A DNA stretch of 64,000 nt, from assembly GCA_003385635.1 (NCBI GenBank), contig QQUY01000002.1, positions 1 through 64,000 of the forward strand. Reading direction: 5' to 3'. Shown here piece after piece: positions 1-64,000 of the stretch (positions are counted from its first letter, which is position 1; every line of letters starts with the position of its first letter). A program made the position numbers and the translations under genes. The stretch is from Acidobacteriota bacterium. Its GTDB lineage: Bacteria; Acidobacteriota; Blastocatellia; Pyrinomonadales; Pyrinomonadaceae. The notes beneath the pieces are model-generated. The model worked only from the letters and a program-made list of their open reading frames with translations, searched no databases and was not told the DNA's origin.

Positions 1-113
1 TCCTGTCGGTATCCCCTTTTGACAAAACTCAATTGTTTCAACTACTTAGCGAAACAAGGATGTCCGAGATAGAAGAGTTCTCTCGTAAACAGTTGAAACT
101 ATTCGACTTTTAA
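1..113 (+). CDS. C-terminal fragment of an unidentified protein (cut by window edge)
   Basis: An open frame enters from the left edge (frame 3) and ends at a TAA at 111-113. About 36 residues are visible, ending in KQLKLFDF. They are hydrophilic, with alternating charged and hydrophobic residues, as in the helical tail of a cytoplasmic protein. No family can be named from so little sequence, and I cannot exclude a chance frame. It lies just before the composite repeat, which would then sit downstream of its stop. Confidence 0.35.
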   Translation, partial: LSVSPFDKTQLFQLLSETRMSEIEEFSRKQLKLFDF

Positions 114-125
114 CCGGACACTAGT

Positions 126-351
126 GATCTCAGATCTCAGATTTCAGAGAAGAAATTCCAGATTCCAAATTCCAAAGAAACAGCGATCCTTTGGTGACGG
201 AAACGCGACCGTTAGGGAGCGTGCCCGAGGCGCTAGCCGAACCGTCCGTGGGCGCTTTGCGATCTCAAATTTCAGATTTCAGAGAAGAAATTCCAGATTC
301 CAAATTCCAAAGAAACAGCGATCCATTGGTGGCGGAAACGCGACCGTCAGG
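126..351. repeat. Composite interspersed repeat, locus A (two tandem copies)
   Basis: Two direct copies of about 90 bp start at 126 and 261. Each begins with seven in-register heptads (126-174: GATCTCA, GATCTCA, GATTTCA, GAGAAGA, AATTCCA, GATTCCA, AATTCCA; 261-309 nearly the same). Each continues into AAGAAACAGCGATCC and a GC-rich core, GCGGAAACGCGACCGTCAGG, at 196-220 (first base differs) and 332-351. The same core recurs three times near 53 kb. Short open frames across it follow from the repeat and are not genes. Confidence 0.85.
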
Positions 352-359
352 TCGATCTC

Positions 360-389
360 TCTGAACTTTGTACTTTGAACTTTGACCTT
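360..389 (-). repeat. Heptad array at the ferredoxin stop codon
   Basis: Four in-register 7-bp units on the plus strand (TGAACTT, TGTACTT, TGAACTT, TGACCTT, 362-389) run into the ferredoxin stop codon at 388-390. Read in the gene's sense the units are AAGGTCA, AAGTTCA, AAGTACA, AAGTTCA. No hairpin plus T-run terminator is seen here. This is one of nine arrays in the window placed at a gene's 3' end. Confidence 0.75.
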
Positions 390-684
390 ACTCCGGGTCC
401 CCGGAGCAATTCGGACCGTACAGTGCGGGTTGTTTCGTACTTATGATGGGATAATTTTCTGCTTCCGCGTTCTTTTCCATCCAGTCGGCATACTTTTCCG
501 GATACGACATGTCGGAATAGATTGCCTCTACCGGGCATTCTGGCAGGCACGCATCGCAGTCGATGCAAACGTCGGGATTGATAAGGAGCCTGTCGGGCGT
601 TTCGTGGAACGCTTCCACAGGGCAAACCGCAGCACAGTCTGTGTACTTACAGTCGATGCACGGCTCCGTAACGATGTAGGTCAT
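388..684 (-). CDS. Seven-iron ferredoxin (3Fe-4S / 4Fe-4S)
   Basis: A 98-residue soluble electron carrier of the FdxA type. Near the N terminus it has a cysteine set, CIDCKYTDCAAVCP, in which a longer gap replaces one cysteine spacing, as in the [3Fe-4S] site. A regular CIDCDACLPECP set for [4Fe-4S] follows. The C-terminal 40 residues (YADWMEKNAE and onward) are the tail typical of Azotobacter FdI and Thermus seven-iron ferredoxins. A GAGGAG lies about 10 bases before the ATG. It is divergent from glpX, with about 140 bp for both promoters. The redox partner is not evident from the neighbours. Assignment to the family is firm and the physiological role is open. Confidence 0.92.
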   Translation of the reverse strand: MTYIVTEPCIDCKYTDCAAVCPVEAFHETPDRLLINPDVCIDCDACLPECPVEAIYSDMSYPEKYADWMEKNAEAENYPIISTKQPALYGPNCSGDPE

Positions 685-746
685 TTCGAAAGAATCTCCT
701 CTGCAAGCAGAAAATCAAAGTACGAAGTTAATACTCCAGGGCCAAC

Positions 747-777
747 TTGTCAAAGCGGTCGGAACAAGTGTTAGAAT
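747..777 (+). promoter_or_regulatory. Sigma-70-like promoter for glpX
   Basis: TTGTCA at 747-752 and TAGAAT at 772-777 form a -35/-10 pair with a slightly long 19-base spacer. It lies about 50 bases before the glpX start, whose ribosome site AAGGA is at 815-819. Read by eye only. Confidence 0.4.
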
Positions 778-826
778 GCCCCATTATCTCGCTAACAAAT
801 TTAGAATCAGCTAGAAGGAACCGTTT

Positions 827-1867
827 ATGAAGAACGCCAAATCGGACGAATTAGCGCTCGATTTCCTGCGTGTCTGCGAGGCTGCAGCGATCGCCTCGGC
901 AAGGACAATGGGACAGGGTGACAGAAAACACTCTGACCATGTCGCCGTAGAAGCCATGCGTGAAACGATGGATTCTGTAGAGATGCGCGGGAAGATCGTG
1001 ATCGGCGAAGGCGAAAGGGACGAAGCACCGATGCTTTACATCGGCGAAGAAGTAGGCGGCAAGGGATACCCGGAAGAGACCAGGGCCGGGTTTCCCGAGA
1101 TCGACATCGCGGTCGATCCGCTTGAAGGAACGAACCTCTGCGCACTGGGGGCAAACAACGCGATTGCCGTACTCGCCGCCGCGGAAAGAGGCGGACTTCT
1201 CAACGCTCCTGATATTTATATGGACAAGATCGTCGTCGGGCCTTCGTGCCGCGGCGCGGTCGATATCGAGGCGCCTGTAAAATACAATCTGAAAGCGATC
1301 GCAAAGTCGCTTGACCGTGAGATCGATGATCTTACGGTTATCGTTCTGGACAGGCCGCGCCACGAGCAGCTTGTAAACGATGTCCGAGAAGCAGGGGCAA
1401 GGATCAGGCTTATCTCGGACGGAGACCTTTCGGCGGGAATCTCAGCCGCGGTCGCGGGAACGAATATCCACGCCTTGATGGGAATTGGCGGAGCACCCGA
1501 AGGAGTTCTGACCGCCGCTGCGATGAAATGTCTGAACGGCGAGATACAGGCAAAACTCGTTTACGATCCGAAGCGCCTGAGCGTTGACGCATCAAAAGTC
1601 CCGCCGGTCGAAGAGGTTCACGAAAGACTCAAGTCGATGGGGATCGATGATCCGGACAAGGTATACAGCACGGATGACCTAGCGCCGGGTGAAAGGATCA
1701 TCTTCGCGGCTTCGGGCGTAACCGACGGCGCGCTTTTAAAAGGTGTCAGATTCTTTGGTGCCGGCAAACGCACGCATTCGGTCGTAATGACCACAGACAC
1801 CAAGAACATAAGATTTGTCGACACGGTTCACGTTGAAGGTGGTCCTGATTCAGTGATCAGGTTTTAG
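827..1867 (+). CDS. glpX: Class II fructose-1,6-bisphosphatase GlpX
   Basis: A 346-residue protein of normal GlpX length. It hydrolyses fructose 1,6-bisphosphate to fructose 6-phosphate in gluconeogenesis, in the cytoplasm. The family's metal and substrate motifs are present: [12 protein letters not shown] near residue 65, [12 protein letters not shown] near 97, and a late [23 protein letters not shown] segment that carries the phosphate-contacting glycine-rich loop. The start is fixed by AAGGA eight bases upstream. It is the first gene of a plus-strand run with a radical SAM gene and a DUF2085 gene. The 74-bp gap to the next gene contains that gene's own GGAGG. No class I Fbp is seen nearby, so this may be the main gluconeogenic phosphatase. 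Confidence 0.95.
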
Positions 1868-1941
1868 GTAATCCTGTCCGTTCAGGTCGGTTCGAACGAC
1901 GACTATCTTTCGACGGCCCTCACATTTGGTTCGGAGGCAGT

Positions 1942-3753
1942 ATGAGCAACACAGCAGTAAATGGCGAACGCGATGTCCTTTCTTCTAACGGAGTCGGTCC
2001 GTCGGACGGCGGCAAACTGATCGTCCTCACTTCTCCGCTTACAGAAGCGATCGATCATGCCGGGTATTTTATTCAGATGGCGATGGCTTCGCTGCCGATC
2101 TGGCTGGAAGGAATAATCAACAGAAAGTATCCGGAATGGAAGGACGTCGAGCACAACAAGGACGGATCGGCAAAGTATATGCCCGCCGGCGTGCGATTGC
2201 TTGAGAAGTCGCTGCTGCGCGAATACACGGAAGAAGACATCGTCTGCTGTTTTCCTGAGGACCTGGGCAAGTTCGTCGGTCCAAACACAAGGATCGTCGC
2301 CGTCTCAACCCACAACCCGCTGGGTGTTACCTTTGCCGCCGGCGTTTACACGTCGATCTTCGGCTCATCGAAGATGCCGATCAATTCACATTATGCCCGC
2401 GAGCTTTTTGCTCGCCTGAAAGACGATCCCTACCGTGAGAACTTCAAGGTGATCGTCGGCGGGTCCGGTGGGTGGCAGATCATCGAAACGGACATGTATG
2501 AGGAGCTCAGCGTCGACTGCGTCGTCGAAGGGCGAAGCGAATCGGAAGAAACCCTTAAGCTGTTTCGCGATGCGATCGAAGGAAAAGAGCTTCCCAAAGA
2601 GATCGAGGTCAAACATCCGACCGACCGCGATAGCATACTTTTCCCCGACAAACGCACGACCTTTGGCGTCGTAGAGATGACCACGGGCTGCGGCAGGCGT
2701 TGCAAGTTCTGTCTGCCGGATCTGAACCCGCAAATCGATCTTCCGAAAGACAGGATCATGGATGCTGTCCGGGCAAATGTCCGGGACGGAAATAAGCAGA
2801 TCTCGCTTGCGACAGAGGACATGTTCATTTGGGGCCAGGTCCACACCGACACTCCTTTTTACTTTCCGAACAGGGAAGCCCTGCTCGACCTCTACAGCGA
2901 TGTGGTCAACACTCCCGGCGTTGAGCAACATGTCTTGAGTCACGCAACGATAGCCCCGGCGGTCGTCGATCCGATCCTTATCAAAGAGCTTTCTGATCTG
3001 TTACTCCCGAAGAGCCCGATCCACTTTCCGTACCTCAGCACCCATCCTGAGAAAAAGGCATTGGCGCCGCTGATCGGACTCGAGACCGGCTCGGTGAATA
3101 TGGCCAAGAAGGTAATGCCGGGCAAGGGTGTACCGTTTTCGATAGATGAATGGCCAAGCGTCGTACTCGAAGGTCTGCGAGTGCTGAACGAAAACAACTG
3201 GTTTCCCGCTATGACGCTGATCGTGGGTAATCCGGACGAAACCGACGATGACGTCAAGGGAACGCTGGACCTGATTTACGAGATGGAAAGACGCGGGCTG
3301 TTCGCGTTCCTGATACCTTCGATCTTCACCCCTCTTCACGACACCAGAATGGAAATGGAGAAAGGCGTCACGCAGACCAAACAACTGTCGCCGCTGCAGT
3401 GGCAGTTGATGATGAAGTGCTGGAAGATGAATCTTCGTCCCGGACAGTATAGTTGGTGGGGACCGACTGCCTGGAGGGTAGGGTCTATCGGAATGTGGCT
3501 TTACAAGCTCAGAAAGCTGAATGGTCCGAACTTTACCTATCCGCTCTTCATGTTCTCCGGCGCGATCTCGGAAAAGCGGCTCGAGAAGATGGGCAAGATC
3601 TATATGGGGAAACCACTGGAAACGAAGTCCCGGAAAGAGCTTATCGCTACCTTGAGGCCCAAGCAGATGCAGTACTTGCGCAAGGACTGCGGTGATCTTC
3701 CACCTGATTTTGTACCCGGAGAAGACACGGCCTCAAGAACAGCGACGGCCTGA
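1942..3753 (+). CDS. B12-binding-fold radical SAM protein, function unknown
   Basis: A 603-residue protein. Residues 100-220 resemble the cobalamin-binding Rossmann fold that precedes many radical SAM cores (VAVSTHNPLGV, then KVIVGGSGGWQI and a VVEGRSE segment). The radical SAM cluster motif CGRRCKFC starts near residue 250 in TTGCGRRCKFCLPDL, and the core continues to about residue 480 (LIGLETGSVNMAKKVMPG, AMTLIVGNPDETDDD). The C-terminal part has WWGPTAWRVGSIGMWLYKL and a conserved-looking YLRKDCGDLPPDF tail. This is the architecture of the B12-dependent radical SAM superfamily (methylases, cyclases, methylthiolases), but no residue points to a substrate. A strong GGAGG precedes the ATG. 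It is followed after 18 bp by the DUF2085 gene, so the two are probably cotranscribed. Confidence 0.85.
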   Translation: MSNTAVNGERDVLSSNGVGPSDGGKLIVLTSPLTEAIDHAGYFIQMAMASLPIWLEGIINRKYPEWKDVEHNKDGSAKYMPAGVRLLEKSLLREYTEEDIVCCFPEDLGKFVGPNTRIVAVSTHNPLGVTFAAGVYTSIFGSSKMPINSHYARELFARLKDDPYRENFKVIVGGSGGWQIIETDMYEELSVDCVVEGRSESEETLKLFRDAIEGKELPKEIEVKHPTDRDSILFPDKRTTFGVVEMTTGCGRRCKFCLPDLNPQIDLPKDRIMDAVRANVRDGNKQISLATEDMFIWGQVHTDTPFYFPNREALLDLYSDVVNTPGVEQHVLSHATIAPAVVDPILIKELSDLLLPKSPIHFPYLSTHPEKKALAPLIGLETGSVNMAKKVMPGKGVPFSIDEWPSVVLEGLRVLNENNWFPAMTLIVGNPDETDDDVKGTLDLIYEMERRGLFAFLIPSIFTPLHDTRMEMEKGVTQTKQLSPLQWQLMMKCWKMNLRPGQYSWWGPTAWRVGSIGMWLYKLRKLNGPNFTYPLFMFSGAISEKRLEKMGKIYMGKPLETKSRKELIATLRPKQMQYLRKDCGDLPPDFVPGEDTASRTATA

Positions 3754-3771
3754 CGCGGGCCAAGAGGTTCT

Positions 3772-4326
3772 ATGCCCGAGACGTCGTCACAATCCGAGTA
3801 CAGATCGATCGAGTTCTTGAGCGACCTCAGGTCTCGTTCAAGGCTGTTTCTAGCCGGGATGACCGGAATCGCCGCCGTGTGGGCGATTTTGATATTGGCG
3901 GCCCCTGTAGCTGCGGCAAGCGCCCTGGAATCCCTTTCAGGCCCCCTATACGATTTCTTTGGATACGTCTGTCACCAGCTCCCCGACCGCTCATTTCATC
4001 TTTTGGAGCACAAACTCGCGGTTTGTTCACGTTGCTCTGGTGTCTATTTCGGGCTTCTGGGCGGGCTTTTGGCCTATCCCTTCGTGAGGCCGCTCGACAA
4101 TAGCGATCCTCTTCCTCGCTTTTGGCTGTTCGCGTCGATGGTTCCGATCGCTGCCGACTGGTCGCTCGGCTATTTCGGAGTGATCGAGAACTCACATTTT
4201 TCCCGTGTGATCACGGGACTGATCCTTGGCGTGGGGTGTGCGATTTTCATCGCACCGGCTCTAATCGAACTCGCCGAGATATCGTTGCGGCGATCCGCTC
4301 TTAAAAGTAGGAAGGCCACCAGTTGA
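3772..4326 (+). CDS. DUF2085 family membrane protein
   Basis: A 184-residue integral membrane protein with about four hydrophobic segments (residues 28-45, 80-100, 118-135, 145-165). It carries the DUF2085 signature: GYVCHQLPDRSF, then LAVCSRCSGVYFGLLGG. The conserved cysteines and histidine of these motifs suggest a metal or haem ligand set, but no function is established for the family. The start has AGAGG at a normal distance. The close spacing to the radical SAM gene suggests coexpression. After the stop, a GAAGGCC/GGCCTTC inverted repeat overlaps the last codons but lacks a T-run. Confidence 0.85.
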   Translation: MPETSSQSEYRSIEFLSDLRSRSRLFLAGMTGIAAVWAILILAAPVAAASALESLSGPLYDFFGYVCHQLPDRSFHLLEHKLAVCSRCSGVYFGLLGGLLAYPFVRPLDNSDPLPRFWLFASMVPIAADWSLGYFGVIENSHFSRVITGLILGVGCAIFIAPALIELAEISLRRSALKSRKATS

Positions 4327-4594
4327 GGCGGCCTTCAGGTCATAAACGATTCTCGATAAACGTTGTCGATAGTTTGTTGGCAGCGACCCCTTCGGACCGC
4401 TCTCTGATATCAAACGGTAGTATAATCCCAAATTTCTGCAATGACAAGCTTTTTCTTTTGTTTAGCAGGATTTAGCCTTGAAGGAACAGTTCGACGCGCA
4501 GAATCGTAGTTGTTTGGGACAACGATATCATTGACTATTGCGGCAGGTAATAGGAAAATTAATTCAATCATTCGTTAACATTCGGGATCGACTT

Positions 4595-4876
4595 ATGAGC
4601 TTTACCAAAGACAGCGCCTCAAAACAGGCTGTTCGCGACCTCTCGAACCGTCTCGGTATCACCGAGAATGAAGTAAGTGTCGCATCCGTGAGTGAAAGGG
4701 ATTTTCCCGATATGGCGCTTGGAGCTAACGTCTCTGGCGAGATGGCAGCGCAAATGATCTCAAGCGGCTGGAAGATAGACCTACAGGCGAATGGAAAGAG
4801 ATATGAGTACCGGGCTGACAAGTATCAATTGAGGCTTGTCGGGTTCAAGGGGTCAAATCACGTCGTCAAATCGTAG
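4595..4876 (+). CDS. Small conserved-looking cytoplasmic protein, unknown function
   Basis: A 93-residue protein beginning MSFTKDSASKQAV. I chose the ATG at 4595 over an upstream TTG at 4538, because the 19 extra residues look like leader sequence. The protein has an N-terminal helix-rich half (VRDLSNRLGITENEVSVASVSE) and a C-terminal half with YEYRADKYQLRLVGF, which reads as a short beta segment. No signal peptide, cysteines or membrane segment. It sits between the DUF2085 gene and the subtilase. A TATAAT at 4421-4426 in the 268-bp upstream gap could be its -10 element, although no good -35 is visible. Not recognised as a known family. Confidence 0.6.
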   Translation: MSFTKDSASKQAVRDLSNRLGITENEVSVASVSERDFPDMALGANVSGEMAAQMISSGWKIDLQANGKRYEYRADKYQLRLVGFKGSNHVVKS

Positions 4877-4920
4877 GCGGCCGTGCCGGAAGTCCTCTCA
4901 GCAGTACCAGGGAGCAAGCA

Positions 4921-6345
4921 ATGAACAAAAAGAACATCTGGATTCACCTTGGTTTGGCTACGCTAGCCGTTGTTATCGCGGCGGTCGCGGGTCAGATCAA
5001 CAGGACTGATTTTTCGGTCGACAGATCGGACCGGAACGTCGACCATACGACCGAAAAGCCTCTCGCATTGGAGAGAAGTCCGATCGAAAGCGAACCGGAG
5101 GTCCTGGTGAGACTCAAGCCGGGTGTCGCGCTATCGACGATCAAAAGACTCGCCGAGTCTAACAATGACCGGATCGAAGACGAGATCGAGATAGTCAACG
5201 GCCTTGTGGCGATAGACGACCTTGATGACGCCGATGCCAAAGAAGTCTCGATGCAGTACGCCGAGATGAGCGATGTCGTCGAGTACGCTGAACCAAATTT
5301 CAGGATTGAGCTTGATCCGGTGAGAGCATTCGGCGATAACATCCCTTCTGAATCCGTTTCGGTTCTTGAAGGAGCCCCAAACGACCCCATGTTCGGCGAA
5401 CAGTGGGCGCTCAACAACGATGGTGCGAACGGAGGCAAGGAACGGGCTGACATCGATGCCTTAAAGGCGTGGTTGCTTACGCAAGGGAGCGAGGAAGTTG
5501 TCGTCGCGGTCCTTGACAGCGGAGTCGACTATACTCATCCCGATCTTGTGACCAACATGTGGTTCAGGCCTGACGATGTACCTGCGTACACGGACGACGA
5601 GCTTGGCCCGGTAGATGACAGACACGGATATGACGCAACAGAGAACGCCGGGGATCCGATGGACGACAACGGTCACGGCACGCACTGTGCGGGCATTATA
5701 GGTGCGGAAGGAAATAACGGCACCGGAATCGCGGGAATTAATTGGAAGCTCGAAATAATGCCTCTGAAATTCATCGGACGCGGCGGCTTCGGATCTACGA
5801 AGAATGCGATCGAAGCTATCAACTATGCTGTTGACCGTAAGAAGGCAGGCGTCAACGTTCGTGTGATCAACGCAAGCTGGGGTTCAACGCTCTATTCAAA
5901 AGCGCTTGAGGATGCGATCCGTGCGGCAGGCGAGGCAGGCATCCTGTTTGTTGCGGCTGCAGGAAACAACAGTACGGACAATGACCGAAGACCTCACTAC
6001 CCTTCGAACTACGATCTTCCGAACGTGATCAGCGTGGCCGCGCTTGATAGAGCGGATTCGATGGCTCAGTTCTCGAACTTTGGAATAAACACGGTGCACA
6101 TCGCGGCGCCCGGAAAGGATATCCTTTCAACCTGGCTGAATGACGCTTACCGCGAGGCGTCGGGAACGTCGATGGCCACGCCGCAGGTTGTCGGAGTCGC
6201 TGCACTGATAGTAGCTAACGATCAGAAGATCAACGTAGCGGATTTACGCGAGAAACTGTTGAATTCCGTTGACGTGATAGATGAGCTAAAGGACAAGGTC
6301 AAGACCGGCGGAAGGCTAAACGCCGGAAAGGCTCTCGGAGATTGA
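4921..6345 (+). CDS. Secreted S8 subtilisin-like serine protease
   Basis: A 474-residue preproprotease. An N-terminal hydrophobic stretch (residues 7-25) acts as signal or anchor. Residues 55-135 form a fervidolysin-type prodomain (VLVRLKPGVALS ... VEYAEPNF). The catalytic triad is complete: Asp199 in AVLDSGVDYTHPDL, His252 in NGHGTHCAG and Ser417 in SGTSMATPQ, with the oxyanion Asn in AAAGNNSTDND. The protein ends shortly after the catalytic domain, so there is no sorting or repeat domain. GGGAG lies upstream of the ATG. It is followed by a strong intrinsic terminator, so the transcription unit ends here. Probably an exported scavenging or processing protease. Confidence 0.93.
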   Translation: MNKKNIWIHLGLATLAVVIAAVAGQINRTDFSVDRSDRNVDHTTEKPLALERSPIESEPEVLVRLKPGVALSTIKRLAESNNDRIEDEIEIVNGLVAIDDLDDADAKEVSMQYAEMSDVVEYAEPNFRIELDPVRAFGDNIPSESVSVLEGAPNDPMFGEQWALNNDGANGGKERADIDALKAWLLTQGSEEVVVAVLDSGVDYTHPDLVTNMWFRPDDVPAYTDDELGPVDDRHGYDATENAGDPMDDNGHGTHCAGIIGAEGNNGTGIAGINWKLEIMPLKFIGRGGFGSTKNAIEAINYAVDRKKAGVNVRVINASWGSTLYSKALEDAIRAAGEAGILFVAAAGNNSTDNDRRPHYPSNYDLPNVISVAALDRADSMAQFSNFGINTVHIAAPGKDILSTWLNDAYREASGTSMATPQVVGVAALIVANDQKINVADLREKLLNSVDVIDELKDKVKTGGRLNAGKALGD

Positions 6346-6377
6346 TCCGGGATCGAATACTCTCGCTTCCTCTGCAT

Positions 6378-6410
6378 GCCGCCGGGCCTTTATGGCCGGC
6401 GGCTTTTTTT
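6378..6410 (+). terminator. Intrinsic terminator after the subtilase
   Basis: The stem GCCGCCGG(G)CC pairs with GGCCGGCGGC across a TTTAT loop, with one bulged G. It is followed directly by seven T. It lies 33 bp after the subtilase stop codon. Confidence 0.85.
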
Positions 6411-6638
6411 GTTTCCGATCACGATATCGAACATTCGCCTTACGACATCGTTGGGAACAATGCTCTCTCAATCACGTAGTTGCCGCTAAATCGTTGCAAA
6501 CAAGGGGCTGATGCCCTGTTCTTGATGAGTGGCATGATGATTGCCGTCTGTCTATGTCGTGACAAAGCCTACGAACAACCGGATCCCGGTAAATCAAGCA
6601 AGCAGAAAGGCATTATCGAAGGTGAAAGGAGACTTGAT

Positions 6639-7616
6639 ATGAACAGCTATAGGAATATCTCCGCTGCGCTATCGATCGCGGCGATGATACTCGGCCTAAC
6701 GGTGCTTGTTTCGGCGCAACGCAGAAACAGCCAATACGACCCCTACTACGGACGCAATACATCAAACATCAACTACGCAGTCAGAAATCTGCGAGACAAC
6801 GCTCGCCGGTTTCAGGATACTCTCGACAGAACACTCGACAGAAGCAGGCTCGACGGCACAAATCGGGAAGACTATCTAAACGACCTTGCCAGCAAATTCA
6901 AGAACGCAGCGGAAGATCTCGACGATGAGTACGAGGGCCGGGGCAGCCGGCGCAGCAGCTCCGACGAAGCCCGCAGAGTGGTTCAGTACGGCGCCGAGCT
7001 TGATAATGCGCTATCGAGATCGCGGATCGGCTACAACAACTACACCCTTATGTCTTCGTGGGCTGCAATCGAAAGGGACCTTGCCACGGTCGCACGAACC
7101 TACAATATAGGCTATTACGGCATGTACGGGCGCGGTAACAGAGGGCCCGTGAGGGGAAATCGCGGCGGGAACGTCGGAAGATACCCTGGACGAGTTGGAA
7201 ACAGGGGGGTTTACAATCGAAATCTCCGGTCAACCATCGTCAGGCTGAAGAACAATGCCCGCAGGTTTGAAGATCGAATAGATGACATCGACGACCGCGA
7301 CAGGTGGGGCAGGAACACTTACAGCAACAACCTCGAGAGCTTGACCGACCGCTTCAAGAACGCGGTAGACAGACTTGAGGACGAGTACGAGAACAGGCGC
7401 GATTACAATGACAGCTATAACGAGGTAAGGGATGTATTGAACCTCGGTGCCCAGGTGGACAGGGAGCTGTCACGTGCACGAGTTGGCAGGTCAATCCGAA
7501 ACGATTGGAGCAGGATAGAGTCGGATCTGAGGGTGCTGGCGAATGCTTATAACATCCGCTACGACGGACGATCAAGATACGGCATCGGCGACATCTTTCG
7601 GAACTTTCCATTCTAA
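6639..7616 (+). CDS. Secreted protein with a tandem internal duplication, unknown function
   Basis: I place the start at the ATG at 6639, preceded by AAAGGAG, which gives 325 residues. The open frame reaches up to 6480. A signal peptide spans about residues 1-27 (SIAAMILGLTVLVSA). The mature part is very rich in Arg, Asp, Asn and Tyr and contains two homologous units of about 110 residues. Unit one starts near NLRDNARRFQDTLD and unit two near RLKNNARRFEDRID. Each continues with FKNA(A/V)(E/D)(D/R)L(D/E)DEYE, then an R-V-x-G-A-x-(L/V)-(D/E)-x-x-L-S-R segment, and ends in a W-x-x-I-E-x-D-L helix with A-x-(T/A)-Y-N-I. A Gly/Arg-rich linker (GNRGPVRGNRG) joins them. The pattern predicts helical bundles outside the cytoplasm. 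Not recognised as a characterised family. Confidence 0.8.
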   Translation: MNSYRNISAALSIAAMILGLTVLVSAQRRNSQYDPYYGRNTSNINYAVRNLRDNARRFQDTLDRTLDRSRLDGTNREDYLNDLASKFKNAAEDLDDEYEGRGSRRSSSDEARRVVQYGAELDNALSRSRIGYNNYTLMSSWAAIERDLATVARTYNIGYYGMYGRGNRGPVRGNRGGNVGRYPGRVGNRGVYNRNLRSTIVRLKNNARRFEDRIDDIDDRDRWGRNTYSNNLESLTDRFKNAVDRLEDEYENRRDYNDSYNEVRDVLNLGAQVDRELSRARVGRSIRNDWSRIESDLRVLANAYNIRYDGRSRYGIGDIFRNFPF

Positions 7617-7642
7617 GAAAGACACAATCTCAGAAAGCTGCG

Positions 7643-7669
7643 GCCCGGACACCAGTCCGGGCTTTTTTT
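7643..7669 (+). terminator. Intrinsic terminator after the duplicated secreted protein
   Basis: A perfect 8-bp stem GCCCGGAC/GTCCGGGC with an ACCA loop is followed by seven T. It lies 27 bp after the preceding stop and before rsmI. Confidence 0.88.
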
Positions 7670-7711
7670 GTGCATTTCGTGGCACGGCCTGCGACCTAGT
7701 ATCATCATTTC

Positions 7712-8581
7712 GTGCCCGGAACCCTCTACATCGTTTCAACCCCTATCGGCAATTTGCGAGACATAACGTACCGGGCTGTCGATGTTCTTAAAGAGTGCGA
7801 CATAATCGCGTGCGAAGACACAAGACGGACCGGCCGACTGCTCAAGGAGTTCGGAATCGATTCCAGGCTTGTCAGCTACCACGACCATAATGAGGAGGAA
7901 AGGGCCGAGGAGATCGTCGAGCACCTGAATGCAGGAGATTCTGTGGCGATAGTTTCCGACGCGGGAACCCCCGGGATCGCGGATCCCGGATACAGGGCAG
8001 TGAAGGGTGCACTCGAGGCGGGCGCCGAGATCGTACCTGTCCCGGGCCCTGCAGCGTTCGTTGCCGCCGCAAGTGTCTCCGGGCTCCCGACCGATGCACT
8101 ATACTTCGGTGCATTTCTTCCATCGAGGAAAGGTGAACGAATAAGAAGGCTGGCTGAGGTAAGGGATATTCCGGCCACTCTTGCCTTTTACGAATCGCCG
8201 CACCGGATCAAAGAAAGCCTGGAGGACTGCCTCTCCGTTCTTGGCGACAGGAACGCCGTAATCGCCCGCGAACTGACGAAAGTCCACGAAGAACTCATCG
8301 CGGGAAAGATCTCCGAGATCTTGATCTTTCTCGGTGACGGCGAGATAAAAGGCGAGCTCGTCCTTCTTTTCGAACGGGGTTCGGAAGACGCACCATCAGG
8401 AATCGATATTGATGCGGTCCGGGATCGTTATCAGGAATTGATCGCAGAAGATCTTGACCCGAAAAAGGCACTGAAGAAGATCTCAAAGGAGTCCGGAATT
8501 CCTCGTGCCGAGGTCTATCGCCGGATCCACATTTTTGATCCTGCGGAAGAAGAAAAGGCGCCCCCTGAAGAGGACGCCTGA
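7712..8581 (+). CDS. rsmI: 16S rRNA (cytidine-1402-2'-O)-methyltransferase RsmI
   Basis: A 289-residue SAM-dependent methyltransferase of the tetrapyrrole-methylase fold. It 2'-O-methylates C1402 in the ribosomal P-site region of 16S rRNA. The family N terminus is intact: GTLYIVSTPIGNLRDIT, then CEDTRRTGRLLKEFGI. SDAGTPGIADPGY near residue 80 and VPGPAAFVAAASVSGL near 112 are the SAM-binding loops, and FYESPHRI follows. The C-terminal extension (about residue 235 onward) carries the small helical tail common in RsmI. The start is GTG, which aligns with the family N terminus. It is convergent with the M28 peptidase gene, with 20 bp between the stops. Confidence 0.95.
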   Translation: MPGTLYIVSTPIGNLRDITYRAVDVLKECDIIACEDTRRTGRLLKEFGIDSRLVSYHDHNEEERAEEIVEHLNAGDSVAIVSDAGTPGIADPGYRAVKGALEAGAEIVPVPGPAAFVAAASVSGLPTDALYFGAFLPSRKGERIRRLAEVRDIPATLAFYESPHRIKESLEDCLSVLGDRNAVIARELTKVHEELIAGKISEILIFLGDGEIKGELVLLFERGSEDAPSGIDIDAVRDRYQELIAEDLDPKKALKKISKESGIPRAEVYRRIHIFDPAEEEKAPPEEDA

Positions 8582-8601
8582 CAAGCATCGCTTGAAAACG
8601 A

Positions 8602-10233
8602 CTAGCCGCGGCTCGAAAGTTCGGGCGGGAGCTGTTTGTCCACCGCCGGGCGCTCGTCGAGTTGTGCGATCTCCCAGAGCGTAAGGAAGATCGTCCGGGT
8701 GACCTTTTCCATCTTTTGGTAATCGATCTTGTCCGCGTGATCGCCCGCCTGATGGTAGTCCTCGTGGACACCGTCGAACCAGAACACCACCGGAATACCA
8801 TTCACGGCATAGTTGAAGTGGTCAGATCTGAAGAAGAATCTGTTCGGGTCCTTGGGATCGTCGTACTTGTAGTTGTACTTCATTCCCAGATATCCGCTGT
8901 TGGTCCCTTTCGTAACTTCGCCAAGTTTAGAGCTCATCATCTCCGATCCGATCACATAGATCTCGTCCTCGCCGGAAAGCTCCTTGTTCTTCGGATTGTC
9001 GTCGCCGGGTTTCTTGCTTCTGCCGATCATATCCAGGTTCAGCTGGGCGACGACGTTCTTGATGTCAACTGTCGGGAACTTGTTGAAATACTCACTTCCC
9101 CAAAGCCCCTTTTCTTCTCCGGCGTGCCACACGAGCAGCACGGAACGATTCGGTCGTTTCGGAGCCTTGGCAAGGGCTTCGGCGATCGCGAGGACCGCAA
9201 CAGTGCCCGAACCGTCGTCATCTGCACCGTTAAATATCCTGTCGCCCTCACCGGTCTCGCGCGTGCCAACATGGTCATAATGCGCGCCGATCGCTACCAT
9301 CTCGGCCTTAAGTTTCGGATCGCCTCCTTCCCAAAGTGCAACCACGTTCTGGGTAGGAACACGTTCGGATTTGCCGACCGCAGAAAGTCTTGCCGTCTTG
9401 CCTATAGCGAAAGCTGACTCGGATTCCTGATTTCCGGGGGTGCCTTCAAAGATCGCCGATCCGGCAGTCTGTGAAACAAGAAAGAGTGGAAGTGAATCCG
9501 CTGAGGATCCGCCTTCCTGAAGCCCTTCGATGTAGGCTCTTCCACGACCCAGAAAATTTCCAAGCTGCGGCCAGAAGCCCTGGATCTGCGGGTCCGCAAC
9601 GATTACGACCCCTTTAGCGCCCTTCATCTTGGCGTGATCCAGAGGATTTGCCCAATCAACACCCTGATCCCCGCCAAGGCCGCCTTCCCCAAGACCGCCA
9701 GGAGGCTGAAATCCCCGGCCGTTGAATCCGCTCTGATAAACGACCACGACCTTGTCCCTGACGTCAACGCCCTCGAAAGCGTCGAAGTTCTTTGACTTAA
9801 CCATCCAGCCGTTCCCGCCGAATACGAGGTCACCTTCGACCATTCCCTTGCCGCGCAGCAAATAAAAGTCCTTGCCAAACGAAAACTCTTTCTCATTGAC
9901 GGTCAACTTCGTCGCTTTCTGATCAATGGAATCGCTGACGACCCACATCTTCTGAAAGTAGCTGCCGTCGTCACCTGCCGGCTTAAAACCCCAGCGGCTT
10001 AGGTTAAGAGCTAAAAACTTTGCTGTCAGGTCTAGCCCTCTAGAAGGAGTGTCCCTGCCGCCCATCTCGTCAGAAGCTACAAAATACAGGTAGTCTCTTA
10101 ACTGCTCGGCGGTGATATTCTCCGCCATCTTCTTCTCGGCTTCCGTGATGGTTACCGAATTCTCAAATGCAAATGCCGCCGCTTGAAGCGCAATTGACGC
10201 TACCGCAGCAAGCGCGATCAATCTCTTTTTCAT
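8602..10233 (-). CDS. Exported M28 family metallopeptidase with PA domain
   Basis: A 543-residue zinc aminopeptidase-like protein. The ATG at 10233 is preceded by GGAG and starts a clean signal peptide (MKKRLIALAAVASIALQAAA); the open frame extends further upstream without meaning. Residues of about 120-290 form a protease-associated insert. The M28 zinc ligands are in order: H in IGAHYDHVGT, D in NGADDDGSGT, EE in WHAGEEKGLWGSE, D in LNLDMIGR and H in GVHEDYHQAGDHADKI. All expected two-zinc residues are present, so it should be active in the periplasm. It lies downstream of lpxI on the same strand with about 90 bp between, so it may be read from the envelope operon. The substrate is unknown. 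Confidence 0.92.
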   Translation of the reverse strand: MKKRLIALAAVASIALQAAAFAFENSVTITEAEKKMAENITAEQLRDYLYFVASDEMGGRDTPSRGLDLTAKFLALNLSRWGFKPAGDDGSYFQKMWVVSDSIDQKATKLTVNEKEFSFGKDFYLLRGKGMVEGDLVFGGNGWMVKSKNFDAFEGVDVRDKVVVVYQSGFNGRGFQPPGGLGEGGLGGDQGVDWANPLDHAKMKGAKGVVIVADPQIQGFWPQLGNFLGRGRAYIEGLQEGGSSADSLPLFLVSQTAGSAIFEGTPGNQESESAFAIGKTARLSAVGKSERVPTQNVVALWEGGDPKLKAEMVAIGAHYDHVGTRETGEGDRIFNGADDDGSGTVAVLAIAEALAKAPKRPNRSVLLVWHAGEEKGLWGSEYFNKFPTVDIKNVVAQLNLDMIGRSKKPGDDNPKNKELSGEDEIYVIGSEMMSSKLGEVTKGTNSGYLGMKYNYKYDDPKDPNRFFFRSDHFNYAVNGIPVVFWFDGVHEDYHQAGDHADKIDYQKMEKVTRTIFLTLWEIAQLDERPAVDKQLPPELSSRG

Positions 10234-10325
10234 ATCTTGTTTTTCTCCGAATCCGTTCGCGTGAGATCCACCGACGAACGGGGTCTGCACCGACAAACAA
10301 AGTAAGGCTTTAGTATACGGGGAGT

Positions 10326-11153
10326 CTACGCAGGTTCGTTTCCAATTGTTTCGCCTTCCGACCCTACGACGCATATCCCTTGCTTTGATGCCAGTTCCAG
10401 CATCTCCTTCCTGTCGAACATCAGGGTCTTGGCGACACTAACCGAAAGGCATGTTGCGCCCGCTTCGATCATTGTCTCGATAGTCGGAAGTCCGACTACG
10501 GGCACGTCAAACCGCATATCCTGGTCGGGTTTCGCTACCTTTACGACGGTGAGCTTTCCCCTGGCCAGCTTACCCGCGCGCCTGATGACCTGGTCAGTGC
10601 CTTCCATAGCCTCGACCGCGACACAGGCGCCTCCCCGAACAACGATCGTCTGGCCAAGGTCGAGTCGGGCTATCTCGTTAGCGATCCTGATCCCGTAGTC
10701 GATATCTCGCTGCTCATCTTTGGTGGGACCGCGTTTTGTAAGCACACCCTTCCCCGCAAGATGATCTTTTACAAACCGGGTCGAATCAACTAGCGTGATC
10801 CCTTCTTTTTCCATCTCATCGGCGATGCCGCCGATGAGCGAATCCGTATTCCGCTCCGGAAGATTCCAGAGCATCTTCACCATTTTCAAGTCCGGGATGG
10901 CGCCGCTAAAGAGCTGAACGTGTTTGACCTGGCCTGCCATCATAGCCTCTGATACGCCCTTCGAACGCAGATGAGAGATCATCTTCCCGAGCTTGCCAAT
11001 TCCGATCCACTCAACATCGTCCGCCACATCTTCGATCGAAGGGTCGGTCTCTTCCTTTATCGCAACCACGGACAGCGAATATCCTTCCTTTCTCGCGCCT
11101 TCGACGACGAGAAAAGGGAATTTTCCGTTTCCGGCAATGAGGCCGTATCTCAT
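10326..11153 (-). CDS. lpxI: UDP-2,3-diacylglucosamine diphosphatase LpxI
   Basis: A 275-residue cytoplasmic enzyme of the LpxI (former DUF1009) family. It cleaves UDP-2,3-diacylglucosamine to lipid X and UMP in lipid A synthesis, and replaces LpxH in many non-enteric bacteria. Family motifs are present: MRYGLIAGNGKFPFLV, MAGQVKHVQLF near residue 95, RNTDSLIGGIADEME, KDHLAGKGVLTKRGP, GGACVAVEAMEGTDQVIRRAG, and FDVPVVGLPTIETM. The last includes the conserved Asp of the catalytic domain. It follows lpxA with a 21-bp gap, clearly one operon. This context settles the annotation independently of the motifs. Confidence 0.95.
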   Translation of the reverse strand: MRYGLIAGNGKFPFLVVEGARKEGYSLSVVAIKEETDPSIEDVADDVEWIGIGKLGKMISHLRSKGVSEAMMAGQVKHVQLFSGAIPDLKMVKMLWNLPERNTDSLIGGIADEMEKEGITLVDSTRFVKDHLAGKGVLTKRGPTKDEQRDIDYGIRIANEIARLDLGQTIVVRGGACVAVEAMEGTDQVIRRAGKLARGKLTVVKVAKPDQDMRFDVPVVGLPTIETMIEAGATCLSVSVAKTLMFDRKEMLELASKQGICVVGSEGETIGNEPA

Positions 11154-11174
11154 TCTCTTAAAGACTGGGTCCGG

Positions 11175-11951
11175 CTATTTCACTACTCCGCGTTCAGACG
11201 TTTCGATGAACTCGATGAGGAGATCCACTTCAGCAATTCCGAGGTTATCCTTCCGGATCTTCTGTACAGCCTGTGTCGTGTTCAACTTCGCGGAGAGCAA
11301 CAAATGGAAAGCGTGATTGAGGGCCTTGATAACGTCACGCGGGTAGCCCCTTCGTTTCATTCCCAGTTTGTTCAGGCCATAACATTTTGCGTGATTCCCC
11401 TGGATTATCGCGAAAGGCATCGCATCTTTTACTACGACTGAATAGCCGCCTATGAACGCCTCTCTGCCTACCCTGCAAAACTGGTGCACGCCTGAATAAG
11501 CTCCAACGTTTGCCTTATCATCAATTTCGACATGTCCGGCAAGTGTGGCCGCGTTCGCCATTATTACCTCGTTACCGACCGAGCAGTCATGAGCTATATG
11601 AACCTGAGCCATCAACAGGTTGTCGTCTCCGATCCTTGTGATCCCGCCGCCCCCGGCGGTTCCCCTGTGGACGGTTACGAACTCGCGGATCTGGTTCCGC
11701 GCCCCGATCACCGTGCTCGTCTTTTCGCCATCGTACTTGAGGTCCTGCGGAGAAAGCCCGATCGATACGAAGGGAAAGATCCTTGTATCTTCGCCTATCT
11801 CGGTATCGCCTCCGATCACGGCGTGAGAATCGACCTGGACACCGTCACCTAGACGGACATTTTCTCCGATGACGGCGTAAGGCCCGATGCGGCAGTTCTC
11901 ACCGATACGGGCCTTTGCACTTACAACTGACGATGGATGGATCTCGGACAT
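11175..11951 (-). CDS. lpxA: UDP-N-acetylglucosamine acyltransferase LpxA
   Basis: A 258-residue left-handed beta-helix trimer that transfers an acyl chain from ACP to UDP-GlcNAc, the first step of lipid A synthesis. Hexapeptide repeats run from residue 2 (IHPSSVVSAKARIGENC) to about 190. The catalytic His lies in HIAHDC (H121 here, equivalent to E. coli H125). LAGH (H140) and the substrate-binding VHQFCRVGR segment follow. The C-terminal helical domain with GLNKLGMKRRGYP is complete. The 13-bp gap to fabZ and 21-bp gap to lpxI place it in one operon. Confidence 0.97.
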   Translation of the reverse strand: MSEIHPSSVVSAKARIGENCRIGPYAVIGENVRLGDGVQVDSHAVIGGDTEIGEDTRIFPFVSIGLSPQDLKYDGEKTSTVIGARNQIREFVTVHRGTAGGGGITRIGDDNLLMAQVHIAHDCSVGNEVIMANAATLAGHVEIDDKANVGAYSGVHQFCRVGREAFIGGYSVVVKDAMPFAIIQGNHAKCYGLNKLGMKRRGYPRDVIKALNHAFHLLLSAKLNTTQAVQKIRKDNLGIAEVDLLIEFIETSERGVVK

Positions 11952-11963
11952 AGAGGGACGGAA

Positions 11964-12404
11964 TCAGCTTCTCTCGCCTATCACGCTCATTATTTCCGCT
12001 TCGGCTGTGATAGCGCCATCTACCTTTGCCTCGCCGCGCATCTTTTGCACTCTTGAGCCGATCCTCAATGCGGTGACCTCGAGCAACAAAGTGTCCCCCG
12101 GTACCACAGGCTTCCGGAAACGGGCTTTCTCAATCCCGCTGAAGAAAGGTATAAGGTTCTTGCGGCCCTCAAACTCTCGGAGAGCCAGTATCGCGCCGAC
12201 CTGAGCAAGCGCTTCGATCTGAAGGACGCCAGGCATGACGGGGGCTTCCGGGAAATGCCCTTCAAAGAAGTGTTCGTTTGCTGTGACCTGCTTTACTCCG
12301 ACGATCCTGACCCTTGGTTCCAGTTCGATTATCTTGTCCACCATCAGGAAAGGGTATCGGTGGGGAAGGATCTCCCGTATCTCGTTAATGTCGTAAGTGA
12401 TCAT
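11964..12404 (-). CDS. fabZ: 3-hydroxyacyl-ACP dehydratase FabZ
   Basis: A 146-residue hot-dog fold dehydratase of fatty acid elongation. The catalytic His is in LPHRYPFLMVDKI near residue 16, and the Glu in EAPVMPGVLQIEALAQVG near residue 60. Length and the GHFPEAPVMPG helix are typical of FabZ and not of FabA. It sits directly before lpxA, the widespread arrangement by which hydroxyacyl-ACP supply and lipid A acylation share an operon. Confidence 0.96.
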   Translation of the reverse strand: MITYDINEIREILPHRYPFLMVDKIIELEPRVRIVGVKQVTANEHFFEGHFPEAPVMPGVLQIEALAQVGAILALREFEGRKNLIPFFSGIEKARFRKPVVPGDTLLLEVTALRIGSRVQKMRGEAKVDGAITAEAEIMSVIGERS

Positions 12405-12499
12405 ATTCAGCGCGCAATTATACGTGAGAACACAGAAAGCCAGAAACCGGGGCGGAATCGCCTCCGGCAGCTGGCTTTAAATGCGCTTGCCATTGAGAA

Positions 12500-13090
12500 C
12501 TATTGACTTGCGGGTGCGCTCGACGCTGGTCGCGAGTTGAAGTAAGTTATGAAATCCTTTGTAACGTCGTACTTTGTATCGAGCGTCAAAAGGATGGCCG
12601 ATTCTTCAAGCTTTGCGCCGTCAAGGATCATCGAGTAGCCCTTCTGAACCGTGTAATCCTGCAAAGCCTTCATGATCTCAGCGAAAACCGGCCCGACGAC
12701 CGTCTGCTGGCGGCTCTGAAACCTCGCCTGAACGTCCTTCTGCTTATACTCTGCCTGGCGCCGCAGCGTCTCGATCTCGTCGTTCTTGGTCCGAAGCGAC
12801 TCATTGCTTACGGGCGAGTTCGGCTGCTGAGCCTGCTGAGCCAGCTTCTGCAGCTCTTCTCGCTTGGTGTTGATGGTCGTGGCCAAGCCCTGCAATTCTT
12901 TCGTCTCAGTTTCGAACTCCTTGTTGAGGGTGTTAAGCGCGTTGATGTACTTTGTGATACCGCCTTCCCCACCCAGACGTTCGATACTGATCAAACCAAC
13001 CTTGCCGTCCGGCTGGGCCTGTGCAAAGGCTGCTGACCCCGCTAGGAGGATTACAGAGAGTATCATTGCTGCTGATCTATAAATCTTCAT
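12500..13090 (-). CDS. OmpH/Skp-like periplasmic chaperone, paralogue 1
   Basis: A 196-residue exported protein with a signal peptide (residues 1-25, cleaved near FAQA). The remainder is a coiled-coil-rich Skp body with heptad pattern (LNKEFETETKELQGLATTINTKREELQKLAQQ) and the C-terminal QDYTVQKGYSMILDGAKL strand motif of the OmpH family. It should hold unfolded outer-membrane proteins on their way to BamA. It is a clear paralogue of the next upstream gene. Unlike it, this gene appears to have its own promoter, after an intervening terminator. A C-terminal Ala/Ser tail replaces the usual end. Confidence 0.9.
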   Translation of the reverse strand: MKIYRSAAMILSVILLAGSAAFAQAQPDGKVGLISIERLGGEGGITKYINALNTLNKEFETETKELQGLATTINTKREELQKLAQQAQQPNSPVSNESLRTKNDEIETLRRQAEYKQKDVQARFQSRQQTVVGPVFAEIMKALQDYTVQKGYSMILDGAKLEESAILLTLDTKYDVTKDFITYFNSRPASSAPASQ

Positions 13091-13176
13091 TTCTGCTATT
13101 GGCTCCTTGTGCCGGCGAAAGACACACCCTCAATGGCGGCCGGCCGGCACGATGAATCTGTTTCCTACAGTCTGAC

Positions 13177-13205
13177 ATTATATGCCACCGCAATAAAAGA
13201 CCGAA
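13177..13205 (-). promoter_or_regulatory. Promoter-like element before the downstream ompH paralogue
   Basis: On the minus strand a TATAAT (13182 to 13177) lies about 90 bases before the ATG at 13090. The -35 region with normal spacing reads TTCGGT, a poor match. It overlaps the stem of the preceding terminator, so reinitiation just after termination is possible. Confidence 0.35.
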
Positions 13206-13234
13206 GCCGCACGGATCTCCCAATGCGGCTTCGG
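13192..13234 (-). terminator. Intrinsic terminator between the two ompH genes
   Basis: A perfect 11-bp stem, CCGAAGCCGCA paired with TGCGGCTTCGG, is followed on the minus strand by TCTTTTATT. It begins 23 bp after the stop of the upstream ompH paralogue. It may end or attenuate bamA-ompH transcription before the second ompH and the lpx genes. Confidence 0.75.
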
Positions 13235-13256
13235 CTCAATAAAAAGTCAGCAACCT

Positions 13257-13844
13257 CTATTGATTCGCGCTAGCTGTACCGGCAGGACGAGCGTTGTAGA
13301 ACTTGATGAAGTCCTGTGTAACGTCGAGTTTCCTGTCAAAAGCCAGTACCAGGCCAGCATTATCAAGCTTTGATGCGTCGAGGATCAGCGAAAATCCGTT
13401 CTGGTTCGCGTATTCCTGCATTGCCTTACCGATATCCTGCATCAAGGGGCCCATCACTACTCGCTGGCGGCTTTCAAACCGTGCTTCCGCATCCTTCTTC
13501 TGGAACTCAAGCTCCCTCGCGAGCCTGTTGTGCTCTTCGATCTTCTTGTTGACGTCCTCAGCCTTCACAGGAACGGTCCCGTTCTGCTTTTGAAGTGTCT
13601 CGATCTCGGTCTTGAGCGCGTTGATCCTGTTGACCAGGGTTTGCAGCTTTTGGTTATCGGGCTTGAACTCATTATCAAGGCTCTTGAGCGCATTGATATA
13701 TTTCGCGATCCCACCCTGTTCCTGCTCAAAATAGAAAGGATTTATAACGCCGATCTTTACCGTCTCTGTGGCCTGTGCGAATGCAGAGGCCGCGAATATA
13801 GCCGAAAAGATCAAACTTCCTGCAAACAACCTAAGTACTTTCAT
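13257..13844 (-). CDS. OmpH/Skp-like periplasmic chaperone, paralogue 2
   Basis: A 195-residue exported protein with signal peptide (SLIFSAIFAASAFA). Its Skp-like coiled coil spans about residues 45-120 and is followed by QEYANQNGFSLILDASKL. It shares the framework of the neighbouring paralogue throughout, including GGIAKYINALKSLDNEFK against GGITKYINALNTLNKEF, so the pair arose by tandem duplication. It lies about 200 bp downstream of bamA on the same strand, matching the common bamA-skp order, and an intrinsic terminator follows it. Proposed role: chaperone for beta-barrel precursors in the periplasm. Confidence 0.9.
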   Translation of the reverse strand: MKVLRLFAGSLIFSAIFAASAFAQATETVKIGVINPFYFEQEQGGIAKYINALKSLDNEFKPDNQKLQTLVNRINALKTEIETLQKQNGTVPVKAEDVNKKIEEHNRLARELEFQKKDAEARFESRQRVVMGPLMQDIGKAMQEYANQNGFSLILDASKLDNAGLVLAFDRKLDVTQDFIKFYNARPAGTASANQ

Positions 13845-14047
13845 TTCTAAATCGCTCCTTGGACATTGAGAAAGGAAATTTCCGGCTATTCCGGTCCTTC
13901 TCCACCACTCTCGTTCCTGTAAAATTATTGCTGGGCGGTTGTTTCGCGCATGCGGCTCACCGCCTTAAAATTCCTAATCCGGGCCTAAACAACCGTCTAG
14001 ATGTAAAGCCGCCTGAAAATGATGCACAAGCATCGAAGGCTTTTTGA

Positions 14048-17000
14048 TCAGAAGGTGCGACCCACCGTAAACCTGAATCCGCTCCTCTTACCCGGGAGGA
14101 ACAGGCCCGGTGCCTCCTCCGTGACGCCGAACACACCGTTCGGATTGTAATAGTAGATCAGCCTGAATGGAACATTCACGACTGGCACCTGGACCCTGGC
14201 TTCGATACCGATACTGGACCGGTAGTCCCCGATGCCATTGAACGCAGCGTTGTCCACCTCAAGCAGAGAGTTCGTCTGGGCCTCGCCCCTCAAGAAGAGA
14301 GTCTGAATTCCCGGAGGGACGCTGTCGGGACACGCCTGGTTCGGGCAGAAAATCCTTCTGAACGCCGCCTGAGTCAGGAGCTGGTCCTGGTAGTAAAGCA
14401 AGGCGCCGAAGCTGTTTGCCAGTTGTGGATAATTTCTCACCGCAAGCTGGCCAAGCGTTCCAGACCCCAGAAACGTATCGTCTCGAAGAAACTCGCTGTT
14501 TATCCTCTGCGTTCCGGTATTCCGGAGATTGAAAACGGCCCCTACATCGGCGAACGCCGCGAGTGTAAGCGGACCGAAGATCGGAATCCTGTATTCAAAA
14601 TTCCCGAGCAGCTGGGTATCGCCGCCTATAAATCGAAAATTTCTCCGAAACAAAGCATCAACCTCGCCGTCGGGCCCGTTCAAGAGGCCGAGGGCCGCGA
14701 TCTCTGCCCGGCGCTGATCCGAAAGTCCCGGAGCTTCAACCGGTTCCCCTACTATATTGTTCGCAACGACCACGTTCCGGGTCGTGACGTAACTGTCATA
14801 AGGCGCGATCGGCCCGATCGACCGGGTGTTATATCCCCTGACATCAAACTCGCTTCCGAGGAAGTATCGCTCAAAGATCGGCACGCCGCCGACAAACGAC
14901 AGCGAGTTAGCATTGCGGATCGTGTCCGTCGTCGCGAAACTCCCGATCGTTCCGGCCTGGATCCTGAATCCGAATACCTCGGCATTCTCCGACCGCTTGC
15001 GACGCACCGGAATGAACTTGGTGAACGTGATGTTCGGATGATACGTCCTGACGTCACCTCCGAGACCGGCTAGCGCGAAAGAAGCGGAGATCTGGGTGCC
15101 GCGAAGGGTATCGATCCCGTTTGCCATCGGCTGACGCGTGTCGTAGACGAAGGTGGGCGTTATTCGGCTGGTGATGATGTTCGGCTGCTCGAAAATGATC
15201 GGGATACGATCAGCCGGATCAAGTGACTCGTTGACCGGAGGATCCTCGATCGACGTTGCCGAGAACTGATATGAGATCCCTATCCTCGAAAACTGCGTGA
15301 ACCTCTGTTTCTTGAAGAACAGCTCAGATAGAGGCGCGGTCGCAAACACGTTCGCGCCGATCGTGTTCTGCGTAAACAGAGTGCTCTCGTCCGTCAGGAT
15401 CGTCCCAAGTGGATTGAGCGCACCCGCGATCGCATTCTGGTTCTGTGAAAGGAAGGTTCCTTCCCCGAAGAATTTATAGCTAGAGGCAAATACCGAAACA
15501 CCGACAGCGATCGGCCGGTCCTGAAAATAAGGCTCCTGGAACGTAAACTGGAAATTGCGCTGGCGGTTGCCAAGCCCAAACGCGAATGAAAGCACCTCGC
15601 CGCGTCCAAGCAAGTTGTTCGTCGAATACTCAAGCCCTACAAACGTACCGCTAAGTCCCGAAGTCCCGCCGTTGAACGAGATCTGTTGGCGGCCTCTTTC
15701 GCGGACCTTTACTGCGACATCGACCTCGCCCTCGTCAGGGTAGGTCCTCACTTCGAGGTCCTGGTCTTTGTCGATCGGGTCGAAATACCCCGTCTGATTG
15801 AGCCTTATCACGGAGGTTTCGATCCGGACCTGGTTGTAGATGTCGCCTTCATTGACGAGCATCTCGCGCCTAAGGACCTCGTCCCTCGTAAACGTGTTTC
15901 CTGCAAACTCAAGCCTACGAAGCCTGAACTGGGTGCCTTCGTCGATCGTGATATTCAGATCAACGATGCCCTCCTCGGCGTTCTCGGGGTTGTCCCGAAA
16001 CTCGGGATCCAGTTCGACGTCGTACTCTACAAAACCCTGGGCGCCGTAGATCTTCTTGAGGTCCTCGAAAAGCGCTTCCCGGAGGCGTTTGCCGTTCGCT
16101 ATCTCGCCTTTCTGGACGCCGATGATGGCTGAGATCTGCTGTTCGGAAAATATCGAGTTACCGGTGATGGCGACCTCGCCTACACGGAAAATGCGCCCTT
16201 CCTGAACCGGTACGATGATCCTGAGCGTGTCGTCCTTCGATGTGACAAGAGGAAGCGGGAAGAGCTTAAGTATAGGAAAACCCGTGCGTTTGACGCCGAG
16301 TCCTTCGACCCGCGGTTCACCGATACGGGCCTGAAAGTAACCTTTGGAGAACATGTACTCTCGGACATTCTTGTTGAGGTCGTATTCAAGCTTTCTAAGG
16401 TCAAGAATGTCTTGGCCCTTAAAGCGCGAGATCAGTCCGGTCTCTCGTACAAGCTGAAGCTGTTTTCTCAGCTCTCCATCATCAAAATTCTCATTGCCCT
16501 CGAAATCTATATCGACGATCCTCGACCGTCTTCCCTGTTCGATCTCAAAAGTGATCGCGGTCGATGTAGCGGAAACCTCTTCCTCGACGACGTCGACCTT
16601 TGCGTTGGGATATCCCTTGGCAGCAAGAAGCTCGCGCAGTAATCGCCGGGCGTCACGGGCCTTCGCCGGGTCGTATACAGCTTCCTTTGAGATCCCGATC
16701 CGGTTCTCGCGGAAAGCCTTCAGAATGTCTGATTCCTGGAGCGCTTTTGCGCCTTCGAACTGGAGGTCCCTGATGATCGGCAGTTCCCGCACTTCAAAGA
16801 TCACATTGACGCCGCCGCGTATGCCCGGCTCGGTGAGAACTTTGGCCGATGTCTTGTCGAAGAAGCTAAGTGAAAGGAGTTCCTGCAGATCACGCTCGAG
16901 CTGGGCAGGGTCGTATGTGTCTCCCGGACGTGTCCGTATGTAGTAGAAGAGGTCTTCGTCGCGAAGCCTCCTGTTACCCTGAATATCGACGTTCTCGACT

Positions 17001-17131
17001 ATCTGCTGTGTCTCGGAAATGTTGGGTGCTTCGGGGGGAGGAACTTTTATCTCCCGCTTGTCGGAAGCCTGAACCGCCGTCGCAATCGAGAGTACTGCCA
17101 AAACAAGCCCTAGAGCCCGTGCAATTTGCAT
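14048..17131 (-). CDS. bamA: Outer-membrane protein assembly factor BamA
   Basis: A 1027-residue protein, somewhat longer than the E. coli protein of about 800. The start at 17131 gives GGGAAG upstream and a normal signal peptide (ALGLVLAVLSIATAVQA); the open frame upstream is not coding. POTRA domains follow from about residue 45 (VENVDIQGNRRLRDEDLFYYI, then VIFEVRELPIIRDLQFEGAKAL, VDIDFEGNENFDDGELRKQL, VGEVAITGNSIFSEQQI, LRRLEFAGNTFTRDEVL). The 16-strand barrel starts near GGTSGLSGTFVGLEYSTNNL. The L6 lock motif region reads VRGYN in FDVRGYNTRSIGP. The protein ends in a C-terminal Phe (VGRTF), the usual outer-membrane signal. Extra length lies in barrel loops. It heads the envelope operon. 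Confidence 0.96.
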   Translation of the reverse strand: MQIARALGLVLAVLSIATAVQASDKREIKVPPPEAPNISETQQIVENVDIQGNRRLRDEDLFYYIRTRPGDTYDPAQLERDLQELLSLSFFDKTSAKVLTEPGIRGGVNVIFEVRELPIIRDLQFEGAKALQESDILKAFRENRIGISKEAVYDPAKARDARRLLRELLAAKGYPNAKVDVVEEEVSATSTAITFEIEQGRRSRIVDIDFEGNENFDDGELRKQLQLVRETGLISRFKGQDILDLRKLEYDLNKNVREYMFSKGYFQARIGEPRVEGLGVKRTGFPILKLFPLPLVTSKDDTLRIIVPVQEGRIFRVGEVAITGNSIFSEQQISAIIGVQKGEIANGKRLREALFEDLKKIYGAQGFVEYDVELDPEFRDNPENAEEGIVDLNITIDEGTQFRLRRLEFAGNTFTRDEVLRREMLVNEGDIYNQVRIETSVIRLNQTGYFDPIDKDQDLEVRTYPDEGEVDVAVKVRERGRQQISFNGGTSGLSGTFVGLEYSTNNLLGRGEVLSFAFGLGNRQRNFQFTFQEPYFQDRPIAVGVSVFASSYKFFGEGTFLSQNQNAIAGALNPLGTILTDESTLFTQNTIGANVFATAPLSELFFKKQRFTQFSRIGISYQFSATSIEDPPVNESLDPADRIPIIFEQPNIITSRITPTFVYDTRQPMANGIDTLRGTQISASFALAGLGGDVRTYHPNITFTKFIPVRRKRSENAEVFGFRIQAGTIGSFATTDTIRNANSLSFVGGVPIFERYFLGSEFDVRGYNTRSIGPIAPYDSYVTTRNVVVANNIVGEPVEAPGLSDQRRAEIAALGLLNGPDGEVDALFRRNFRFIGGDTQLLGNFEYRIPIFGPLTLAAFADVGAVFNLRNTGTQRINSEFLRDDTFLGSGTLGQLAVRNYPQLANSFGALLYYQDQLLTQAAFRRIFCPNQACPDSVPPGIQTLFLRGEAQTNSLLEVDNAAFNGIGDYRSSIGIEARVQVPVVNVPFRLIYYYNPNGVFGVTEEAPGLFLPGKRSGFRFTVGRTF

Positions 17132-17368
17132 AATGCCAACTTCCCTAAAGTGTATAGATTTCTTTATGAGATTAACGGTAATCAAAAATGTCTTAGCCCC
17201 TTGGTCCGAATCAGGGGAGTTTCGAAATGTTATTTGATTCTTATCGGCCGGGTAGACGGTAGTTTGAATTTGGGGCGTTAGATTCTGACCCCCCAAACTC
17301 GGTTGCTTTGACGCACCCGTACACACATTGCCTGCCAACAAACCTTCGGATTATACAGGCATTGACCC

Positions 17369-17414
17369 GAAAAAGAAAAAGCACAAAAGCTCAGCCTTGT
17401 GATGCTTTTGTGCT
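17369..17414 (-). terminator. Intrinsic terminator after clpC
   Basis: The stem AGCACAAAAGC/GCTTTTGTGCT (17380-17390 with 17404-17414) is followed on the minus strand by a T-rich run, complement of GAAAAAGAAAAA. It begins about 26 bp after the clpC stop and separates clpC from bamA. Confidence 0.85.
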
Positions 17415-17439
17415 TCTTTAGCCCGACTTTGCGGGATGC

Positions 17440-19821
17440 TCAGGTCGTTACCGCATTCTTTGCTTTGCCGGCAGGAACAGGTTTTAGCTCAAGTCCTTTT
17501 TTACCGCAAACGACCTCGATCTTCTCATGACCGTCCAGCTTGCCCTGGATAAGCGCCTCTGAAAGCTCGTCCTCAACATATTTTTGTATCGCACGCCGGA
17601 TAGGCCTTGCTCCGTAACTTCTGTCTGCACAGGTCTTCTCGATTATCCAGTTCTTGGCTTCATCGGACAGGCTTGCTTCCAGCGAGTGCTGTTTAAGGAT
17701 CTTGTTCAGTTGAACGGTCTGCAGATCGATTATCTCTGCGAGGTCCTCATCCGAAAGCTCGCCGAAAAGAATTATCTCGTCGAGCCGGTTGATGAATTCG
17801 GGAGCGAATGTTCGTTTTACCTCGCTCATAACCTGATCGTTAACCTTCTCTCTCGAGTCTTCCTCGTTCGCCTGAAAACCGACCGCCGTCTTCTTCTGTA
17901 TAAAGCGCGCCCCAAGATTCGAGGTCATTATGAACAGCGCGTTTCTGCAATCGACCTCATTTCCTTGCGCGTCTGTCAGGTTCCCGTCCTCGAACACCTG
18001 GAGCAAAACATTGAACAGGTCAGGGTGAGCCTTCTCGACCTCGTCAAAAAGGACGATCGAATACGGAGCTCGCCGCAGCTTTTCGGTCAACTGTCCACCT
18101 TCGTCGTGTCCTACATATCCCGGAGGCGACCCGATGAACTTTGCGACCGTATGCTTCTCCATGTATTCGGACATGTCAAAGCGGATCAATGCCTTTTCGG
18201 AACCGAAAAGAAAATCTGCGAGCGTCCGGGCGACCTCTGTCTTTCCGACTCCTGTCGGACCAAGGAACAGGAAAGAACCTACCGGGCGCTTCGGGTTCTT
18301 TAATCCTGCCCTCGAACGCCTTATGGCACGGGCAAGTGCGGAGATAGCGGATCTTTGCGAAACGATCCTCTTGTGAAGCTCGTCCTCGATCTTGAGAAGT
18401 TTGGCCGCCTCTTCCTGTTTGATCGACTGGATCGGGATACCCGTCCAACGCGCGATCACTTCTTCAACGTCGTCCTGCGAAACCTCGACTGCAAAGAAAG
18501 AGTCCTCGAGTGTTTTCAGCTCGAGCGAAAGCAGCTTGTCTTCGTCCGTGGCCTTCTTCCAGTTCTCAACCGCCTCTTTCCAGGACGGCTCGGAGGTGTT
18601 CTCTTCCTGGTAACGCAGTTTCGCACGGGCTCCTGCCTCATCAAGTACATCGATGGCTTTGTCAGGAAGGAAACGCTCTGGAATGTATCTGTTCGTCTGA
18701 TATACCGCCGCCTTCAAAGCGTCCTCGGAGTAGCGGATCTGATGGAACGCCTCGTATCGTTCTGCGATACCCTTGACGATCTCGAACGCCTGCTCCTCTG
18801 TAGGAGGCACGACCTTCACCGCCTGGAAGCGCCTTTCGAGCGATCGGTCCTTTTCGATCGACATCCGGAATTCCCTTGGGGTCGTCGCGCCGATGCACTG
18901 GACCTCGTTTCTCGAAAGCGCCGGCTTTAATATGTTCGCGGCGTCCAGTGATCCCTCAGCTGACCCTGCGCCAACCAGCGTATGGATCTCATCGATGAAG
19001 ACGATGTTTCGGCGGCTGTTCTTCAGCTCGGCCATTATCTTCTTCAAACGCTCCTCGAACTGTCCGCGGTATTTGGTGCCTGCTACCACGAGCGAAAGGT
19101 CGAGGGACAGGATTCTCTTGTTCTCAAGAAAAGAAGGAACGTTTTTGTCGGCGATCCTCTGGGCAAGCCCCTCGATGATAGCCGTCTTTCCTACACCCGA
19201 CTCTCCAATTAGGACTGGATTGTTCTTGGTCCTTCGGCAAAGTATCTCGATAAGCCTTTCCGTTTCGATCTCTCTGCCGATCAATGGATCAAGTCTTCCG
19301 CGCGAGGCCTCTTCCGTCAGATCACGTGTAAATTCTTCGAGGTTCGGGGTCTCGCTCTTGTCGCCATCTATCCTCCTGCCCGGTGCTCCGCTGTGCCTGT
19401 TGATCTTTTCACGGACGCCGTGAAGCCTTACTCCGTATTGGTACAGGATCTCGGCGGCTATCGAAGAATCTTCGCGGAGTATCCCCAAAAGGATGTGCTC
19501 AACTCCGATCTTTCGGCTTCCAAGCTTTTCGCTTTCTTCCTTTGTAAATGCAAGGATCCTTTTGGTTTCAGAAGAAAGGTGAAGTTCGGCGGACTGCGGT
19601 ATCCGTTCCTTTGGCACTATCCGCTCTTCAACCTCGCGGCGGATCGTGTCTACGGTGAGGCTATGGCGGAAAGGAAAGAACCGCGCAGAGATAGTCTTGT
19701 CCTCGCGCATCAGTCCAAGCAGGACGTGCTCAGGCGAGATTACTTCAGAGCCGTACTGCAATGCCTCGTAGCGGGCAAAGAATATTACACGACGCGCTTT
19801 TTCGGTATAGCGTTCAAACAT
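17440..19821 (-). CDS. clpC: ATP-dependent Clp protease ATPase subunit ClpC
   Basis: A 793-residue Hsp100 unfoldase. I chose the ATG at 19821 because MFERYTEKARRVI is the invariant ClpC N terminus. Two Clp-N repeats occupy residues 1-145 (PEHVLLGLMREDK and VEHILLGILREDS). D1 has Walker A GESGVGKT and Walker B IVFIDEIHTLVGAG. The linker is short (one coiled-coil wing), as in ClpC and unlike ClpB. D2 has GPTGVGKTEVA and VLFDEVEKAHPDLF. An intrinsic terminator follows. It should unfold proteins for ClpP in the cytoplasm. No clpP, mcsA or mcsB lies in the window, so adaptor use is unknown. Confidence 0.94.
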   Translation of the reverse strand: MFERYTEKARRVIFFARYEALQYGSEVISPEHVLLGLMREDKTISARFFPFRHSLTVDTIRREVEERIVPKERIPQSAELHLSSETKRILAFTKEESEKLGSRKIGVEHILLGILREDSSIAAEILYQYGVRLHGVREKINRHSGAPGRRIDGDKSETPNLEEFTRDLTEEASRGRLDPLIGREIETERLIEILCRRTKNNPVLIGESGVGKTAIIEGLAQRIADKNVPSFLENKRILSLDLSLVVAGTKYRGQFEERLKKIMAELKNSRRNIVFIDEIHTLVGAGSAEGSLDAANILKPALSRNEVQCIGATTPREFRMSIEKDRSLERRFQAVKVVPPTEEQAFEIVKGIAERYEAFHQIRYSEDALKAAVYQTNRYIPERFLPDKAIDVLDEAGARAKLRYQEENTSEPSWKEAVENWKKATDEDKLLSLELKTLEDSFFAVEVSQDDVEEVIARWTGIPIQSIKQEEAAKLLKIEDELHKRIVSQRSAISALARAIRRSRAGLKNPKRPVGSFLFLGPTGVGKTEVARTLADFLFGSEKALIRFDMSEYMEKHTVAKFIGSPPGYVGHDEGGQLTEKLRRAPYSIVLFDEVEKAHPDLFNVLLQVFEDGNLTDAQGNEVDCRNALFIMTSNLGARFIQKKTAVGFQANEEDSREKVNDQVMSEVKRTFAPEFINRLDEIILFGELSDEDLAEIIDLQTVQLNKILKQHSLEASLSDEAKNWIIEKTCADRSYGARPIRRAIQKYVEDELSEALIQGKLDGHEKIEVVCGKKGLELKPVPAGKAKNAVTT

Positions 19822-19860
19822 AGATGAAACTGGTCGGCTGTCACCGGCGTTTGAAGCCCG

Positions 19861-19891
19861 ATTATAGACCCGCAGACGCCGTTGATGCCAA
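19861..19891 (-). promoter_or_regulatory. Sigma-70-like promoter for clpC
   Basis: On the minus strand TTGGCA (19891 to 19886) and a perfect TATAAT (19866 to 19861) have a 19-base spacer. The -10 box is about 40 bases before the clpC ATG. No CtsR- or CIRCE-like operator is evident beside it. Confidence 0.45.
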
Positions 19892-20031
19892 ATTTCTATG
19901 GAAAAAGTTCTGTAAGACTTTGTTTCAAATAGTTGCAAAAAGGATCGAACTCCAGAAACGGCCAATTCAGGACTTCGGTCGTCAGCCCTTTGTAGACAGC
20001 AGTTTAGAAGAGCGAATCGCAGTCCCGAATT

Positions 20032-21207
20032 CTACTTTCTACGCAGGATCTCAAGCGGTTTTACATTTGCGGCTTTGACCACGGGAATCGCCATCGCGGC
20101 ATTTGCCACAACGAAGGTCACGACGGACGCGCCTGCGACTATGAACAGCCGAGGAATCAGCCGGACGTCGCTGAGCGAGTAAACCTCGGGCGGCAAACTT
20201 ATCCATTTAAAGGCGTTTGCGGCTACACAGAACCCCAGACCGAGCAAACATCCGAGAACGATTCCGGATAAGGCAAGTATCCACCCTTCAAGCAGAAAAA
20301 CCGCCGAGAGCATTCTTGTATCTGCACCGAGCGTTCTGAGAACGGCTATATCGCTGAATCGCTCTCTGACAAGCAGCGACAAAGTGGTGGTGATGTTGAG
20401 CATCGCGACCACTACGATCAGCGCAATTATCCAAAGCGCGACACGCCTCTCAAGTGAAAGCGCCGTGAACAATGGGCGATTCGCTTCCTGCCAGTCGACC
20501 ACCTCGAAGTCCGGGCCCATTTCCTTTCTGATGCGTTCGGCGACTTCCTGAGATTCGAACGGATCGGATACGCGAACGATATAAGCTCCGGGCACGAAGC
20601 TCTCCAGACCCATCAGCAGCAGGTAATCGCTTTCGCGGACGTAGATCCAAGTTGAGTCGTACTCGTAGATCCCTGTCTCAATCGTGCCGGCCACTCGGAC
20701 CGGCTGCGATTCGAGCCCTTCCGGCCCCCCGAAGAAGAGATTCGATCCCGTCAATTCGCTTCCTTGCTCTGCTGTGATTAGTCTGCTGCCCAGAACAACT
20801 GGAATTTCCTCCCTGTCTTTTTCGGTTTCCGACACGCTTGCGAATTCAGCCAGTGAATCAGGAACAACACGGATCAGGACGTAGGACTGTGCACCTCCGA
20901 GGGATATCGCCGCGGGATCGAACGTCGTCGCTTCTACAGAATCTACCCCCTCGACTGAACCGATCCTTCCTTTCACCAGAGCATCAGAAGCGCGGACCGT
21001 TCCTTCCGGCCTGATCGTGATGTGCCCGGTCGCCTTGAACAAATTTGCGGAGATCCCATCTTCAAGGCCATCGGCGAGAGCGTTCGCCACTATGAAGCTA
21101 GCAAGTCCGATCGCTATACCCGCGACCGCTACGAACGAAGTGAATCGGACCAGCCGAGTCCTTCCAGTGCGAAAGTACTTCCAGGCAAGTTTTAGTTCGA
21201 GTTTCAT
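20032..21207 (-). CDS. ABC transporter permease of the LolC/LolE (FtsX/MacB) type
   Basis: A 391-residue inner-membrane protein. The ATG at 21207 starts MKLELKLAWKYFRTGR, the typical LolC/E N terminus with the first membrane helix at VRFTSFVAVAGIAIGLASFIVANALADG. A periplasmic domain of about 200 residues is followed by three helices (VALWIIALIVVVAMLNITTT, LSGIVLGCLLGLGFC, LFIVAGASVVTFVVANAAM). It ends in the cytoplasmic tail VKAANVKPLEILRRK, the signature end of this family. It would extract lipoproteins for the outer membrane together with an ATPase LolD, but no LolD gene is next to it. A TTG 57 bp upstream is an alternative start. Confidence 0.87.
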   Translation of the reverse strand: MKLELKLAWKYFRTGRTRLVRFTSFVAVAGIAIGLASFIVANALADGLEDGISANLFKATGHITIRPEGTVRASDALVKGRIGSVEGVDSVEATTFDPAAISLGGAQSYVLIRVVPDSLAEFASVSETEKDREEIPVVLGSRLITAEQGSELTGSNLFFGGPEGLESQPVRVAGTIETGIYEYDSTWIYVRESDYLLLMGLESFVPGAYIVRVSDPFESQEVAERIRKEMGPDFEVVDWQEANRPLFTALSLERRVALWIIALIVVVAMLNITTTLSLLVRERFSDIAVLRTLGADTRMLSAVFLLEGWILALSGIVLGCLLGLGFCVAANAFKWISLPPEVYSLSDVRLIPRLFIVAGASVVTFVVANAAMAIPVVKAANVKPLEILRRK

Positions 21208-21350
21208 TGGAGTCAGATTCTTCAACCGCTCGACGATCGAAACAGTTTTGCGTCCGGCACGCAATGTTAGCGTAACTAACCGCTTTCAGTTAATATTCTC
21301 CTTCAGACCTGCGCCGGGGGCGGGCGCGTTCGGAAGCCCCACGACTCGAT

Positions 21351-22478
21351 ATGCCTCTCAGTTCCATAGAAGAAGCAGCGGAAGATGTTCGCAACGGAAA
21401 ACTGATCATCATCGTCGACGATGAGGATCGGGAGAACGAAGGCGATCTGGTATGCGCGGCGGAAAAGGTTACGCCCGAGGTCATAAACTTCATGGCCAAG
21501 AACGGGCGCGGCCTGATCTGCATGCCGCTGACCGAGAAACGCTGCGATTTTCTTCAGCTTCCACCACAGTCGCAGGAAAACACCTCCCGGATGGGAACGG
21601 CATTCACTATCTCGATCGAAGCGAAAGAAGGGATCACAACTGGAATATCTGCAGCGGACCGTGCCAAAACGGTTCTGACGGCAGTCGACCCCGAGACGCA
21701 GCCGAACGACCTTGCACGTCCCGGACACATTTTCCCGCTTCGCGCGAAGAACGGCGGAGTCCTTGTCCGTGTTGGCCAGACGGAGGCAAGTGTCGATATT
21801 GCTAAAATAGCAGGCCTCGTTCCGGCTGCAGTGATCTGCGAGATAATGAACGACGACGGCACTATGGCGCGGATGCCGGAGCTTGAGGAATTTGCGGCGA
21901 CACACGATCTCAAGATCATTTCTGTAGCGGACCTAGTCCGTTACCGGATCGAGAAGGAAACGCTTGTCGAGAAAGTTCTTGAGACTGACTTGCCCACTGT
22001 CCACGGCCTGATGCGTGCCGTAGTCTACAGAAATGTGATCAATGGAGAAACGCACGTAGCAATGGTAAAAGGTGACATTTCCGGAACGAACGGGCCGGTA
22101 CCCGTCCGCGTCCAAACCGAGAATGTCACATTCGCTATGTTCGGTTCCCGACTGGGGGAAGCTGCAGATGCGATAAACTCTTCCTTGAAAAAGATCTCTG
22201 AATCCGACGCCGGCGTCCTTCTATATTTAAGGCAGAAGGACCATAACCTCGACCTTATCCATCAGCTCGAGACCTATGCGGTGATGCAGAAGAAGGGCAT
22301 CGATTTTCAAAAGGCTCGTGAAGAAACCGGTTACGGAAGTGTTCGCGATTACGGCATTGGAGCCCAGATCCTGAAGGACCTGGGAGTTCACAAGATAAAG
22401 CTGCTTACCAACCACCCTCCCCGGGTAGCTGCCATCGATGCTTTCGATCTCGAGATCGCCGAGATCGAGTCACTATAG
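21351..22478 (+). CDS. ribB: DHBP synthase RibB fused to a degenerate GTP cyclohydrolase II domain (RibBX-like)
   Basis: A 375-residue protein. Residues 1-205 are a complete 3,4-dihydroxy-2-butanone-4-phosphate synthase: [16 protein letters not shown] near residue 20, [19 protein letters not shown] and [11 protein letters not shown] are intact, and this half makes the four-carbon precursor of riboflavin. Residues 206-375 have the RibA fold ([24 protein letters not shown] near 330), but the zinc cysteines are gone. Where RibA has a Cys-rich CxxGD...RCDCG loop, this protein has [16 protein letters not shown] (255-269), and the catalytic RQEGRGIGL is RQKDHNLDL (294-302). GTP cyclohydrolase activity is therefore not expected, and a separate RibA must exist. 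No FMN riboswitch is visible upstream. Confidence 0.92.
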
Positions 22479-22496
22479 TTTCCAATAAAGGCAAAG

Positions 22497-25400
22497 ATGC
22501 CCGACGAGACGAACGACAAAAAGACAGAAGAAGTACCTGCGTCTCCTCCCAGGCAACGATTCGTTACAAAGAAACGGTTCGCGATCTTCGCGGGTGCAGT
22601 GCTCTCGTTCGTCCTTCTTATTGCGATTGTGCTGGTCGGCCTTTATCAGACCGGAACGATCGATACCTACATCAAGGGAGAGTTTGTTACCGCCTTTGAT
22701 GAGATGGGAATCGACTTCAAGGCCGAAAAGTTTGCAGTCGAAGCAAGTCCGCTTGTGATGAAGATCGAAAACGCCGTCTTCACCAACAAGAAGAACGGCG
22801 AAGTTCTGGCGACCATTCGTGAAGCCCGTTTCTCGATGACCGTCCTTGACCTGCTGGCCCTCAGGGTCGAGAGAAACGTGAACATCGATGCCGCAGATAT
22901 ATATGGTCTGCGTCTTTTCCTGAGATTTGACGAGAACGGGAATTCGAACTTCGACGGAGTCGAGATCACGCCTCCGAGAAGCCGTGTGAAATTCCGCTAC
23001 GCTTCCTCGAGGGTGTCCGTTCGTGACAGCGAATTCATCTTTGGCGATGTCTCGCGGAAGATATCGGGCGACGCGGAGGATTTCGCCCTCCTTATGGAAC
23101 CCGACGACGAGATCGTCGAAGGTTCGGAGATCAACTATCGCTTTGATCTTTCTACCACCAAGGCAGAATTTGCCTATGACGGAGAGACGGTAGAGCCGAT
23201 CGCCGTTCGCGGAATCGGAAATCTCACCGAACTCGGGATTGAACTGGACTCCCTTTCGCTTGTTTCTCCTATCGGTTCGTCGACGCTGCGAGGTTCGATC
23301 ATCGGCTGGGACCGTTTTAAGTACGATCTGACCGTTGTTTCGGATTTAGATCTCACCCAGGCGTCGCGGATCTTTCCTTTCGGAACCGCGGTCACCGGGA
23401 CCGGCGGATTTCAGGGACGTGTCACGGGCGAGGGAGAGAAATACAGGATCGAGGGGGAGGTCGCCTCGGAGTCTCTTGCCGCCGAGAATGTGCGCTTGAA
23501 AGCGCTGAAGCTTACAGCGGTCGCAAGCGGTGAAGGTTCGGTTTACACCGCAACCGGAAAGGCGATCGCTGAACTGCTGACGTTCGAAGAGTTCAGATTT
23601 GACTACCCGCAGGTGTCTGGCACGATCCGCGGAACGGGAACGGACTTCAAATGGCTTGGGGCCCTCGAAGCCGCAGCTTTATCCTCTCCACTGGGCACGG
23701 TAGGCAGCCTCTATATCAACGACGCTGTCGCTGAATACCGTGATAATCGTCTCTTGGCGGAACTCAATGGGGTCCGGGCAGCTCGATTCACATCCAGCGA
23801 CACGTATCTGGAATCCATTCAGACGCCTTCGATCCGGATAGAGAGTTCCGGCGATCTCACGACGGCGCTGGTTGATAGGGCAAATGCAGCAAGGATCGAC
23901 GCTGAAGGGGCCACGCTTTCGGACGTTGATATCAACGGCATCGAAGTCAGAACGCGTCGGAACAACACCGAAGTTGACGCCCGTGATCTGCGGGCCGATT
24001 CGCTTCAAACATCCGATGCCCGGCTGAAAGACGTTACGGCAAGTGACATAAAGATACTTAACCGCGACGGCCGAACTTCTATCACTGCCGGCCGGATAGC
24101 AACCGCTAATGCAAACGCTTCGGGTGCGGCGATCCGGAACGCAGAGGCAAATAACGTCGAGATCGAAACGAATCTCGAGACCACGCGGATCAACGCGCCA
24201 AGACTTCGAATCGCATCCGTCGAGACAGATTCTGCGATCCTGGCAAATCTGAACATTGCGGGCGTGAGGCTAACCGTCCGACAGGGTGTGATTAGCGGCT
24301 CGACAGACGATTTCGCGCCCGGAACAGTTGACCTGAAAGAGAACGGCCGGCTGGAGAACGTCGCTGTGTACCGACCCGTTTTCGTGCTTGAGCCTTCTGG
24401 CCGATACCGGGCGAGTATGGACCTGACGCTCGGTGGAGGTCTGCTCGGCAAGGTCGATCTTGGAAGCGCACGAGCTTCTGTCGTTGCGGACAGCGACCAG
24501 ATCACCCTCAACGATGTTGCGGCCGAGGCGATGGAAGGACGGCTTACCGGCAATGCCGTCATTGCTATGAAGGACTCTTTCCGTTCGAGCGTGAAAGCCG
24601 ATTTCATCGATGTCGACATAGCAAAGCTCATAGCCGTAGGAACCGGAAACGTCGTGCCTCTAGACGGAAAGACGTCGGGGAATGCCGACCTTAGTTTTGC
24701 GGGAACCGATTTTCGAAGAGCGACGGGAACGTTTGAGGCATCGGTTGAAGCCACTGCTGGAAACACGGAGAGAGGATTTCTCCCCGTCTCGGGAGACCTG
24801 AAAGCCCAGGCGGAAGACGGCCTCGTATCGTTCGAAAGCGCTCAGTTAACCAGCGGGAAGACCGATCTTTCGGCGACAGGAAGACTCGATCTGTTCGAAA
24901 CCGATTCGAATTTGGCAATGGTAGTCAGGTCGACTGACGCATCTGAGATCGAGCGGGTGATCAGGATCTTTGAGTTGTCGCCGCAGCTTCAGTCACAGAT
25001 GGATGAGTTCGAAGGCAGTTTCGCGGGTAATTTCACTTTTGATGGAAATCTCACCGGCAATGTTGAAGAACCGACGGTCATCGGCAAGGCATATCTCGAG
25101 TCGCTGATAGCGGGCAACCGCGATCTCGGCACTCTCTCGGCCAGTTTCGATATTGATCCACAGATGATCGAGATCACGGACGGCCTGCTGCAAGAGGCCG
25201 GCGGCGGGCGGATGGCCTTCTCTGTGAAGATACCTTCCTACGGCCAGAACAATACGGAGGTCACGGCAAGCCTTAATGAGTTCAACATCGGCACCCTGCT
25301 TACAGCCGTGCCGATACGATCGGTCCCGGACTCTCTACGGGACCTGAACGCCAAGACCTCCGGCGAGCTTGACCTTCGTGGACTTCCGAATGAAATGACA

Positions 25401-27614
25401 GGATCGGCGAGGCTTGAAGCTGGTGCGGGTACGCTAAACGGGGAGACTTTTGACAGCCTTAGGACACGGATCAGCTTTGACGGAGTGCTGGTAAACGTCG
25501 AAGAGTTCGAAGCCCGGTTTGCGGAAGGCGTTCTCACGGGTAACGGCTTTTACAGGACTGACAGCGGGATGTTCGTGGCTCAGGCTAAGGGCAGAGCCGT
25601 TCCAGCCTCCAGGCTGATGGCCTTCCTTCCGAAGGATACTGCAGTTCCCGACACACAGGGGACGTTCGATATCGACCTCACAGCGGAAGGACTTGCCGAG
25701 GAGCCCTCGACGTACGAGCTCGATTTTGCGGGAAGCGGCGAAGGCATCATTGTTAACGGCAGTCCATTTGGCGCGGTCGCATTCAACGGAAAGACCGAGA
25801 ACCGGATCTTGAGCGCTACCTTAACGACGAATGCCGGAGGGCGGGAACAGACAATAAACGCGACAGCCGACCTCAGCCGGCCGAACGTTCCGTTCCAGGC
25901 TGAGACCGTTCTGAATGGCGCGCCGCTTGGACCCTATATTGGGATATTCAGAAAACCGTCGCCTGATGATGTGACGCTCGGAGGTACTGCCACAGGCCGA
26001 GTCGTCTTCGGAGGCGACCTGGTTTCGCAGGACGCCAACGGTAAAGACGTCTTTACTACGGATAATCTCAACGGGACCGCGACGCTGAGCGAGTTTCAGT
26101 TGGTGATCGGAGACACGCCGCTGGTGGCAAATGGACCGCTCGACATCAGATTCGACACAAACGCGGTACGAGTAGAGAACGCAAGATTTTCAGGAGGCGG
26201 ATCCAATCTTACCGTTGACGGCACCAAAGCGCTTTCTGACAGCGGAGTGAATAACCTTGCGATCAACGGGCGGATCGACCTGCGCGTCCTGAACGCGATC
26301 TCAAGCGACCTCTTCTTCGGCGGAATAGCCGATGCTCAGGTGACGCTCACAGGCCCCAACTCGACTGCCCGGCTCAACGGCCGCGCCACTCTCGAAAGAG
26401 GCTCTTTCTCGACCTTCGTCTCTTCGGAGAGGATCTCGTTCACGAACCTCACGGGCTGTGTTCAGTTCAATACAAGGCAGGTGATAATCGGTTGTGACGA
26501 CCTTTCAAGCGGGAGCAGCCAGATAACTGGCCGGCTTGGGGGCGGCGGGGTCGCGCTAGATGGTGAAATGGTTCTGACCGATGATCTAAAGCTCGACATG
26601 TTCCGGCTCGATCTTCAGGGACAGAACGTAAACGTCCCGTTCCCGGCAGGATTCAACACGACCGGAAATGCCAATCTTGTACTTACAGGCCGCAGGATCG
26701 ACGGACAGATGACCTCGCTCATTTCCGGCACGATCCTGGCAAGGCGCAGCGTTTACTCGAGGGACATCGACATCGCTGATTTCATAAGCGGAAGACGGGA
26801 CGCGACTCTTGCGAAAGGGTCGGACGGCCCGATGTTCTTTGGCGAGACCGGTCTTGACGTGAGGATTCTCGGACGCGACGCACTCGTCGTCAGGAACAAT
26901 CTTGCGGACCTGACAGCATCAGCCGATCTGCGCGTCACAGGCGATGTCGATAATCCGCAGGTCTCGGGCAGGATCAGCGCGAATGAGGGAACGATATTCT
27001 TCCGAGACGACAGATACGATCTCCAGAGAGGAACTCTGACATTCCCTCCAAACACCACGATCGAACCTATGATCGACCTTTCGGCCGAGGCCGATATTCA
27101 GGGATACCAGGTATTTGTCACCCTGGCCGGCAACCTCGCTGATGCCGATTCGCTGCGTGCCACCCTTCGTTCAAACCCTGCGTTGCCACAGGCGGATGTG
27201 GTTTCCCTGATCACGACCGGAAGTCTTTCGAACACCGGGAGCGGGATCCCGACCTACGCGCAGAGCGGGCTGAACACCGCCGCCGAGATCCTTACCGACG
27301 AGATCATCAACAAGCCGGTCACGAGAGCAACCGACAAATTATTCGGGCTCAACAGATTTACCCTCGATCCGATCATTTCCGGAACGCGCGGCAATCCGAC
27401 CGCCAGGCTTACAGTCGGAAGACAGATCAACAGGAATCTGCTTGTCACTTACTCGACGAATCTCTCGGAAGACCAGAACCAGGTGATCGCTCTGGAATAC
27501 AGAGTTTCTAACCGCCTGTCGTTCGTGGCCCAATACGAACAGCGCTCGATCAGCAACGTTACCCGTCAAAGAAACGCATTCAGCTTTGAGATAAGGCTGA
27601 GAAAGAGGTTTTAG
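22497..27614 (+). CDS. TamB-like translocation and assembly module protein
   Basis: A 1705-residue envelope protein with a single N-terminal membrane anchor (residues 28-50, FAIFAGAVLSFVLLIAIVLVG) and then a very long beta-rich AsmA/TamB body. Residues 1380-1690 form the TamB C-terminal domain (NEGTIFFRDDRYDLQRGTLTFP, PNTTIEPMIDLSAEADIQGY, NPALPQADVVSLITTG, ending LSFVAQYEQRSISN). The central 900 residues are repeats of about 20-30 residues that form the lipid-transporting or barrel-assisting groove in the family. The TAG stop at 27612-27614 overlaps the GTG start of the Omp85 gene by one base, so the pair is translationally coupled. It begins 18 bp after the ribB stop and is longer than E. 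coli TamB (1259). Confidence 0.9.
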   Translation: MPDETNDKKTEEVPASPPRQRFVTKKRFAIFAGAVLSFVLLIAIVLVGLYQTGTIDTYIKGEFVTAFDEMGIDFKAEKFAVEASPLVMKIENAVFTNKKNGEVLATIREARFSMTVLDLLALRVERNVNIDAADIYGLRLFLRFDENGNSNFDGVEITPPRSRVKFRYASSRVSVRDSEFIFGDVSRKISGDAEDFALLMEPDDEIVEGSEINYRFDLSTTKAEFAYDGETVEPIAVRGIGNLTELGIELDSLSLVSPIGSSTLRGSIIGWDRFKYDLTVVSDLDLTQASRIFPFGTAVTGTGGFQGRVTGEGEKYRIEGEVASESLAAENVRLKALKLTAVASGEGSVYTATGKAIAELLTFEEFRFDYPQVSGTIRGTGTDFKWLGALEAAALSSPLGTVGSLYINDAVAEYRDNRLLAELNGVRAARFTSSDTYLESIQTPSIRIESSGDLTTALVDRANAARIDAEGATLSDVDINGIEVRTRRNNTEVDARDLRADSLQTSDARLKDVTASDIKILNRDGRTSITAGRIATANANASGAAIRNAEANNVEIETNLETTRINAPRLRIASVETDSAILANLNIAGVRLTVRQGVISGSTDDFAPGTVDLKENGRLENVAVYRPVFVLEPSGRYRASMDLTLGGGLLGKVDLGSARASVVADSDQITLNDVAAEAMEGRLTGNAVIAMKDSFRSSVKADFIDVDIAKLIAVGTGNVVPLDGKTSGNADLSFAGTDFRRATGTFEASVEATAGNTERGFLPVSGDLKAQAEDGLVSFESAQLTSGKTDLSATGRLDLFETDSNLAMVVRSTDASEIERVIRIFELSPQLQSQMDEFEGSFAGNFTFDGNLTGNVEEPTVIGKAYLESLIAGNRDLGTLSASFDIDPQMIEITDGLLQEAGGGRMAFSVKIPSYGQNNTEVTASLNEFNIGTLLTAVPIRSVPDSLRDLNAKTSGELDLRGLPNEMTGSARLEAGAGTLNGETFDSLRTRISFDGVLVNVEEFEARFAEGVLTGNGFYRTDSGMFVAQAKGRAVPASRLMAFLPKDTAVPDTQGTFDIDLTAEGLAEEPSTYELDFAGSGEGIIVNGSPFGAVAFNGKTENRILSATLTTNAGGREQTINATADLSRPNVPFQAETVLNGAPLGPYIGIFRKPSPDDVTLGGTATGRVVFGGDLVSQDANGKDVFTTDNLNGTATLSEFQLVIGDTPLVANGPLDIRFDTNAVRVENARFSGGGSNLTVDGTKALSDSGVNNLAINGRIDLRVLNAISSDLFFGGIADAQVTLTGPNSTARLNGRATLERGSFSTFVSSERISFTNLTGCVQFNTRQVIIGCDDLSSGSSQITGRLGGGGVALDGEMVLTDDLKLDMFRLDLQGQNVNVPFPAGFNTTGNANLVLTGRRIDGQMTSLISGTILARRSVYSRDIDIADFISGRRDATLAKGSDGPMFFGETGLDVRILGRDALVVRNNLADLTASADLRVTGDVDNPQVSGRISANEGTIFFRDDRYDLQRGTLTFPPNTTIEPMIDLSAEADIQGYQVFVTLAGNLADADSLRATLRSNPALPQADVVSLITTGSLSNTGSGIPTYAQSGLNTAAEILTDEIINKPVTRATDKLFGLNRFTLDPIISGTRGNPTARLTVGRQINRNLLVTYSTNLSEDQNQVIALEYRVSNRLSFVAQYEQRSISNVTRQRNAFSFEIRLRKRF

Positions 27615-30600
27615 TGAGCACCGTCAGATCCGGAAAACCTTTTTTCTCATCAGGGTATCTTCGTATCCCCGCCTTCCTGCGCTCCGGCCTGGTGGTCATT
27701 CTCACGATACTGCTGATGGCGATGGCATCGTTCTCTCAGGGAGATCTTGAGGACAGGCGGATTGCCCGGATCGACATAGAGTTCGAGGAATCCTCCCCAG
27801 ACGAGTCGGTTGAAGGACAATTCCGCGCGGCCGTTACGAATGCTCTCGGCCCCATCTATTCATCGGTCAGGGTCAGGAGTGCACTCGAGGCCCTTTATGA
27901 TACCGACCGCATCGTCTCTTCGGTGGTCGAGGCGGAACGGGTCGGCGACGAGCAGGTCATAGTTCGGTTCATCGTAAAGCGAAAGTCGAGGGTGCGCCGT
28001 GTGGAGGTCAATGTGATTGAGCCCGCCGGTTCGCCGATCACAGAGGCTGAGATCCAGCTTCGGCTGAATCTCCTGGCACCGGGCCGGACGATCTCTGAAA
28101 AGGTACTCGACGACAACGCGAGCGCGATCCTCACCTATCTGCGTGCGAGAGGATTCTACGAAGCGACTGTTGAGTACGACAGGCGCCGTGTAAATGAATC
28201 GACGGATGTCGACATTACCTTCAACGTGACACCCGGAGAACAGGCGAAGGTCGGCCAGTTTGAGATCGAGATAGAAAAGCTCGACAAATCGCGGGTCGAA
28301 TCAGAGCTGGCATTGCAACCGGGAGAACCGTTCTCTCAGAGGCTGCTTGATGAAGACGTCGACAGGATCTTTCAGGCATTGAGGGAGCAATCGTTCTACG
28401 CTCCTACGCTCGAGGAACCGAGAGTCGTCTATGATCGGGACGCAAATACGATTACCGTCGAGCTAACCGGAGAATCCGGTCCGACCGTCAACGTGACCGT
28501 GGACTCGGAAGAAGAGAAAGTAGGCGACCGGAAGAAGACCGAGCTCCTGCCTGTCCTGAGAGAAGGCACACTCGATTACTCCGCGATCGTCGAGGGTGAA
28601 CGCAGGCTTGAGAATTACTTCCAGGAACAAGGCTATTTCTTTGCGAGAGTCACTCCTTTGTGCACTGTCGAGCCGGCGCTTGCACCGGACGAGGCTTTCG
28701 ACGCCGCGAACGGTACAGACGAACTTTGTTCAGCACTTACCGGCGCACCGCTTGAGGATCATACGGTGAGCATCACCTACGAGGCTGATCTTCGCCTCAG
28801 GTTAAAACTCGTGGATATACGGATCGATGGCACCGACAAACTGTCGATCGAAGACGTTCGTCCTGTGCTCGAATCACAGGAAGCAAGCATCATCGGGATC
28901 ATCCCCTATCTCGGTTACGGCCGCGGATATACAAGCCTCGACCTGTTAGAGAATGACCGGCTTACGATCCTGGCGCTGATGCGAGAGCTCGGTTATCGCG
29001 ATGCCGAAGTTGGCGTCCTTCAGGGCGTTTCGCCCGATGCCGAGGACCTGATCATCACGTTCGTTGTGAACGAGGGAATTCCGACCCGCGTCACTGACAT
29101 CTTGATCGAGGGCAACAATGAGTTCCCCGATTCCGAGCTTGCCGGAGTTGTGCCAAACATAGAAGGCGAAAACTTTTCGAGGGCTAAAGCCAGAAACGGG
29201 GTACGCAAACTGTCTCAGTTCTACGCCGACAAGGGATACTTCAACGCCAAGGTGTCCTACGCGGTAGTTGAGGTCGCCGATAAGCCCGAAGCTGAGTTCG
29301 ATGAGATCACGCTGATCTATCGCGTCGAGCAGGAAGGTAAGAAGGTATTTGTGAACAGGGTCTTGATCACAGGTGCAGAAGACACAAAGGAAGCTGCGGT
29401 TCTCAAAGCCATAGATCTGGAGCCGGGAAAGCAACTCCGCCAGACAGACCTGTTCACGAGCGAGCAGACCCTTTATGCGACGGACGTCTTTGACCTGGTT
29501 GAGGTCAAACCGGAGCCGGCAGGTGAGACCCCGGACGGCACGGCGGAGCAGTACGACGTTCTTATCGGGCTTGATGAAAAACCGCCGCGCCTGATCACAT
29601 ACGGCGGCGGCTACTCGACCGATGTCGGCTTGAGCGGCTTCTTCGATATCCGGCACTTCAATTTGTTCGGTCGGTTTCACCAGGGAGGAGCACAGGTCAG
29701 GGTCTCTCAGCGACGCCAGCTTGTGCAGTTTGACTACGTAAATCCGAGGTTCCTGAGCGATGGAAGGGATGAGAACGGGAAGAAACAGTGGGCGCCTTTG
29801 ACCCTTTCAGCGCAGTATCAGAGGGATTCCACGGTGACTCGTTTCTTCCGTTCGACCTTTGATGAAGGCACCTTTGGGATCGTGCAGCGGGTGGACGACC
29901 AGGGAAATCCGATCGACGAATTCGGAAACGCTGCGGGCGACCCGACGATAAACAGTTTGTCGCTTTCGGCCGAGACGAACAGAACTCTTAGCCGCAAGGA
30001 CAGAATGATCGTCTTTTTCAAGTACGGGTTTGAGGACGTCCGACTTTTCAATTTCGAAAGCCTGCTGATACGGGAGCTTCTGAGGCCGGATTCGAAGGTG
30101 CGGATATCCGGCTTTACCGCGACCTTCGTGCGGGACACACGAAAAGACTGCGACGTAACATATTCTTTGCTGGAGATTCTCTCGAAAGGCGAACCCGGGG
30201 ACCCCTGCCGGTACAGCTCGGGAGATCCCACGGAAGGTGACTATCTCACTGCCGAATATAAGTTCTCAAGCCCGATCCTCGGAGCGAACATCGGTTTTAA
30301 CAAGGTACAGCTCAGCTACAACAGATACTTCACCGTAGATGCGCTCAACAAGACGACCTTCGCCGGACGAGCGATCCTCGGTTTCGCAAACGTCTTCGCC
30401 GGCGGGGACAGATTCGGGGGTACCGACTATCCCGGCCTTGAAGGTCTTCTGCCGATCAGCGAGCGGTTCTTTGCTGGGGGCTCAACAACTCTCCGCGGCT
30501 TCGATTTTGAGAGAGCGGGTCCGAGAGTCGTCGTTGTTCCTGAGGGGACCTTCTTAAACCAGCAAGGCGAGGAGATAACTCTCGATCCCTTCACTATACC

Positions 30601-30955
30601 TTTCGGAGGCAACGGACTTGCGATCGTGAATCTGGAAGCAAGGGTTCCCTTCACCAACTGGCTCAGGATCGTTCCGTTTTATGACGGTGGAAACGTCTTC
30701 AGAAAGGCCTCCGAGATATTTAATCCTTCAGAAGCGGCGCCGGGCGACCGGTTCTTGACGAACGTTCGTTCTCTCTGGACGCACACTATTGGACTGGGAT
30801 TCAGGATCAATACGCCTTTTGGAGGGGATGTTGCGATCGACTACGGTTATCTCCTGAACCCGCCGGAGTTTACGATCCCGCAAGACATGGCCCCGGATGC
30901 GACCCTCAGGTTGAAGCAGGGCCAGTTCCATTTCCGGTTCTCACAGGCATTCTAA
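27614..30955 (+). CDS. Omp85 family outer-membrane protein (TamA-like partner of TamB)
   Basis: A 1113-residue protein. The GTG start shares a base with the tamB stop. A signal or anchor segment lies at residues 25-42 (LVVILTILLMAMASFS). About six POTRA-like domains follow (RIARIDIEFEE, VRRVEVNVIEPAG, VGQFEIEIEKL, LKLVDIRIDGTDKL, VTDILIEGNNEFPDSEL, VNRVLITGAED), more than the three of E. coli TamA. The barrel begins near ITYGGGYSTDVGLSGFFDIRHFNLFG. The L6 lock motif is GGSTTLRGFDFERAGP, and the protein ends in a C-terminal Phe (FRFSQAF). Pairing with TamB argues for a TamA-type role. It could equally be a second BamA-like insertase, because the POTRA count is high. Confidence 0.9.
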   Translation: MSTVRSGKPFFSSGYLRIPAFLRSGLVVILTILLMAMASFSQGDLEDRRIARIDIEFEESSPDESVEGQFRAAVTNALGPIYSSVRVRSALEALYDTDRIVSSVVEAERVGDEQVIVRFIVKRKSRVRRVEVNVIEPAGSPITEAEIQLRLNLLAPGRTISEKVLDDNASAILTYLRARGFYEATVEYDRRRVNESTDVDITFNVTPGEQAKVGQFEIEIEKLDKSRVESELALQPGEPFSQRLLDEDVDRIFQALREQSFYAPTLEEPRVVYDRDANTITVELTGESGPTVNVTVDSEEEKVGDRKKTELLPVLREGTLDYSAIVEGERRLENYFQEQGYFFARVTPLCTVEPALAPDEAFDAANGTDELCSALTGAPLEDHTVSITYEADLRLRLKLVDIRIDGTDKLSIEDVRPVLESQEASIIGIIPYLGYGRGYTSLDLLENDRLTILALMRELGYRDAEVGVLQGVSPDAEDLIITFVVNEGIPTRVTDILIEGNNEFPDSELAGVVPNIEGENFSRAKARNGVRKLSQFYADKGYFNAKVSYAVVEVADKPEAEFDEITLIYRVEQEGKKVFVNRVLITGAEDTKEAAVLKAIDLEPGKQLRQTDLFTSEQTLYATDVFDLVEVKPEPAGETPDGTAEQYDVLIGLDEKPPRLITYGGGYSTDVGLSGFFDIRHFNLFGRFHQGGAQVRVSQRRQLVQFDYVNPRFLSDGRDENGKKQWAPLTLSAQYQRDSTVTRFFRSTFDEGTFGIVQRVDDQGNPIDEFGNAAGDPTINSLSLSAETNRTLSRKDRMIVFFKYGFEDVRLFNFESLLIRELLRPDSKVRISGFTATFVRDTRKDCDVTYSLLEILSKGEPGDPCRYSSGDPTEGDYLTAEYKFSSPILGANIGFNKVQLSYNRYFTVDALNKTTFAGRAILGFANVFAGGDRFGGTDYPGLEGLLPISERFFAGGSTTLRGFDFERAGPRVVVVPEGTFLNQQGEEITLDPFTIPFGGNGLAIVNLEARVPFTNWLRIVPFYDGGNVFRKASEIFNPSEAAPGDRFLTNVRSLWTHTIGLGFRINTPFGGDVAIDYGYLLNPPEFTIPQDMAPDATLRLKQGQFHFRFSQAF

Positions 30956-30985
30956 AAAAAAGGCCCGGCAGTGGGAGTGCCGGGC
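30954..30985 (-). terminator. Intrinsic terminator shared by convergent genes
   Basis: A perfect 8-bp stem GCCCGGCA/TGCCGGGC (30963-30970 with 30978-30985) is followed on the minus strand by a run of eight T, complement of 30954-30961. It therefore ends the HD-GYP gene transcript, and its stem lies just after the Omp85 gene stop. Confidence 0.8.
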
Positions 30986-31012
30986 TCAGATAAGGTTCAA
31001 GCGCAATCCGGT

Positions 31013-33070
31013 TCAGTTGACCGAATCTGATGTCACGATATGCCGCTCATCTAGTTCGATGATCAACTCGTGCTCTTCGGTCCCGGGGGAGTGAACGGGC
31101 TCGGCTTTCACCTTGTCGTTTACGAGGGGTTCGGGAGAATCTTCCTGGATCTTCGTTCTTCGTTTCATCTTGAGTTCCTCAAGTGCCTTTCGCCGCCTCT
31201 TTCGGCCCTCCTTGACTGAGTACATCGCTTTATCGGCTGCGATCACGATCTGGTCCAGAGTATCGCCGTTGTTCGGGTACGATGCGTATCCGATACTGGC
31301 TCCGACACTTGCGAAGCGACCTTTGCCGACATCGAGCCGGAACTCGGAAACGGATGTTTCAATTCTCTGGGCGAGTTCATATGCCGCTTCCGGGTCGGCC
31401 TCCGGAATGATCGCTACGAACTCGTCGCCCGCGTACCTTGCAAGGAAGTCATATTCGCGAAGCTCTTCCTTCATAAGATCGGAAAGCTCCTTGAGCATTA
31501 GATCGCCGGCCTTGTGGCCGTAGGTGTCGTTGACCGCCTTGAACCCGTCAAGGTCGATCATCAGGATCTGGAACCGGCTGCCAGTGCGGCGTGCGCGTGA
31601 GATCTCGCTTTCAAACCTGGCCTGGAGGCTTCGTGCGTTGGGAAGTCCCGTCATCGGATCGGTCAAAGCCCGGACCTCGGATTCCTGGTGTGTAAGAACT
31701 GTCCAGATCGCATCCGAGGCTATCTTCGAGACGGTTTCCAGAAGACGCATATGTTCTTCTTCGTACTTGTCGAGATCGCGCGAATAAATGGAGACCGCTC
31801 CAAGGACCTTCCCGTGGGCGACAAGCGGAACCGATGCCATCGCCTTGTAAGAATTCACAAAGTCGAGGTCATAGGATGAGAAGTCTTCTGCAGGACCCGT
31901 CGTCGAGATCGACTCGAGGGCCTCAAGCGTCTTACCGGTTGTTCCCTCACCGACCCTTAGCTTTCTGTTCTTCAACGCATCGCTATTCACTCCCTCGGCG
32001 TGTTTTGCGATCGCTACTGTCCCTGTCTCGTTCAGCAGGTAAACGACGGCAGTTGCCATTGGAAGCAGTTCCGAGATCTTCTTCGTAAAGAGCGAGAGCG
32101 TATCGTCAATGTTCAGCGAGGTTCCGAAAACCCTTGCGAGCTCGAACAGTGTGAATACCTCGCGATTCGCCTTCTTGATCTGTTCAACATAGCCGTGATT
32201 CTTGCTGTTCTTCTCGGTTACAGGATGTAGAGGTGCGGAGTCGTCTTCCTCGTAGGAGAGACCCTTGGCCTCGATCTCTTTCTCAAAATTCCTCAGGTTC
32301 TTTAGAAAGATCGATACGAGCTCGGGGTCGAACTGGCTGCCTGCGCCGTTCTTGAGCAGCGCCCTGGCGCCCTCGCGCGTTACCGCAGGCCTGTACGGAC
32401 GGGTCACTCTGAGCGTGTCGTATGCGTCCGCAATGGACAGAATCCGTGCAGTTAGAGGAATGTCTTTACCGGCCAGACCGTCCGGATAGCCCTTGCCGTC
32501 CCAGCGTTCGTGATGATGCTTGACCGCCGGAGTCACGGGATACGGAAATCCGATCTCCGATATGATCGCAGCTCCAACGGATGAGTGCGTCTTTACTTTT
32601 TCCCTTTCGGCGGGCGTTAGTTCACCCGGCTTGTTGAGAATGTGGTCAGGAACCGCCAGCTTGCCAATGTCGTGTAGAAGAGCGGCGGTATTGAGAGCTT
32701 CGAGCTCGGGCTTCTCAAGACCCAGAACCTCTCCCATTTTTACGGCGAAATGCTGGGTCCTGTTTACGTGTCCGCGCCCTATTTGGTCGCGTGCGTCTAC
32801 GGCCGTCGCCAATGCTTCCACGGTCGAGATGTACACCCGGTTTGCTTCGTGGATCTCGGCCGTCTTTCTGTCCAGCATCAGCTTTTGCGAACGAAAAGAG
32901 ATGATCCCCAGCATCGCGATCAAAAAGACTGCGAAGCCAAGAAACAGGAAAGGGCCGTTTATCTGGAAGACAAAGATGGAGAAGTATCCGAGGATCAAGG
33001 CCAGTGCGATCACAGATCCCCAAAACATTTTCGAGAACAATTTGTAGTAGTCTGGCTTGACGTATCTCAC
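31013..33070 (-). CDS. Membrane HD-GYP / GAF / GGDEF cyclic-di-GMP protein
   Basis: A 685-residue signalling protein. I prefer the GTG at 33070, preceded by GGAG with 9-base spacing, to the TTG at 33085. Two membrane helices (residues 20-60) are followed by an HD-GYP phosphodiesterase (LLHDIGKLAVPDHIL near 133, HHERWDGKGYPDGLAG near 190). A GAF domain (about 325-460) and a GGDEF cyclase domain (about 480-630) follow, whose signature is AGDEF, a variant that can remain active. An I-site RxxD is not obvious. HD-GYP placed before GAF and GGDEF is an uncommon order. Both synthesis and breakdown of cyclic di-GMP are possible. The C-terminal 50 residues are charged and disordered-looking. Confidence 0.9.
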   Translation of the reverse strand: MRYVKPDYYKLFSKMFWGSVIALALILGYFSIFVFQINGPFLFLGFAVFLIAMLGIISFRSQKLMLDRKTAEIHEANRVYISTVEALATAVDARDQIGRGHVNRTQHFAVKMGEVLGLEKPELEALNTAALLHDIGKLAVPDHILNKPGELTPAEREKVKTHSSVGAAIISEIGFPYPVTPAVKHHHERWDGKGYPDGLAGKDIPLTARILSIADAYDTLRVTRPYRPAVTREGARALLKNGAGSQFDPELVSIFLKNLRNFEKEIEAKGLSYEEDDSAPLHPVTEKNSKNHGYVEQIKKANREVFTLFELARVFGTSLNIDDTLSLFTKKISELLPMATAVVYLLNETGTVAIAKHAEGVNSDALKNRKLRVGEGTTGKTLEALESISTTGPAEDFSSYDLDFVNSYKAMASVPLVAHGKVLGAVSIYSRDLDKYEEEHMRLLETVSKIASDAIWTVLTHQESEVRALTDPMTGLPNARSLQARFESEISRARRTGSRFQILMIDLDGFKAVNDTYGHKAGDLMLKELSDLMKEELREYDFLARYAGDEFVAIIPEADPEAAYELAQRIETSVSEFRLDVGKGRFASVGASIGYASYPNNGDTLDQIVIAADKAMYSVKEGRKRRRKALEELKMKRRTKIQEDSPEPLVNDKVKAEPVHSPGTEEHELIIELDERHIVTSDSVN

Positions 33071-33419
33071 GGTTCTCTTCTCCAAACACGGGAAGTTTTG
33101 AACTTGGCGGGATACTCTGGGGAGAGGATAGAGCCGGGGTGATACCTTCGATCTATCTGAGCCATCCCATACACCGGCTCGGCACTAGTAAGTACAAGAC
33201 ACGTGCCATTGGCCGCCATGATCAAGACCAGCAAATACGGGGGTCTCAGCCGACCGCGAAGAATGGGTTCGCGCGAGACGTTCGGAATGAATGCTCAGTT
33301 TGAGCGTATTCGGTCAGAATGACCGCATGCGGGAAGGTTTAAGAACGGTTTAACCGGGGTGTATTGTCATGGCTGAGCGGCACGCCTTTGGCTCGCCGAA
33401 AAAGCAAACGAAATTCAAC

Positions 33420-33565
33420 GCGGGGACTCGGCCCCCGCGATCAGGTAAAGCTCAGGTCCGGGACGGCAATGCCGCCCCGCAAATCGAAGCGGCGGAGCCG
33501 CGTAATGAGGAAAGCGGTCCGAACTTTCGTGAAACAAAGGGCAAGGATGCCCTCGGCACATCCTT
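33420..33565. repeat. Cluster of short palindromes in a 490-bp gene-free stretch
   Basis: The gap between the HD-GYP gene start and the NTF2-like gene stop holds several GC-rich imperfect hairpins in a row: GCGGGGACTCGGCCCCCGC (33420-33438), GGGACGGCAATGCCGCCCC (33460-33478), GCGGCGGAGCCGC (33489-33501), and AAGGATGCCCTCGGCACATCCTT (about 33540-33563). The last overlaps the end of the gene downstream. Frames across this region are low-complexity by-products. Nothing else is recognised between 33071 and 33420. Confidence 0.5.
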
Positions 33566-34130
33566 ATCTAGCCGGAAGATACTTGGCCGGCAGTGGATTG
33601 TCCGGAGACTCTGCCTGCCAGTAAACGGTCACTATCCACCACCGCTTTCCGTCGTTCAAGAGCTGAATACTGTTGATCCCTCGAAGGAAAGCTTTCTCGT
33701 CCGACTCCTTTCGCCGACCTTCATACGTGGAAAAAATGTGAACGATGTTGCCGAAGGTCTCCGTCTTTCTCGCGATCTCCTTTTCAAAGAATCCGTTGTT
33801 GACGAGAAAAGGGCCGGAGCGTTCGACATACCCTGCAGGACTAAGACTGAATGCCTTTAGCAATCCCGATGCCTGGTCCTTGCCGGTCGGTATCAGCCGG
33901 GCATCCTCCACGAACAGGTTGTGAAACCGGTCCCAGTCCCTTTCGACTCCCGCGCCGCCGGAGATCGAATCGTAAAGTGCATCAACGATCGAATCGAGTG
34001 ACTCTACGTCTTTAGCGTATTTGTCCGATTTCTTGTCTTTCATTTCGGAGCCGTTCTGCGCGAATGCGTTTGTTGCGCCGCCGACGGCGAGTACGATGCA
34101 AGTTGCGAAAGTGATTATTCTTATTTTCAT
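33564..34130 (-). CDS. Exported NTF2-like / SnoaL-type protein
   Basis: A 188-residue protein with signal peptide (IITFATCIVLAVGGATNAFAQ). The body has the alpha-beta cone pattern of NTF2-like folds: VDALYDSISGGAG, WDRFHNLFVEDARLIPTG and a final WWIVTVYWQAE strand. The conserved Trp and paired strands resemble DUF4440-type proteins. No catalytic residues can be assigned. The ATG overlaps the stop of the upstream zinc-ribbon gene in an ATGA, so the two are translationally coupled. The last codons reach into a palindromic segment, which may explain the LPAKYLPAR tail. Confidence 0.75.
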   Translation of the reverse strand: MKIRIITFATCIVLAVGGATNAFAQNGSEMKDKKSDKYAKDVESLDSIVDALYDSISGGAGVERDWDRFHNLFVEDARLIPTGKDQASGLLKAFSLSPAGYVERSGPFLVNNGFFEKEIARKTETFGNIVHIFSTYEGRRKESDEKAFLRGINSIQLLNDGKRWWIVTVYWQAESPDNPLPAKYLPAR

Positions 34131-34672
34131 GATTCCCTTCCAAAGTAGGCCTTAGTTTCAGGTTTTAGCCAGAATATCAGCAACGGCACTGTTGCCGGTA
34201 GAAAACAACAGCTGGTCAGTCCGATCGCGATCATCACGATCCCTACCACCCAGTTGTACGGTTTGCGAGGAAGAAAGAGTGCGATCCCGTAAGCGACGGC
34301 AAAAACGAATCCGATGACGCCGTACACGGCTCCGGTGATCATCATCTCCATCTCATCCTGCTGGCTTTCGGCGCCAAAACCGCTGAGCAGCAGGATTCCC
34401 ATAAAGGCTACAAATATGTATAGGAAGAGAAGGACCCCGCAGTACACCCTGTACCACATAAAGGTCTTTCTTCCGGTCTCGTTGTCCTGTGAAATCCGAC
34501 CTGCCGGAGGCCTGGAGGACATTTGGGCCTGTTGAGCCTGAAACGTCTGCTCGACCGGCACCGACACCTGTGCGGTCTGGGGTAGGTCTGAAAGCAGCTT
34601 TCCGCAACGGTGACAGTGCTCGGCTGTCAGCAGATTCACGAGGTCACATTGCGGGCATCGAATTCCGTTCAT
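34127..34672 (-). CDS. Zinc-ribbon membrane protein (paralogue A)
   Basis: A 181-residue protein. It begins with a zinc ribbon, CPQCDLVNLLTAEHCHRCG (residues 6-24), followed by a Gln/Pro-rich linker and three hydrophobic segments (about 80-102, 115-135, 145-170). The ribbon faces the cytoplasm if the positive-inside rule holds. It shares ribbon spacing, topology and the C-terminal (L/I)PLL(I/V)(F/Y)WLKP(E/D) motif with the next gene upstream, so the two are paralogues. Its stop overlaps the NTF2-like gene start by four bases. Function unknown. Comparable proteins with one ribbon and several helices are common and uncharacterised. Confidence 0.75.
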   Translation of the reverse strand: MNGIRCPQCDLVNLLTAEHCHRCGKLLSDLPQTAQVSVPVEQTFQAQQAQMSSRPPAGRISQDNETGRKTFMWYRVYCGVLLFLYIFVAFMGILLLSGFGAESQQDEMEMMITGAVYGVIGFVFAVAYGIALFLPRKPYNWVVGIVMIAIGLTSCCFLPATVPLLIFWLKPETKAYFGRES

Positions 34673-34831
34673 CTTTTACGATTTTTTTGCTGTTGGTATC
34701 AGAACGCTGGCCAGGGCGCTCGATCTCTATGGTTTGAGATCGACCAAGTGTAACAGTGAAATGCCATTCTGCTGAACGTCTGTCCTAAAAGCGGCCCTAT
34801 TCCGCCAATCCTGCCGTTCTTTCCGCAGATC

Positions 34832-35323
34832 TCAGTACCTGCCAAGGAAGATCTTCAGATCCGGCTTCAGCCAATATACAAGCAGAGGTATCGCCGCCGG
34901 TAGCAGAATGCAGCTGATGATGCCGAGGATTATCAGGAACCAGCCAAAACTCCACGCAGAGGGTTTTCTCCTTATGAACACGCCGACGAGCGAAAGTCCG
35001 GCAAGAAACAGTCCTGCAGATCCGAAGATCAGAGCTGCCAGAAGATCACCTTCGGGGTCTCTTGTTTCCCTTGAGATCGACAAAGCGAAAAGGATGAGTC
35101 CAAATGCGACGGGAACGAGGCTGAGCACGAGCATTCCTGCAGAATACACACGAAACCAGAACACGACATTCTTGCCGAGTTCTGTGTCCTGCGGTACGCC
35201 CTCGCCGCCAAACCCTCGGTGGCCGCCGCTCTTGACCGATCCGAGTTCCAATCCGCATCGGACGCAATGCTCGGTCCCCGCAGGATTGACGAGATCGCAG
35301 TTGGGGCATTGTTTTCCTTTCAT
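34832..35323 (-). CDS. Zinc-ribbon membrane protein (paralogue B)
   Basis: A 163-residue protein with CPNCDLVNPAGTEHCVRCG (residues 6-24) and three membrane segments. I chose the ATG at 35323, because from there MKGKQCPNCDLVN aligns residue for residue with paralogue A (MNGIRCPQCDLVN). A GTG 36 bases upstream is possible. It ends AIPLLVYWLKPDLKIFLGRY, nearly the same as A. It is divergent from rlmN, with about 80 bp between starts. Tandem duplication is the simplest history. No substrate or partner can be named. Confidence 0.75.
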   Translation of the reverse strand: MKGKQCPNCDLVNPAGTEHCVRCGLELGSVKSGGHRGFGGEGVPQDTELGKNVVFWFRVYSAGMLVLSLVPVAFGLILFALSISRETRDPEGDLLAALIFGSAGLFLAGLSLVGVFIRRKPSAWSFGWFLIILGIISCILLPAAIPLLVYWLKPDLKIFLGRY

Positions 35324-35406
35324 CAGATCGTCCGGCCTGCAAAGGTCGTCGAGCATCACCGCTCTGCGCTTACGAAAACAGCTTCAATCTTTTACCATTT
35401 ACACGG

Positions 35407-36486
35407 ATGGAAGAAAAACGCCATTTGACGGGTCTCACACGAACGGAACTTGCTCAGTTGGCCGCCGAACTCGGCGAGCCCTCGTACCGTGCCGACCAAT
35501 TGATCTCTGGGATCAGAGGACGGAGGCTGAGAGATCTGGAACAGATCACGGACCTGCCGAAAGCATTCAGAGCGAGGCTTTCGGAGGTCGCCGTCGTAGA
35601 GGCACTGACGGTGGCGTCGAAATACGTTTCTCAAGACGGCACCCGCAGGTACCTTATGGAGAACCGGTCGGGAAATCCGATTGAAACGGTGTTCATTCCG
35701 ACTGAGAACCGCGACACCATATGTTTTTCTTCTCAATCCGGATGTCCTCTGAAATGTGACTTCTGCCTGACCGCGAAGCTCGGTCTTCTGGGCAATCTGA
35801 CCCCGGGCGAGATCGTCGAGCAGATAATCATCGTGCTTAATGACGTGTACGGAGAGGCGAACGAGACGCCTCACGGCACAAACCTCGTTGCGATGGGGGC
35901 CGGGGAGCCGTTCCTGAATTTTGATAATTTACTAAAAGCGGTCGAAATACTTGCGGAAGAAAAGGGTCTTCATATCGTCCCCCGCAGGATCACGGTCTCG
36001 ACCGCCGGGATCGTTCCGAGGATCAGAGATTTTGCGGCGCTTGAAACACGGCCGAATCTTGCCATCTCGCTTTCCGCCCCGAATGACGAGCTAAGGGACA
36101 GGTTGATGCCCGTCAACAGGAAATGGAACATAGATGAACTGCTTTCGGCAGCCAGGGAATTTCAGAGCAGTCTGAAACGGGGCGAGAACTTTACATTCGA
36201 GTACGTGCTGCTGGCGGGCGTTAACGATTCGCTGGAATCGGCCCATGAGCTGGCTTCTCTCCTCAAGCGGCATGGACTGCAGAAAGCAAAGGTGAACCTG
36301 ATTGCTCATAATGCCGCGGATCCTCTGCCCTACGGTCCGCCGTCCGTTGAAGCCGTCGCAGCGTTCAAAACGGAACTTGAGAAAGAAGGGATCCCGGCGT
36401 ATGTGAGGACTCCTCGGGGACGGGATATTTTCGCCGCCTGCGGTCAGCTCGCAGCAAAGAAGGAGGCTGCGGTCACGACCTCCTAG
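35407..36486 (+). CDS. rlmN: 23S rRNA (A2503-C2) / tRNA (A37-C2) methyltransferase RlmN
   Basis: A 359-residue radical SAM methyltransferase that adds a C2 methyl to A2503 of 23S rRNA and A37 of some tRNAs. The [4Fe-4S] cysteines are C113, C117 and C120 in SGCPLKCDFC. The two catalytic cysteines are C106 in TICFSSQ and C345 in FAACGQLA, the latter being the methyl-carrying residue. MGAGEPFLNFDNLLKAV and LAISLSAPNDELRDRLMP are the SAM-contacting strands. An N-terminal helical domain (about 1-90) is present. The Gly-rich RGRDIFAACGQL tail identifies RlmN and not Cfr. The next small gene follows after 12 bp. Confidence 0.95.
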   Translation: MEEKRHLTGLTRTELAQLAAELGEPSYRADQLISGIRGRRLRDLEQITDLPKAFRARLSEVAVVEALTVASKYVSQDGTRRYLMENRSGNPIETVFIPTENRDTICFSSQSGCPLKCDFCLTAKLGLLGNLTPGEIVEQIIIVLNDVYGEANETPHGTNLVAMGAGEPFLNFDNLLKAVEILAEEKGLHIVPRRITVSTAGIVPRIRDFAALETRPNLAISLSAPNDELRDRLMPVNRKWNIDELLSAAREFQSSLKRGENFTFEYVLLAGVNDSLESAHELASLLKRHGLQKAKVNLIAHNAADPLPYGPPSVEAVAAFKTELEKEGIPAYVRTPRGRDIFAACGQLAAKKEAAVTTS

Positions 36487-36498
36487 GACCGATCCGTT

Positions 36499-37008
36499 AT
36501 GGAGATCCTGATAATAGGCGGAATCCTCGTGCTGATAATGGTCCTCGTTTCGACTCGGATCAAGAAGAGCGCCGCGGAGGCTTTTGAGGAAGAGATGGTC
36601 GAGACCGACGAATTCTCGATCTTGAAGCCCGAAGGTTTTCTTCACCCTCTGAGGGAACCGCGAGATTTCCCATTTGAAGCTTACTCGAAGCTCTTTGGTG
36701 AACGTTCGACTCGCAACATTTGGAGGGCCCGGGCAAGACTCAGGATTTACGATGGAGATCGGCTAGACGAGATCGCCAGGGAAACATCTGAATCCGAAGA
36801 GGTCGTATCTTCGGAGACGTCAGAAACCGGAGACGAAACGCTGATCGACAGCAGGCGGACTGAGGACGATATCATATTCTTGGTCAAGCGGAAGATCGTG
36901 CAGAAGAACGGGCGCACATTTGAACTCAGGGCAACGATGCTGGTCCCGTATGACGAGGAATATTCCGGGCGGATTTCGGCATTAATAGATTCGTTCACCG
37001 TAAAGTGA
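36499..37008 (+). CDS. Membrane-anchored protein of unknown function
   Basis: A 169-residue protein with one N-terminal membrane helix (residues 2-18, ILIIGGILVLIMVLVS) and a soluble acidic region. Residues 30-80 include FLHPLREPRDFPFEAYSKLFGERSTRN, a patch rich in conserved-type residues. Residues 95-125 are a Ser/Glu/Thr-rich, probably disordered segment (ETSESEEVVSSETSETGD). The final 45 residues form a predicted beta region ending ISALIDSFTVK. It begins 12 bp after rlmN with no terminator between, so cotranscription is likely. No family recognised. Confidence 0.65.
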   Translation: MEILIIGGILVLIMVLVSTRIKKSAAEAFEEEMVETDEFSILKPEGFLHPLREPRDFPFEAYSKLFGERSTRNIWRARARLRIYDGDRLDEIARETSESEEVVSSETSETGDETLIDSRRTEDDIIFLVKRKIVQKNGRTFELRATMLVPYDEEYSGRISALIDSFTVK

Positions 37009-37085
37009 CCGGTGAAATTTGGTTCGAAATGAAAACGGAAAAAGGGCATCAGGATAAGAGCGGCGGGGTTCACGGCCGCAGGTAA

Positions 37086-37565
37086 ATGGACAACCAGAAT
37101 ATGAAAAAGACGATTGCGCTATTGATCGTGTTAGCCGCCGCGGTCTTCGCGGTTCAGGAAGCCCAGGCTCAAACTGTCAGCCTCAGGGTAGGGAAAGGCG
37201 GACTTTCAAAAGGAAAGACCGGGCGTGCAAACGTGGTGATGAACATTCCGGGCGGGCTTCACGTGAACTCCAATAATCCGAAAAGCGAGTACGCTATTCC
37301 GACGAGGGTCACGGTCAGCGGTGAGGGGGTCTCTACGGGCTCGGTTTCATATCCTCCGGGCAAGATGAAGAAGTTCAGCTTTTCGGAAACTCCCATCAGC
37401 ATCTACGAGAACCAGGTCTCGTTTGGCTTCAACGTATCCGTACCGAGGAATTTTTCGGGCAATATCGTCAGGCTGAAGGCTGTCGTTCGATACCAGCCTT
37501 GCACTGACGAAGTGTGTTACTCACCAAAAACCAAAACCGTCTATCTGAACGTCAGGGTCAGATAG
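37086..37565 (+). CDS. Stand-alone DsbD N-terminal-like (thiol exchange) periplasmic protein
   Basis: A 159-residue exported protein with signal peptide (TIALLIVLAAAVFAVQEAQA). The rest is one immunoglobulin-like domain. Near the C terminus it has RYQPCTDEVCYSPKTKTV, the two-cysteine motif of the DsbD alpha domain (the nDsbD fold, called a disulfide bond corrector domain), which takes electrons from the DsbD membrane domain. VNSNNPKSEYAIPTRV matches the front of the same fold. Here it is not fused to a membrane or thioredoxin domain, so a separate CcdA/DsbD-like partner would be needed. An ATG five codons later is an alternative start. Confidence 0.78.
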   Translation: MDNQNMKKTIALLIVLAAAVFAVQEAQAQTVSLRVGKGGLSKGKTGRANVVMNIPGGLHVNSNNPKSEYAIPTRVTVSGEGVSTGSVSYPPGKMKKFSFSETPISIYENQVSFGFNVSVPRNFSGNIVRLKAVVRYQPCTDEVCYSPKTKTVYLNVRVR

Positions 37566-37589
37566 ACGGCTCGAAGTTGGTGGTAATTC

Positions 37590-39974
37590 TCAGTCGTTAA
37601 AAGTGAACGACGACGGAACAAACTCGATGGCGACGATGTTGCCGTCGAGTTTTTTGTCGTTTGTCGATCTGTAGGTCACGATCGCCAATGCATCGAGAGG
37701 TCCGAAGCCGCACCCGAACTGTATGCCCTGAACCTCCGGCGTGTACGTAATAATGTGAACCGTTACGTCTGGATCGTTTCTAAGGGTAAGCTTTCGTCCT
37801 CCCGCTTCGACGACATAGGCGGTGTATTTCCGCCCGCACTCGATCTTCGAGAGCTTCGCCAGTACCCGGATTTCTCCTGCCGCAGGCTTGCGTAGCGAAC
37901 GCCTCAGTGCTTCCATCATCGACGTCCTTCGACGTTCATCGAATTCGACGGTCGTCCTGGGTCCTGGCTGATCCTCGACTATGACGACCGGACGTGTTCT
38001 CGCTATCTCCTCAGGGGTCTTCAACCTGAAGAAGTCCGGGACAAATGTCATGGAAAGCAAAGTACCCTCCGAGTTCCGGGCGCCCGGCTGGTACGTAAAT
38101 ATCGTCCGGACCTCGGAAAGATCCGCGTCGCAACCGACCTCCACGGCGATCCCCTTTTCGTCAAGCGTCAGCAGCTGAAGACCCGTAAAATCGTCACTTA
38201 CAAGATTGAGGATCCTACCGTCAGCATTCACGGTGTATCTGGGCCCGGAGGCCTCGCACGCAATGTTCTCCAGCCTTCCTTCGATCATCACTTCACCGGG
38301 TGCGAGAGTCGGAAGCTCCATATGAAGCCTGTTGATCAGGTTCTCCATATTTAGCCGATCGATCTCTTCCTGAGTGATCTCCGACCGCTTCAGGAGAATC
38401 GGATCACCCTCGCTTCCGGTCGTCGCAGCTATGTTGTTTCTTATCCTTTCCAGGTTCTCCCGGTAAGAGCTTACGGTCCCAAGGATCTGTCTTGCATCGG
38501 ACCGGAAACTTTCTTCGGAAGCGGTCTTCTCCACCTTCCGCGCTATTCTTTCGGCCTCGTCATATTTCTCCTGCCGGAGATATATCTTTGCCTGCAGAAG
38601 CTCAAGCTCCGCATTGCCGGGCTTTACGCGAAGGCCCTTTGCGATGTACTCGAGCGCTCCTTCAAGGTCTTCGCCGTTGACGAGGTTTATAAACGCGAGG
38701 AGTTGATAGCTCGGTGCGAACGCGGGTTCGGCTTCGATCGAGGCCTTCAGCGCATCTCGCATCTTCGCCGCCGACGAGGCAGGAAAAGCAGACACGTAAC
38801 CGAATTCGTCCATCGATTCCCGGCTCAGCGCATATGCATAGCTGTACTGCGCCCGGTGGTTGCTCCGATTCGCTGCGACCGCCCGTTCAAGATATCGCTT
38901 CGCCAGTTCGAAGTTGCGCTTGTTCATGTAGATCATGCCAAGCGACGTATTGGCGAGAGTATTGTCCGGATCAGACGCAAGGGCCTTTTGGAGATATGCC
39001 GCCGCGTCGTCGTATTCCCTGATGTGGTAAAGAAGATCCCCAAGGTAGGCGTTGGTCTCCGATTCCGAGATCGGCCGTACCGCCATCGTCGAATCGAAGT
39101 CCAGATCTCTGCTAAGCGTTATAGTCCGGTATGAAAAACTCCGCTGGCGGACATATTTCTGCAGCTCCTTTTCCATTTCGGGATAGCTCATCCCGAAAGC
39201 TCCCTTGAAGGCAGTTTCAGGTTCGCGGCCGTCAAGGACAGAGGTCAGGAACTGGCTCATCTTTGAGTCCTGTTTTGAGGAGATCAGATAGTGGACAAGT
39301 GCCCAGGCCTGAGCGTAGAAAACCGTTCGGGTATCAGAACTGTTCCTGTGAAGCGAATAATTGTCGACGCTGAAGAACTGATCGAAAGGGATGAGTTTCG
39401 TATTGTTGAGTACGTAAAGGTGCGATCCCTGGGGTTTTCCAAGGTTGATCTTGCGGCCGTCTATCTCGATCGTCTGGTAGTACTCCGCAAGACCCTCATT
39501 AAACCAGGGGGGGATCTGAGACTCACCGAAGGTCGTGTCGACGATGAAATGAACATACTCGTGGAAGATCGTGCCAAACGTCTCCTCGTCTGAGCGCTCG
39601 GTCGAGAAAGTGATGTAATTCGCGTCTTCGCCCGGCTGAAAATAACCCGCGAGTCCCTCATCAGGTTTCCCGTCGTCGCGTTTAGGCTTGAAGGGTTTGT
39701 ATGAGTCCCTGTCTTTGAACACAACGACGTTCGTCGGAATCGCCTGATCAAAGCGGGCGTTAGGAAAGAGCAGCTTAAAGGCTTCACGGAACTGCTCCAG
39801 CTTCTCGGCCGCAGCTCGGGCATCTTTCTCTTTCGCGTTGCTTATAAGAAAGAAGTTCTTTGAACTCACACTGATCCACTCATCCTCGGCTGAAACCGGG
39901 CTGGACAGTGCTAAAAAGATAGAAAACGCGATCAGGACCGCGGCTAATGGGGTCTTCTTAATGTCTCGGTACAT
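37590..39974 (-). CDS. Exported TPR protein with a gluzincin (HExxH) domain
   Basis: A 794-residue protein with signal peptide (AAVLIAFSIFLALSSPVSA). Residues 30-260 form a peptidase MA-like or DUF1570-like domain with zinc motif HEYVH in FGTIFHEYVHFIV and a downstream Glu in WFNEGLAEYYQT. Residues of about 300-480 are tetratricopeptide repeats (AYLGDLLYHIREYDDAAAYLQKAL, TSLGMIYMNKRNFELAKRYLERAV, LLQAKIYLRQEKYDEAERIARKV). The last 250 residues hold two related beta domains (GEVMIEGRLENIACE and GEIRVLAKLSKIECG). All metal ligands are present, so proteolysis is plausible. It is convergent with the DsbD-N gene, 24 bp between stops. Confidence 0.85.
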   Translation of the reverse strand: MYRDIKKTPLAAVLIAFSIFLALSSPVSAEDEWISVSSKNFFLISNAKEKDARAAAEKLEQFREAFKLLFPNARFDQAIPTNVVVFKDRDSYKPFKPKRDDGKPDEGLAGYFQPGEDANYITFSTERSDEETFGTIFHEYVHFIVDTTFGESQIPPWFNEGLAEYYQTIEIDGRKINLGKPQGSHLYVLNNTKLIPFDQFFSVDNYSLHRNSSDTRTVFYAQAWALVHYLISSKQDSKMSQFLTSVLDGREPETAFKGAFGMSYPEMEKELQKYVRQRSFSYRTITLSRDLDFDSTMAVRPISESETNAYLGDLLYHIREYDDAAAYLQKALASDPDNTLANTSLGMIYMNKRNFELAKRYLERAVAANRSNHRAQYSYAYALSRESMDEFGYVSAFPASSAAKMRDALKASIEAEPAFAPSYQLLAFINLVNGEDLEGALEYIAKGLRVKPGNAELELLQAKIYLRQEKYDEAERIARKVEKTASEESFRSDARQILGTVSSYRENLERIRNNIAATTGSEGDPILLKRSEITQEEIDRLNMENLINRLHMELPTLAPGEVMIEGRLENIACEASGPRYTVNADGRILNLVSDDFTGLQLLTLDEKGIAVEVGCDADLSEVRTIFTYQPGARNSEGTLLSMTFVPDFFRLKTPEEIARTRPVVIVEDQPGPRTTVEFDERRRTSMMEALRRSLRKPAAGEIRVLAKLSKIECGRKYTAYVVEAGGRKLTLRNDPDVTVHIITYTPEVQGIQFGCGFGPLDALAIVTYRSTNDKKLDGNIVAIEFVPSSFTFND

Positions 39975-40048
39975 ACTTCTGTCCCTAAAGAGATCCCGAA
40001 AAGGGGGCTTTGATTATACGCCAGCCGGGAATGCCGAGTGAAGGACTT

Positions 40049-40852
40049 TCAGGCGCGGCCGATCACGGACAACAGGCGGCCCGTCTTGCCTAGCTTTCCT
40101 TTTTCCTTCCTGTATGAAAAGAAAAGGTCGGTCCGTTCCATCGTACAGAACGGCGCGGTCGATATCTTGTCACGATCCAATCCCATGCCGACTAACTGGT
40201 CTTGATTTGCGAGATGCAGATCAACGAGCGCGTGTCCGCCGTTCGTCTCAGAAAAGTATTCTTCACTTCTGGAAAACTCGGACGCGAACTGCTCGACGAC
40301 CTCCGGTCCCACCTCGTAGCACTCGCCCCCGGCAGCCGGTCCGATAGCAGCCACCAAATCTCCGGGGTTGCTACCGAACTCCGTCGCGAGTCCTTGCACA
40401 GCCTTTTCAACGATCCTTTGTAATGTTCCGCGCCATCCGGCGTGAACTGCGGAAAATGCGCCGCTCTCCGGATCTGCAATTAGCACGGGAACGCAGTCCG
40501 CTGTTTTCACGCCAACCAGCAATCCCTTCATTTCCGAAACAAGCGCATCGGCACGATCTTCTGTCTGGCTTGCGTCTTCGGAACTGCGCACCGTCTTGAC
40601 GGTGTCGCCGTGTATCTGCCATACGGTCGAAAGTCTGTATCCGTTACCAAAGAACTTCAGGAACCGGTGCCGGTTCTCTTCGATGTTCTCTTCCGTGTCT
40701 TCAGAATATCCGGCTAGGTTTAGGTCGTTCTCGGGGAACGGCGATACGCCGCCAAGACGCGTGGAGAACCCGTTCACGAATCCCGCCGCCTCCAGGTTGT
40801 TTGCGACAAGCAGCTTTAAACCGTTTTTTTCTTTCCAGTAGAAGTGATCCAT
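40049..40852 (-). CDS. pgeF: Laccase-domain protein PgeF/YfiH (peptidoglycan editing)
   Basis: A 267-residue cytoplasmic protein of the YfiH/multi-copper polyphenol oxidase-like family. The family corrects UDP-MurNAc tripeptide errors, and some members also have purine nucleoside phosphorylase activity. Conserved residues are FSTRLGGVSPFP, the His in TVWQIHGDTV, the Cys in VKTADCVPVLI, and HAGWRGTLQRIVEKAV, followed by IGPAAGGECYEVGPEVV and the late Cys in ISTAPFCTMER. The order H-C-H of the metal site is intact. It is divergent from acpS; the gap holds heptad repeats only. Confidence 0.9.
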   Translation of the reverse strand: MDHFYWKEKNGLKLLVANNLEAAGFVNGFSTRLGGVSPFPENDLNLAGYSEDTEENIEENRHRFLKFFGNGYRLSTVWQIHGDTVKTVRSSEDASQTEDRADALVSEMKGLLVGVKTADCVPVLIADPESGAFSAVHAGWRGTLQRIVEKAVQGLATEFGSNPGDLVAAIGPAAGGECYEVGPEVVEQFASEFSRSEEYFSETNGGHALVDLHLANQDQLVGMGLDRDKISTAPFCTMERTDLFFSYRKEKGKLGKTGRLLSVIGRA

Positions 40853-40875
40853 TTGAGAAGAATTCAGGAGTCAGG

Positions 40876-40999
40876 AGGTTCCAAGTTCCAGATTCCGAGT
40901 TCCAGGTTCCAAGTTCAGAGTTGCAGGGGTTGCGACTTACCTCTGACTCCTGACTCCTGACTCCCGACTCCCGACTTCTGACTTCTGACTTCTGACTTC
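40876..40999. repeat. Two heptad arrays in the pgeF-acpS divergent spacer
   Basis: Array one, 40876-40924, has seven units in register (AGGTTCC, AAGTTCC, AGATTCC, GAGTTCC, AGGTTCC, AAGTTCA, GAGTTGC). Array two, 40944-40999, has eight units (TGACTCC three times, CGACTCC, CGACTTC, TGACTTC three times). Here the arrays lie between two gene starts and not at a stop codon. The second ends 18 bp before the acpS GTG, so it overlaps the region where its promoter should be. Confidence 0.85.
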
Positions 41000-41017
41000 T
41001 TAAGCTATGCTCATTCC

Positions 41018-41395
41018 GTGATCGTATCCATCGGTACCGACATCATCGAAGTCTACCGCATCCGCGAGACCATCGAAAGAACTCCAAGGTTTCTCGAGCG
41101 AGTCTATACAGAAGCCGAAAGAGAGTACTGCGAGGCGAAAGGAGCGGCGGCGGCGCAATCCTACGCGGCACGTTTTGCGGCAAAAGAAGCGTTCTTAAAA
41201 GCGCTGAAGACGGGCTGGCGGGGAGAGATCGCTTGGCACAATATCGAGATCAAGGTGGATGATCAGGGAGCACCTCTCATTGAGGCGACGGGAGAGGCGA
41301 AAGTGGTCCTCGACAGGATGGGAGCGACCCGCATTCACGTGTCCTTGTCGCATACCCACGAACACGCGACTGCGCAGGTGGTCCTAGAGCGGTGA
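41018..41395 (+). CDS. acpS: Holo-[acyl-carrier-protein] synthase AcpS
   Basis: A 125-residue phosphopantetheinyl transferase that attaches 4'-phosphopantetheine from CoA to apo-ACP. Family motifs are complete: IGTDIIEVYRI with the magnesium Asp at residue 8, ARFAAKEAFLKAL with the catalytic Glu near residue 58, and the terminal VSLSHTHEHATAQVVLE. GTG is the start that matches the family N terminus. The last codons (GAG CGG TGA GC) already match the heptad unit that forms the array downstream. Confidence 0.95.
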   Translation: MIVSIGTDIIEVYRIRETIERTPRFLERVYTEAEREYCEAKGAAAAQSYAARFAAKEAFLKALKTGWRGEIAWHNIEIKVDDQGAPLIEATGEAKVVLDRMGATRIHVSLSHTHEHATAQVVLER

Positions 41396-41398
41396 GCT

Positions 41399-41748
41399 GT
41401 TTAGCGTCGGGCTTGCCCGCTGTGTGAGCAGTGAGCGGTGAGCGGTGAGCGGTGAGCGGTGAGCGGACGGTACGAATCGCGCAAGCAAGGGGTTTCGTCC
41501 TAACGTTCGCGTAGCGACCGGAATCGCTTTCCCAACCGGCCGCACTTTTTATCGGGTTCGGTTACCGCATCGATAATCTGCAAGCGAGAGTCTCCAGCCT
41601 TCACGCCGATCAATAGGCGGTTGACTCGAAGAAACGTGTTTTCGCCATTCGTGATGGGAACTGCCAAGAACAATGAACAGCCCGGTTCGTTTCCGCAGAG
41701 TCCTAGCCTACTAGTTACCGTTTGCGGGCAAGCCCGCCGCTAAACGGC
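41399..41748. repeat. Inverted-repeat-bounded spacer element with heptad array
   Basis: The convergent spacer between acpS and the zinc-ribbon gene has no gene. It is bounded by an inverted pair: GTTTAGCG(T)CGGGCTTGCCCGC at 41399-41420, and its complement GCGGGCAAGCCCGCCGCTAAAC at 41727-41748, with one mismatch over 22 bp. Each arm also contains its own GCGGGC/GCCCGC hairpin. Just inside the left arm is a heptad array at 41424-41465 (GTGAGCA, then five GTGAGCG). The middle (41466-41726) shows nothing recognisable. It resembles a small non-autonomous element or a paired REP palindrome. Confidence 0.65.
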
Positions 41749-41752
41749 CAGT

Positions 41753-41780
41753 CGCTCATCGCTCACTGCTTGCTGCTCAC
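41753..41780 (-). repeat. Heptad array downstream of the zinc-ribbon/L7-L12-like gene
   Basis: Four in-register units on the plus strand: CGCTCAT, CGCTCAC, TGCTTGC, TGCTCAC. In the sense of the adjacent minus-strand gene they read GTGAGCA, GCAAGCA, GTGAGCG, ATGAGCG, the same family as the array after acpS. They begin 8 bp after that gene's stop. Both convergent genes therefore carry GTGAGCx heptads on their own coding strand. Confidence 0.75.
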
Positions 41781-41788
41781 TATAGAAA

Positions 41789-42283
41789 CTATTCTCCCAG
41801 CACCATTACCGCTATCGCGATGCCCATCGCGATCAGCGCTGCGACGATCACAAGAGCCATTCTGCCCGGATTCTGAGCTTCGGCTTTTGCGTCGGGATAT
41901 ATTGACTGCGGCTGCTGTTCCTGCAGCGCCTGATAGTTCTGCTGAAGCGCCGACCGCGAAACGTCCGGCTTTCTGCCGCGCTGCATTGCATCGACCGCAT
42001 CTTTGGCGTCGGCCAATCCCGTGCCGAATGTTTCCCTGAACATCGCTATAGCGTTGATCTTGTTTCCCGCCTGGAGTTCTTTCTGGATCTCCGCCAGGCG
42101 TAGATCCCTCTGTTCTTTCAGGGAGTATTCGGTCGGGTCGGCATCGATCATTTCAGCCTGATGCACCGTGTCTGAGGGAACCATTATCTTTCCCTTGCAG
42201 TGGTAGCAAGTCTGAAAGGTCGGATCGCCCGGACGGTATTCAAGTGGTTTGAGACACGACGGACACTGATATGCGATACTCAT
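41789..42283 (-). CDS. Zinc-ribbon protein with L7/L12-like segment and C-terminal membrane helix
   Basis: A 164-residue protein. Residues 7-30 carry two CxxC knuckles (CPSC and CYHC) of a zinc ribbon. Residues 60-105 read LRLAEIQKELQAGNKINAIAMFRETFGTGLADAKDAVDAM, a helix-loop-helix like the C-terminal domain of ribosomal protein L7/L12 (GLxxAKxxV motif), which other bacterial membrane proteins use as a small interaction domain. The last 25 residues (MALVIVAALIAMGIAIAVMVL) form one tail-anchor helix. It is therefore probably a cytoplasm-facing tail-anchored protein. Function unknown. Confidence 0.75.
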   Translation of the reverse strand: MSIAYQCPSCLKPLEYRPGDPTFQTCYHCKGKIMVPSDTVHQAEMIDADPTEYSLKEQRDLRLAEIQKELQAGNKINAIAMFRETFGTGLADAKDAVDAMQRGRKPDVSRSALQQNYQALQEQQPQSIYPDAKAEAQNPGRMALVIVAALIAMGIAIAVMVLGE

Positions 42284-42338
42284 AATTCACTCCCGCGACC
42301 ATTAACGCGACAGCGCGAAAACACGAGGTCCAATCACG

Positions 42339-42872
42339 ATGAAAAAGTTATTTCCGGCCGCTTTCCTGTTCATTCTAGCATTTACACTTGGCGCGTTCGC
42401 ACAGGACGGCGGTTCTTCTCGCGACAGGGCGGTCGCTTTGGCCAAAGAAAAGGAGCAGGAGGTGCGTGCCGCATTCGACCGGCTGATCGAGGGAATCCGT
42501 CAGGCGGACGTCGAGAAAGTGATGAGTGTCTATCACAACGATGACCGTACGTTGTTCTTCAACTTCAACGGAACCGCGACGATAGGCTGGCAGCAGATGT
42601 ACGAGAACCGCAAGTCGTCGTACGCTAAACGCGCGAACACCTCTATCGAGCCCACAGGCGTACGCGTCGAGATCCTGAGCCCGACCTCGGCCTACGTTTC
42701 GTGTAAGTGGAAACAAACGCAAGAGTTTGAGGGCAAGCTTGAACAATCGTCCGGACGGATGACGCTGGTCTTCAAGGACTTCGGCGAGGGATGGAAGATC
42801 GTTCATCTTCACACCTCACCCGACACCTTTCCTTCGGCGGTGATGGTCCCGGCGTCCGAGAACGATCAATGA
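42339..42872 (+). CDS. Exported SnoaL/DUF4440-type NTF2-like protein
   Basis: A 177-residue protein with signal peptide (AAFLFILAFTLGAFAQ) and one NTF2-like domain. VRAAFDRLIEGIRQADVEKVMSVYHNDD forms the opening helices, and SAYVSCKWKQTQEFEGKL and MTLVFKDFGEGWKIVHLHTS the closing sheet. The pattern W-KIVH-HTS is typical of DUF4440/SnoaL_3 proteins. It may bind a small hydrophobic ligand in the periplasm. It starts 55 bp from the divergent zinc-ribbon gene. Its stop codon TGA is the first part of a heptad array. Confidence 0.8.
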   Translation: MKKLFPAAFLFILAFTLGAFAQDGGSSRDRAVALAKEKEQEVRAAFDRLIEGIRQADVEKVMSVYHNDDRTLFFNFNGTATIGWQQMYENRKSSYAKRANTSIEPTGVRVEILSPTSAYVSCKWKQTQEFEGKLEQSSGRMTLVFKDFGEGWKIVHLHTSPDTFPSAVMVPASENDQ

Positions 42873-42905
42873 GTTCCGAGTTCCGGCTTTCAAATTCCAG
42901 GTTCC
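42870..42905 (+). repeat. Heptad array starting in the stop codon of the SnoaL-type gene
   Basis: From the TGA stop (42870-42872) five in-register units run to 42905: GAGTTCC, GAGTTCC, GGCTTTC, AAATTCC, AGGTTCC. They belong to the same GTTCC family as the array at 40.9 kb. No hairpin with a T-run follows. Confidence 0.75.
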
Positions 42906-43044
42906 GGGGGTATTGGCCGCTCCCGTTTACCAGTCGGTAGCAGCAAGGCGGGTTCCTGTGGCTGAGGCCAGCCAAAGCTTCACGCTTTCCGGCGCGACGC
43001 TGAAGTTGCAAAGTAGATCTCACGATCAGAGCCTGTGGGGTCGA

Positions 43045-43377
43045 TCAACGGAACCCGTAAGTGATGCTTTTCGCGATCCAGAACAGGATCAGTGCCCCGC
43101 CCGTTGCCAGCATAAGGTTGAAGACGGTTCCGACTACCGGGTAGAACCTGATTCTCTTTGTGAACAACCCGCCGATCCCCAGCCCCGCGCCGACGACGTG
43201 AAGCAAAGGTCCGAGCAGAGAGAAAATGACGGCCACGATCAACGTCAAGTTTCCCGGCGATCCCTTTTTCGTCCCTAGAAGGATCGATACTGTGTAAAGA
43301 AGCAGAAGCAGGGCCGGAACGGCTGCCGCGATGATCACGGAAGCGACGCCAAGTCTTGAATGCTTTTCCCTGTTCAT
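43045..43377 (-). CDS. Small three-helix membrane protein, unknown function
   Basis: A 110-residue protein. The ATG at 43377 has GGAAAAG at good spacing, while a TTG five codons upstream does not. Three hydrophobic segments are seen (SVIIAAAVPALLLLLYTVSILLG, LTLIVAVIFSLLGPLLHVVGAGLGIGGLF, VVGTVFNLMLATGGALILFWIA), with short positively charged loops. The composition is Gly- and Leu-rich, without cysteine. It faces the SnoaL gene across 170 bp that contain only repeat sequence. Similar small DUF-type membrane proteins are common; I cannot assign a role. Confidence 0.7.
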   Translation of the reverse strand: MNREKHSRLGVASVIIAAAVPALLLLLYTVSILLGTKKGSPGNLTLIVAVIFSLLGPLLHVVGAGLGIGGLFTKRIRFYPVVGTVFNLMLATGGALILFWIAKSITYGFR

Positions 43378-43425
43378 CCGTATCTTTTCCAACTTTGTTC
43401 ACGAATCTGAAGGAATGGTGGATCG

Positions 43426-43472
43426 CCGGGCAGGCCCGGCGCTAAAGAAGGACCCACCCGTAAACGGGTGGG
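43426..43472. repeat. Two hairpins followed by CTAAA
   Basis: GCCGGGCAGGCCCGGC followed by GCTAAA (43426-43447), and CCCACCCGTAAACGGGTGGG followed by GCTAAAC (43453-43479). The second hairpin recurs at 45542-45561 and, with one change, at 45683-45702. The first resembles the inverted arms at 41.4 and 41.7 kb. Together they suggest one palindrome-plus-CTAAA family. Confidence 0.7.
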
Positions 43473-43483
43473 CTAAACAAACT

Positions 43484-43595
43484 CTTACTGCTCACCGCTC
43501 GCCGCTCACCGCTTACTGCTCACCGCTCACCGCTTACTGCTCACCGCTTACTGCTCACCGCTCACTGCTCACCGCTTACTGCTCACTGCTCACTC
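43484..43595 (-). repeat. Sixteen-unit heptad array over the DUF885 stop codon
   Basis: The longest array in the window: sixteen 7-bp units without a break, of the types CTCACCG, CTTACTG, CTCACTG and one CTCGCCG. In the sense of the DUF885 gene the units read CGGTGAG, CAGTAAG, CAGTGAG. The gene's stop codon lies at 43583-43585, so the last two units encode its final residues (S-E-Q). The unit is the same family as those after acpS and the neighbouring zinc-ribbon gene. Confidence 0.9.
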
Positions 43596-45352
43596 TTCGA
43601 AGCGACCCACTCATCCACGTGCCGTTCGAGAATATCCAGAGGAACGGCGCCGGAGAGTAGTACCACGTCGTGGAATTCCTTCAGGTCAAACCTGTCGCCG
43701 AGTTCACGTGTCGCCCTCGCACGCAGCTCTTTGATCTTCAGTTCACCGATCTTGTAGGCAAGCGCCTGACCCGGCCAGGCGATGTAGCGGTCGATCTCGT
43801 TCACGATGTCCTGCTCGGTCTTTGCAGCATTGTCCATAAAGAAATCGATCGCCTTCTGCCGATCCCACTTGTAATAGTGGATACCCGTGTCGACGACCAG
43901 TCTGACCGCGCGCCACATCTCGTAGGTCAACTGCCCAAATTTATCGTAGGGATCCTCGTAGAGCCCCATCTCTTCACCCAACGACTCGCTGTACAGTCCC
44001 CAGCCTTCCGTGAAAGCCGTATAGCCGCCAAACTTACGGAAATTCGGAACTTCGCCGAGCTCCTGCTGAAGGGCGATCTGCAGATGATGACCCGGGACGG
44101 CCTCGTGGATCGAAAGAGCCATCATTTCCCATTTAGGCCTGGTTTCCGGTTTGTAGAGATTCACATAGTACGAACCAGCTCGCGAACCATCCGCTGCCGG
44201 ACCGTTGTAATAAGCCGTCGTCGTATCGGGAGCGATCGCATCGGGGATCGGAACTACGCCGTAAGGCATTCTCGGCAGTGTCCGAAAGACCTTTACGACT
44301 TCCGGGTCGATCCTCTTCGATATCGCGCGATACCCTGCCAAAAGCTCTTCAGGCGTCTCGTAAAAGAATTGCTTGTCAGTCCTTAGGTGTTCAAAGAATG
44401 CCTTCAGATCTCCTTTGAATCCGACCTGCTCTCTGATCTTCTCCATTTCCCCCCGAATGCGCTTCACCTCTGAAAGCCCCTTTTCGTGGATCTCCTTCGG
44501 GGTCATTTCCGTCGTAGTGAATCTACGCGCAAGGAACGAGTAGTACTCGCCGCCCTGCGGATGCTGCCATATGCCCGCATCCGGGTAACAGGCTGGCAAA
44601 TACTCCTCAACGAAGAACTTCTTAAACTGCATGTACTGCGGAATGATGTTCTCCGCGATCGCTTCGGATGCGGAATTCTTCAGGCGTGTTCGGTCGGCTT
44701 CCGGAATCGAGTCGTGAAAGTTCCGGAACGGCCTGTAGAAAGGACTATCTTCAGGTTTGTCCACGATCTGGACGTCGATCTGTGCAGGAACTCGCTCAAG
44801 CACCTTTCTGGCAAGTACCGATCGTTGTTTGATCCCTTCGCGCATGACGGCGATCGTGTTCTGCATACGGGCGGGGAAGGCGTTCAAACGCGCGATCCAA
44901 TCCTCGTAATCTTTTACCGTCGTGAAAGGCAGATTCCTCGCAAGGCCGTCCGCCGTCTGGATACCGCCCCGCTGGTTCAAAGGCGTGAGGTGCCCTAGGT
45001 ACTTGAAGGCTTCGATTCCCGCCTCAAGGTCCTTGAGATAAAGGTCGTAATTGAGCCTGTCGCTTGCGGACAACTGAGACCGGTCGATCGCCTTGAGTCT
45101 TCCCCGGGCAGCAACGTCGTCCTTATGGCGCTTTTCGATCGCGGCAACAGAGTTGTCACCCCACTTATCGTTGTAACGCTTGTCTCCGAGATAGGAAGCA
45201 AATGTCGGGTTCTCTTCAAGACCCTTCTCCCATTGCTCATCAAAGAAAGAGTACAGTTGTCGCGTCGCCTCGTTGTCGTGGGATCTGTCTGTCTGAGCGT
45301 TAAATGAAACGGCGAGAATGATGGTCAACAGTGCTATCGAAACCAAACGCAT
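43583..45352 (-). CDS. Exported DUF885 family metallopeptidase-like protein
   Basis: A 589-residue protein with signal peptide (LVSIALLTIILAVSFNAQT). The DUF885 core is complete: LSIHEAVPGHHLQIALQQE gives the HExxxH-type zinc site (HEAVPGHH), and YTAFTEGWGLYSESLGEEMGLY provides the following Glu. MWRAVRLVVDTGIHYYKWD and IDRYIAWPGQALAYKIGELKI complete the family's C-terminal core. Such proteins are predicted carboxypeptidases related to M32. The C terminus (SKSEQ) is written by the heptad array, so the natural end may have been altered when the array formed. Upstream, 460 bp hold only repeats and promoter space. Confidence 0.88.
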   Translation of the reverse strand: MRLVSIALLTIILAVSFNAQTDRSHDNEATRQLYSFFDEQWEKGLEENPTFASYLGDKRYNDKWGDNSVAAIEKRHKDDVAARGRLKAIDRSQLSASDRLNYDLYLKDLEAGIEAFKYLGHLTPLNQRGGIQTADGLARNLPFTTVKDYEDWIARLNAFPARMQNTIAVMREGIKQRSVLARKVLERVPAQIDVQIVDKPEDSPFYRPFRNFHDSIPEADRTRLKNSASEAIAENIIPQYMQFKKFFVEEYLPACYPDAGIWQHPQGGEYYSFLARRFTTTEMTPKEIHEKGLSEVKRIRGEMEKIREQVGFKGDLKAFFEHLRTDKQFFYETPEELLAGYRAISKRIDPEVVKVFRTLPRMPYGVVPIPDAIAPDTTTAYYNGPAADGSRAGSYYVNLYKPETRPKWEMMALSIHEAVPGHHLQIALQQELGEVPNFRKFGGYTAFTEGWGLYSESLGEEMGLYEDPYDKFGQLTYEMWRAVRLVVDTGIHYYKWDRQKAIDFFMDNAAKTEQDIVNEIDRYIAWPGQALAYKIGELKIKELRARATRELGDRFDLKEFHDVVLLSGAVPLDILERHVDEWVASKSEQ

Positions 45353-45541
45353 CGGCGGTCTACTCCTTTACTGGTGTTTGCGCAGTAGGATACGCCAAAG
45401 CAATGGGGGTTCAAAGTTCAATGCTAAAAGTTCTATAGTGATGCCTCGCCTGGCTTCCAATAATGTTTAGCCTGCACATTTGATGTTAAGCCCGCCCATT
45501 TATGGCCGGGTCAAATCGCGAACGATTCTAAAAGCTGTTAA

Positions 45542-45788
45542 CCCACCCGTAAACGGGTGGGCTAAACATCTTGGCGGGTTGGGCTAATTACCTCGGCGGG
45601 TTGGGCTAAACATTTTGGCGGGTTGGACCAAATACCTCGGCGGATTGGCTAAACTTCGTAGTAGCGGAGGCAAAACGAGAAACCCACCCGTGAACGGGTG
45701 GGCTAAACATTTCGGCCAGTGGACTAATCATCTTCGCCGCGTGGGTTAAACATCTCCACGGGGTCGGCTAAACAGCTTCTTCTCTTTG
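45542..45788. repeat. Degenerate 22-bp tandem array with embedded CCCACCCGT hairpins
   Basis: Units start at 45561, 45583, 45605, 45627, 45702, 45723, 45745 and 45767. Each is 21-22 bp, opening with GCTAAACAT or a variant (GCTAATTAC, ACCAAATAC, ACTAATCAT, GTTAAACAT) and closing with GGCGGGTTGG or a variant. Two copies of hairpin CCCACCCGT(A/G)AACGGGTGGG (45542-45561, 45683-45702) sit directly in front of a GCTAAAC unit. A second kind of repeat, the heptads at 45784-45811, follows at once. The remaining gap from 45353 to 45541 shows no gene. Confidence 0.8.
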
Positions 45789-45811
45789 AACGTTGAACCT
45801 TGAACTCGGAA
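45784..45811 (-). repeat. Heptad array ending at the NtrC-type gene stop codon
   Basis: Four in-register units CTTTGAA, CGTTGAA, CCTTGAA, CTCGGAA fill 45784-45811. The stop codon of the regulator gene begins at the next base (45812-45814 on the minus strand). In gene sense the units read TTCCGAG, TTCAAGG, TTCAACG, TTCAAAG. Confidence 0.8.
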
Positions 45812-47203
45812 CTATCTGGAGTCGAGCTCATATTCCCGGAGCCTTCGATAGAGCGTTGAAGGCGATATTCCTAGCAGTTCAGCGGTTTTACCTCTATGCC
45901 AGCCTGTTTTCTCAAGAGCCCTTAGAATTTGTTGGCGCTCGATTTCCTTCAAGCTTGTCGGCGACGCGTTCTGGAATTCCCTTGCTGTCTCGCTCGCGGG
46001 CTCTCCGTAGGTTACCGAGAATTTGGGCTCGGAGCGCTCGTAAACAACTTCCGGAGCGAGTTCGCGCCTTGTGATGCGTCCGTTATCCGAAAGCAAAACC
46101 GCACGTTCGAGGCAGTTTCTTAGCTGCCTTACGTTTCCGCTCCACTTGTAGGAGACAAGGGACTCGATCGCTTCGGAAGCCAGTTCCGGAGGGTTCGGAC
46201 CGGCGATCTGCTTCAACAAATGCCTTGCCAACGGTTCTATGTCCTCTCGCCTTTCCCTTAGCGGCGGAATATTTATTTCGAACGAATTGATCCTGTAAAG
46301 CAGGTCAGAGCGGAAGACACCTTCCTCGACTGCCTGTCGTGAACTTCTGTTGGTCGCCGCCACGAGCCTTACATCGACCTCAACCTTTTTCACCCCTCCG
46401 ACCCTGAAGAACGAACGTGTTTCGAGCGCGCGAAGAAGCTTGCTCTGAAGCGGGGCAGGCATCTCCATCACCTCGTCCAGGAATAGCGTGCCTGCGTCTG
46501 CGATCTCAAAAAGCCCGAGTTTTCTCTTTGCGGCGCCGGAGAAAGCTCCTGCCTCGTGTCCAAAGAGTTCGGATTCAAGAAGTGTGTCCTGCAGGGCAGC
46601 ACAGTTGAGATCGATAAATGTGTTGTCAGATCTCTCGCTAAGCCGGTGGATCGCCTGTGCGATCAGTTCTTTTCCCGTTCCCGATTCGCCAGTGATCAGG
46701 ACCGATGTGTCGGAAGGAGCTACTCGTTTGACTAGTCTCAAGATCTCTTTCATTTGCGGCGATTCGGCAACTATGTCCGGCATCCCGCTGCTTGTGCGCT
46801 CGATCTGCGCTTTCATTCTTTGATTGTCGGTCTTCAGCTCGTGTTTTTCGGCCGCTTGTGAGACGAGCATCGTGAGCTCGTTTATTCGGTAAGGCTTTGT
46901 CAGGTAGTCATAGGCGCCAAGTTTCATCGCCTCGATCGCAGTCTCGACAGTGGCCTGTCCCGTAAGCATGAGCACCTCGGGCGGGTCAGGCATGTTCTCG
47001 GTAATTCGCCTCAGAAGAGCCATGCCATCCAGTTTCGGCATATTGATGTCGCTGAGCATCACGTCAAAATCGCGGTCCTGAAGCAGTTCCCAGGCTTCTT
47101 CGCCATTCATTGCGACCTCGACCTCGTGGCCGATCCTTGCGAGTTCTTTCTGGACCACAAGCCTGAGGTTCTTTTCGTCGTCGACTACCAATATTTTTGC
47201 CAT
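45812..47203 (-). CDS. NtrC-family sigma-54-dependent response regulator
   Basis: A 463-residue protein. The ATG at 47203 gives MAKILVVDDEKNLRLVV, the normal receiver start; the upstream open frame is not coding. The receiver domain (1-120) has the phospho-acceptor Asp in MLSDINMPKLDG and Lys in YLTKPY. The AAA+ domain (about 145-375) has Walker A GESGTGKELIAQAIH, the sigma-54 contact loop as GAFSGA (the usual Thr replaced by Ser), Walker B GTLFLDEVMEMP, and an Arg-finger region VRQLRNCLERAVLLS. A Fis-type helix-turn-helix closes it (GKTAELLGISPSTLYRRL). It follows its histidine kinase gene on the same strand, 64 bp apart. Target promoters are not identified. Confidence 0.94.
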   Translation of the reverse strand: MAKILVVDDEKNLRLVVQKELARIGHEVEVAMNGEEAWELLQDRDFDVMLSDINMPKLDGMALLRRITENMPDPPEVLMLTGQATVETAIEAMKLGAYDYLTKPYRINELTMLVSQAAEKHELKTDNQRMKAQIERTSSGMPDIVAESPQMKEILRLVKRVAPSDTSVLITGESGTGKELIAQAIHRLSERSDNTFIDLNCAALQDTLLESELFGHEAGAFSGAAKRKLGLFEIADAGTLFLDEVMEMPAPLQSKLLRALETRSFFRVGGVKKVEVDVRLVAATNRSSRQAVEEGVFRSDLLYRINSFEINIPPLRERREDIEPLARHLLKQIAGPNPPELASEAIESLVSYKWSGNVRQLRNCLERAVLLSDNGRITRRELAPEVVYERSEPKFSVTYGEPASETAREFQNASPTSLKEIERQQILRALEKTGWHRGKTAELLGISPSTLYRRLREYELDSR

Positions 47204-47267
47204 ACTAGTTTGTCTGATGGAGGGAAGCAGTAAGTGTGAAGTGCGGGACGGTAGATCGTGAGGATGG

Positions 47268-48905
47268 TTATTTGAGAACCGGCAGGTAGATCGAGAATAC
47301 CGTTCCCTTGCCGGGATTCGATCTGACATTTAGGCGCCCGCCGTGATCGGTGATTATGCCGTAACATACCGAAAGCCCAAGTCCGGTGCCTTTGCCGACT
47401 TCCTTAGTGGTGAAGAATGGTTCGAAGATCCTGGAAACGTCTTCGGTGCTGATCCCGATTCCGGTATCCCGAACCTCGATCTGAAGCCGTTTGCCGTCGG
47501 AGGCGGCCTTGAAGGTAAGCGTACCCCCTTCCGGCATAGCATCGATCGCGTTCGTGGCAAGCGCGATTATCGCCTGCTGGATCTGGCCTTCGTCGGCCTT
47601 TACAAGCGGCAGATCTTCTTCAAGGTCGACCTCAATATCGATATTTTCGCCGCGCTTCTGATGAGATACCAGATTTGCCGAAGCGCGGATCACCTCCGCA
47701 AGATCGACCTCGTGTCGGTTTCCGGTCCGTACACGGCTGAAATCCAGAAGTCCGTTTGTGATCGATTTGCAGCGGAATGCTTCGGAGTGGATCAATCCGA
47801 GGTACTCGCGGAGATCCTCCACATCACCAGATGTACCAAAAACGCCTTCATCTACCCTCGATTCAAGCGCTTCAGCGCAGGCGGAGATGGTCGCAAGCGG
47901 ATTGTTTATCTCGTGGACTACACCCGCTGCAAGCCGGCCGACCGCAGCAAGTTTTTCTGCACGCCCCACAGCATGGATCGCTTCCACGCGCATCGTGATG
48001 TCCTCGCCTACCGTGATAACGTGCGAAATGTCTCCGTTCTCGTCCCGCATCGGGACCTTGCTGACCATCCAATGACGCGTGATGCCTTCCCGGTCCGTCG
48101 TCTGCTGCTCGATCCTTTCGATCTTTCCGGTCCTGAAGGCCCGGTCAAACTCACCGCTGAGTTTTCCTTTCGGGTATTTGGCAAGGACCTCGAAAACATT
48201 CCGGCCGATAACCTCATCTCGCGGCATTCCCTGAATGCCGATCTCCCTGTGCCGGTTCCACATCACGATGTTGTAATCGCGGTCGATAACGTAGAGCGAA
48301 ACAGGAAGCGTATCCAGAACAGCTTCAGTAAACTTTCTATGTTCTTCTTTGGCTTCCGTGATCGAGCTGTCTATCGTGGCCTCGTAGTGAGAAGTTAGGT
48401 TGATGCTCATAGCGGCCATCTGCGTCGCGGCATCGACCAGTTGGCGCGCTTCCTTTGTACATTCGTCGTCGTGTTCGAAGCCGACAATGACCGCTCCTTT
48501 GACAGTCCCGTCGATATGGATAGGGGCGACGTACTCAGCTGAATGTGATCCTTCCTCTATAAAGAAGCTGTCCGGATCGTCATTCGTTACACCCACTTGC
48601 GGAGGCAGAAGGTCGAGCCATCGGCGAAATCTGTCTCGATCGAATTCGGCTTCATCTTCCGGTCCCTTGAACGAACTGCAGACAAGACCAATATGCTGGA
48701 GCTTTACCGCGACAGCACACGAAACCGCGCCGCCCGATGTAACAAAGGCATCGGCGACCCTGTTGGCGACCTTTTTCGGGTGGACCGTCACCAGCAGACG
48801 ACGGCCGAGATCAGAGATGAACCTCATCCCGGACGCCGGATCGTGGATCGGTCCGACCGCAGGAACGGTTTCCGTCCCGTGTGTGGCGTTATCCTTGGAC
48901 AGCAT
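47268..48905 (-). CDS. PAS-containing sensor histidine kinase (NtrB-type)
   Basis: A 545-residue kinase without membrane helices. Residues 25-190 look like a GAF-type sensor (FISDLGRRLLVTVHPKKVANRVADAF). A PAS domain spans about 205-320 (VLDTLPVSLYVIDRDYNIVMWNRHREIGIQG). HisKA has the phospho-His in LAAGVVHEINNPLATI. The HATPase domain has N-box LATNAIDAMPEGG, G1 DTGIGIS and G2 GKGTGLGLSVCYGI. The sensor therefore reads a cytoplasmic signal. It pairs with the NtrC-type regulator downstream, so nitrogen, redox or stress control through sigma-54 is possible, but the signal is unknown. Confidence 0.92.
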   Translation of the reverse strand: MLSKDNATHGTETVPAVGPIHDPASGMRFISDLGRRLLVTVHPKKVANRVADAFVTSGGAVSCAVAVKLQHIGLVCSSFKGPEDEAEFDRDRFRRWLDLLPPQVGVTNDDPDSFFIEEGSHSAEYVAPIHIDGTVKGAVIVGFEHDDECTKEARQLVDAATQMAAMSINLTSHYEATIDSSITEAKEEHRKFTEAVLDTLPVSLYVIDRDYNIVMWNRHREIGIQGMPRDEVIGRNVFEVLAKYPKGKLSGEFDRAFRTGKIERIEQQTTDREGITRHWMVSKVPMRDENGDISHVITVGEDITMRVEAIHAVGRAEKLAAVGRLAAGVVHEINNPLATISACAEALESRVDEGVFGTSGDVEDLREYLGLIHSEAFRCKSITNGLLDFSRVRTGNRHEVDLAEVIRASANLVSHQKRGENIDIEVDLEEDLPLVKADEGQIQQAIIALATNAIDAMPEGGTLTFKAASDGKRLQIEVRDTGIGISTEDVSRIFEPFFTTKEVGKGTGLGLSVCYGIITDHGGRLNVRSNPGKGTVFSIYLPVLK

Positions 48906-49120
48906 TTTGGATCAGTGTTTGTCGTGACAAACCGAGGGGAGTGTTTGTCATCAGAGTCGCGCGTAAGGCAGGTATTTCAACAACGAGAAGCGCAAATACT
49001 CCTAAGTAAGATTAAAAAACATTGTTGGGTCTTTTGTCAATCTGTTTAACGTCTGAATAATTGATATTGACACGTCGGGAAGCAACAAGCAGAATCTTGT
49101 GAAATGACCTTATTGGCTTG

Positions 49121-49810
49121 ATGATAAACTTAATTCGTACAATCGGTTACACAGTTTGCATAACCGTATTTGCCATATCCTTTGCTTCTAAAGCCTCAGG
49201 GCAAATAGTTGTCGACAAGACAGTCGCAACAGTCAGCGACGGTGTCAGAACGGAACTCATCACCTATTCCGATCTGATGTGGCAGCTGGCGCTTGTTCCT
49301 GGAGTCCCTCTTGAACCTGCTTCTTCCGAGGATTTGAACCGGGCTCTTCAATTGGTGATAAGGCAGAGGCTTATCGCTCTTGAGGCAGAACGATTGCCTC
49401 GCGGGATCGAACCTACGGACGACGAGATTCGTGAAGAGATCGAGATTACGCTCCGGTCATTTCCTTCTACCGCTGATTTTCGTCAAAGACTAAACACGGT
49501 TGGCTTTAAGTCAGTTGACGATCCTAATTTCAGGGAACTTGTAGGACAGAGGATCTCCATCCAGAAATACGTCGATTTTAGATTTCGGTCCTTTGTAGTG
49601 ATCACGCCGGAGCAGGAATTAAGGTATTACCGGGAGGTTTACACTCCCGAGTTCAGGCAGCAAAACCCGGATCGAATACTCCCGAAGATCGACGATGTCC
49701 GGGAAGAGATCAACCGGATTCTCACAGAAGAGAGGCTTGCGGAGGACATCGAGAGGTTTATCGATAATGCCGAAGCCAGAGCCGAGATCGTAATCCTGAA
49801 TCAGGTTTGA
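49121..49810 (+). CDS. Exported SurA N-domain-like chaperone without PPIase domain
   Basis: A 229-residue protein with signal peptide (TVCITVFAISFASKASGQ). Residues 30-130 match the SurA N-terminal chaperone module: DKTVATVSDGVRTELITYSDLMWQLAL, then LNRALQLVIRQRLIALEAERL and PTDDEIREEIEITLRSF. The C-terminal helix (IDDVREEINRILTEERLAEDIERFIDNAEARAEI) is the segment that follows the PPIase domains in SurA. The parvulin domain itself is missing. ATG at 49121 and TTG at 49118 are both possible starts. The last 10 bp overlap the end of the convergent PPK2 gene. Confidence 0.78.
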   Translation: MINLIRTIGYTVCITVFAISFASKASGQIVVDKTVATVSDGVRTELITYSDLMWQLALVPGVPLEPASSEDLNRALQLVIRQRLIALEAERLPRGIEPTDDEIREEIEITLRSFPSTADFRQRLNTVGFKSVDDPNFRELVGQRISIQKYVDFRFRSFVVITPEQELRYYREVYTPEFRQQNPDRILPKIDDVREEINRILTEERLAEDIERFIDNAEARAEIVILNQV

Positions 49811-50697
49811 GACGCCGCCGACCCTTCCCCATCTTCTTTCAAAAGCATCTCTTTCGCCAACTGAAGGTTCTCTAGGTGTTCCTCGGTCATAGTCGGGTAT
49901 CTGAGGTCCATCGACTCAAGGGCCTGAGCGACAGCCTCCGATACCGCAAGTCTTGTGAACCATTTGTGATCCGCCGGGAGGACGTACCACGGCGACTCGT
50001 CTGTCGCAGTATTTCGGATCGCTTCAGTGTAGGCTTCCATATAACGGTCCCAGAACCCTCGTTCCCTCGCATCAGCAGAAGAGAATTTCCAGTTCTTGTG
50101 TGGAGTATCGATGCGCGACAAAAACCTCTCTTTCTGTTCTTCCTTTGAAACGTTCAGAAAGAACTTGATCACCTTCGTCCCGTTCTCGGTCAAATGACGT
50201 TCGAAGTCTCTTATCTGCCTATATCGCTTGTTCCAGATATCAGGATCGTTCTTGACAGGATCCGGAAGGTTTTTCGATTCGAGAATCGCCGGATGAACGC
50301 GCACAATCAGCACATCCTCGTAGTAGGACCGGTTAAAGATACCGATCCTGCCGCGTTCAGGCAGCGATTTAGAGCATCTCCATAAGTAATCGTGATCCAG
50401 TTCTTCCTGGGAAGGTTTCTTGAATGAGAACACCTGGGTGCCCTGTGGATTCAGCCCGCTCATCACCTTCTTGATCGCACCGTCTTTTCCGGCGGCGTCC
50501 ATTGCCTGAAAAATGATAAGCAGCGATCGCTTGTTGTCCGCATAGAGCACGGCTTGCAATTCATACAGACGGCGGATGTTCGCCTTCATATGCTTGACCG
50601 CCGTATCCTTGCTCAGATAGTCCGCCGTGTATCCTGCATCGTGGTCTCCCAGATCGAATGAGGAACCGTCCTTGATCCTGAATTTGTCAACATCCAT
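49801..50697 (-). CDS. ppk2: Polyphosphate kinase 2 family phosphotransferase
   Basis: A 298-residue protein. The start at 50697 (MDVDKFRIKDGSSFDL) fits the family; the open frame extends 34 codons upstream. It has PPK2 motifs in order: Walker A FQAMDAAGKDGAIKKVMSGLNP near residue 65, lid region FSFKKPSQEELDHDYLWR, Walker B IGIFNRSYYEDVLIVRVHP, and a C-terminal WKFSSADARERGFWDRYMEAYTEAI. It moves phosphate between polyphosphate and AMP, ADP or GDP. The length and these motifs fit the one-domain class, but whether it is AMP or ADP specific cannot be read from the sequence. It is convergent with the SurA-N-like gene, the stops overlapping. Confidence 0.92.
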   Translation of the reverse strand: MDVDKFRIKDGSSFDLGDHDAGYTADYLSKDTAVKHMKANIRRLYELQAVLYADNKRSLLIIFQAMDAAGKDGAIKKVMSGLNPQGTQVFSFKKPSQEELDHDYLWRCSKSLPERGRIGIFNRSYYEDVLIVRVHPAILESKNLPDPVKNDPDIWNKRYRQIRDFERHLTENGTKVIKFFLNVSKEEQKERFLSRIDTPHKNWKFSSADARERGFWDRYMEAYTEAIRNTATDESPWYVLPADHKWFTRLAVSEAVAQALESMDLRYPTMTEEHLENLQLAKEMLLKEDGEGSAASQT

Positions 50698-50858
50698 AAA
50701 GGTAAGCTTATACAAAACTTGCGGTAATTGAAACGTCTCCGCTTTCCGCTCCGTATTTCGGTTCGGGAACAAGTTGACCCTTCTTTTCGCGCTTGGCAAA
50801 CAGCGCCGCCGGAGTGTTTAATTGAGATACCGCTGGCCGGCTGCGGGATAAAAGGTTT

Positions 50859-52010
50859 ATGAACATAGGTATTACGGTCTATCCGACATACGGCGGTAGC
50901 GGTATCGTCGGCTCAGAGCTGGGAGCGGAACTCGCCCAGCGCGGACACAACGTTCATTTCATTTCTTCGACTCTGCCAAGCAGGCTCACCGAGCTCACCG
51001 AGCGGATCCATTTTCACGAGGTCGAAATGATGACCTACCCGCTTTTCGAGCATCAGCCTTACAGCCTGGCTCTTGCGACGAAAATGGCCACAGTTGCCCG
51101 GGCTGAACGGCTGGACCTGCTCCACGTCCACTACGCGATTCCGCATTCGATCAGCGCCATCCTCGCCCGGGAGTCGATCAAGTCCAAGCGATATCTTCCG
51201 GTCATTACGACCCTGCACGGAACGGACATTACGTTGGTCGGCGCCGACAGATCGTACCTTCCGATCACGAAATACGGCCTTCAGGAGTCGGACGGAGTGA
51301 CGGCGGTCTCGAGGTTCCTCAAGAAAGCGACGATCGAGACTTTCGATTACGACGACATCGAGGTGATCCCAAACTTCATTTGTCCGAATCATTACGTGCG
51401 GGACCCTGAATCAGATCTGCGGAAGGAACTCGCAGACAGGAACGAGACGATCCTGACCCACGTATCCAATTTCAGAAGCGTGAAGAGGCCGGTCGATTGT
51501 GTGGAGATCCTCGACAGGGTCCTGAAACACGGCGCGAAAGCAAGACTCGTAATGGTCGGCGACGGCCCTCAACGATCCGCCTGTGAGTACAGGGCCGAAC
51601 AGCTCGGGATCAAACAATACATTACTTTCGCAGGCAAGAAAGCGAACATCTCCGATTATCTTGCGGTTTCGGATATCTTTCTCCTGCCTTCGGAGCTGGA
51701 GTCGTTCGGCCTTGCGGCCCTTGAAGCCCTTGCCTGCGAGGTGCCCGTCGTTGCATCGCGTGTCGGCGGCATACCCGAAGTAGTAACGGACAACGAGACC
51801 GGTTATTTGAGCGATATAGGCGATGTCGACAAAATGGGCGAAGACGCGCTCAGACTTGTGAACGACGAAGATCTGCGCACTCAGTTTGGCAAGGCGGGCC
51901 GGGACAGCGCGGTCAGTCGGTACAGCGCCAATGAGATCATTCCGCGATACATTGAATTCTATGAAAGAATCCTCGGAGCAAGATCGGCAGCAGCCGCAGA
52001 GCGTTCCTGA
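50859..52010 (+). CDS. bshA: N-acetyl-alpha-D-glucosaminyl-L-malate synthase BshA (bacillithiol)
   Basis: A 383-residue GT4 glycosyltransferase that joins GlcNAc from UDP-GlcNAc to L-malate, the first step of bacillithiol. The BshA N terminus is clear (MNIGITVYPTYGGSGIVGSELG), with VHYAIPHSISA near residue 97 and TTLHGTDITLVGADRSY near 120. The GT4 donor site is FGLAALEALACEVPVVASRVGGIPEVV near residue 285. The length is typical. bshB and bshC are not in the window. A small membrane-protein gene starts inside its 3' end. Confidence 0.93.
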   Translation: MNIGITVYPTYGGSGIVGSELGAELAQRGHNVHFISSTLPSRLTELTERIHFHEVEMMTYPLFEHQPYSLALATKMATVARAERLDLLHVHYAIPHSISAILARESIKSKRYLPVITTLHGTDITLVGADRSYLPITKYGLQESDGVTAVSRFLKKATIETFDYDDIEVIPNFICPNHYVRDPESDLRKELADRNETILTHVSNFRSVKRPVDCVEILDRVLKHGAKARLVMVGDGPQRSACEYRAEQLGIKQYITFAGKKANISDYLAVSDIFLLPSELESFGLAALEALACEVPVVASRVGGIPEVVTDNETGYLSDIGDVDKMGEDALRLVNDEDLRTQFGKAGRDSAVSRYSANEIIPRYIEFYERILGARSAAAAERS

Positions 52011-52116
52011 AGAAAAGCCAAATGAATGGTGGTACAGGGTCTATGCTCTCGTGGCCGTTTTTACGGCGATAGTGATCGCGGCTCTTGGGGCTTTCACCTG
52101 GTACTTTTCTTCATGA
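51961..52116 (+). CDS. 51-residue single-helix membrane protein overlapping bshA
   Basis: The ATG at 51961 lies in another frame within the last 50 bp of bshA and begins MKESSEQDRQQPQS. A Pro/Glu-rich cytoplasmic part is followed by NEWWYRVYALVAVFTAIVIAALGAFTWYFSS, one clear membrane helix with aromatic flanks. Composition and end point support a real small protein and not a shadow. No strong ribosome site is visible, so translation may be coupled to bshA. It resembles small accessory membrane proteins but not a known family. Confidence 0.6.
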   Translation: MKESSEQDRQQPQSVPEEKPNEWWYRVYALVAVFTAIVIAALGAFTWYFSS

Positions 52117-52132
52117 TTCGCTTTACAATTCT

Positions 52133-52164
52133 TTGCAACTCGTTCTCAGCCGCAAAGTTATAAT
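52133..52164 (+). promoter_or_regulatory. Promoter-like element before the exported lipocalin-like gene
   Basis: A perfect TATAAT at 52159-52164, with TTGCAA at 52133-52138 as a weak, distant (20-base) -35. The start ATG is 43 bases after the -10 box and has GGAG at 52195-52198. Confidence 0.4.
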
Positions 52165-52206
52165 CTCCGTCCTATACCGAAATCTATCTTTACGGAGATT
52201 ACTTAA

Positions 52207-52740
52207 ATGAACAAGAAAACTGTAGTCGCAGCGGCTTTCTCAATGCTGCTGTTCGCCGGCTTTGCATTCTCGCAAGGCGGCAGTGCTGACTATTCCGGCA
52301 AATGGAGTCTCGATGTCTCGAAGAGCGAACTTGGAGAACGCTCGAGGATCGAGGCCGTGGATATGACCGTCGAGCAGACTGCGGATACCCTCTCTGTCGA
52401 AAGAAACCCGAAGATCGCCGAAAGCGGCAGCAATGCGGCGGGTAGGCCTCCGGGACGCGGAATGCTCGGCGGAGGGAAACTGACATACAGCCTTGCAGGA
52501 AAAGAAACAAAGAGCTCCGGCGGAATGGGCGGCGAGGTTTCGCTGAGGGCATCGACTGGAGATGGCGGAATCCTTAAGCTGACCCAGGTCCGAAGTTTCA
52601 ACGGTCCGATGGGAGCGATCTCGCTGACTACCATCGAGACCTGGCAGCTTTCTGCTGACGGCAAGACGCTTACAGTCACCAGCTCGACCGAAACTCCGCG
52701 CGGAAACCGCACACAGAAGATGGTATTCAGTCGGCAATAA
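52207..52740 (+). CDS. Exported beta-rich protein (lipocalin-like), unknown function
   Basis: A 177-residue protein with signal peptide (VVAAAFSMLLFAGFAFSQ). The mature part starts YSGKWSLDVSKSELG, a phrase typical of small beta-barrel or lipocalin-like secreted proteins of Acidobacteriota. Alternating strand patterns follow (MTVEQTADTLSVER, LTYSLAGKET, TTIETWQLSADGKTLTVTSSTETPRG, MVFSR). A Gly/Pro-rich loop lies at 78-92. No cysteines or catalytic residues stand out. It has its own promoter-like element and a strong terminator, so it is a single-gene unit. Confidence 0.75.
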   Translation: MNKKTVVAAAFSMLLFAGFAFSQGGSADYSGKWSLDVSKSELGERSRIEAVDMTVEQTADTLSVERNPKIAESGSNAAGRPPGRGMLGGGKLTYSLAGKETKSSGGMGGEVSLRASTGDGGILKLTQVRSFNGPMGAISLTTIETWQLSADGKTLTVTSSTETPRGNRTQKMVFSRQ

Positions 52741-52790
52741 ACAACGGTCATTGCGCAGTCTTCAATGCCAAGTGATCAATGATCAATTGA

Positions 52791-52825
52791 AGCCCCATGC
52801 ATGAGATTACAGCATGGGGCTTTTT
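52791..52825 (+). terminator. Intrinsic terminator after the lipocalin-like gene
   Basis: A perfect 10-bp stem AGCCCCATGC/GCATGGGGCT with an 11-base loop, followed by five T. It lies 50 bp after the stop. Between stop and terminator are a few degenerate heptads (ATCAATG type, 52762-52790). Confidence 0.88.
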
Positions 52826-52868
52826 GTATTTCGATCGATCCGAGAGCTGATGCCTGCGCGACGATGCG

Positions 52869-53174
52869 GCGGAAACGCGACCGTCAGGGAGCGGGCCTGA
52901 GGCGCAAGCCGAACTGTCATGCAGCGCTTCGCGATTTAAGATTTCAAAGTTCAGATCACAGAGAAGAATTCCAGATTCCAAATGCCAAAACAAGCCCCGT
53001 ACAAGTGGTGGCGGAAACGCGACCGTCAGGGAGCGTGCCTGAGGCGTGAGCCGAATCGTCCCACGGCGCTTCACGATTTCAAAATTCAGATTTCAGATCT
53101 CAGAGAAGAAATTCCAGATTCCATAATCCGAATGGCGCTTCATCATCTGGCGGAAACACGACCGTCAGGGAGCG
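52869..53174. repeat. Composite interspersed repeat, locus B (three cores)
   Basis: The core GCGGAAACGCGACCGTCAGG plus GAGCG occurs at 52869-52893, 53011-53035 and, with one change, 53150-53174. The spacing is 142 and 139 bp, close to the 136 bp of locus A. Each core runs into TGCCTGAGGCG and a GCCGAA(C/T)(C/T)GTC segment, then into heptad-type AGATTTCAGA and AATTCCAGATTCCA stretches. The region 52826-53282 has no gene. The third copy is followed by AAGCTTTAGCTTGTCG, a further small palindrome at about 53190-53206. Confidence 0.85.
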
Positions 53175-53282
53175 TGCAACGGTGTTCGACAAGCTTTAGC
53201 TTGTCGCTACTCCAACGATCGAAACAACACGGCGCAAGCTGAGGCTCGCGCGACAGCAGACCGCCGCTCCTCGGACTGAATA

Positions 53283-53354
53283 GACCCAACAGACCTAACC
53301 GACCCAACAGACCCAATCGACCCAACAGACTAAGGAGACTCGACAGACCTACGG
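53283..53354. repeat. Nonamer array upstream of trmFO
   Basis: Eight 9-bp units in perfect register: GACCCAACA, GACCTAACC, GACCCAACA, GACCCAATC, GACCCAACA, GACTAAGGA, GACTCGACA, GACCTACGG. It ends 27 bp before the trmFO ATG, so it occupies the expected promoter region. It is not associated with a stop codon. Confidence 0.85.
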
Positions 53355-53381
53355 CGCGCACTTAGAATTTAGGTTTCGGCG

Positions 53382-54734
53382 ATGAAGAAACCTATAAACA
53401 TAGTAGGCGGCGGCCTCGCGGGTTCTGAAGCCGCATGGCAAGCGGCCGAAGCCGGCGCTGATGTGCGTTTGTTCGAGATGCGGCCCGTGAGTCAAACACC
53501 GGCTCACCGGACAGACAAATTGGCTGAGATCGTCTGCTCCAATTCTTTCAAGACCGATGAGCCGGGGACGGCTCCCTTTCTCCTGAAAGAAGAGCTTCGG
53601 CGGGGCGGTTCCTTGATCATGAAGGCAGCAGACGCCAATCGTGTGCCGGCTGGTGCAGCTCTTGCTGTCGACAGGCTCGAGTTTTCCGAAGAGATCACGA
53701 GACTGATCGAATCGCACCCAAGGATCGAGATCGTTCGCGAAGAATTTTCCGAGCTCCCCGAAGACGAGATCACGGTCATTTGCACCGGGCCGCTTACAAG
53801 CGCCTCGCTGACGGAGAAAATAATCGGCCTTACAGGCGACGATCAGCTCTACTTTTACGATGCGATCGCTCCGATCGTGTCATACGAGTCGATCGACATG
53901 TCTGTCGCGTTCAAGGCGGCGAGGTACGGCAAAGGCGGTGACGATTACATCAACTGCCCTTTTTCAAAGGAACAGTACGAGACTTTTTACAACGAACTGA
54001 TCAACGCCAAGTCGGTCCCCCTTAAACGATTTGAAGAAACACACTGGTTCGAAGCCTGCCTCCCGTTAGAGGAAACCGCCCGCCGAGGCGTCGACACATT
54101 GAGATACGCATGCATGAAACCACGGGGGCTTCCAGATCCGAAGACCGGGAGTGAACCCTACGCCGCGGTCCAGCTTAGGCAGGAAAATCAGATGGCCGAC
54201 GCGTGGTCGCTCGTGGGATTTCAGAATCACCTTCGGTACCCGGAACAGAAGCGCATTATCCGCCTTATCCCGGGGCTCGAGCATGCCGACATCCTGCAAT
54301 ATGGTCAGATCCACAGGAACACGTTCATAAATTCGCCGAAACTGCTCAACGAATCGCTTCAGGTCGAGAAACAGCCGAACCTGTTCTTTGCGGGCCAGAT
54401 CACAGGTGTAGAAGGGTACCTGGAATCGGTAGGGACAGGCTGGCTGGCCGGAATCAATGCGGTGAAATTGTCGATGGGAAAATCCCTTCTTGTCGCCCCG
54501 AGGAGATCCGCCATCGGCTCGCTTTGCAGGTACGTTGCTACGGCAGAGACAAAGAACTTTCAGCCTGTGAACATTACATTCGGTCTGCTTGAACCGCTCC
54601 CAACTGAACTGCGTAGGAGATACAGGCGAAAGCGAGAGAGGCACGCTTTTCAGGTCGGGCTTGCACTGGATGACTGGGACAAGTGGATGTCCGGAGAGTT
54701 TGCCTCTGCAGGAGCCAGCCAGACCGCCGCTTAG
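53382..54734 (+). CDS. trmFO: Folate-dependent tRNA (uracil-54-C5-) methyltransferase TrmFO
   Basis: A 450-residue FAD enzyme that makes ribothymidine at tRNA position 54 with methylenetetrahydrofolate and NAD(P)H. The FAD-binding GGGLAGSEAAWQ lies at residues 9-20. The two functional cysteines are present: Cys52 in EIVCSNSFKTDEPGTAP and Cys226 in FEACLPLEETARRG, matching the Bacillus numbering. NLFFAGQITGVEGYLESVGTGWLAGINA is the second FAD motif. The Gln/Ala-rich end is variable in the family. The flavin reductase gene follows after 19 bp. The upstream region is repeat-rich. Confidence 0.95.
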   Translation: MKKPINIVGGGLAGSEAAWQAAEAGADVRLFEMRPVSQTPAHRTDKLAEIVCSNSFKTDEPGTAPFLLKEELRRGGSLIMKAADANRVPAGAALAVDRLEFSEEITRLIESHPRIEIVREEFSELPEDEITVICTGPLTSASLTEKIIGLTGDDQLYFYDAIAPIVSYESIDMSVAFKAARYGKGGDDYINCPFSKEQYETFYNELINAKSVPLKRFEETHWFEACLPLEETARRGVDTLRYACMKPRGLPDPKTGSEPYAAVQLRQENQMADAWSLVGFQNHLRYPEQKRIIRLIPGLEHADILQYGQIHRNTFINSPKLLNESLQVEKQPNLFFAGQITGVEGYLESVGTGWLAGINAVKLSMGKSLLVAPRRSAIGSLCRYVATAETKNFQPVNITFGLLEPLPTELRRRYRRKRERHAFQVGLALDDWDKWMSGEFASAGASQTAA

Positions 54735-54753
54735 ACAATCCGAAAACGAACAG

Positions 54754-55227
54754 ATGGGAGTTTCAAACCAGGAATTCAGGAATGCATTGGCTACGTTCGC
54801 CAGCGGAGTGACTGTTGTCACGGCGTCGGCCGGCAACCAGCTGTATGGTTTGACCGTATCAGCTTTTTGTTCCGTATCGCTGGAACCTCCTCTGATCCTG
54901 GTCTGCATCGAGAATGCCGCGAGATGCAGGGATGCTTTTTCAAAAGCCGGAAAGATCGCAATAAACGTTCTTTCCGAACAGCAGATCGACATTTCTGCCC
55001 GATTCGCGACTCAGCTTAAGAACAAGTTCGAAGGGATCGAATACGGCCTGAACGGAAACGGCACGCCCCTGCTTTCTGGAACGGTCGCGACGCTTGAATG
55101 TTCGATCTGTGAAGAAGTCGAAGGCGGAGACCACACGATATTTGTGGCCGAGGTGGAAAGAACGACAGTTAATGGAGGTTCTCCTTTGTTGTATTTCAAA
55201 GGCGGTTACAATCGGCTGGTGAACTGA
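54754..55227 (+). CDS. Flavin reductase-like FMN-binding protein
   Basis: A 157-residue protein of the HpaC/flavin reductase family. I chose the ATG at 54754 because the sequence upstream runs into trmFO in another frame. FRNALATFASGVTVVTA is the family N terminus. GLTVSAFCSVSLEPPLILVCI binds the flavin phosphate, and FAVNVLSE-type INVLSEQQ and GDHTIFVAEVE with the final PLLYFKGGY complete the split barrel. Such proteins reduce FMN or FAD with NAD(P)H to feed a monooxygenase or another flavoenzyme. Position directly after the FAD enzyme trmFO suggests, but does not prove, a link. Confidence 0.9.
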   Translation: MGVSNQEFRNALATFASGVTVVTASAGNQLYGLTVSAFCSVSLEPPLILVCIENAARCRDAFSKAGKIAINVLSEQQIDISARFATQLKNKFEGIEYGLNGNGTPLLSGTVATLECSICEEVEGGDHTIFVAEVERTTVNGGSPLLYFKGGYNRLVN

Positions 55228-55284
55228 ACTGCCCCCCGAACAACGTATACGTTAACAGCGTATCCGGTCTAAAGGAGCAAAACG

Positions 55285-55560
55285 ATGGATTTCTACTTCT
55301 TACTTTTCTCGCTGTTTTTTCCGCGGATCGTGATGATCGTCTTCCTCGCGATTGAGCGGTATCCGGCGAACGAGGTCCCTATTTGGGGAGACATCTTGCT
55401 GGGAGTCCTCTTCCCAAGGGTTCTGATACTGATCTACATCTACCAGAACATGGGTTACGAAAATGTCTGGTTCATCGCCCATATGGCCGCTCTGCTCCTT
55501 TCTTATTTCGGGGGTGGACGCAGTTACAGCCGGAGGAGGAGAAGAAAGCGGGAGGATTAG
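55285..55560 (+). CDS. Small membrane protein with Arg-rich tail
   Basis: A 91-residue protein with AAAGGAG at ideal spacing before its ATG, which supports a real gene. Three hydrophobic segments are seen (FYFLLFSLFFPRIVMIVFLAI, WGDILLGVLFPRVLILIYIYQN, NVWFIAHMAALLLSYFGGG). It ends in a basic tail (SRRRRRKRED) that should stay in the cytoplasm. The repeated LFFPR and LFPRV motifs are noteworthy. No family is recognised. Confidence 0.7.
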   Translation: MDFYFLLFSLFFPRIVMIVFLAIERYPANEVPIWGDILLGVLFPRVLILIYIYQNMGYENVWFIAHMAALLLSYFGGGRSYSRRRRRKRED

Positions 55561-55580
55561 TCTTTCTCAAAAATCAGTTG

Positions 55581-55696
55581 CCCCCGGTTTCGACGGGGGA
55601 AGCAAAGGTTCCCACACTATTGTCGGCCGGCGAATTTAGGGGCTAAAGCTCCTGTTTCGATTGTGATGCCAGGTAACCCCCTGCTAAAGCGAGGGG
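55581..55696. repeat. Three palindromes, two with TAAA loops, after the small membrane-protein gene
   Basis: CCCCCGGTTTCGACGGGGG (55581-55599) is a 6-bp stem hairpin 20 bp after the stop. AGGGGCTAAAGCTCCT (55638-55653) and CCCCCTGCTAAAGCGAGGGG (55677-55696) are imperfect hairpins with TAAA in the loop, recalling the CTAAA palindromes at 41-46 kb. None is followed by a T-run on the plus strand. The rest of the gap up to 55822 shows nothing recognisable. Confidence 0.5.
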
Positions 55697-55822
55697 CAGA
55701 TGATATTCGATTTGCAGTAGGTCTTGCGGGATTGTGGAAGTATCGAGCGCCTTTGGAGCGCCTTTTCAGACAGCCTCCAACTGATGGAAGGCACGAAATC
55801 TGATGAATTGAAGGGCTGAACC

Positions 55823-55903
55823 CTCTCGAAACTCTCCCAACTCAGCCAATTCACCAAACTTTCCTAGCTTGGTGAACTCAGTTAATTTCGCTAACTTTGC
55901 TGG
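55823..55903 (-). repeat. Nonamer array ending at the xylF stop codon
   Basis: Nine 9-bp units in register: CTCTCGAAA, CTCTCCCAA, CTCAGCCAA, TTCACCAAA, CTTTCCTAG, CTTGGTGAA, CTCAGTTAA, TTTCGCTAA, CTTTGCTGG. The xylF stop codon starts at the next base (55904-55906, minus strand). The units ACTCAGCCA and ACTCAGTTA also occur in the array at 61.9 kb. Confidence 0.85.
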
Positions 55904-56986
55904 CTATTCAGGCTTCGGAGGCCTTTCTCCTACCGGCACATTCGCGTAGACGTCCTCGTAGGAAACGAACCCGTCTTTGATCACCGTATCCAGCAGATTG
56001 TTCTTGTCCACGACGATCACCTTTAGCAGTATCGCAGGGATCTCCTTTCCAAGGCTGTCATTCATGAATGGAGATGTAGCCGGCTTCTCGCCACTAGCTA
56101 GCTTCACCGCCGCTTCAACGGCTGCCACGGCCAGGGGCTTGATCGGTTTATACACCGTCATCGTCTGGGTTCCGGATGCGATCCTCTGAAGCGCAGCCTT
56201 CTCGGCATCCTGACCCGTTACGACCACCTTCCCGGCAAGACCGTTCTTTTGCAATGCAGCAACAACACCACTGGCGGTACCGTCGTTTGAAGCGATGACC
56301 GCGCTGATGTTGTCCGCATTCTGCGTCAAAGCATTCTCGACGATCTTCAAGGCCTCATCTGCTTTCCAGTCCGCGGCGTGCTGGTCGGCGACAATTTTGA
56401 TGTCTCCCCGTTCAACAAAAGGTTTCAGAACCTCGTTCTGCTCTTTCTTCATTATCAGGGCGTTGTTATCGGTCGAAGCGCCGTAAACCAGCACATAGTT
56501 TCCCTTTGGCGCTTTCTCGACAGCATATTCAGCCATCATGCGTCCGATCACAGGTACCTGGTGCGAAATATAGGCATCGATCTTGTCCGTGTTGATAAGC
56601 CGGTCGTAGCTGATCACGGGGACGCCCTGGGCCTTCGCTTTCTCAACCATCGAACCGGCCTGGGTAGCATCGTGCGGAGCGATAACTATCACGTCAACAC
56701 CTTGCGTCAGAAGATTGTCTACGTCATTCGCCTGTTTCAGAGCATTATTGTTTGCGACCGTGACGACGCATTCGATCCCCATCGTTCTGCAATGTGCTTC
56801 AAACTCTTCCTTGTCCCGCGTCCAGCGCTCTTCTTTTAGAGTCGCCATCGAGAACCCGACCTTGATCTTCGCATCGCTCCCTGCCGATCGTTCGCTCCCT
56901 GCATTTTCAGGCCCGGGAACGCATCCTGAGAAAATAGCAACCAACAAGAACGCCAGGAACCTAATCCCGTTTCCGAACCCCTTCAT
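55904..56986 (-). CDS. xylF: D-xylose ABC transporter substrate-binding lipoprotein XylF
   Basis: A 360-residue lipoprotein. The start at 56986 has GAGG at 9-base spacing; the lipobox is IFSGC with Cys22. The periplasmic binding fold shows VGFSMATLKEERWTRDKEEFEAHC, then NNALKQANDVDNLLTQGVDVIVIAPHDA, ISYDRLI, and YVLVYGASTDNNALIMKKEQNEVL, which are XylF hallmarks, and IASNDGTASGVVAAL and VVTGQDAEKAALQRI. It would deliver xylose to XylH. It lies beside the ROK repressor and downstream of a perfect 19-bp dyad. No ATPase gene (xylG) follows. Confidence 0.92.
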   Translation of the reverse strand: MKGFGNGIRFLAFLLVAIFSGCVPGPENAGSERSAGSDAKIKVGFSMATLKEERWTRDKEEFEAHCRTMGIECVVTVANNNALKQANDVDNLLTQGVDVIVIAPHDATQAGSMVEKAKAQGVPVISYDRLINTDKIDAYISHQVPVIGRMMAEYAVEKAPKGNYVLVYGASTDNNALIMKKEQNEVLKPFVERGDIKIVADQHAADWKADEALKIVENALTQNADNISAVIASNDGTASGVVAALQKNGLAGKVVVTGQDAEKAALQRIASGTQTMTVYKPIKPLAVAAVEAAVKLASGEKPATSPFMNDSLGKEIPAILLKVIVVDKNNLLDTVIKDGFVSYEDVYANVPVGERPPKPE

Positions 56987-57026
56987 ATTGATTCGCCTCA
57001 TCCTTCGAGATCCTATCTCTTCACAA

Positions 57027-57045
57027 TGCTGATGCCGCATCAGCA
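57027..57045. promoter_or_regulatory. Perfect 19-bp dyad upstream of xylF
   Basis: TGCTGATGCCGCATCAGCA is a perfect palindrome around a single central C. It lies about 40 bp before the xylF ATG, a normal operator place, or could form a leader hairpin. The remaining gene-free stretch 57046-57312, between xylF and the ROK gene end, contains no further feature I can name. Confidence 0.45.
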
Positions 57046-57312
57046 GGTCATCACCTCTGGTTTCGATCCATCGAGAATCGTTGGTGGAATAGCAGGAATG
57101 AAACCGGGCGGTTTCCTCGCTCCCGGGTTCAACTTTGTTCCCTACACAACACGTCGCAGGCCTTCAAGTTGTTTGTACTCACTTCCTGCATGGTCCCTGA
57201 CCCCAGTGTTTGGATCGACAAAGCGTACTCTTGCAACAGAGTATTGGCAAGTGGGCCATCGACAAGTCTAATGAAGGACGAGACCGGCGCAATGAACGGC
57301 ATGTGATCAGGA

Positions 57313-58503
57313 TCAGCTCAGTGAGACCGAAGCAAACTTGTCCGCGAGCACCAGGCTGAGTGCGCCCTTGAACGTCGGGCGTGGTCCCAGTGTAGAAGGT
57401 ATTACGTTCACCTTTGGATGATCCTGACATACGGCCGATTCAGCGGCGTTGACGATCTCGTCGCCCACCAATGGCCAAGCCCTCACGATCTCGCCTGCGA
57501 CGATCGACAATTCGGGCGAAAGCCCCTGAACTACATTCGCGATGCCGAGCCCTATGTACTGTGCAGTATCCTTTAGGGCCTTCAGCGCTTTTTCGTCGCC
57601 GTCCAGTGCAAGATCAATTATTTCGGCAAATGAGGTGTTACCCGACTTGCTTCCTGAGAAGTTCGAATATCTTGCCCTACACGCGGTCTCCGAAGCGAAC
57701 GCCTCCCAGCAACTGTTGTCCCCGGCGGAACATAGGCTCGGTGCGCCGCTGCCGATCGTCATATGTCCAAACTCTCCGGCAGTGCCGTCCTTTCCGCGAT
57801 AGATCTGGCCATCAAAGACGATGCCCGTCCCAATGCCTTCTTGAATCAGAAAAGCAACTAAATGGCTCACGTTGCTGATCTCCGGCCGACCAAGCCAAAG
57901 CTCCGCGAACGCTGCGGCGTTGGCGTCGTTCTCTATCCGGACCGGAAGTCCGGTTGCCTCGGTCAGCAGTCTGGAAATGTCGGTTTCTTTCCAGTCCAGG
58001 TGCGGAATCATGATCACGCCGCCGTCCCACGACTCGACGAGACCAGGAACACTCAGGCCTATTCCCTCTATACTGCCTCCGTGTTTGTCGATGTACTTTC
58101 GCGAGACCTCGATAATCCGGGAAAGCGTTTTCCTGTGATCTTTACTTGTTGGAAAGTCCTCATGATCCGATACCCGACCGCTGAGGTCGCAGGCTCCGAT
58201 GGAGATCCTCTTTTCTCCGAGATCGATACCGAGCGCGATCGCTCCGGCGGTTTTGAGACTGAGTAGTCTAGGGGGGCGGCCGCCTGAAGATTCGCCGTAG
58301 ACTTCCTGAACCAATCCGTGTTTGGAAAGTTCATCCACGATCAGAGAGACTGTCGATCTTTGAAGCGCGGTGGCCCGCGCGATGTCGGCTCGGGAGATGG
58401 GTCCTTCTTCGCGGATATAATTGAGTACAATCTGCCGGTTGTAGTCCCGGATCGTGTTAGATCGCGCTACGTTCGCTTTTTTGAGATTAAGTCGTCTGAT
58501 CAT
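57313..58503 (-). CDS. ROK-family transcriptional regulator (XylR-like)
   Basis: A 396-residue repressor. The N terminus is a winged helix-turn-helix (NRQIVLNYIREEGPISRADIARATALQRSTVSLIVDELSKHGLV), followed by a GGRPP wing, as in XylR/NagC. The ROK sugar-kinase-like domain starts at ALGIDLGEKRISIGACDLSG and has GIGTGIVFDGQIYRGKDGTAGEFGHMTI. The zinc motif that is normally CxCGxxGCxE reads CSAGDNSCWE, so the second cysteine is an alanine. Location between xylF and xylH predicts control by xylose. It may be a regulator only and not a kinase. Confidence 0.9.
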   Translation of the reverse strand: MIRRLNLKKANVARSNTIRDYNRQIVLNYIREEGPISRADIARATALQRSTVSLIVDELSKHGLVQEVYGESSGGRPPRLLSLKTAGAIALGIDLGEKRISIGACDLSGRVSDHEDFPTSKDHRKTLSRIIEVSRKYIDKHGGSIEGIGLSVPGLVESWDGGVIMIPHLDWKETDISRLLTEATGLPVRIENDANAAAFAELWLGRPEISNVSHLVAFLIQEGIGTGIVFDGQIYRGKDGTAGEFGHMTIGSGAPSLCSAGDNSCWEAFASETACRARYSNFSGSKSGNTSFAEIIDLALDGDEKALKALKDTAQYIGLGIANVVQGLSPELSIVAGEIVRAWPLVGDEIVNAAESAVCQDHPKVNVIPSTLGPRPTFKGALSLVLADKFASVSLS

Positions 58504-58594
58504 CAGACCTGTTTGTCGGATCCGGTCTCCGACCTCACTTCTAACACTTCAACCGCCGGTAGCGGACCCCGGGCAGCATTTTGGCAGAGGAACC

Positions 58595-59740
58595 CTACTT
58601 CGCACCTACCATATCGACACCAACAGCAGCGACCAGGATCGAACCCTTTATCAACTCCTGAACATAGTCCTGCAGATTCAGAAGTGACATTCCGTTATCG
58701 AGGCTCGACATTATCAGCGCACCCAGACAAGCACCGAACACTGTTCCCCGCCCTCCCATCAAGCTGGTCCCGCCGATCACACAGGCGGCGATCGCGTCAA
58801 GTTCGAGCAGGCTGCCGGCATCCGGCGAAGCACTTGCGACGCGGGCCGTGTAGATTAAAGCCGCGATCCCGGTAAAAGCACCGAGAATAGCGAAGACCAT
58901 CATCACGACAGCTTTGTTGTTGATGCCCGAAAGCCTCGCGGCTTCGGCATTGCCGCCAATAGCATAGATGTAGCGGCCAAAGGTCGTATTGGTCGTTATA
59001 AAAAGACCGACGAGCGCGACCGCCAGGAAGATCAGAACAGGAACCGGAATACCGGCATACGCATTCATTACGAGAATGAAACCCACGATGCCGGCAATTG
59101 GAAGAAACGCTTTTAGAAGTTCCGTGCCGATGCGGCCTTCCTCAAGACCATATTCTTTCTTGACCTTCGACCTCCTCACTGCCGCATAAAGCACAAGACC
59201 GATCGCGATCGCGGCCAGCACCCAACCTAGTTCGGGTGCTAAATAATTCTGTCCGATCGCCTTAAAGCTGGCGTCTGTGACCGGGATCGTCTCACTCTCA
59301 GATATTCCCTTGATCGCGCCGCGCCACGCCAGCAGTCCTCCAAGCGTCACGATGAATGCTGGAATGCTCGCATAAGCAGTTAAAAAGCCCTGAAGAAATC
59401 CGATGGCCAATCCGACCGCGATGGCGATCAGCAACGAAGGCACTAGCCCATAGCCCAGGTTGGTCAGACAGATCGCGCCGACTCCACCGGCAAGCGCGAG
59501 CATTGATCCGACGGAAAGGTCAATATTCCCGGAAACGATGACCATTAGCATTCCGATCGCGATAATACCGGTCACCGACGTCTGGAGCATCAGGTTAGAA
59601 AGATTTCTCGGTGTCAGGAAGATCGAGCCGGTCTGCCAATGGAAGAAAAGCCAGATCAGCACCAGAGAACCGACCATTGTGTAGGCCCTCAGCGCCGAAG
59701 TCCTGATCTTGATACGGCCCGTTTTCGCTTTGATCTCCAT
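58595..59740 (-). CDS. xylH: Sugar ABC transporter permease XylH
   Basis: A 381-residue inner-membrane permease of the ribose/xylose (BPD_transp_2) type, with about 10-12 hydrophobic helices. The ATG at 59740 begins MEIKAKTGRIKIRT, and a TTG 17 codons upstream is less likely. Family landmarks are TGIIAIGMLMVIVSGNIDLSVGSMLALAGG, PAFIVTLGGLLAWRGAIKGIS, YIYAIGGNAEAARLSGI (the EAA-type contact loop) and DAIAACVIGGTSLMGGRGTV. It needs an ATPase of the XylG type, which is absent here. It is divergent from xylB, with a 402-bp gap that may hold shared control. Confidence 0.9.
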   Translation of the reverse strand: MEIKAKTGRIKIRTSALRAYTMVGSLVLIWLFFHWQTGSIFLTPRNLSNLMLQTSVTGIIAIGMLMVIVSGNIDLSVGSMLALAGGVGAICLTNLGYGLVPSLLIAIAVGLAIGFLQGFLTAYASIPAFIVTLGGLLAWRGAIKGISESETIPVTDASFKAIGQNYLAPELGWVLAAIAIGLVLYAAVRRSKVKKEYGLEEGRIGTELLKAFLPIAGIVGFILVMNAYAGIPVPVLIFLAVALVGLFITTNTTFGRYIYAIGGNAEAARLSGINNKAVVMMVFAILGAFTGIAALIYTARVASASPDAGSLLELDAIAACVIGGTSLMGGRGTVFGACLGALIMSSLDNGMSLLNLQDYVQELIKGSILVAAVGVDMVGAK

Positions 59741-60093
59741 ATCTTCTCGAAAAGACTGCTTCAAAATCCTTGGAAAGCTATCGTAAGGCAAGTTCGCGAG
59801 AACTTCGTCGTTTTACCAATACTTCTCCAGCACCTTTGCCATCCGGCTCGCCAGGTATGAAGATCGCCGTAGGCTGGGTACCTGATCCGATCCGCTGCAA
59901 TGAGGCACTATCGGTGTTTCCCGAAACGGTGACTCATCCCGCAAGCCTTTCTTTTTGATTGCGTCGAACGCGCCTCGAAAAAACCCGATTTCGCTATGTT
60001 TAAGTTCTTGACCGGCACTTGGGTCGAATTGCCCTGCCCAAAGGAATGTGCCTGACGATCTGCGCCGATCGTTGAAATGGGCCATATACTATA

Positions 60094-60119
60094 TTACTTT
60101 TGTTTAGGCATACAACTAA
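60094..60119. promoter_or_regulatory. Candidate ROK/XylR operator before xylB
   Basis: The imperfect A/T-rich dyad TTACTTTTGT-6-ATACAACTAA (7 of 10 pairs) lies 24 bp before the xylB ATG. It resembles in composition and layout known ROK XylR operators, which also have TTAGTTTGTT-type half sites. Apart from this and the promoters expected there, the divergent xylH-xylB region 59741-60142 contains no recognised feature; a 90-codon minus-strand frame is probably chance. Confidence 0.35.
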
Positions 60120-60142
60120 GTTCTCAATAGCAGCTTGCGGGT

Positions 60143-61618
60143 ATGTATTTCCTTGGTATTGACGTCGGTACTTCGGGTTCTAGAGCAGTGATCGTCGACG
60201 GCTCCGGGTCGGTTTCCGGCACGGCGGCTGAAGGACATGAACCGTTCAGATCGCCTCGTGGCGGATGGGCGGAACAGGATCCTGACGATTGGTGGCGGGC
60301 TTCGTCGCTCGCTATCCAGCGAGCGATCAAGGACGCAGGAGTAGATCCGGATGCGATCGGAAGTGTCAGCTTCTCTGGTCAGATGCACGGAGCCGTTCTG
60401 CTTGGCGGGGACGGCCGGCCGCTTGCACCTTCTATCATCTGGTGCGACAACAGGGCCGTCGAAGAATGCAGGGAGCTTACGGAAAATGTCGGGGCAAAGC
60501 GGCTGATCCAGCTTGTATCGAATCCGGCTTTGCCAAACTTCACGCTTCCAAAACTTCTTTGGGCCCGAAAGCACTGGCCCGAAGTTTGGGAAGGGGTCCG
60601 GACTGTGACGCTTCCAAAGGATTACGTCCGAACGCGGCTTTCCGGTGACAGGTCGCTGGATCTGGCGGACGGCTCGGGAACACTGATGCTGGACGTAGTC
60701 CAAAGGAGCTGGTCGCAAGAGATACTTGAAGACGCGGAGATCGAACGGTCCCTGCTCCCGGACCTGGTCGAATCTCCGGAGATCACCGGAGAAGTTTCAA
60801 GATCGGCTTCCAGGGAGACAGGGCTAAGACAAGGAACACCGGTCGTGGCTGGTGCTGGCGACAATGCAGCTGCAGCAATAGGGATGGGGATCGTCAGACC
60901 GGGAGACGTTAGTGTCACTGTCGGCACCTCGGGAGTTGTTTTTGCAGCGACCGAAGCACCGAAGACAGATCCCCTCGGAAGGATCCACACGCTCTGCCAT
61001 GCGATCCCCAAAACCTGGCAGGTGACCGGGGTTACCCAGGCCGCAGGTCTTTCGTTTCAGTGGTTTAGAGACACTCTCGCTTCCGGAAGATCTTACGGCG
61101 ACCTGACGGCTGAAGCTTCTATGATCCCACCGGGAGCCGAAGGCCTCTTGTGGGCCCCTTACCTGATGGGCGAAAGGACGCCGCACATCGACCCCAACGC
61201 GAGGGCGTCGCTCATCGGACTGTCAACGAGACACACCAGAGGGCATATCGTAAGGGCGATTCTCGAAGGTGTCGCGTTCAGTCTTCGAGACTGCATCGAG
61301 ATATTTCGGGAAGTAGGGATCCCGATCGAGCGCATACGGCTCGGAGGCGGCGGCGCCAGATCCGCCCTGTGGCGACAGATCCAGGCGGACATCTACGGTC
61401 ACCAGGTTGAGATAGTCGAAGCGGATGAGGGAGCGGCTTTTGGCGCGGCGATACTTGCGGGCGTCGGTGCGGGGCATTGGTCATCAGTGCCCGAAGCTTG
61501 TGAGCGATCCATCAGAGTCGCCGAGCAGATCGATCCGGATAAAGAGAACTCTTCGCTCCTTGGCGAACGCTACGAACAGTTTCGAAAGATCTACGGGGCT
61601 TTAAAGGAGGTTAAATGA
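60143..61618 (+). CDS. xylB: Xylulokinase XylB
   Basis: A 491-residue FGGY-family kinase that phosphorylates D-xylulose for the pentose phosphate pathway. FLGIDVGTSGSRAVIVD is the phosphate-1 loop. GWAEQDPDDWW near residue 45 and FSGQMHGAVLL near 76 are strong xylulokinase marks, with the catalytic Asp in VVAGAGDNAAAAIGMG near 240. VTVGTSGVVFAAT and the C-terminal RLGGGGARSALWRQIQADIYG, then AAFGAAILAGVG, complete the FGGY domains. Length is typical. The next step upstream in the pathway, xylA, is not in the window. The stop TGA begins a short nonamer array. Confidence 0.95.
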   Translation: MYFLGIDVGTSGSRAVIVDGSGSVSGTAAEGHEPFRSPRGGWAEQDPDDWWRASSLAIQRAIKDAGVDPDAIGSVSFSGQMHGAVLLGGDGRPLAPSIIWCDNRAVEECRELTENVGAKRLIQLVSNPALPNFTLPKLLWARKHWPEVWEGVRTVTLPKDYVRTRLSGDRSLDLADGSGTLMLDVVQRSWSQEILEDAEIERSLLPDLVESPEITGEVSRSASRETGLRQGTPVVAGAGDNAAAAIGMGIVRPGDVSVTVGTSGVVFAATEAPKTDPLGRIHTLCHAIPKTWQVTGVTQAAGLSFQWFRDTLASGRSYGDLTAEASMIPPGAEGLLWAPYLMGERTPHIDPNARASLIGLSTRHTRGHIVRAILEGVAFSLRDCIEIFREVGIPIERIRLGGGGARSALWRQIQADIYGHQVEIVEADEGAAFGAAILAGVGAGHWSSVPEACERSIRVAEQIDPDKENSSLLGERYEQFRKIYGALKEVK

Positions 61619-61792
61619 ATCTTTTTAGTCTTTTGAGTCTGTAGTTTTCCCTTGCCCCGGAGGGCCACCGGATGTTGGCCCCGGGGCAGCCGAAGGCGCA
61701 CCCCGGGGTACCGCGTTGAAGAAACACTCTTAGCCGCGTAGCGGCGGCATATGCAGGTTGACTGAGTTAGCTGAGTTTGGTGCGCTGAGCCT
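61616..61792. repeat. Nonamers at the xylB stop, GC-rich hairpin, and inverted nonamers
   Basis: Starting with the stop TGA, three 9-bp units follow: TGAATCTTT, TTAGTCTTT, TGAGTCTGT (61616-61642). A GC-rich hairpin lies at 61653-61688, TGCCCCGG-AG-GGCCA pairing with TGGCC-CCGGGGCA. Next is GCACCCCGGGGT (61698-61709). At 61757-61792 four more 9-bp units (GTTGACTGA, GTTAGCTGA, GTTTGGTGC, GCTGAGCCT) run in the opposite sense to the following AACTCAG array. No gene is seen between 61619 and 61971. Confidence 0.65.
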
Positions 61793-61841
61793 GTCTCATA
61801 GTTTTTGGTAAAGCGTCGCGGCCCTCAATCTCTATCTGTTA

Positions 61842-61966
61842 AACTCTCCGGAGTCAGGTAACTTTGTGAACTCAGTAGACTGCGTAAACTCGGATAACTC
61901 AGTTAACTTCGGCAACTCAGCCAACTCCGAAGACTCTGCAACTCAGTTAACTCAGCCGACTCAGAG
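61842..61966 (+). repeat. Fourteen-unit nonamer array abutting the ABC ATPase start
   Basis: Units of 9 bp with consensus AACTCAGNN (AACTCTCCG, GAGTCAGGT, AACTTTGTG, AACTCAGTA, GACTGCGTA, AACTCGGAT, AACTCAGTT, AACTTCGGC, AACTCAGCC, AACTCCGAA, then one 8-bp unit, AACTCAGTT, AACTCAGCC, GACTCAGAG). The array ends five bases before the TTG start of the ATPase gene, so no standard ribosome site is left. A frame across it reads as Asn-Ser-rich repeats and is not a gene. Confidence 0.88.
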
Positions 61967-61971
61967 AACCC

Positions 61972-62700
61972 TTGATCGAATTCAAACAAGCTCGAAAAGA
62001 ATACGGCGAAGTGGTCGCCCTGAACGGACTCGACTTGAAAATCGAGAAGGGTGAGACCGTCTGTCTGATCGGGACCAGCGGGTCAGGCAAGACGACCGCT
62101 CTCAAGATGGTCAATCGTCTGATCGAGCCAACTACGGGCGAGGTGGTCGTTGATTCAAGGTCCGTATCAGACGCGGATATCGTGGCGCTGAGAAGGTCAA
62201 TCGGATATGTCATACAGCGCGGCGGCCTGTTCCCTCACATGACCGTGTCAGGAAACGTTGGTTTATTGTGCCGGCTCGAAGGCTGGGAAAAGGAAGAAAC
62301 CGCGAAACGGGTGAACGAGCTTCTCGAGCTGGTCGATCTTCCGCCGAAGGAATTCGCCGACCGCATGCCGAGCGAACTGTCAGGAGGCCAACAACAGAGG
62401 GTCAGTATCGCAAGGGCGCTCGCTTTCGATCCGGAAATCATACTTATGGACGAACCGTTTGGCGCTTTGGACCCGATCACAAAGACAGAGCTTCATAAGG
62501 AATTCCTTGAGCTCAAGAGCGAACTTCACAAGACCACGCTTCTTGTAACCCATGACCTTGCCGAGGCATTCAAACTGGGCGACCGCATCGTCCTCCTTCA
62601 TAAAGGAAAACAGATACAGACCGGCACCGTCGAGGACTTCCTCGAGCGACCCGAATCGGATTTTGTACAACACTTTGTGGGAAGCCAGCTCGATCAATGA
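61972..62700 (+). CDS. Osmoprotectant (glycine betaine/choline)-type ABC ATPase
   Basis: A 242-residue ATPase of the OpuCA/ProV class. The TTG start is supported by the family N terminus (MIEFKQARKEYGEVVALNGL). Walker A is IGTSGSGKTTALKMVNRLIEP, the Q-loop VIQRGGLFPHMTV, signature LSGGQQQRVSIARAL, Walker B IILMDEPFGALDP and H-loop LLVTHDLAEAF. The MVNRLIEPTTGEV phrase is typical of osmoprotectant transporters. The usual C-terminal CBS pair is missing. The permease gene of the same type lies at 63.0 kb but on the opposite strand, so the system is split over two convergent units. Confidence 0.9.
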   Translation: MIEFKQARKEYGEVVALNGLDLKIEKGETVCLIGTSGSGKTTALKMVNRLIEPTTGEVVVDSRSVSDADIVALRRSIGYVIQRGGLFPHMTVSGNVGLLCRLEGWEKEETAKRVNELLELVDLPPKEFADRMPSELSGGQQQRVSIARALAFDPEIILMDEPFGALDPITKTELHKEFLELKSELHKTTLLVTHDLAEAFKLGDRIVLLHKGKQIQTGTVEDFLERPESDFVQHFVGSQLDQ

Positions 62701-62725
62701 GCATTGATCATTGACCATTGAGCAT
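62698..62725. repeat. Heptad array over two convergent stop codons
   Basis: Four in-register units TGAGCAT, TGATCAT, TGACCAT, TGAGCAT (62698-62725) begin with the TGA stop of the ATPase gene. They include the stop of the convergent gene at 62708-62710 and encode its last residues (S-M-L-N-G-Q in part). Confidence 0.8.
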
Positions 62726-62983
62726 TGAAAGAAACCTCTTATAGGTCTCATACACCTCGCCCGGGGTGACCGTGCCCTGTCGATAGTCGCGCTGGCCTTC
62801 GGCAAGGTCTTCTGCTGATCGGCGTTCGGGACCAAGGTATCCGGGGCGCCGTTCGGCATTTGCATAGAATGCGTGGGTAAGACGTGCGGCGATCGATTCT
62901 TTTGATTCTTTATCCATTTTAATTTGCGGCTTTAAAAGAGGGGGCTTCGATGCTTCGGAAGGGGGTCCTTGTTTAAAGGACAT
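62708..62983 (-). CDS. Small hydrophilic protein, unknown function
   Basis: A 91-residue protein. The ATG at 62983 is one choice; a second ATG at 62917 (MDKESKESIAARLTHAFYANAERRPGYLGPERRSAEDL) gives 69 residues and the more conserved-looking part. It is charged and helical, with an AERRPGYLGPERRSAEDL patch and a C-terminal helix (GEVYETYKRFLSML). No signal, helix bundle or cysteine motif. It lies between the two halves of the osmoprotectant-type system, convergent with the ATPase gene. Function unknown. Confidence 0.55.
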   Translation of the reverse strand: MSFKQGPPSEASKPPLLKPQIKMDKESKESIAARLTHAFYANAERRPGYLGPERRSAEDLAEGQRDYRQGTVTPGEVYETYKRFLSMLNGQ

Positions 62984-63029
62984 CTTTAATTCTACATATC
63001 TCCACGAATTTTGTTAATAGATCAAACGT

Positions 63030-64000
63030 TTAGCGCGCAGGCGAAAGGAATCGCTCCACCAGCCCCAACGAGCCGTCCACGGCCAGCGCGAGCAGTGCCG
63101 CCGGGACCGCCCCGGCCATTATCAGTCTGGGCTCGTTAAGTTCAAGCCCGGTCAGGATCGGTTCCCCGAGTCCCCCTGCGCCGATGAACGCCGCAAGCGT
63201 AGCGACACCGACCGAAATAACAGCCGCCGTTCGCACACCTGCCATGATCGTCGGAACCGCCAGAGGGATCTGAACGTGACGAAGGATCTGGCGGTCCTCA
63301 AGGCCCATTCCGCGGGCGGCCTCGACGAGATCGGCGTCCACTTCGCTGATTCCGGTGAAGGTGTTTCGAACTATCGGGAGCAGTGCATAAAGGAAGAGAG
63401 CGGCGATCGCGGAACGCATCGAAAGGCCAAGCCACGGTATCGGGATCATAAACGCAAGTAGTGCAAGTGAGGGTATGGTCTGGATCACTCCGGTCATCCC
63501 GATCACCCATCCGCTCAGTTTTTCGTTCCCGGTCAGATAGATCCCAAGCGGGACCGCGATCAAGATCGCCAGAAGAACGGCGGCACCGGTCAGGAAAAGA
63601 TGTTCCCCGATCAATCGAAGAGTCACGGGTATCCGGGCTACGACAAACTCTCCGAGGCTGCCGCCGCCGATCGCCTCGCCTTTCGGTGCGCTGCCGTCTT
63701 CCGAGATCAGGCCCTCATCTACAAGGAATGACCTTGCCACATCGGCGAACGGCCTGCCTTTTTCTTCGACTTCGTAGTTGAGCCTCTGCATCTTCTCGGC
63801 TGGCAACTTGAACGCAAGCTCATTCAGGATCCCGCGAAGCTCCGGATGCCGTTCAAGGGTCGCCATCCTAACAAGCGGCGCGCCTTCGTACGGCGGGAAG
63901 AACCTCCTGTCGTCTTCAAGCAGCGTGAGATCGTACTTGAGGAGCTTGCCGTCGGTCGTGTAGGCATCGATCAGATCTATCTCGCCGGACCTTATGGCTT
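63030..64000 (-). CDS. Osmoprotectant ABC transporter: substrate-binding domain fused to permease (5' cut by window edge)
   Basis: The frame continues through the right edge, so the start lies beyond 64000. The visible N-terminal part is the end of an OpuCC/OsmF-type binding domain (SGEIDLIDAYTTDGKLLKYD, LEDDRRFFPPYEGAPLV). A helical linker follows, then an OpuCB/ProW-type permease with five or six helices from LFLTGAAVLLAILIAVPLGIYL. Its EAA-type loop reads LVEAARGMGLEDRQILRHVQIPLAVPTIM, with VISVGVATLAAFIGAGGLGEPI after it. The binding domain precedes the permease, the reverse of the order in OpuA. Partner ATPase is probably the convergent gene at 62 kb. Confidence 0.9.
   Translation of the reverse strand, partial: AIRSGEIDLIDAYTTDGKLLKYDLTLLEDDRRFFPPYEGAPLVRMATLERHPELRGILNELAFKLPAEKMQRLNYEVEEKGRPFADVARSFLVDEGLISEDGSAPKGEAIGGGSLGEFVVARIPVTLRLIGEHLFLTGAAVLLAILIAVPLGIYLTGNEKLSGWVIGMTGVIQTIPSLALLAFMIPIPWLGLSMRSAIAALFLYALLPIVRNTFTGISEVDADLVEAARGMGLEDRQILRHVQIPLAVPTIMAGVRTAAVISVGVATLAAFIGAGGLGEPILTGLELNEPRLIMAGAVPAALLALAVDGSLGLVERFLSPAR

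Follow-up and report, generated by a model that had tools for sequence, protein, structure and literature searches.

Tandem heptanucleotide repeats (heptads) of about eight word families and REP-type hairpins of an Aridibacter-like acidobacterium read 5' to 3' away from coding sequence, and they do so at both ends of genes. We analyzed a stretch of 64,000 nucleotides (the window) together with larger samples of the same genome and with relatives. The spacer between the convergent genes acpS and a zinc-ribbon gene is a typical intergenic region of this organism, built from these two dispersed repeat kinds (Table 1).

The two convergent genes are each trailed by GTGAGC heptads on their own strand, as the initial annotation had described, and we confirmed this for the tract found by TRF beside acpS and for the imperfect heptads beside the zinc-ribbon gene. 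The 22-bp inverted pair that it had seen bracketing most of the spacer was also borne out. The pair has the form GTTTAGCG[T/G]CGGGCTTGCCCGC, with one mismatch, and sits within a longer 34-nt inverted repeat that is 82% complementary. Each arm holds a short internal hairpin (GCGGG-CTTG-CCCGC), and the left arm consists of a GTTTAG head and this hairpin with the first stem base altered. A search of the 64-kb window with the 21-mer arm, allowing ≤3 mismatches, found 3 copies against a chance expectation of 0.01. The spacer 5' of acpS is also full of heptads, with different words (CTGACTC, GTTCCAA), so repeats are not limited to 3' ends, and these heptads are likewise directed away from the adjacent genes. 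A search of positions 40800-42400 against Rfam gave no match. The zinc ribbon of the convergent gene's product is seen as CPSC...CYHC, and the sole Pfam match of that gene is below threshold (Ribosomal_L12 C-terminal, 2.3e-4). The protein has a hydrophobic segment at its C-terminus, and the gene is duplicated or triplicated in two relatives (G001 and G003).

Table 1. Genes and repeats in and around the acpS/zinc-ribbon spacer (positions in the window).
Feature	Position	Strand	Basis or remark
Heptads of other words (GTTCCAA type on +; GAGTCAG type on -)	40878-41000	both	divergent spacer 5' of acpS
acpS (4'-phosphopantetheinyl transferase)	41018-41395	+	Pfam ACPS PF01648, 2.8e-18; sequence
GGTGAGC heptad enclosing the acpS stop TGA (41393-41395)	41391-41397	+	sequence
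Left arm, REP-type element GTTTAGCGTCGGGCTTGCCCGC, directed away from acpS	41399-41420	+	
Heptad tract (GTGAGC[AG])x6, directed away from acpS	41424-41466	+	TRF (6.1 copies, score 79)
Single-copy spacer interior, ~250 bp	41472-41720	none	search of genome and relatives
Right arm, REP-type element GTTTAGCGGCGGGCTTGCCCGC, directed away from zinc-ribbon gene	41724-41745	-	
Imperfect heptad tract GTGAGCAGCAAGCAGTGAGCGATGAGCGA, directed away from zinc-ribbon gene	41752-41780	-	sequence; about four imperfect heptads directly 3' of the zinc-ribbon stop
Zinc-ribbon protein, weak L7/L12 C-terminal similarity	41789-42283	-	sub-threshold profile match
SnoaL-like gene, divergent pair with zinc-ribbon gene	42339-42872	+	
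Short heptad run GAGTTCCGAGTTCCG from the SnoaL stop	42871-42885	+	in second inversion-border spacer (42873-43044)
Degenerate arm copy TTTAGCGCCGGGCCTGCCCGG beyond DUF6142-like gene	43426-43446	-	
15-copy GTGAGC/GTAAGC tract, directed away from DUF885 gene	43490-43594	-	overlaps 3' end of DUF885 gene (43583-45352, -)

Judged by its sequence, the arm is a solo REP-type hairpin with putative mobilization by a RAYT. A pattern search of the whole genome (4.13 Mb, 3 contigs) found 37 exact copies and about 54 with ≤2 mismatches, and the reversed arm, used as a control, had zero matches. The possibility raised in the initial annotation that the arm is unique to this spacer did not hold. All 30 copies examined were intergenic, 22 at 3' ends and 8 at 5' ends. 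Most copies stand alone, and a few form direct or inverted pairs. In a public genome collection, exact copies were found only in Aridibacter famidurans and one Acidobacteria MAG; the arm is common in three relatives of the same genus (G004-G006). An unbiased count in a 1.26-Mb sample of the genome gave GTTTAG as the top enriched hexamer preceding intergenic hairpins (53 cases, 20-fold), and the GTTTAG-headed hairpins come in several variants, including GCGGGCTTGCCCGC (the arm), GCAGCGCTTGCGCTGC and CCCACCCGTTTACGGGTGGG. The arm is thus a palindrome with many extragenic copies; we call it REP-type, rather than a GTAG/CGTC REP, because its head is GTTTAG and not one of these tetranucleotides. 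No consistent T run follows the arms, so they do not qualify as intrinsic terminators. Elsewhere in the window (45554-45755) there are 22/44-bp tandem repeats with GGGCTAAAC that look like tandem GTTTAG-headed hairpins.

The GTTTAG-headed REP-type hairpins are probably spread by RAYT transposases. A RAYT-like gene (L136), whose product has 192 aa and the HVH motif of Y1 transposases, is flanked on either side by inverted copies of a sister family, GTTTAGA-GCAGCGCTTGCGCTGC (the GCAGCGC variant); inverted REPs around a gene are a hallmark of RAYTs (PMC2817692). The arm itself looks, by its sequence features, like a small mobile element. We found 10 Y1 (RAYT-like) transposase genes in the genome, including G000:C3:259787-260020 (L136) and G000:C2:211130-211375 (L135). 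Many of them have palindromes nearby, e.g., CCGTGGCCTGAAGGCCACGG and GGGCTCCTAACGGAGCCC, which suggests that this genome has more than one REP family, indeed several. None of the 10 genes has the arm's own type of hairpin next to it, and we counted this absence against our best explanation.

The heptads form a large class that is almost purely intergenic. In the 1.26-Mb sample, which is 30% of the genome and whose last third is denser in repeat-rich regions, we found 156 intergenic and 15 genic tracts of period 7, compared to ≤4 intergenic tracts each for periods 4-6 and 8. These tandem 7-bp units are built from about eight word families, among them GTGAGCG, GAGTCAG/GAGACAG, GTTCCAA, AATCGTG, CTGAGTA, TTGACCA, and AATTGA. 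The words GTGAGCG, GAGTCAG, GTTCCAA, and AATCGTG contain no G3 runs and therefore do not qualify as G-quadruplex-forming. Word families switch inside a single array with the 7-nt phase kept. There is also a period-9 intergenic class, e.g., AGACCCAAC (53279-53349 in the window), with 41 tracts in the genome sample versus ≤5 for periods 8, 10, and 11.

Heptad tracts were enriched at gene 3' ends. We called genes with our own simple hexamer-based caller, in which stops are exact and starts approximate. The edge of 47 of 143 tracts was ≤15 nt from a gene 3' end, compared to a mean of 16.9 and a maximum of 31 in 1000 permutations. At 5' ends there was no excess in proximity (13 tracts versus 11.7 expected). 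Tract density was highest in convergent spacers (1.33 per kb), followed by tandem spacers (0.89), and tracts avoided divergent spacers (0.36). Heptads overlapped the stop codon in 22 tracts. Where the word bears a stop, the tract covers the final codons and provides the stop itself; tracts of other words begin right after the native stop.

Both repeat kinds had the same polarity with respect to genes. Of the 30 arm copies scored, 29 were directed away from the nearest gene (22 of 22 at 3' ends and 7 of 8 at 5' ends). For heptads, we learned the orientation of each word at 3' ends and predicted the tract left out (n=47); 45 had the same orientation, 1 was opposite, and 1 was ambiguous. The orientation learned at 3' ends, when applied to tracts near 5' ends, gave 28 outward and 4 inward. 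When tracts ≤150 nt from a gene were scored by word family, 84 were outward and 12 inward, with the limit, common to all our orientation counts, that those from a single spacer are not fully independent. Pairwise sharing of words between spacers, which involves no training at 3' ends, agreed, with 143 tracts with the majority and 21 against. The heptads are on the coding strand near 3' ends and on the non-coding strand near 5' ends. Spacers between tandem genes contain both: 35 sense and 4 antisense in the first quarter, and 5 sense and 31 antisense in the second half. The polarity at 5' ends was also found in two other genomes, one of the same genus (G004; 8 outward and 0 inward, in a sample that includes contigs picked for arm hits) and one of another genus in the same family (G008; 12 outward and 0 inward).

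Polarity switches about once per spacer. We merged heptads and GTTTAG hairpins and determined the relative orientation of neighboring repeats (n=112 pairs): 38 pointed toward each other (-> <-), 39 and 32 pointed the same way (-> -> and <- <-, respectively), and 3 pointed away from each other (<- ->). For the last type the null mean was 28 and the minimum 13, and it is this scarcity that indicates about one switch per spacer. The inverted-repeat appearance of the acpS/zinc-ribbon spacer follows from polar repeats at both borders and a single polarity switch. The initial annotation had suggested a 3'-end device used by both transcripts. The enrichment and the sense orientation at 3' ends support this in part. 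Because the same words and hairpins are present in antisense near 5' ends, the rule is outward from the gene and not one for 3' ends only.

A polarity of this kind is already known for other heptamer repeats. In two Xanthomonas and in Nostoc, Rehm et al. (2015; PMC4692102) found outward polarity for the repeats GGGAATC and GGGGA(C/T)T, respectively, which lie on the coding strand near 3' ends and on the non-coding strand near 5' ends, often overlap stop codons, and commonly form convergent inverted pairs. The acidobacterial heptads have in common with these the period-7 intergenic tracts, the strand placement, the overlap with stops, and the convergent pairs. They differ in that about eight unrelated words coexist, most of them not quadruplex-forming, in that REP hairpins share the polarity, and in being from Acidobacteriota. 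The heptanucleotide tandem repeats (STRRs) of Calothrix and Nostoc are similar as 7-bp intergenic units, and GGAGTCAG occurs in Trichormus plasmid A. This word, abundant in the acidobacterium, forms a convergent pair in that plasmid of Trichormus variabilis (L256:43077-43135). In 850 kb of Nostocales plasmid DNA there were few heptad tracts. The TAACTGA repeats of marine Beggiatoaceae (PMC4679880) are also intergenic direct heptamer repeats, some over stop codons, but mostly face the downstream start codon, the opposite of the acidobacterial polarity at 5' ends. The arm resembles REPs with their RAYTs (PMC2817692, PMC3733652; GTAG/CGTC palindromes) in its short head, GC-rich hairpin, and many intergenic copies, and in that the related GTTTAGA family flanks a RAYT gene in inverted orientation. 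Unlike these, it has a GTTTAG head, lacks a RAYT next to its own hairpin variant, and is strongly polar. Among the intergenic tandem repeats of prokaryotes, tandem heptamers have been reported to be the most abundant, and "no clear clue" was seen as to their function (PMC6344855). Based on a search of the open-access literature, the many words, the inclusion of REPs, and the single switch per spacer appear to be new.

We tentatively favor the explanation that the elements are polar transcript-exit signals acting on the RNA that leaves a gene, and consider it plausible but short of probable. Elements in the sense orientation at 3' ends would halt or trim transcripts that read through and would protect the 3' end. 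Selection would favor this useful orientation there, hence the tracts located at the stop codon or across it. Upstream, a gene would tolerate elements in antisense only, as those in the opposite orientation would attenuate its own transcript. A model with sense favored at 3' ends and antisense tolerated upstream fits the enrichment at 3' ends only together with the polarity at both ends. REP hairpins stabilize RNA 3' ends (stated in PMC13289151), and transcripts start or stop more often at quadruplex-forming heptamer repeats (PMC4692102). Terminator-like sites were present at 8 of 71 heptad-bearing 3' ends and at 92 of 443 others, about half as often, a small difference that is not firm and only suggestive.

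Some observations count against transcript exit. In the data of Rehm et al. (PMC4692102), transcript ends were associated with repeats on either strand and not polarly. Within 41396-41788, the acpS/zinc-ribbon spacer has no site that resembles an intrinsic terminator (a T run directly after a GC hairpin), and its folding is mildly unusual on one strand only. Compared to shuffled sequences, the RNA of the + strand folded slightly better (z -2.9) and that of the - strand did not (z -1.5). This signal is weak for the folding unit that the initial annotation had proposed.

The main rival to the transcript-exit explanation, in our estimation unlikely, is outward growth at the DNA level, in which gene borders are the points from which tracts are laid down or extended 5' to 3', e.g., through templated addition to DNA ends during break repair, so that each spacer becomes two outward arms that meet once. 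This would account for the single polarity switch, even for tracts distant from genes, and for the change of word families in phase. It is also consistent with stop-less words beginning just past the stop and stop-bearing words cutting into the last codons, and with the acpS/zinc-ribbon spacer being at the border of a unique inversion. However, searches of the source genome with the Ku and reverse transcriptase (RVT_1) profiles gave no match at the thresholds used, and REP hairpins, which are no heptads, share the polarity. Relative to G004, spacers with tracts showed no clear excess of rearrangement: 5 were intact, 1 had an insertion, and 6 were flipped or possibly broken, compared to 34, 2, and 18 (flipped or broken) for spacers without tracts. 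The association of tracts with broken adjacency across 62 orthologue pairs was not significant. In addition, repeat spacers were more conserved than controls in the study of Rehm et al. (PMC4692102). The broader form of the idea, that one DNA process adds both heptads and REP hairpins 5' to 3' from gene borders, as two arms, in at least three bacterial phyla, we regard as improbable.

Filtering of selfish repeats by harm alone seems to us somewhat less likely than DNA-level growth of the tracts, though above its broader form. Insertion would be indiscriminate, and copies that point inward upstream of a gene would be purged for disturbing expression. The almost exclusively intergenic location of the repeats and the presence of a transposase for REPs fit with this. 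With such a filter, polarity should be seen mainly at 5' ends. It was, however, as strong or stronger at 3' ends for both arms and heptads, and the proximity enrichment was at 3' ends only.

The gene order at this locus differs among relatives. In G001, G003, and G004 it is TPR(-) CuOx(-) acpS(+) SnoaL(-) ZnR(+) ... DUF885(-), as far as the contigs extend, and a partial contig of G002 agrees. The divergent SnoaL/zinc-ribbon pair is inverted in the source genome, with the acpS/zinc-ribbon spacer and the spacer at 42873-43044 as borders; the zinc-ribbon orientation in G005 and G006 matches that in G001-G004. In G006 acpS alone is inverted, and small gene inversions recur at the locus 41018-42872 (loci compared: L140-L145). 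The spacer DNA is unrelated between species, yet it again consists of heptads and hairpins.

An inversion device, in which inverted repeats flanking the zinc-ribbon/SnoaL pair flip that pair, would explain this inversion, and both borders are indeed intergenic spacers with heptads. We consider it very unlikely, as the two border spacers have no common inverted repeat >9 bp, none of the neighboring genes that were identified is a recombinase, and tracts in general showed no significant association with rearrangement.

The polarity could also come from a filter by stop codons. A period-7 repeat that contains TGA has a stop in each of the three frames, and heptads in sense would survive by ending the ORF. 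The overlap of heptads with stop codons and the common TGA words (GTGAGC, ATTGA, and GTGAATC) are in line with this. However, words without a stop in sense had the same polarity at 3' ends, both GAGTCAG (TGA in antisense; 14:3) and GTTCCAA (no stop; 12:1), and 5' ends are polar too. These words and the 5'-end polarity rule out a stop-codon filter as the sole cause, and we give it slightly less weight than the inversion device as an explanation; it still contributes to where exactly TGA words start. Finally, a mobile unit or MITE that has the arms for its terminal inverted repeats, proposed in the initial annotation and resembling REP doublets in its inverted arms with the heads outside, is the least likely of all. 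The arms are mostly solo or in direct orientation, and heptads are present within the bracketed stretch as well as beyond it. The interior occurs only once in the genome and matches nothing in the relatives examined, whose spacers are unrelated and have neither an empty site nor a common boundary at the arms.

Heptads of many unrelated words follow the same polarity rule as a hairpin family unrelated to them, with one switch per spacer, which suggests that they have a cause in common, be it selective or mechanistic. As polar transcript-exit signals, the elements would be a non-canonical marking of gene borders. Polarity that arises at the DNA level would imply a hitherto unknown mode of spacer building.
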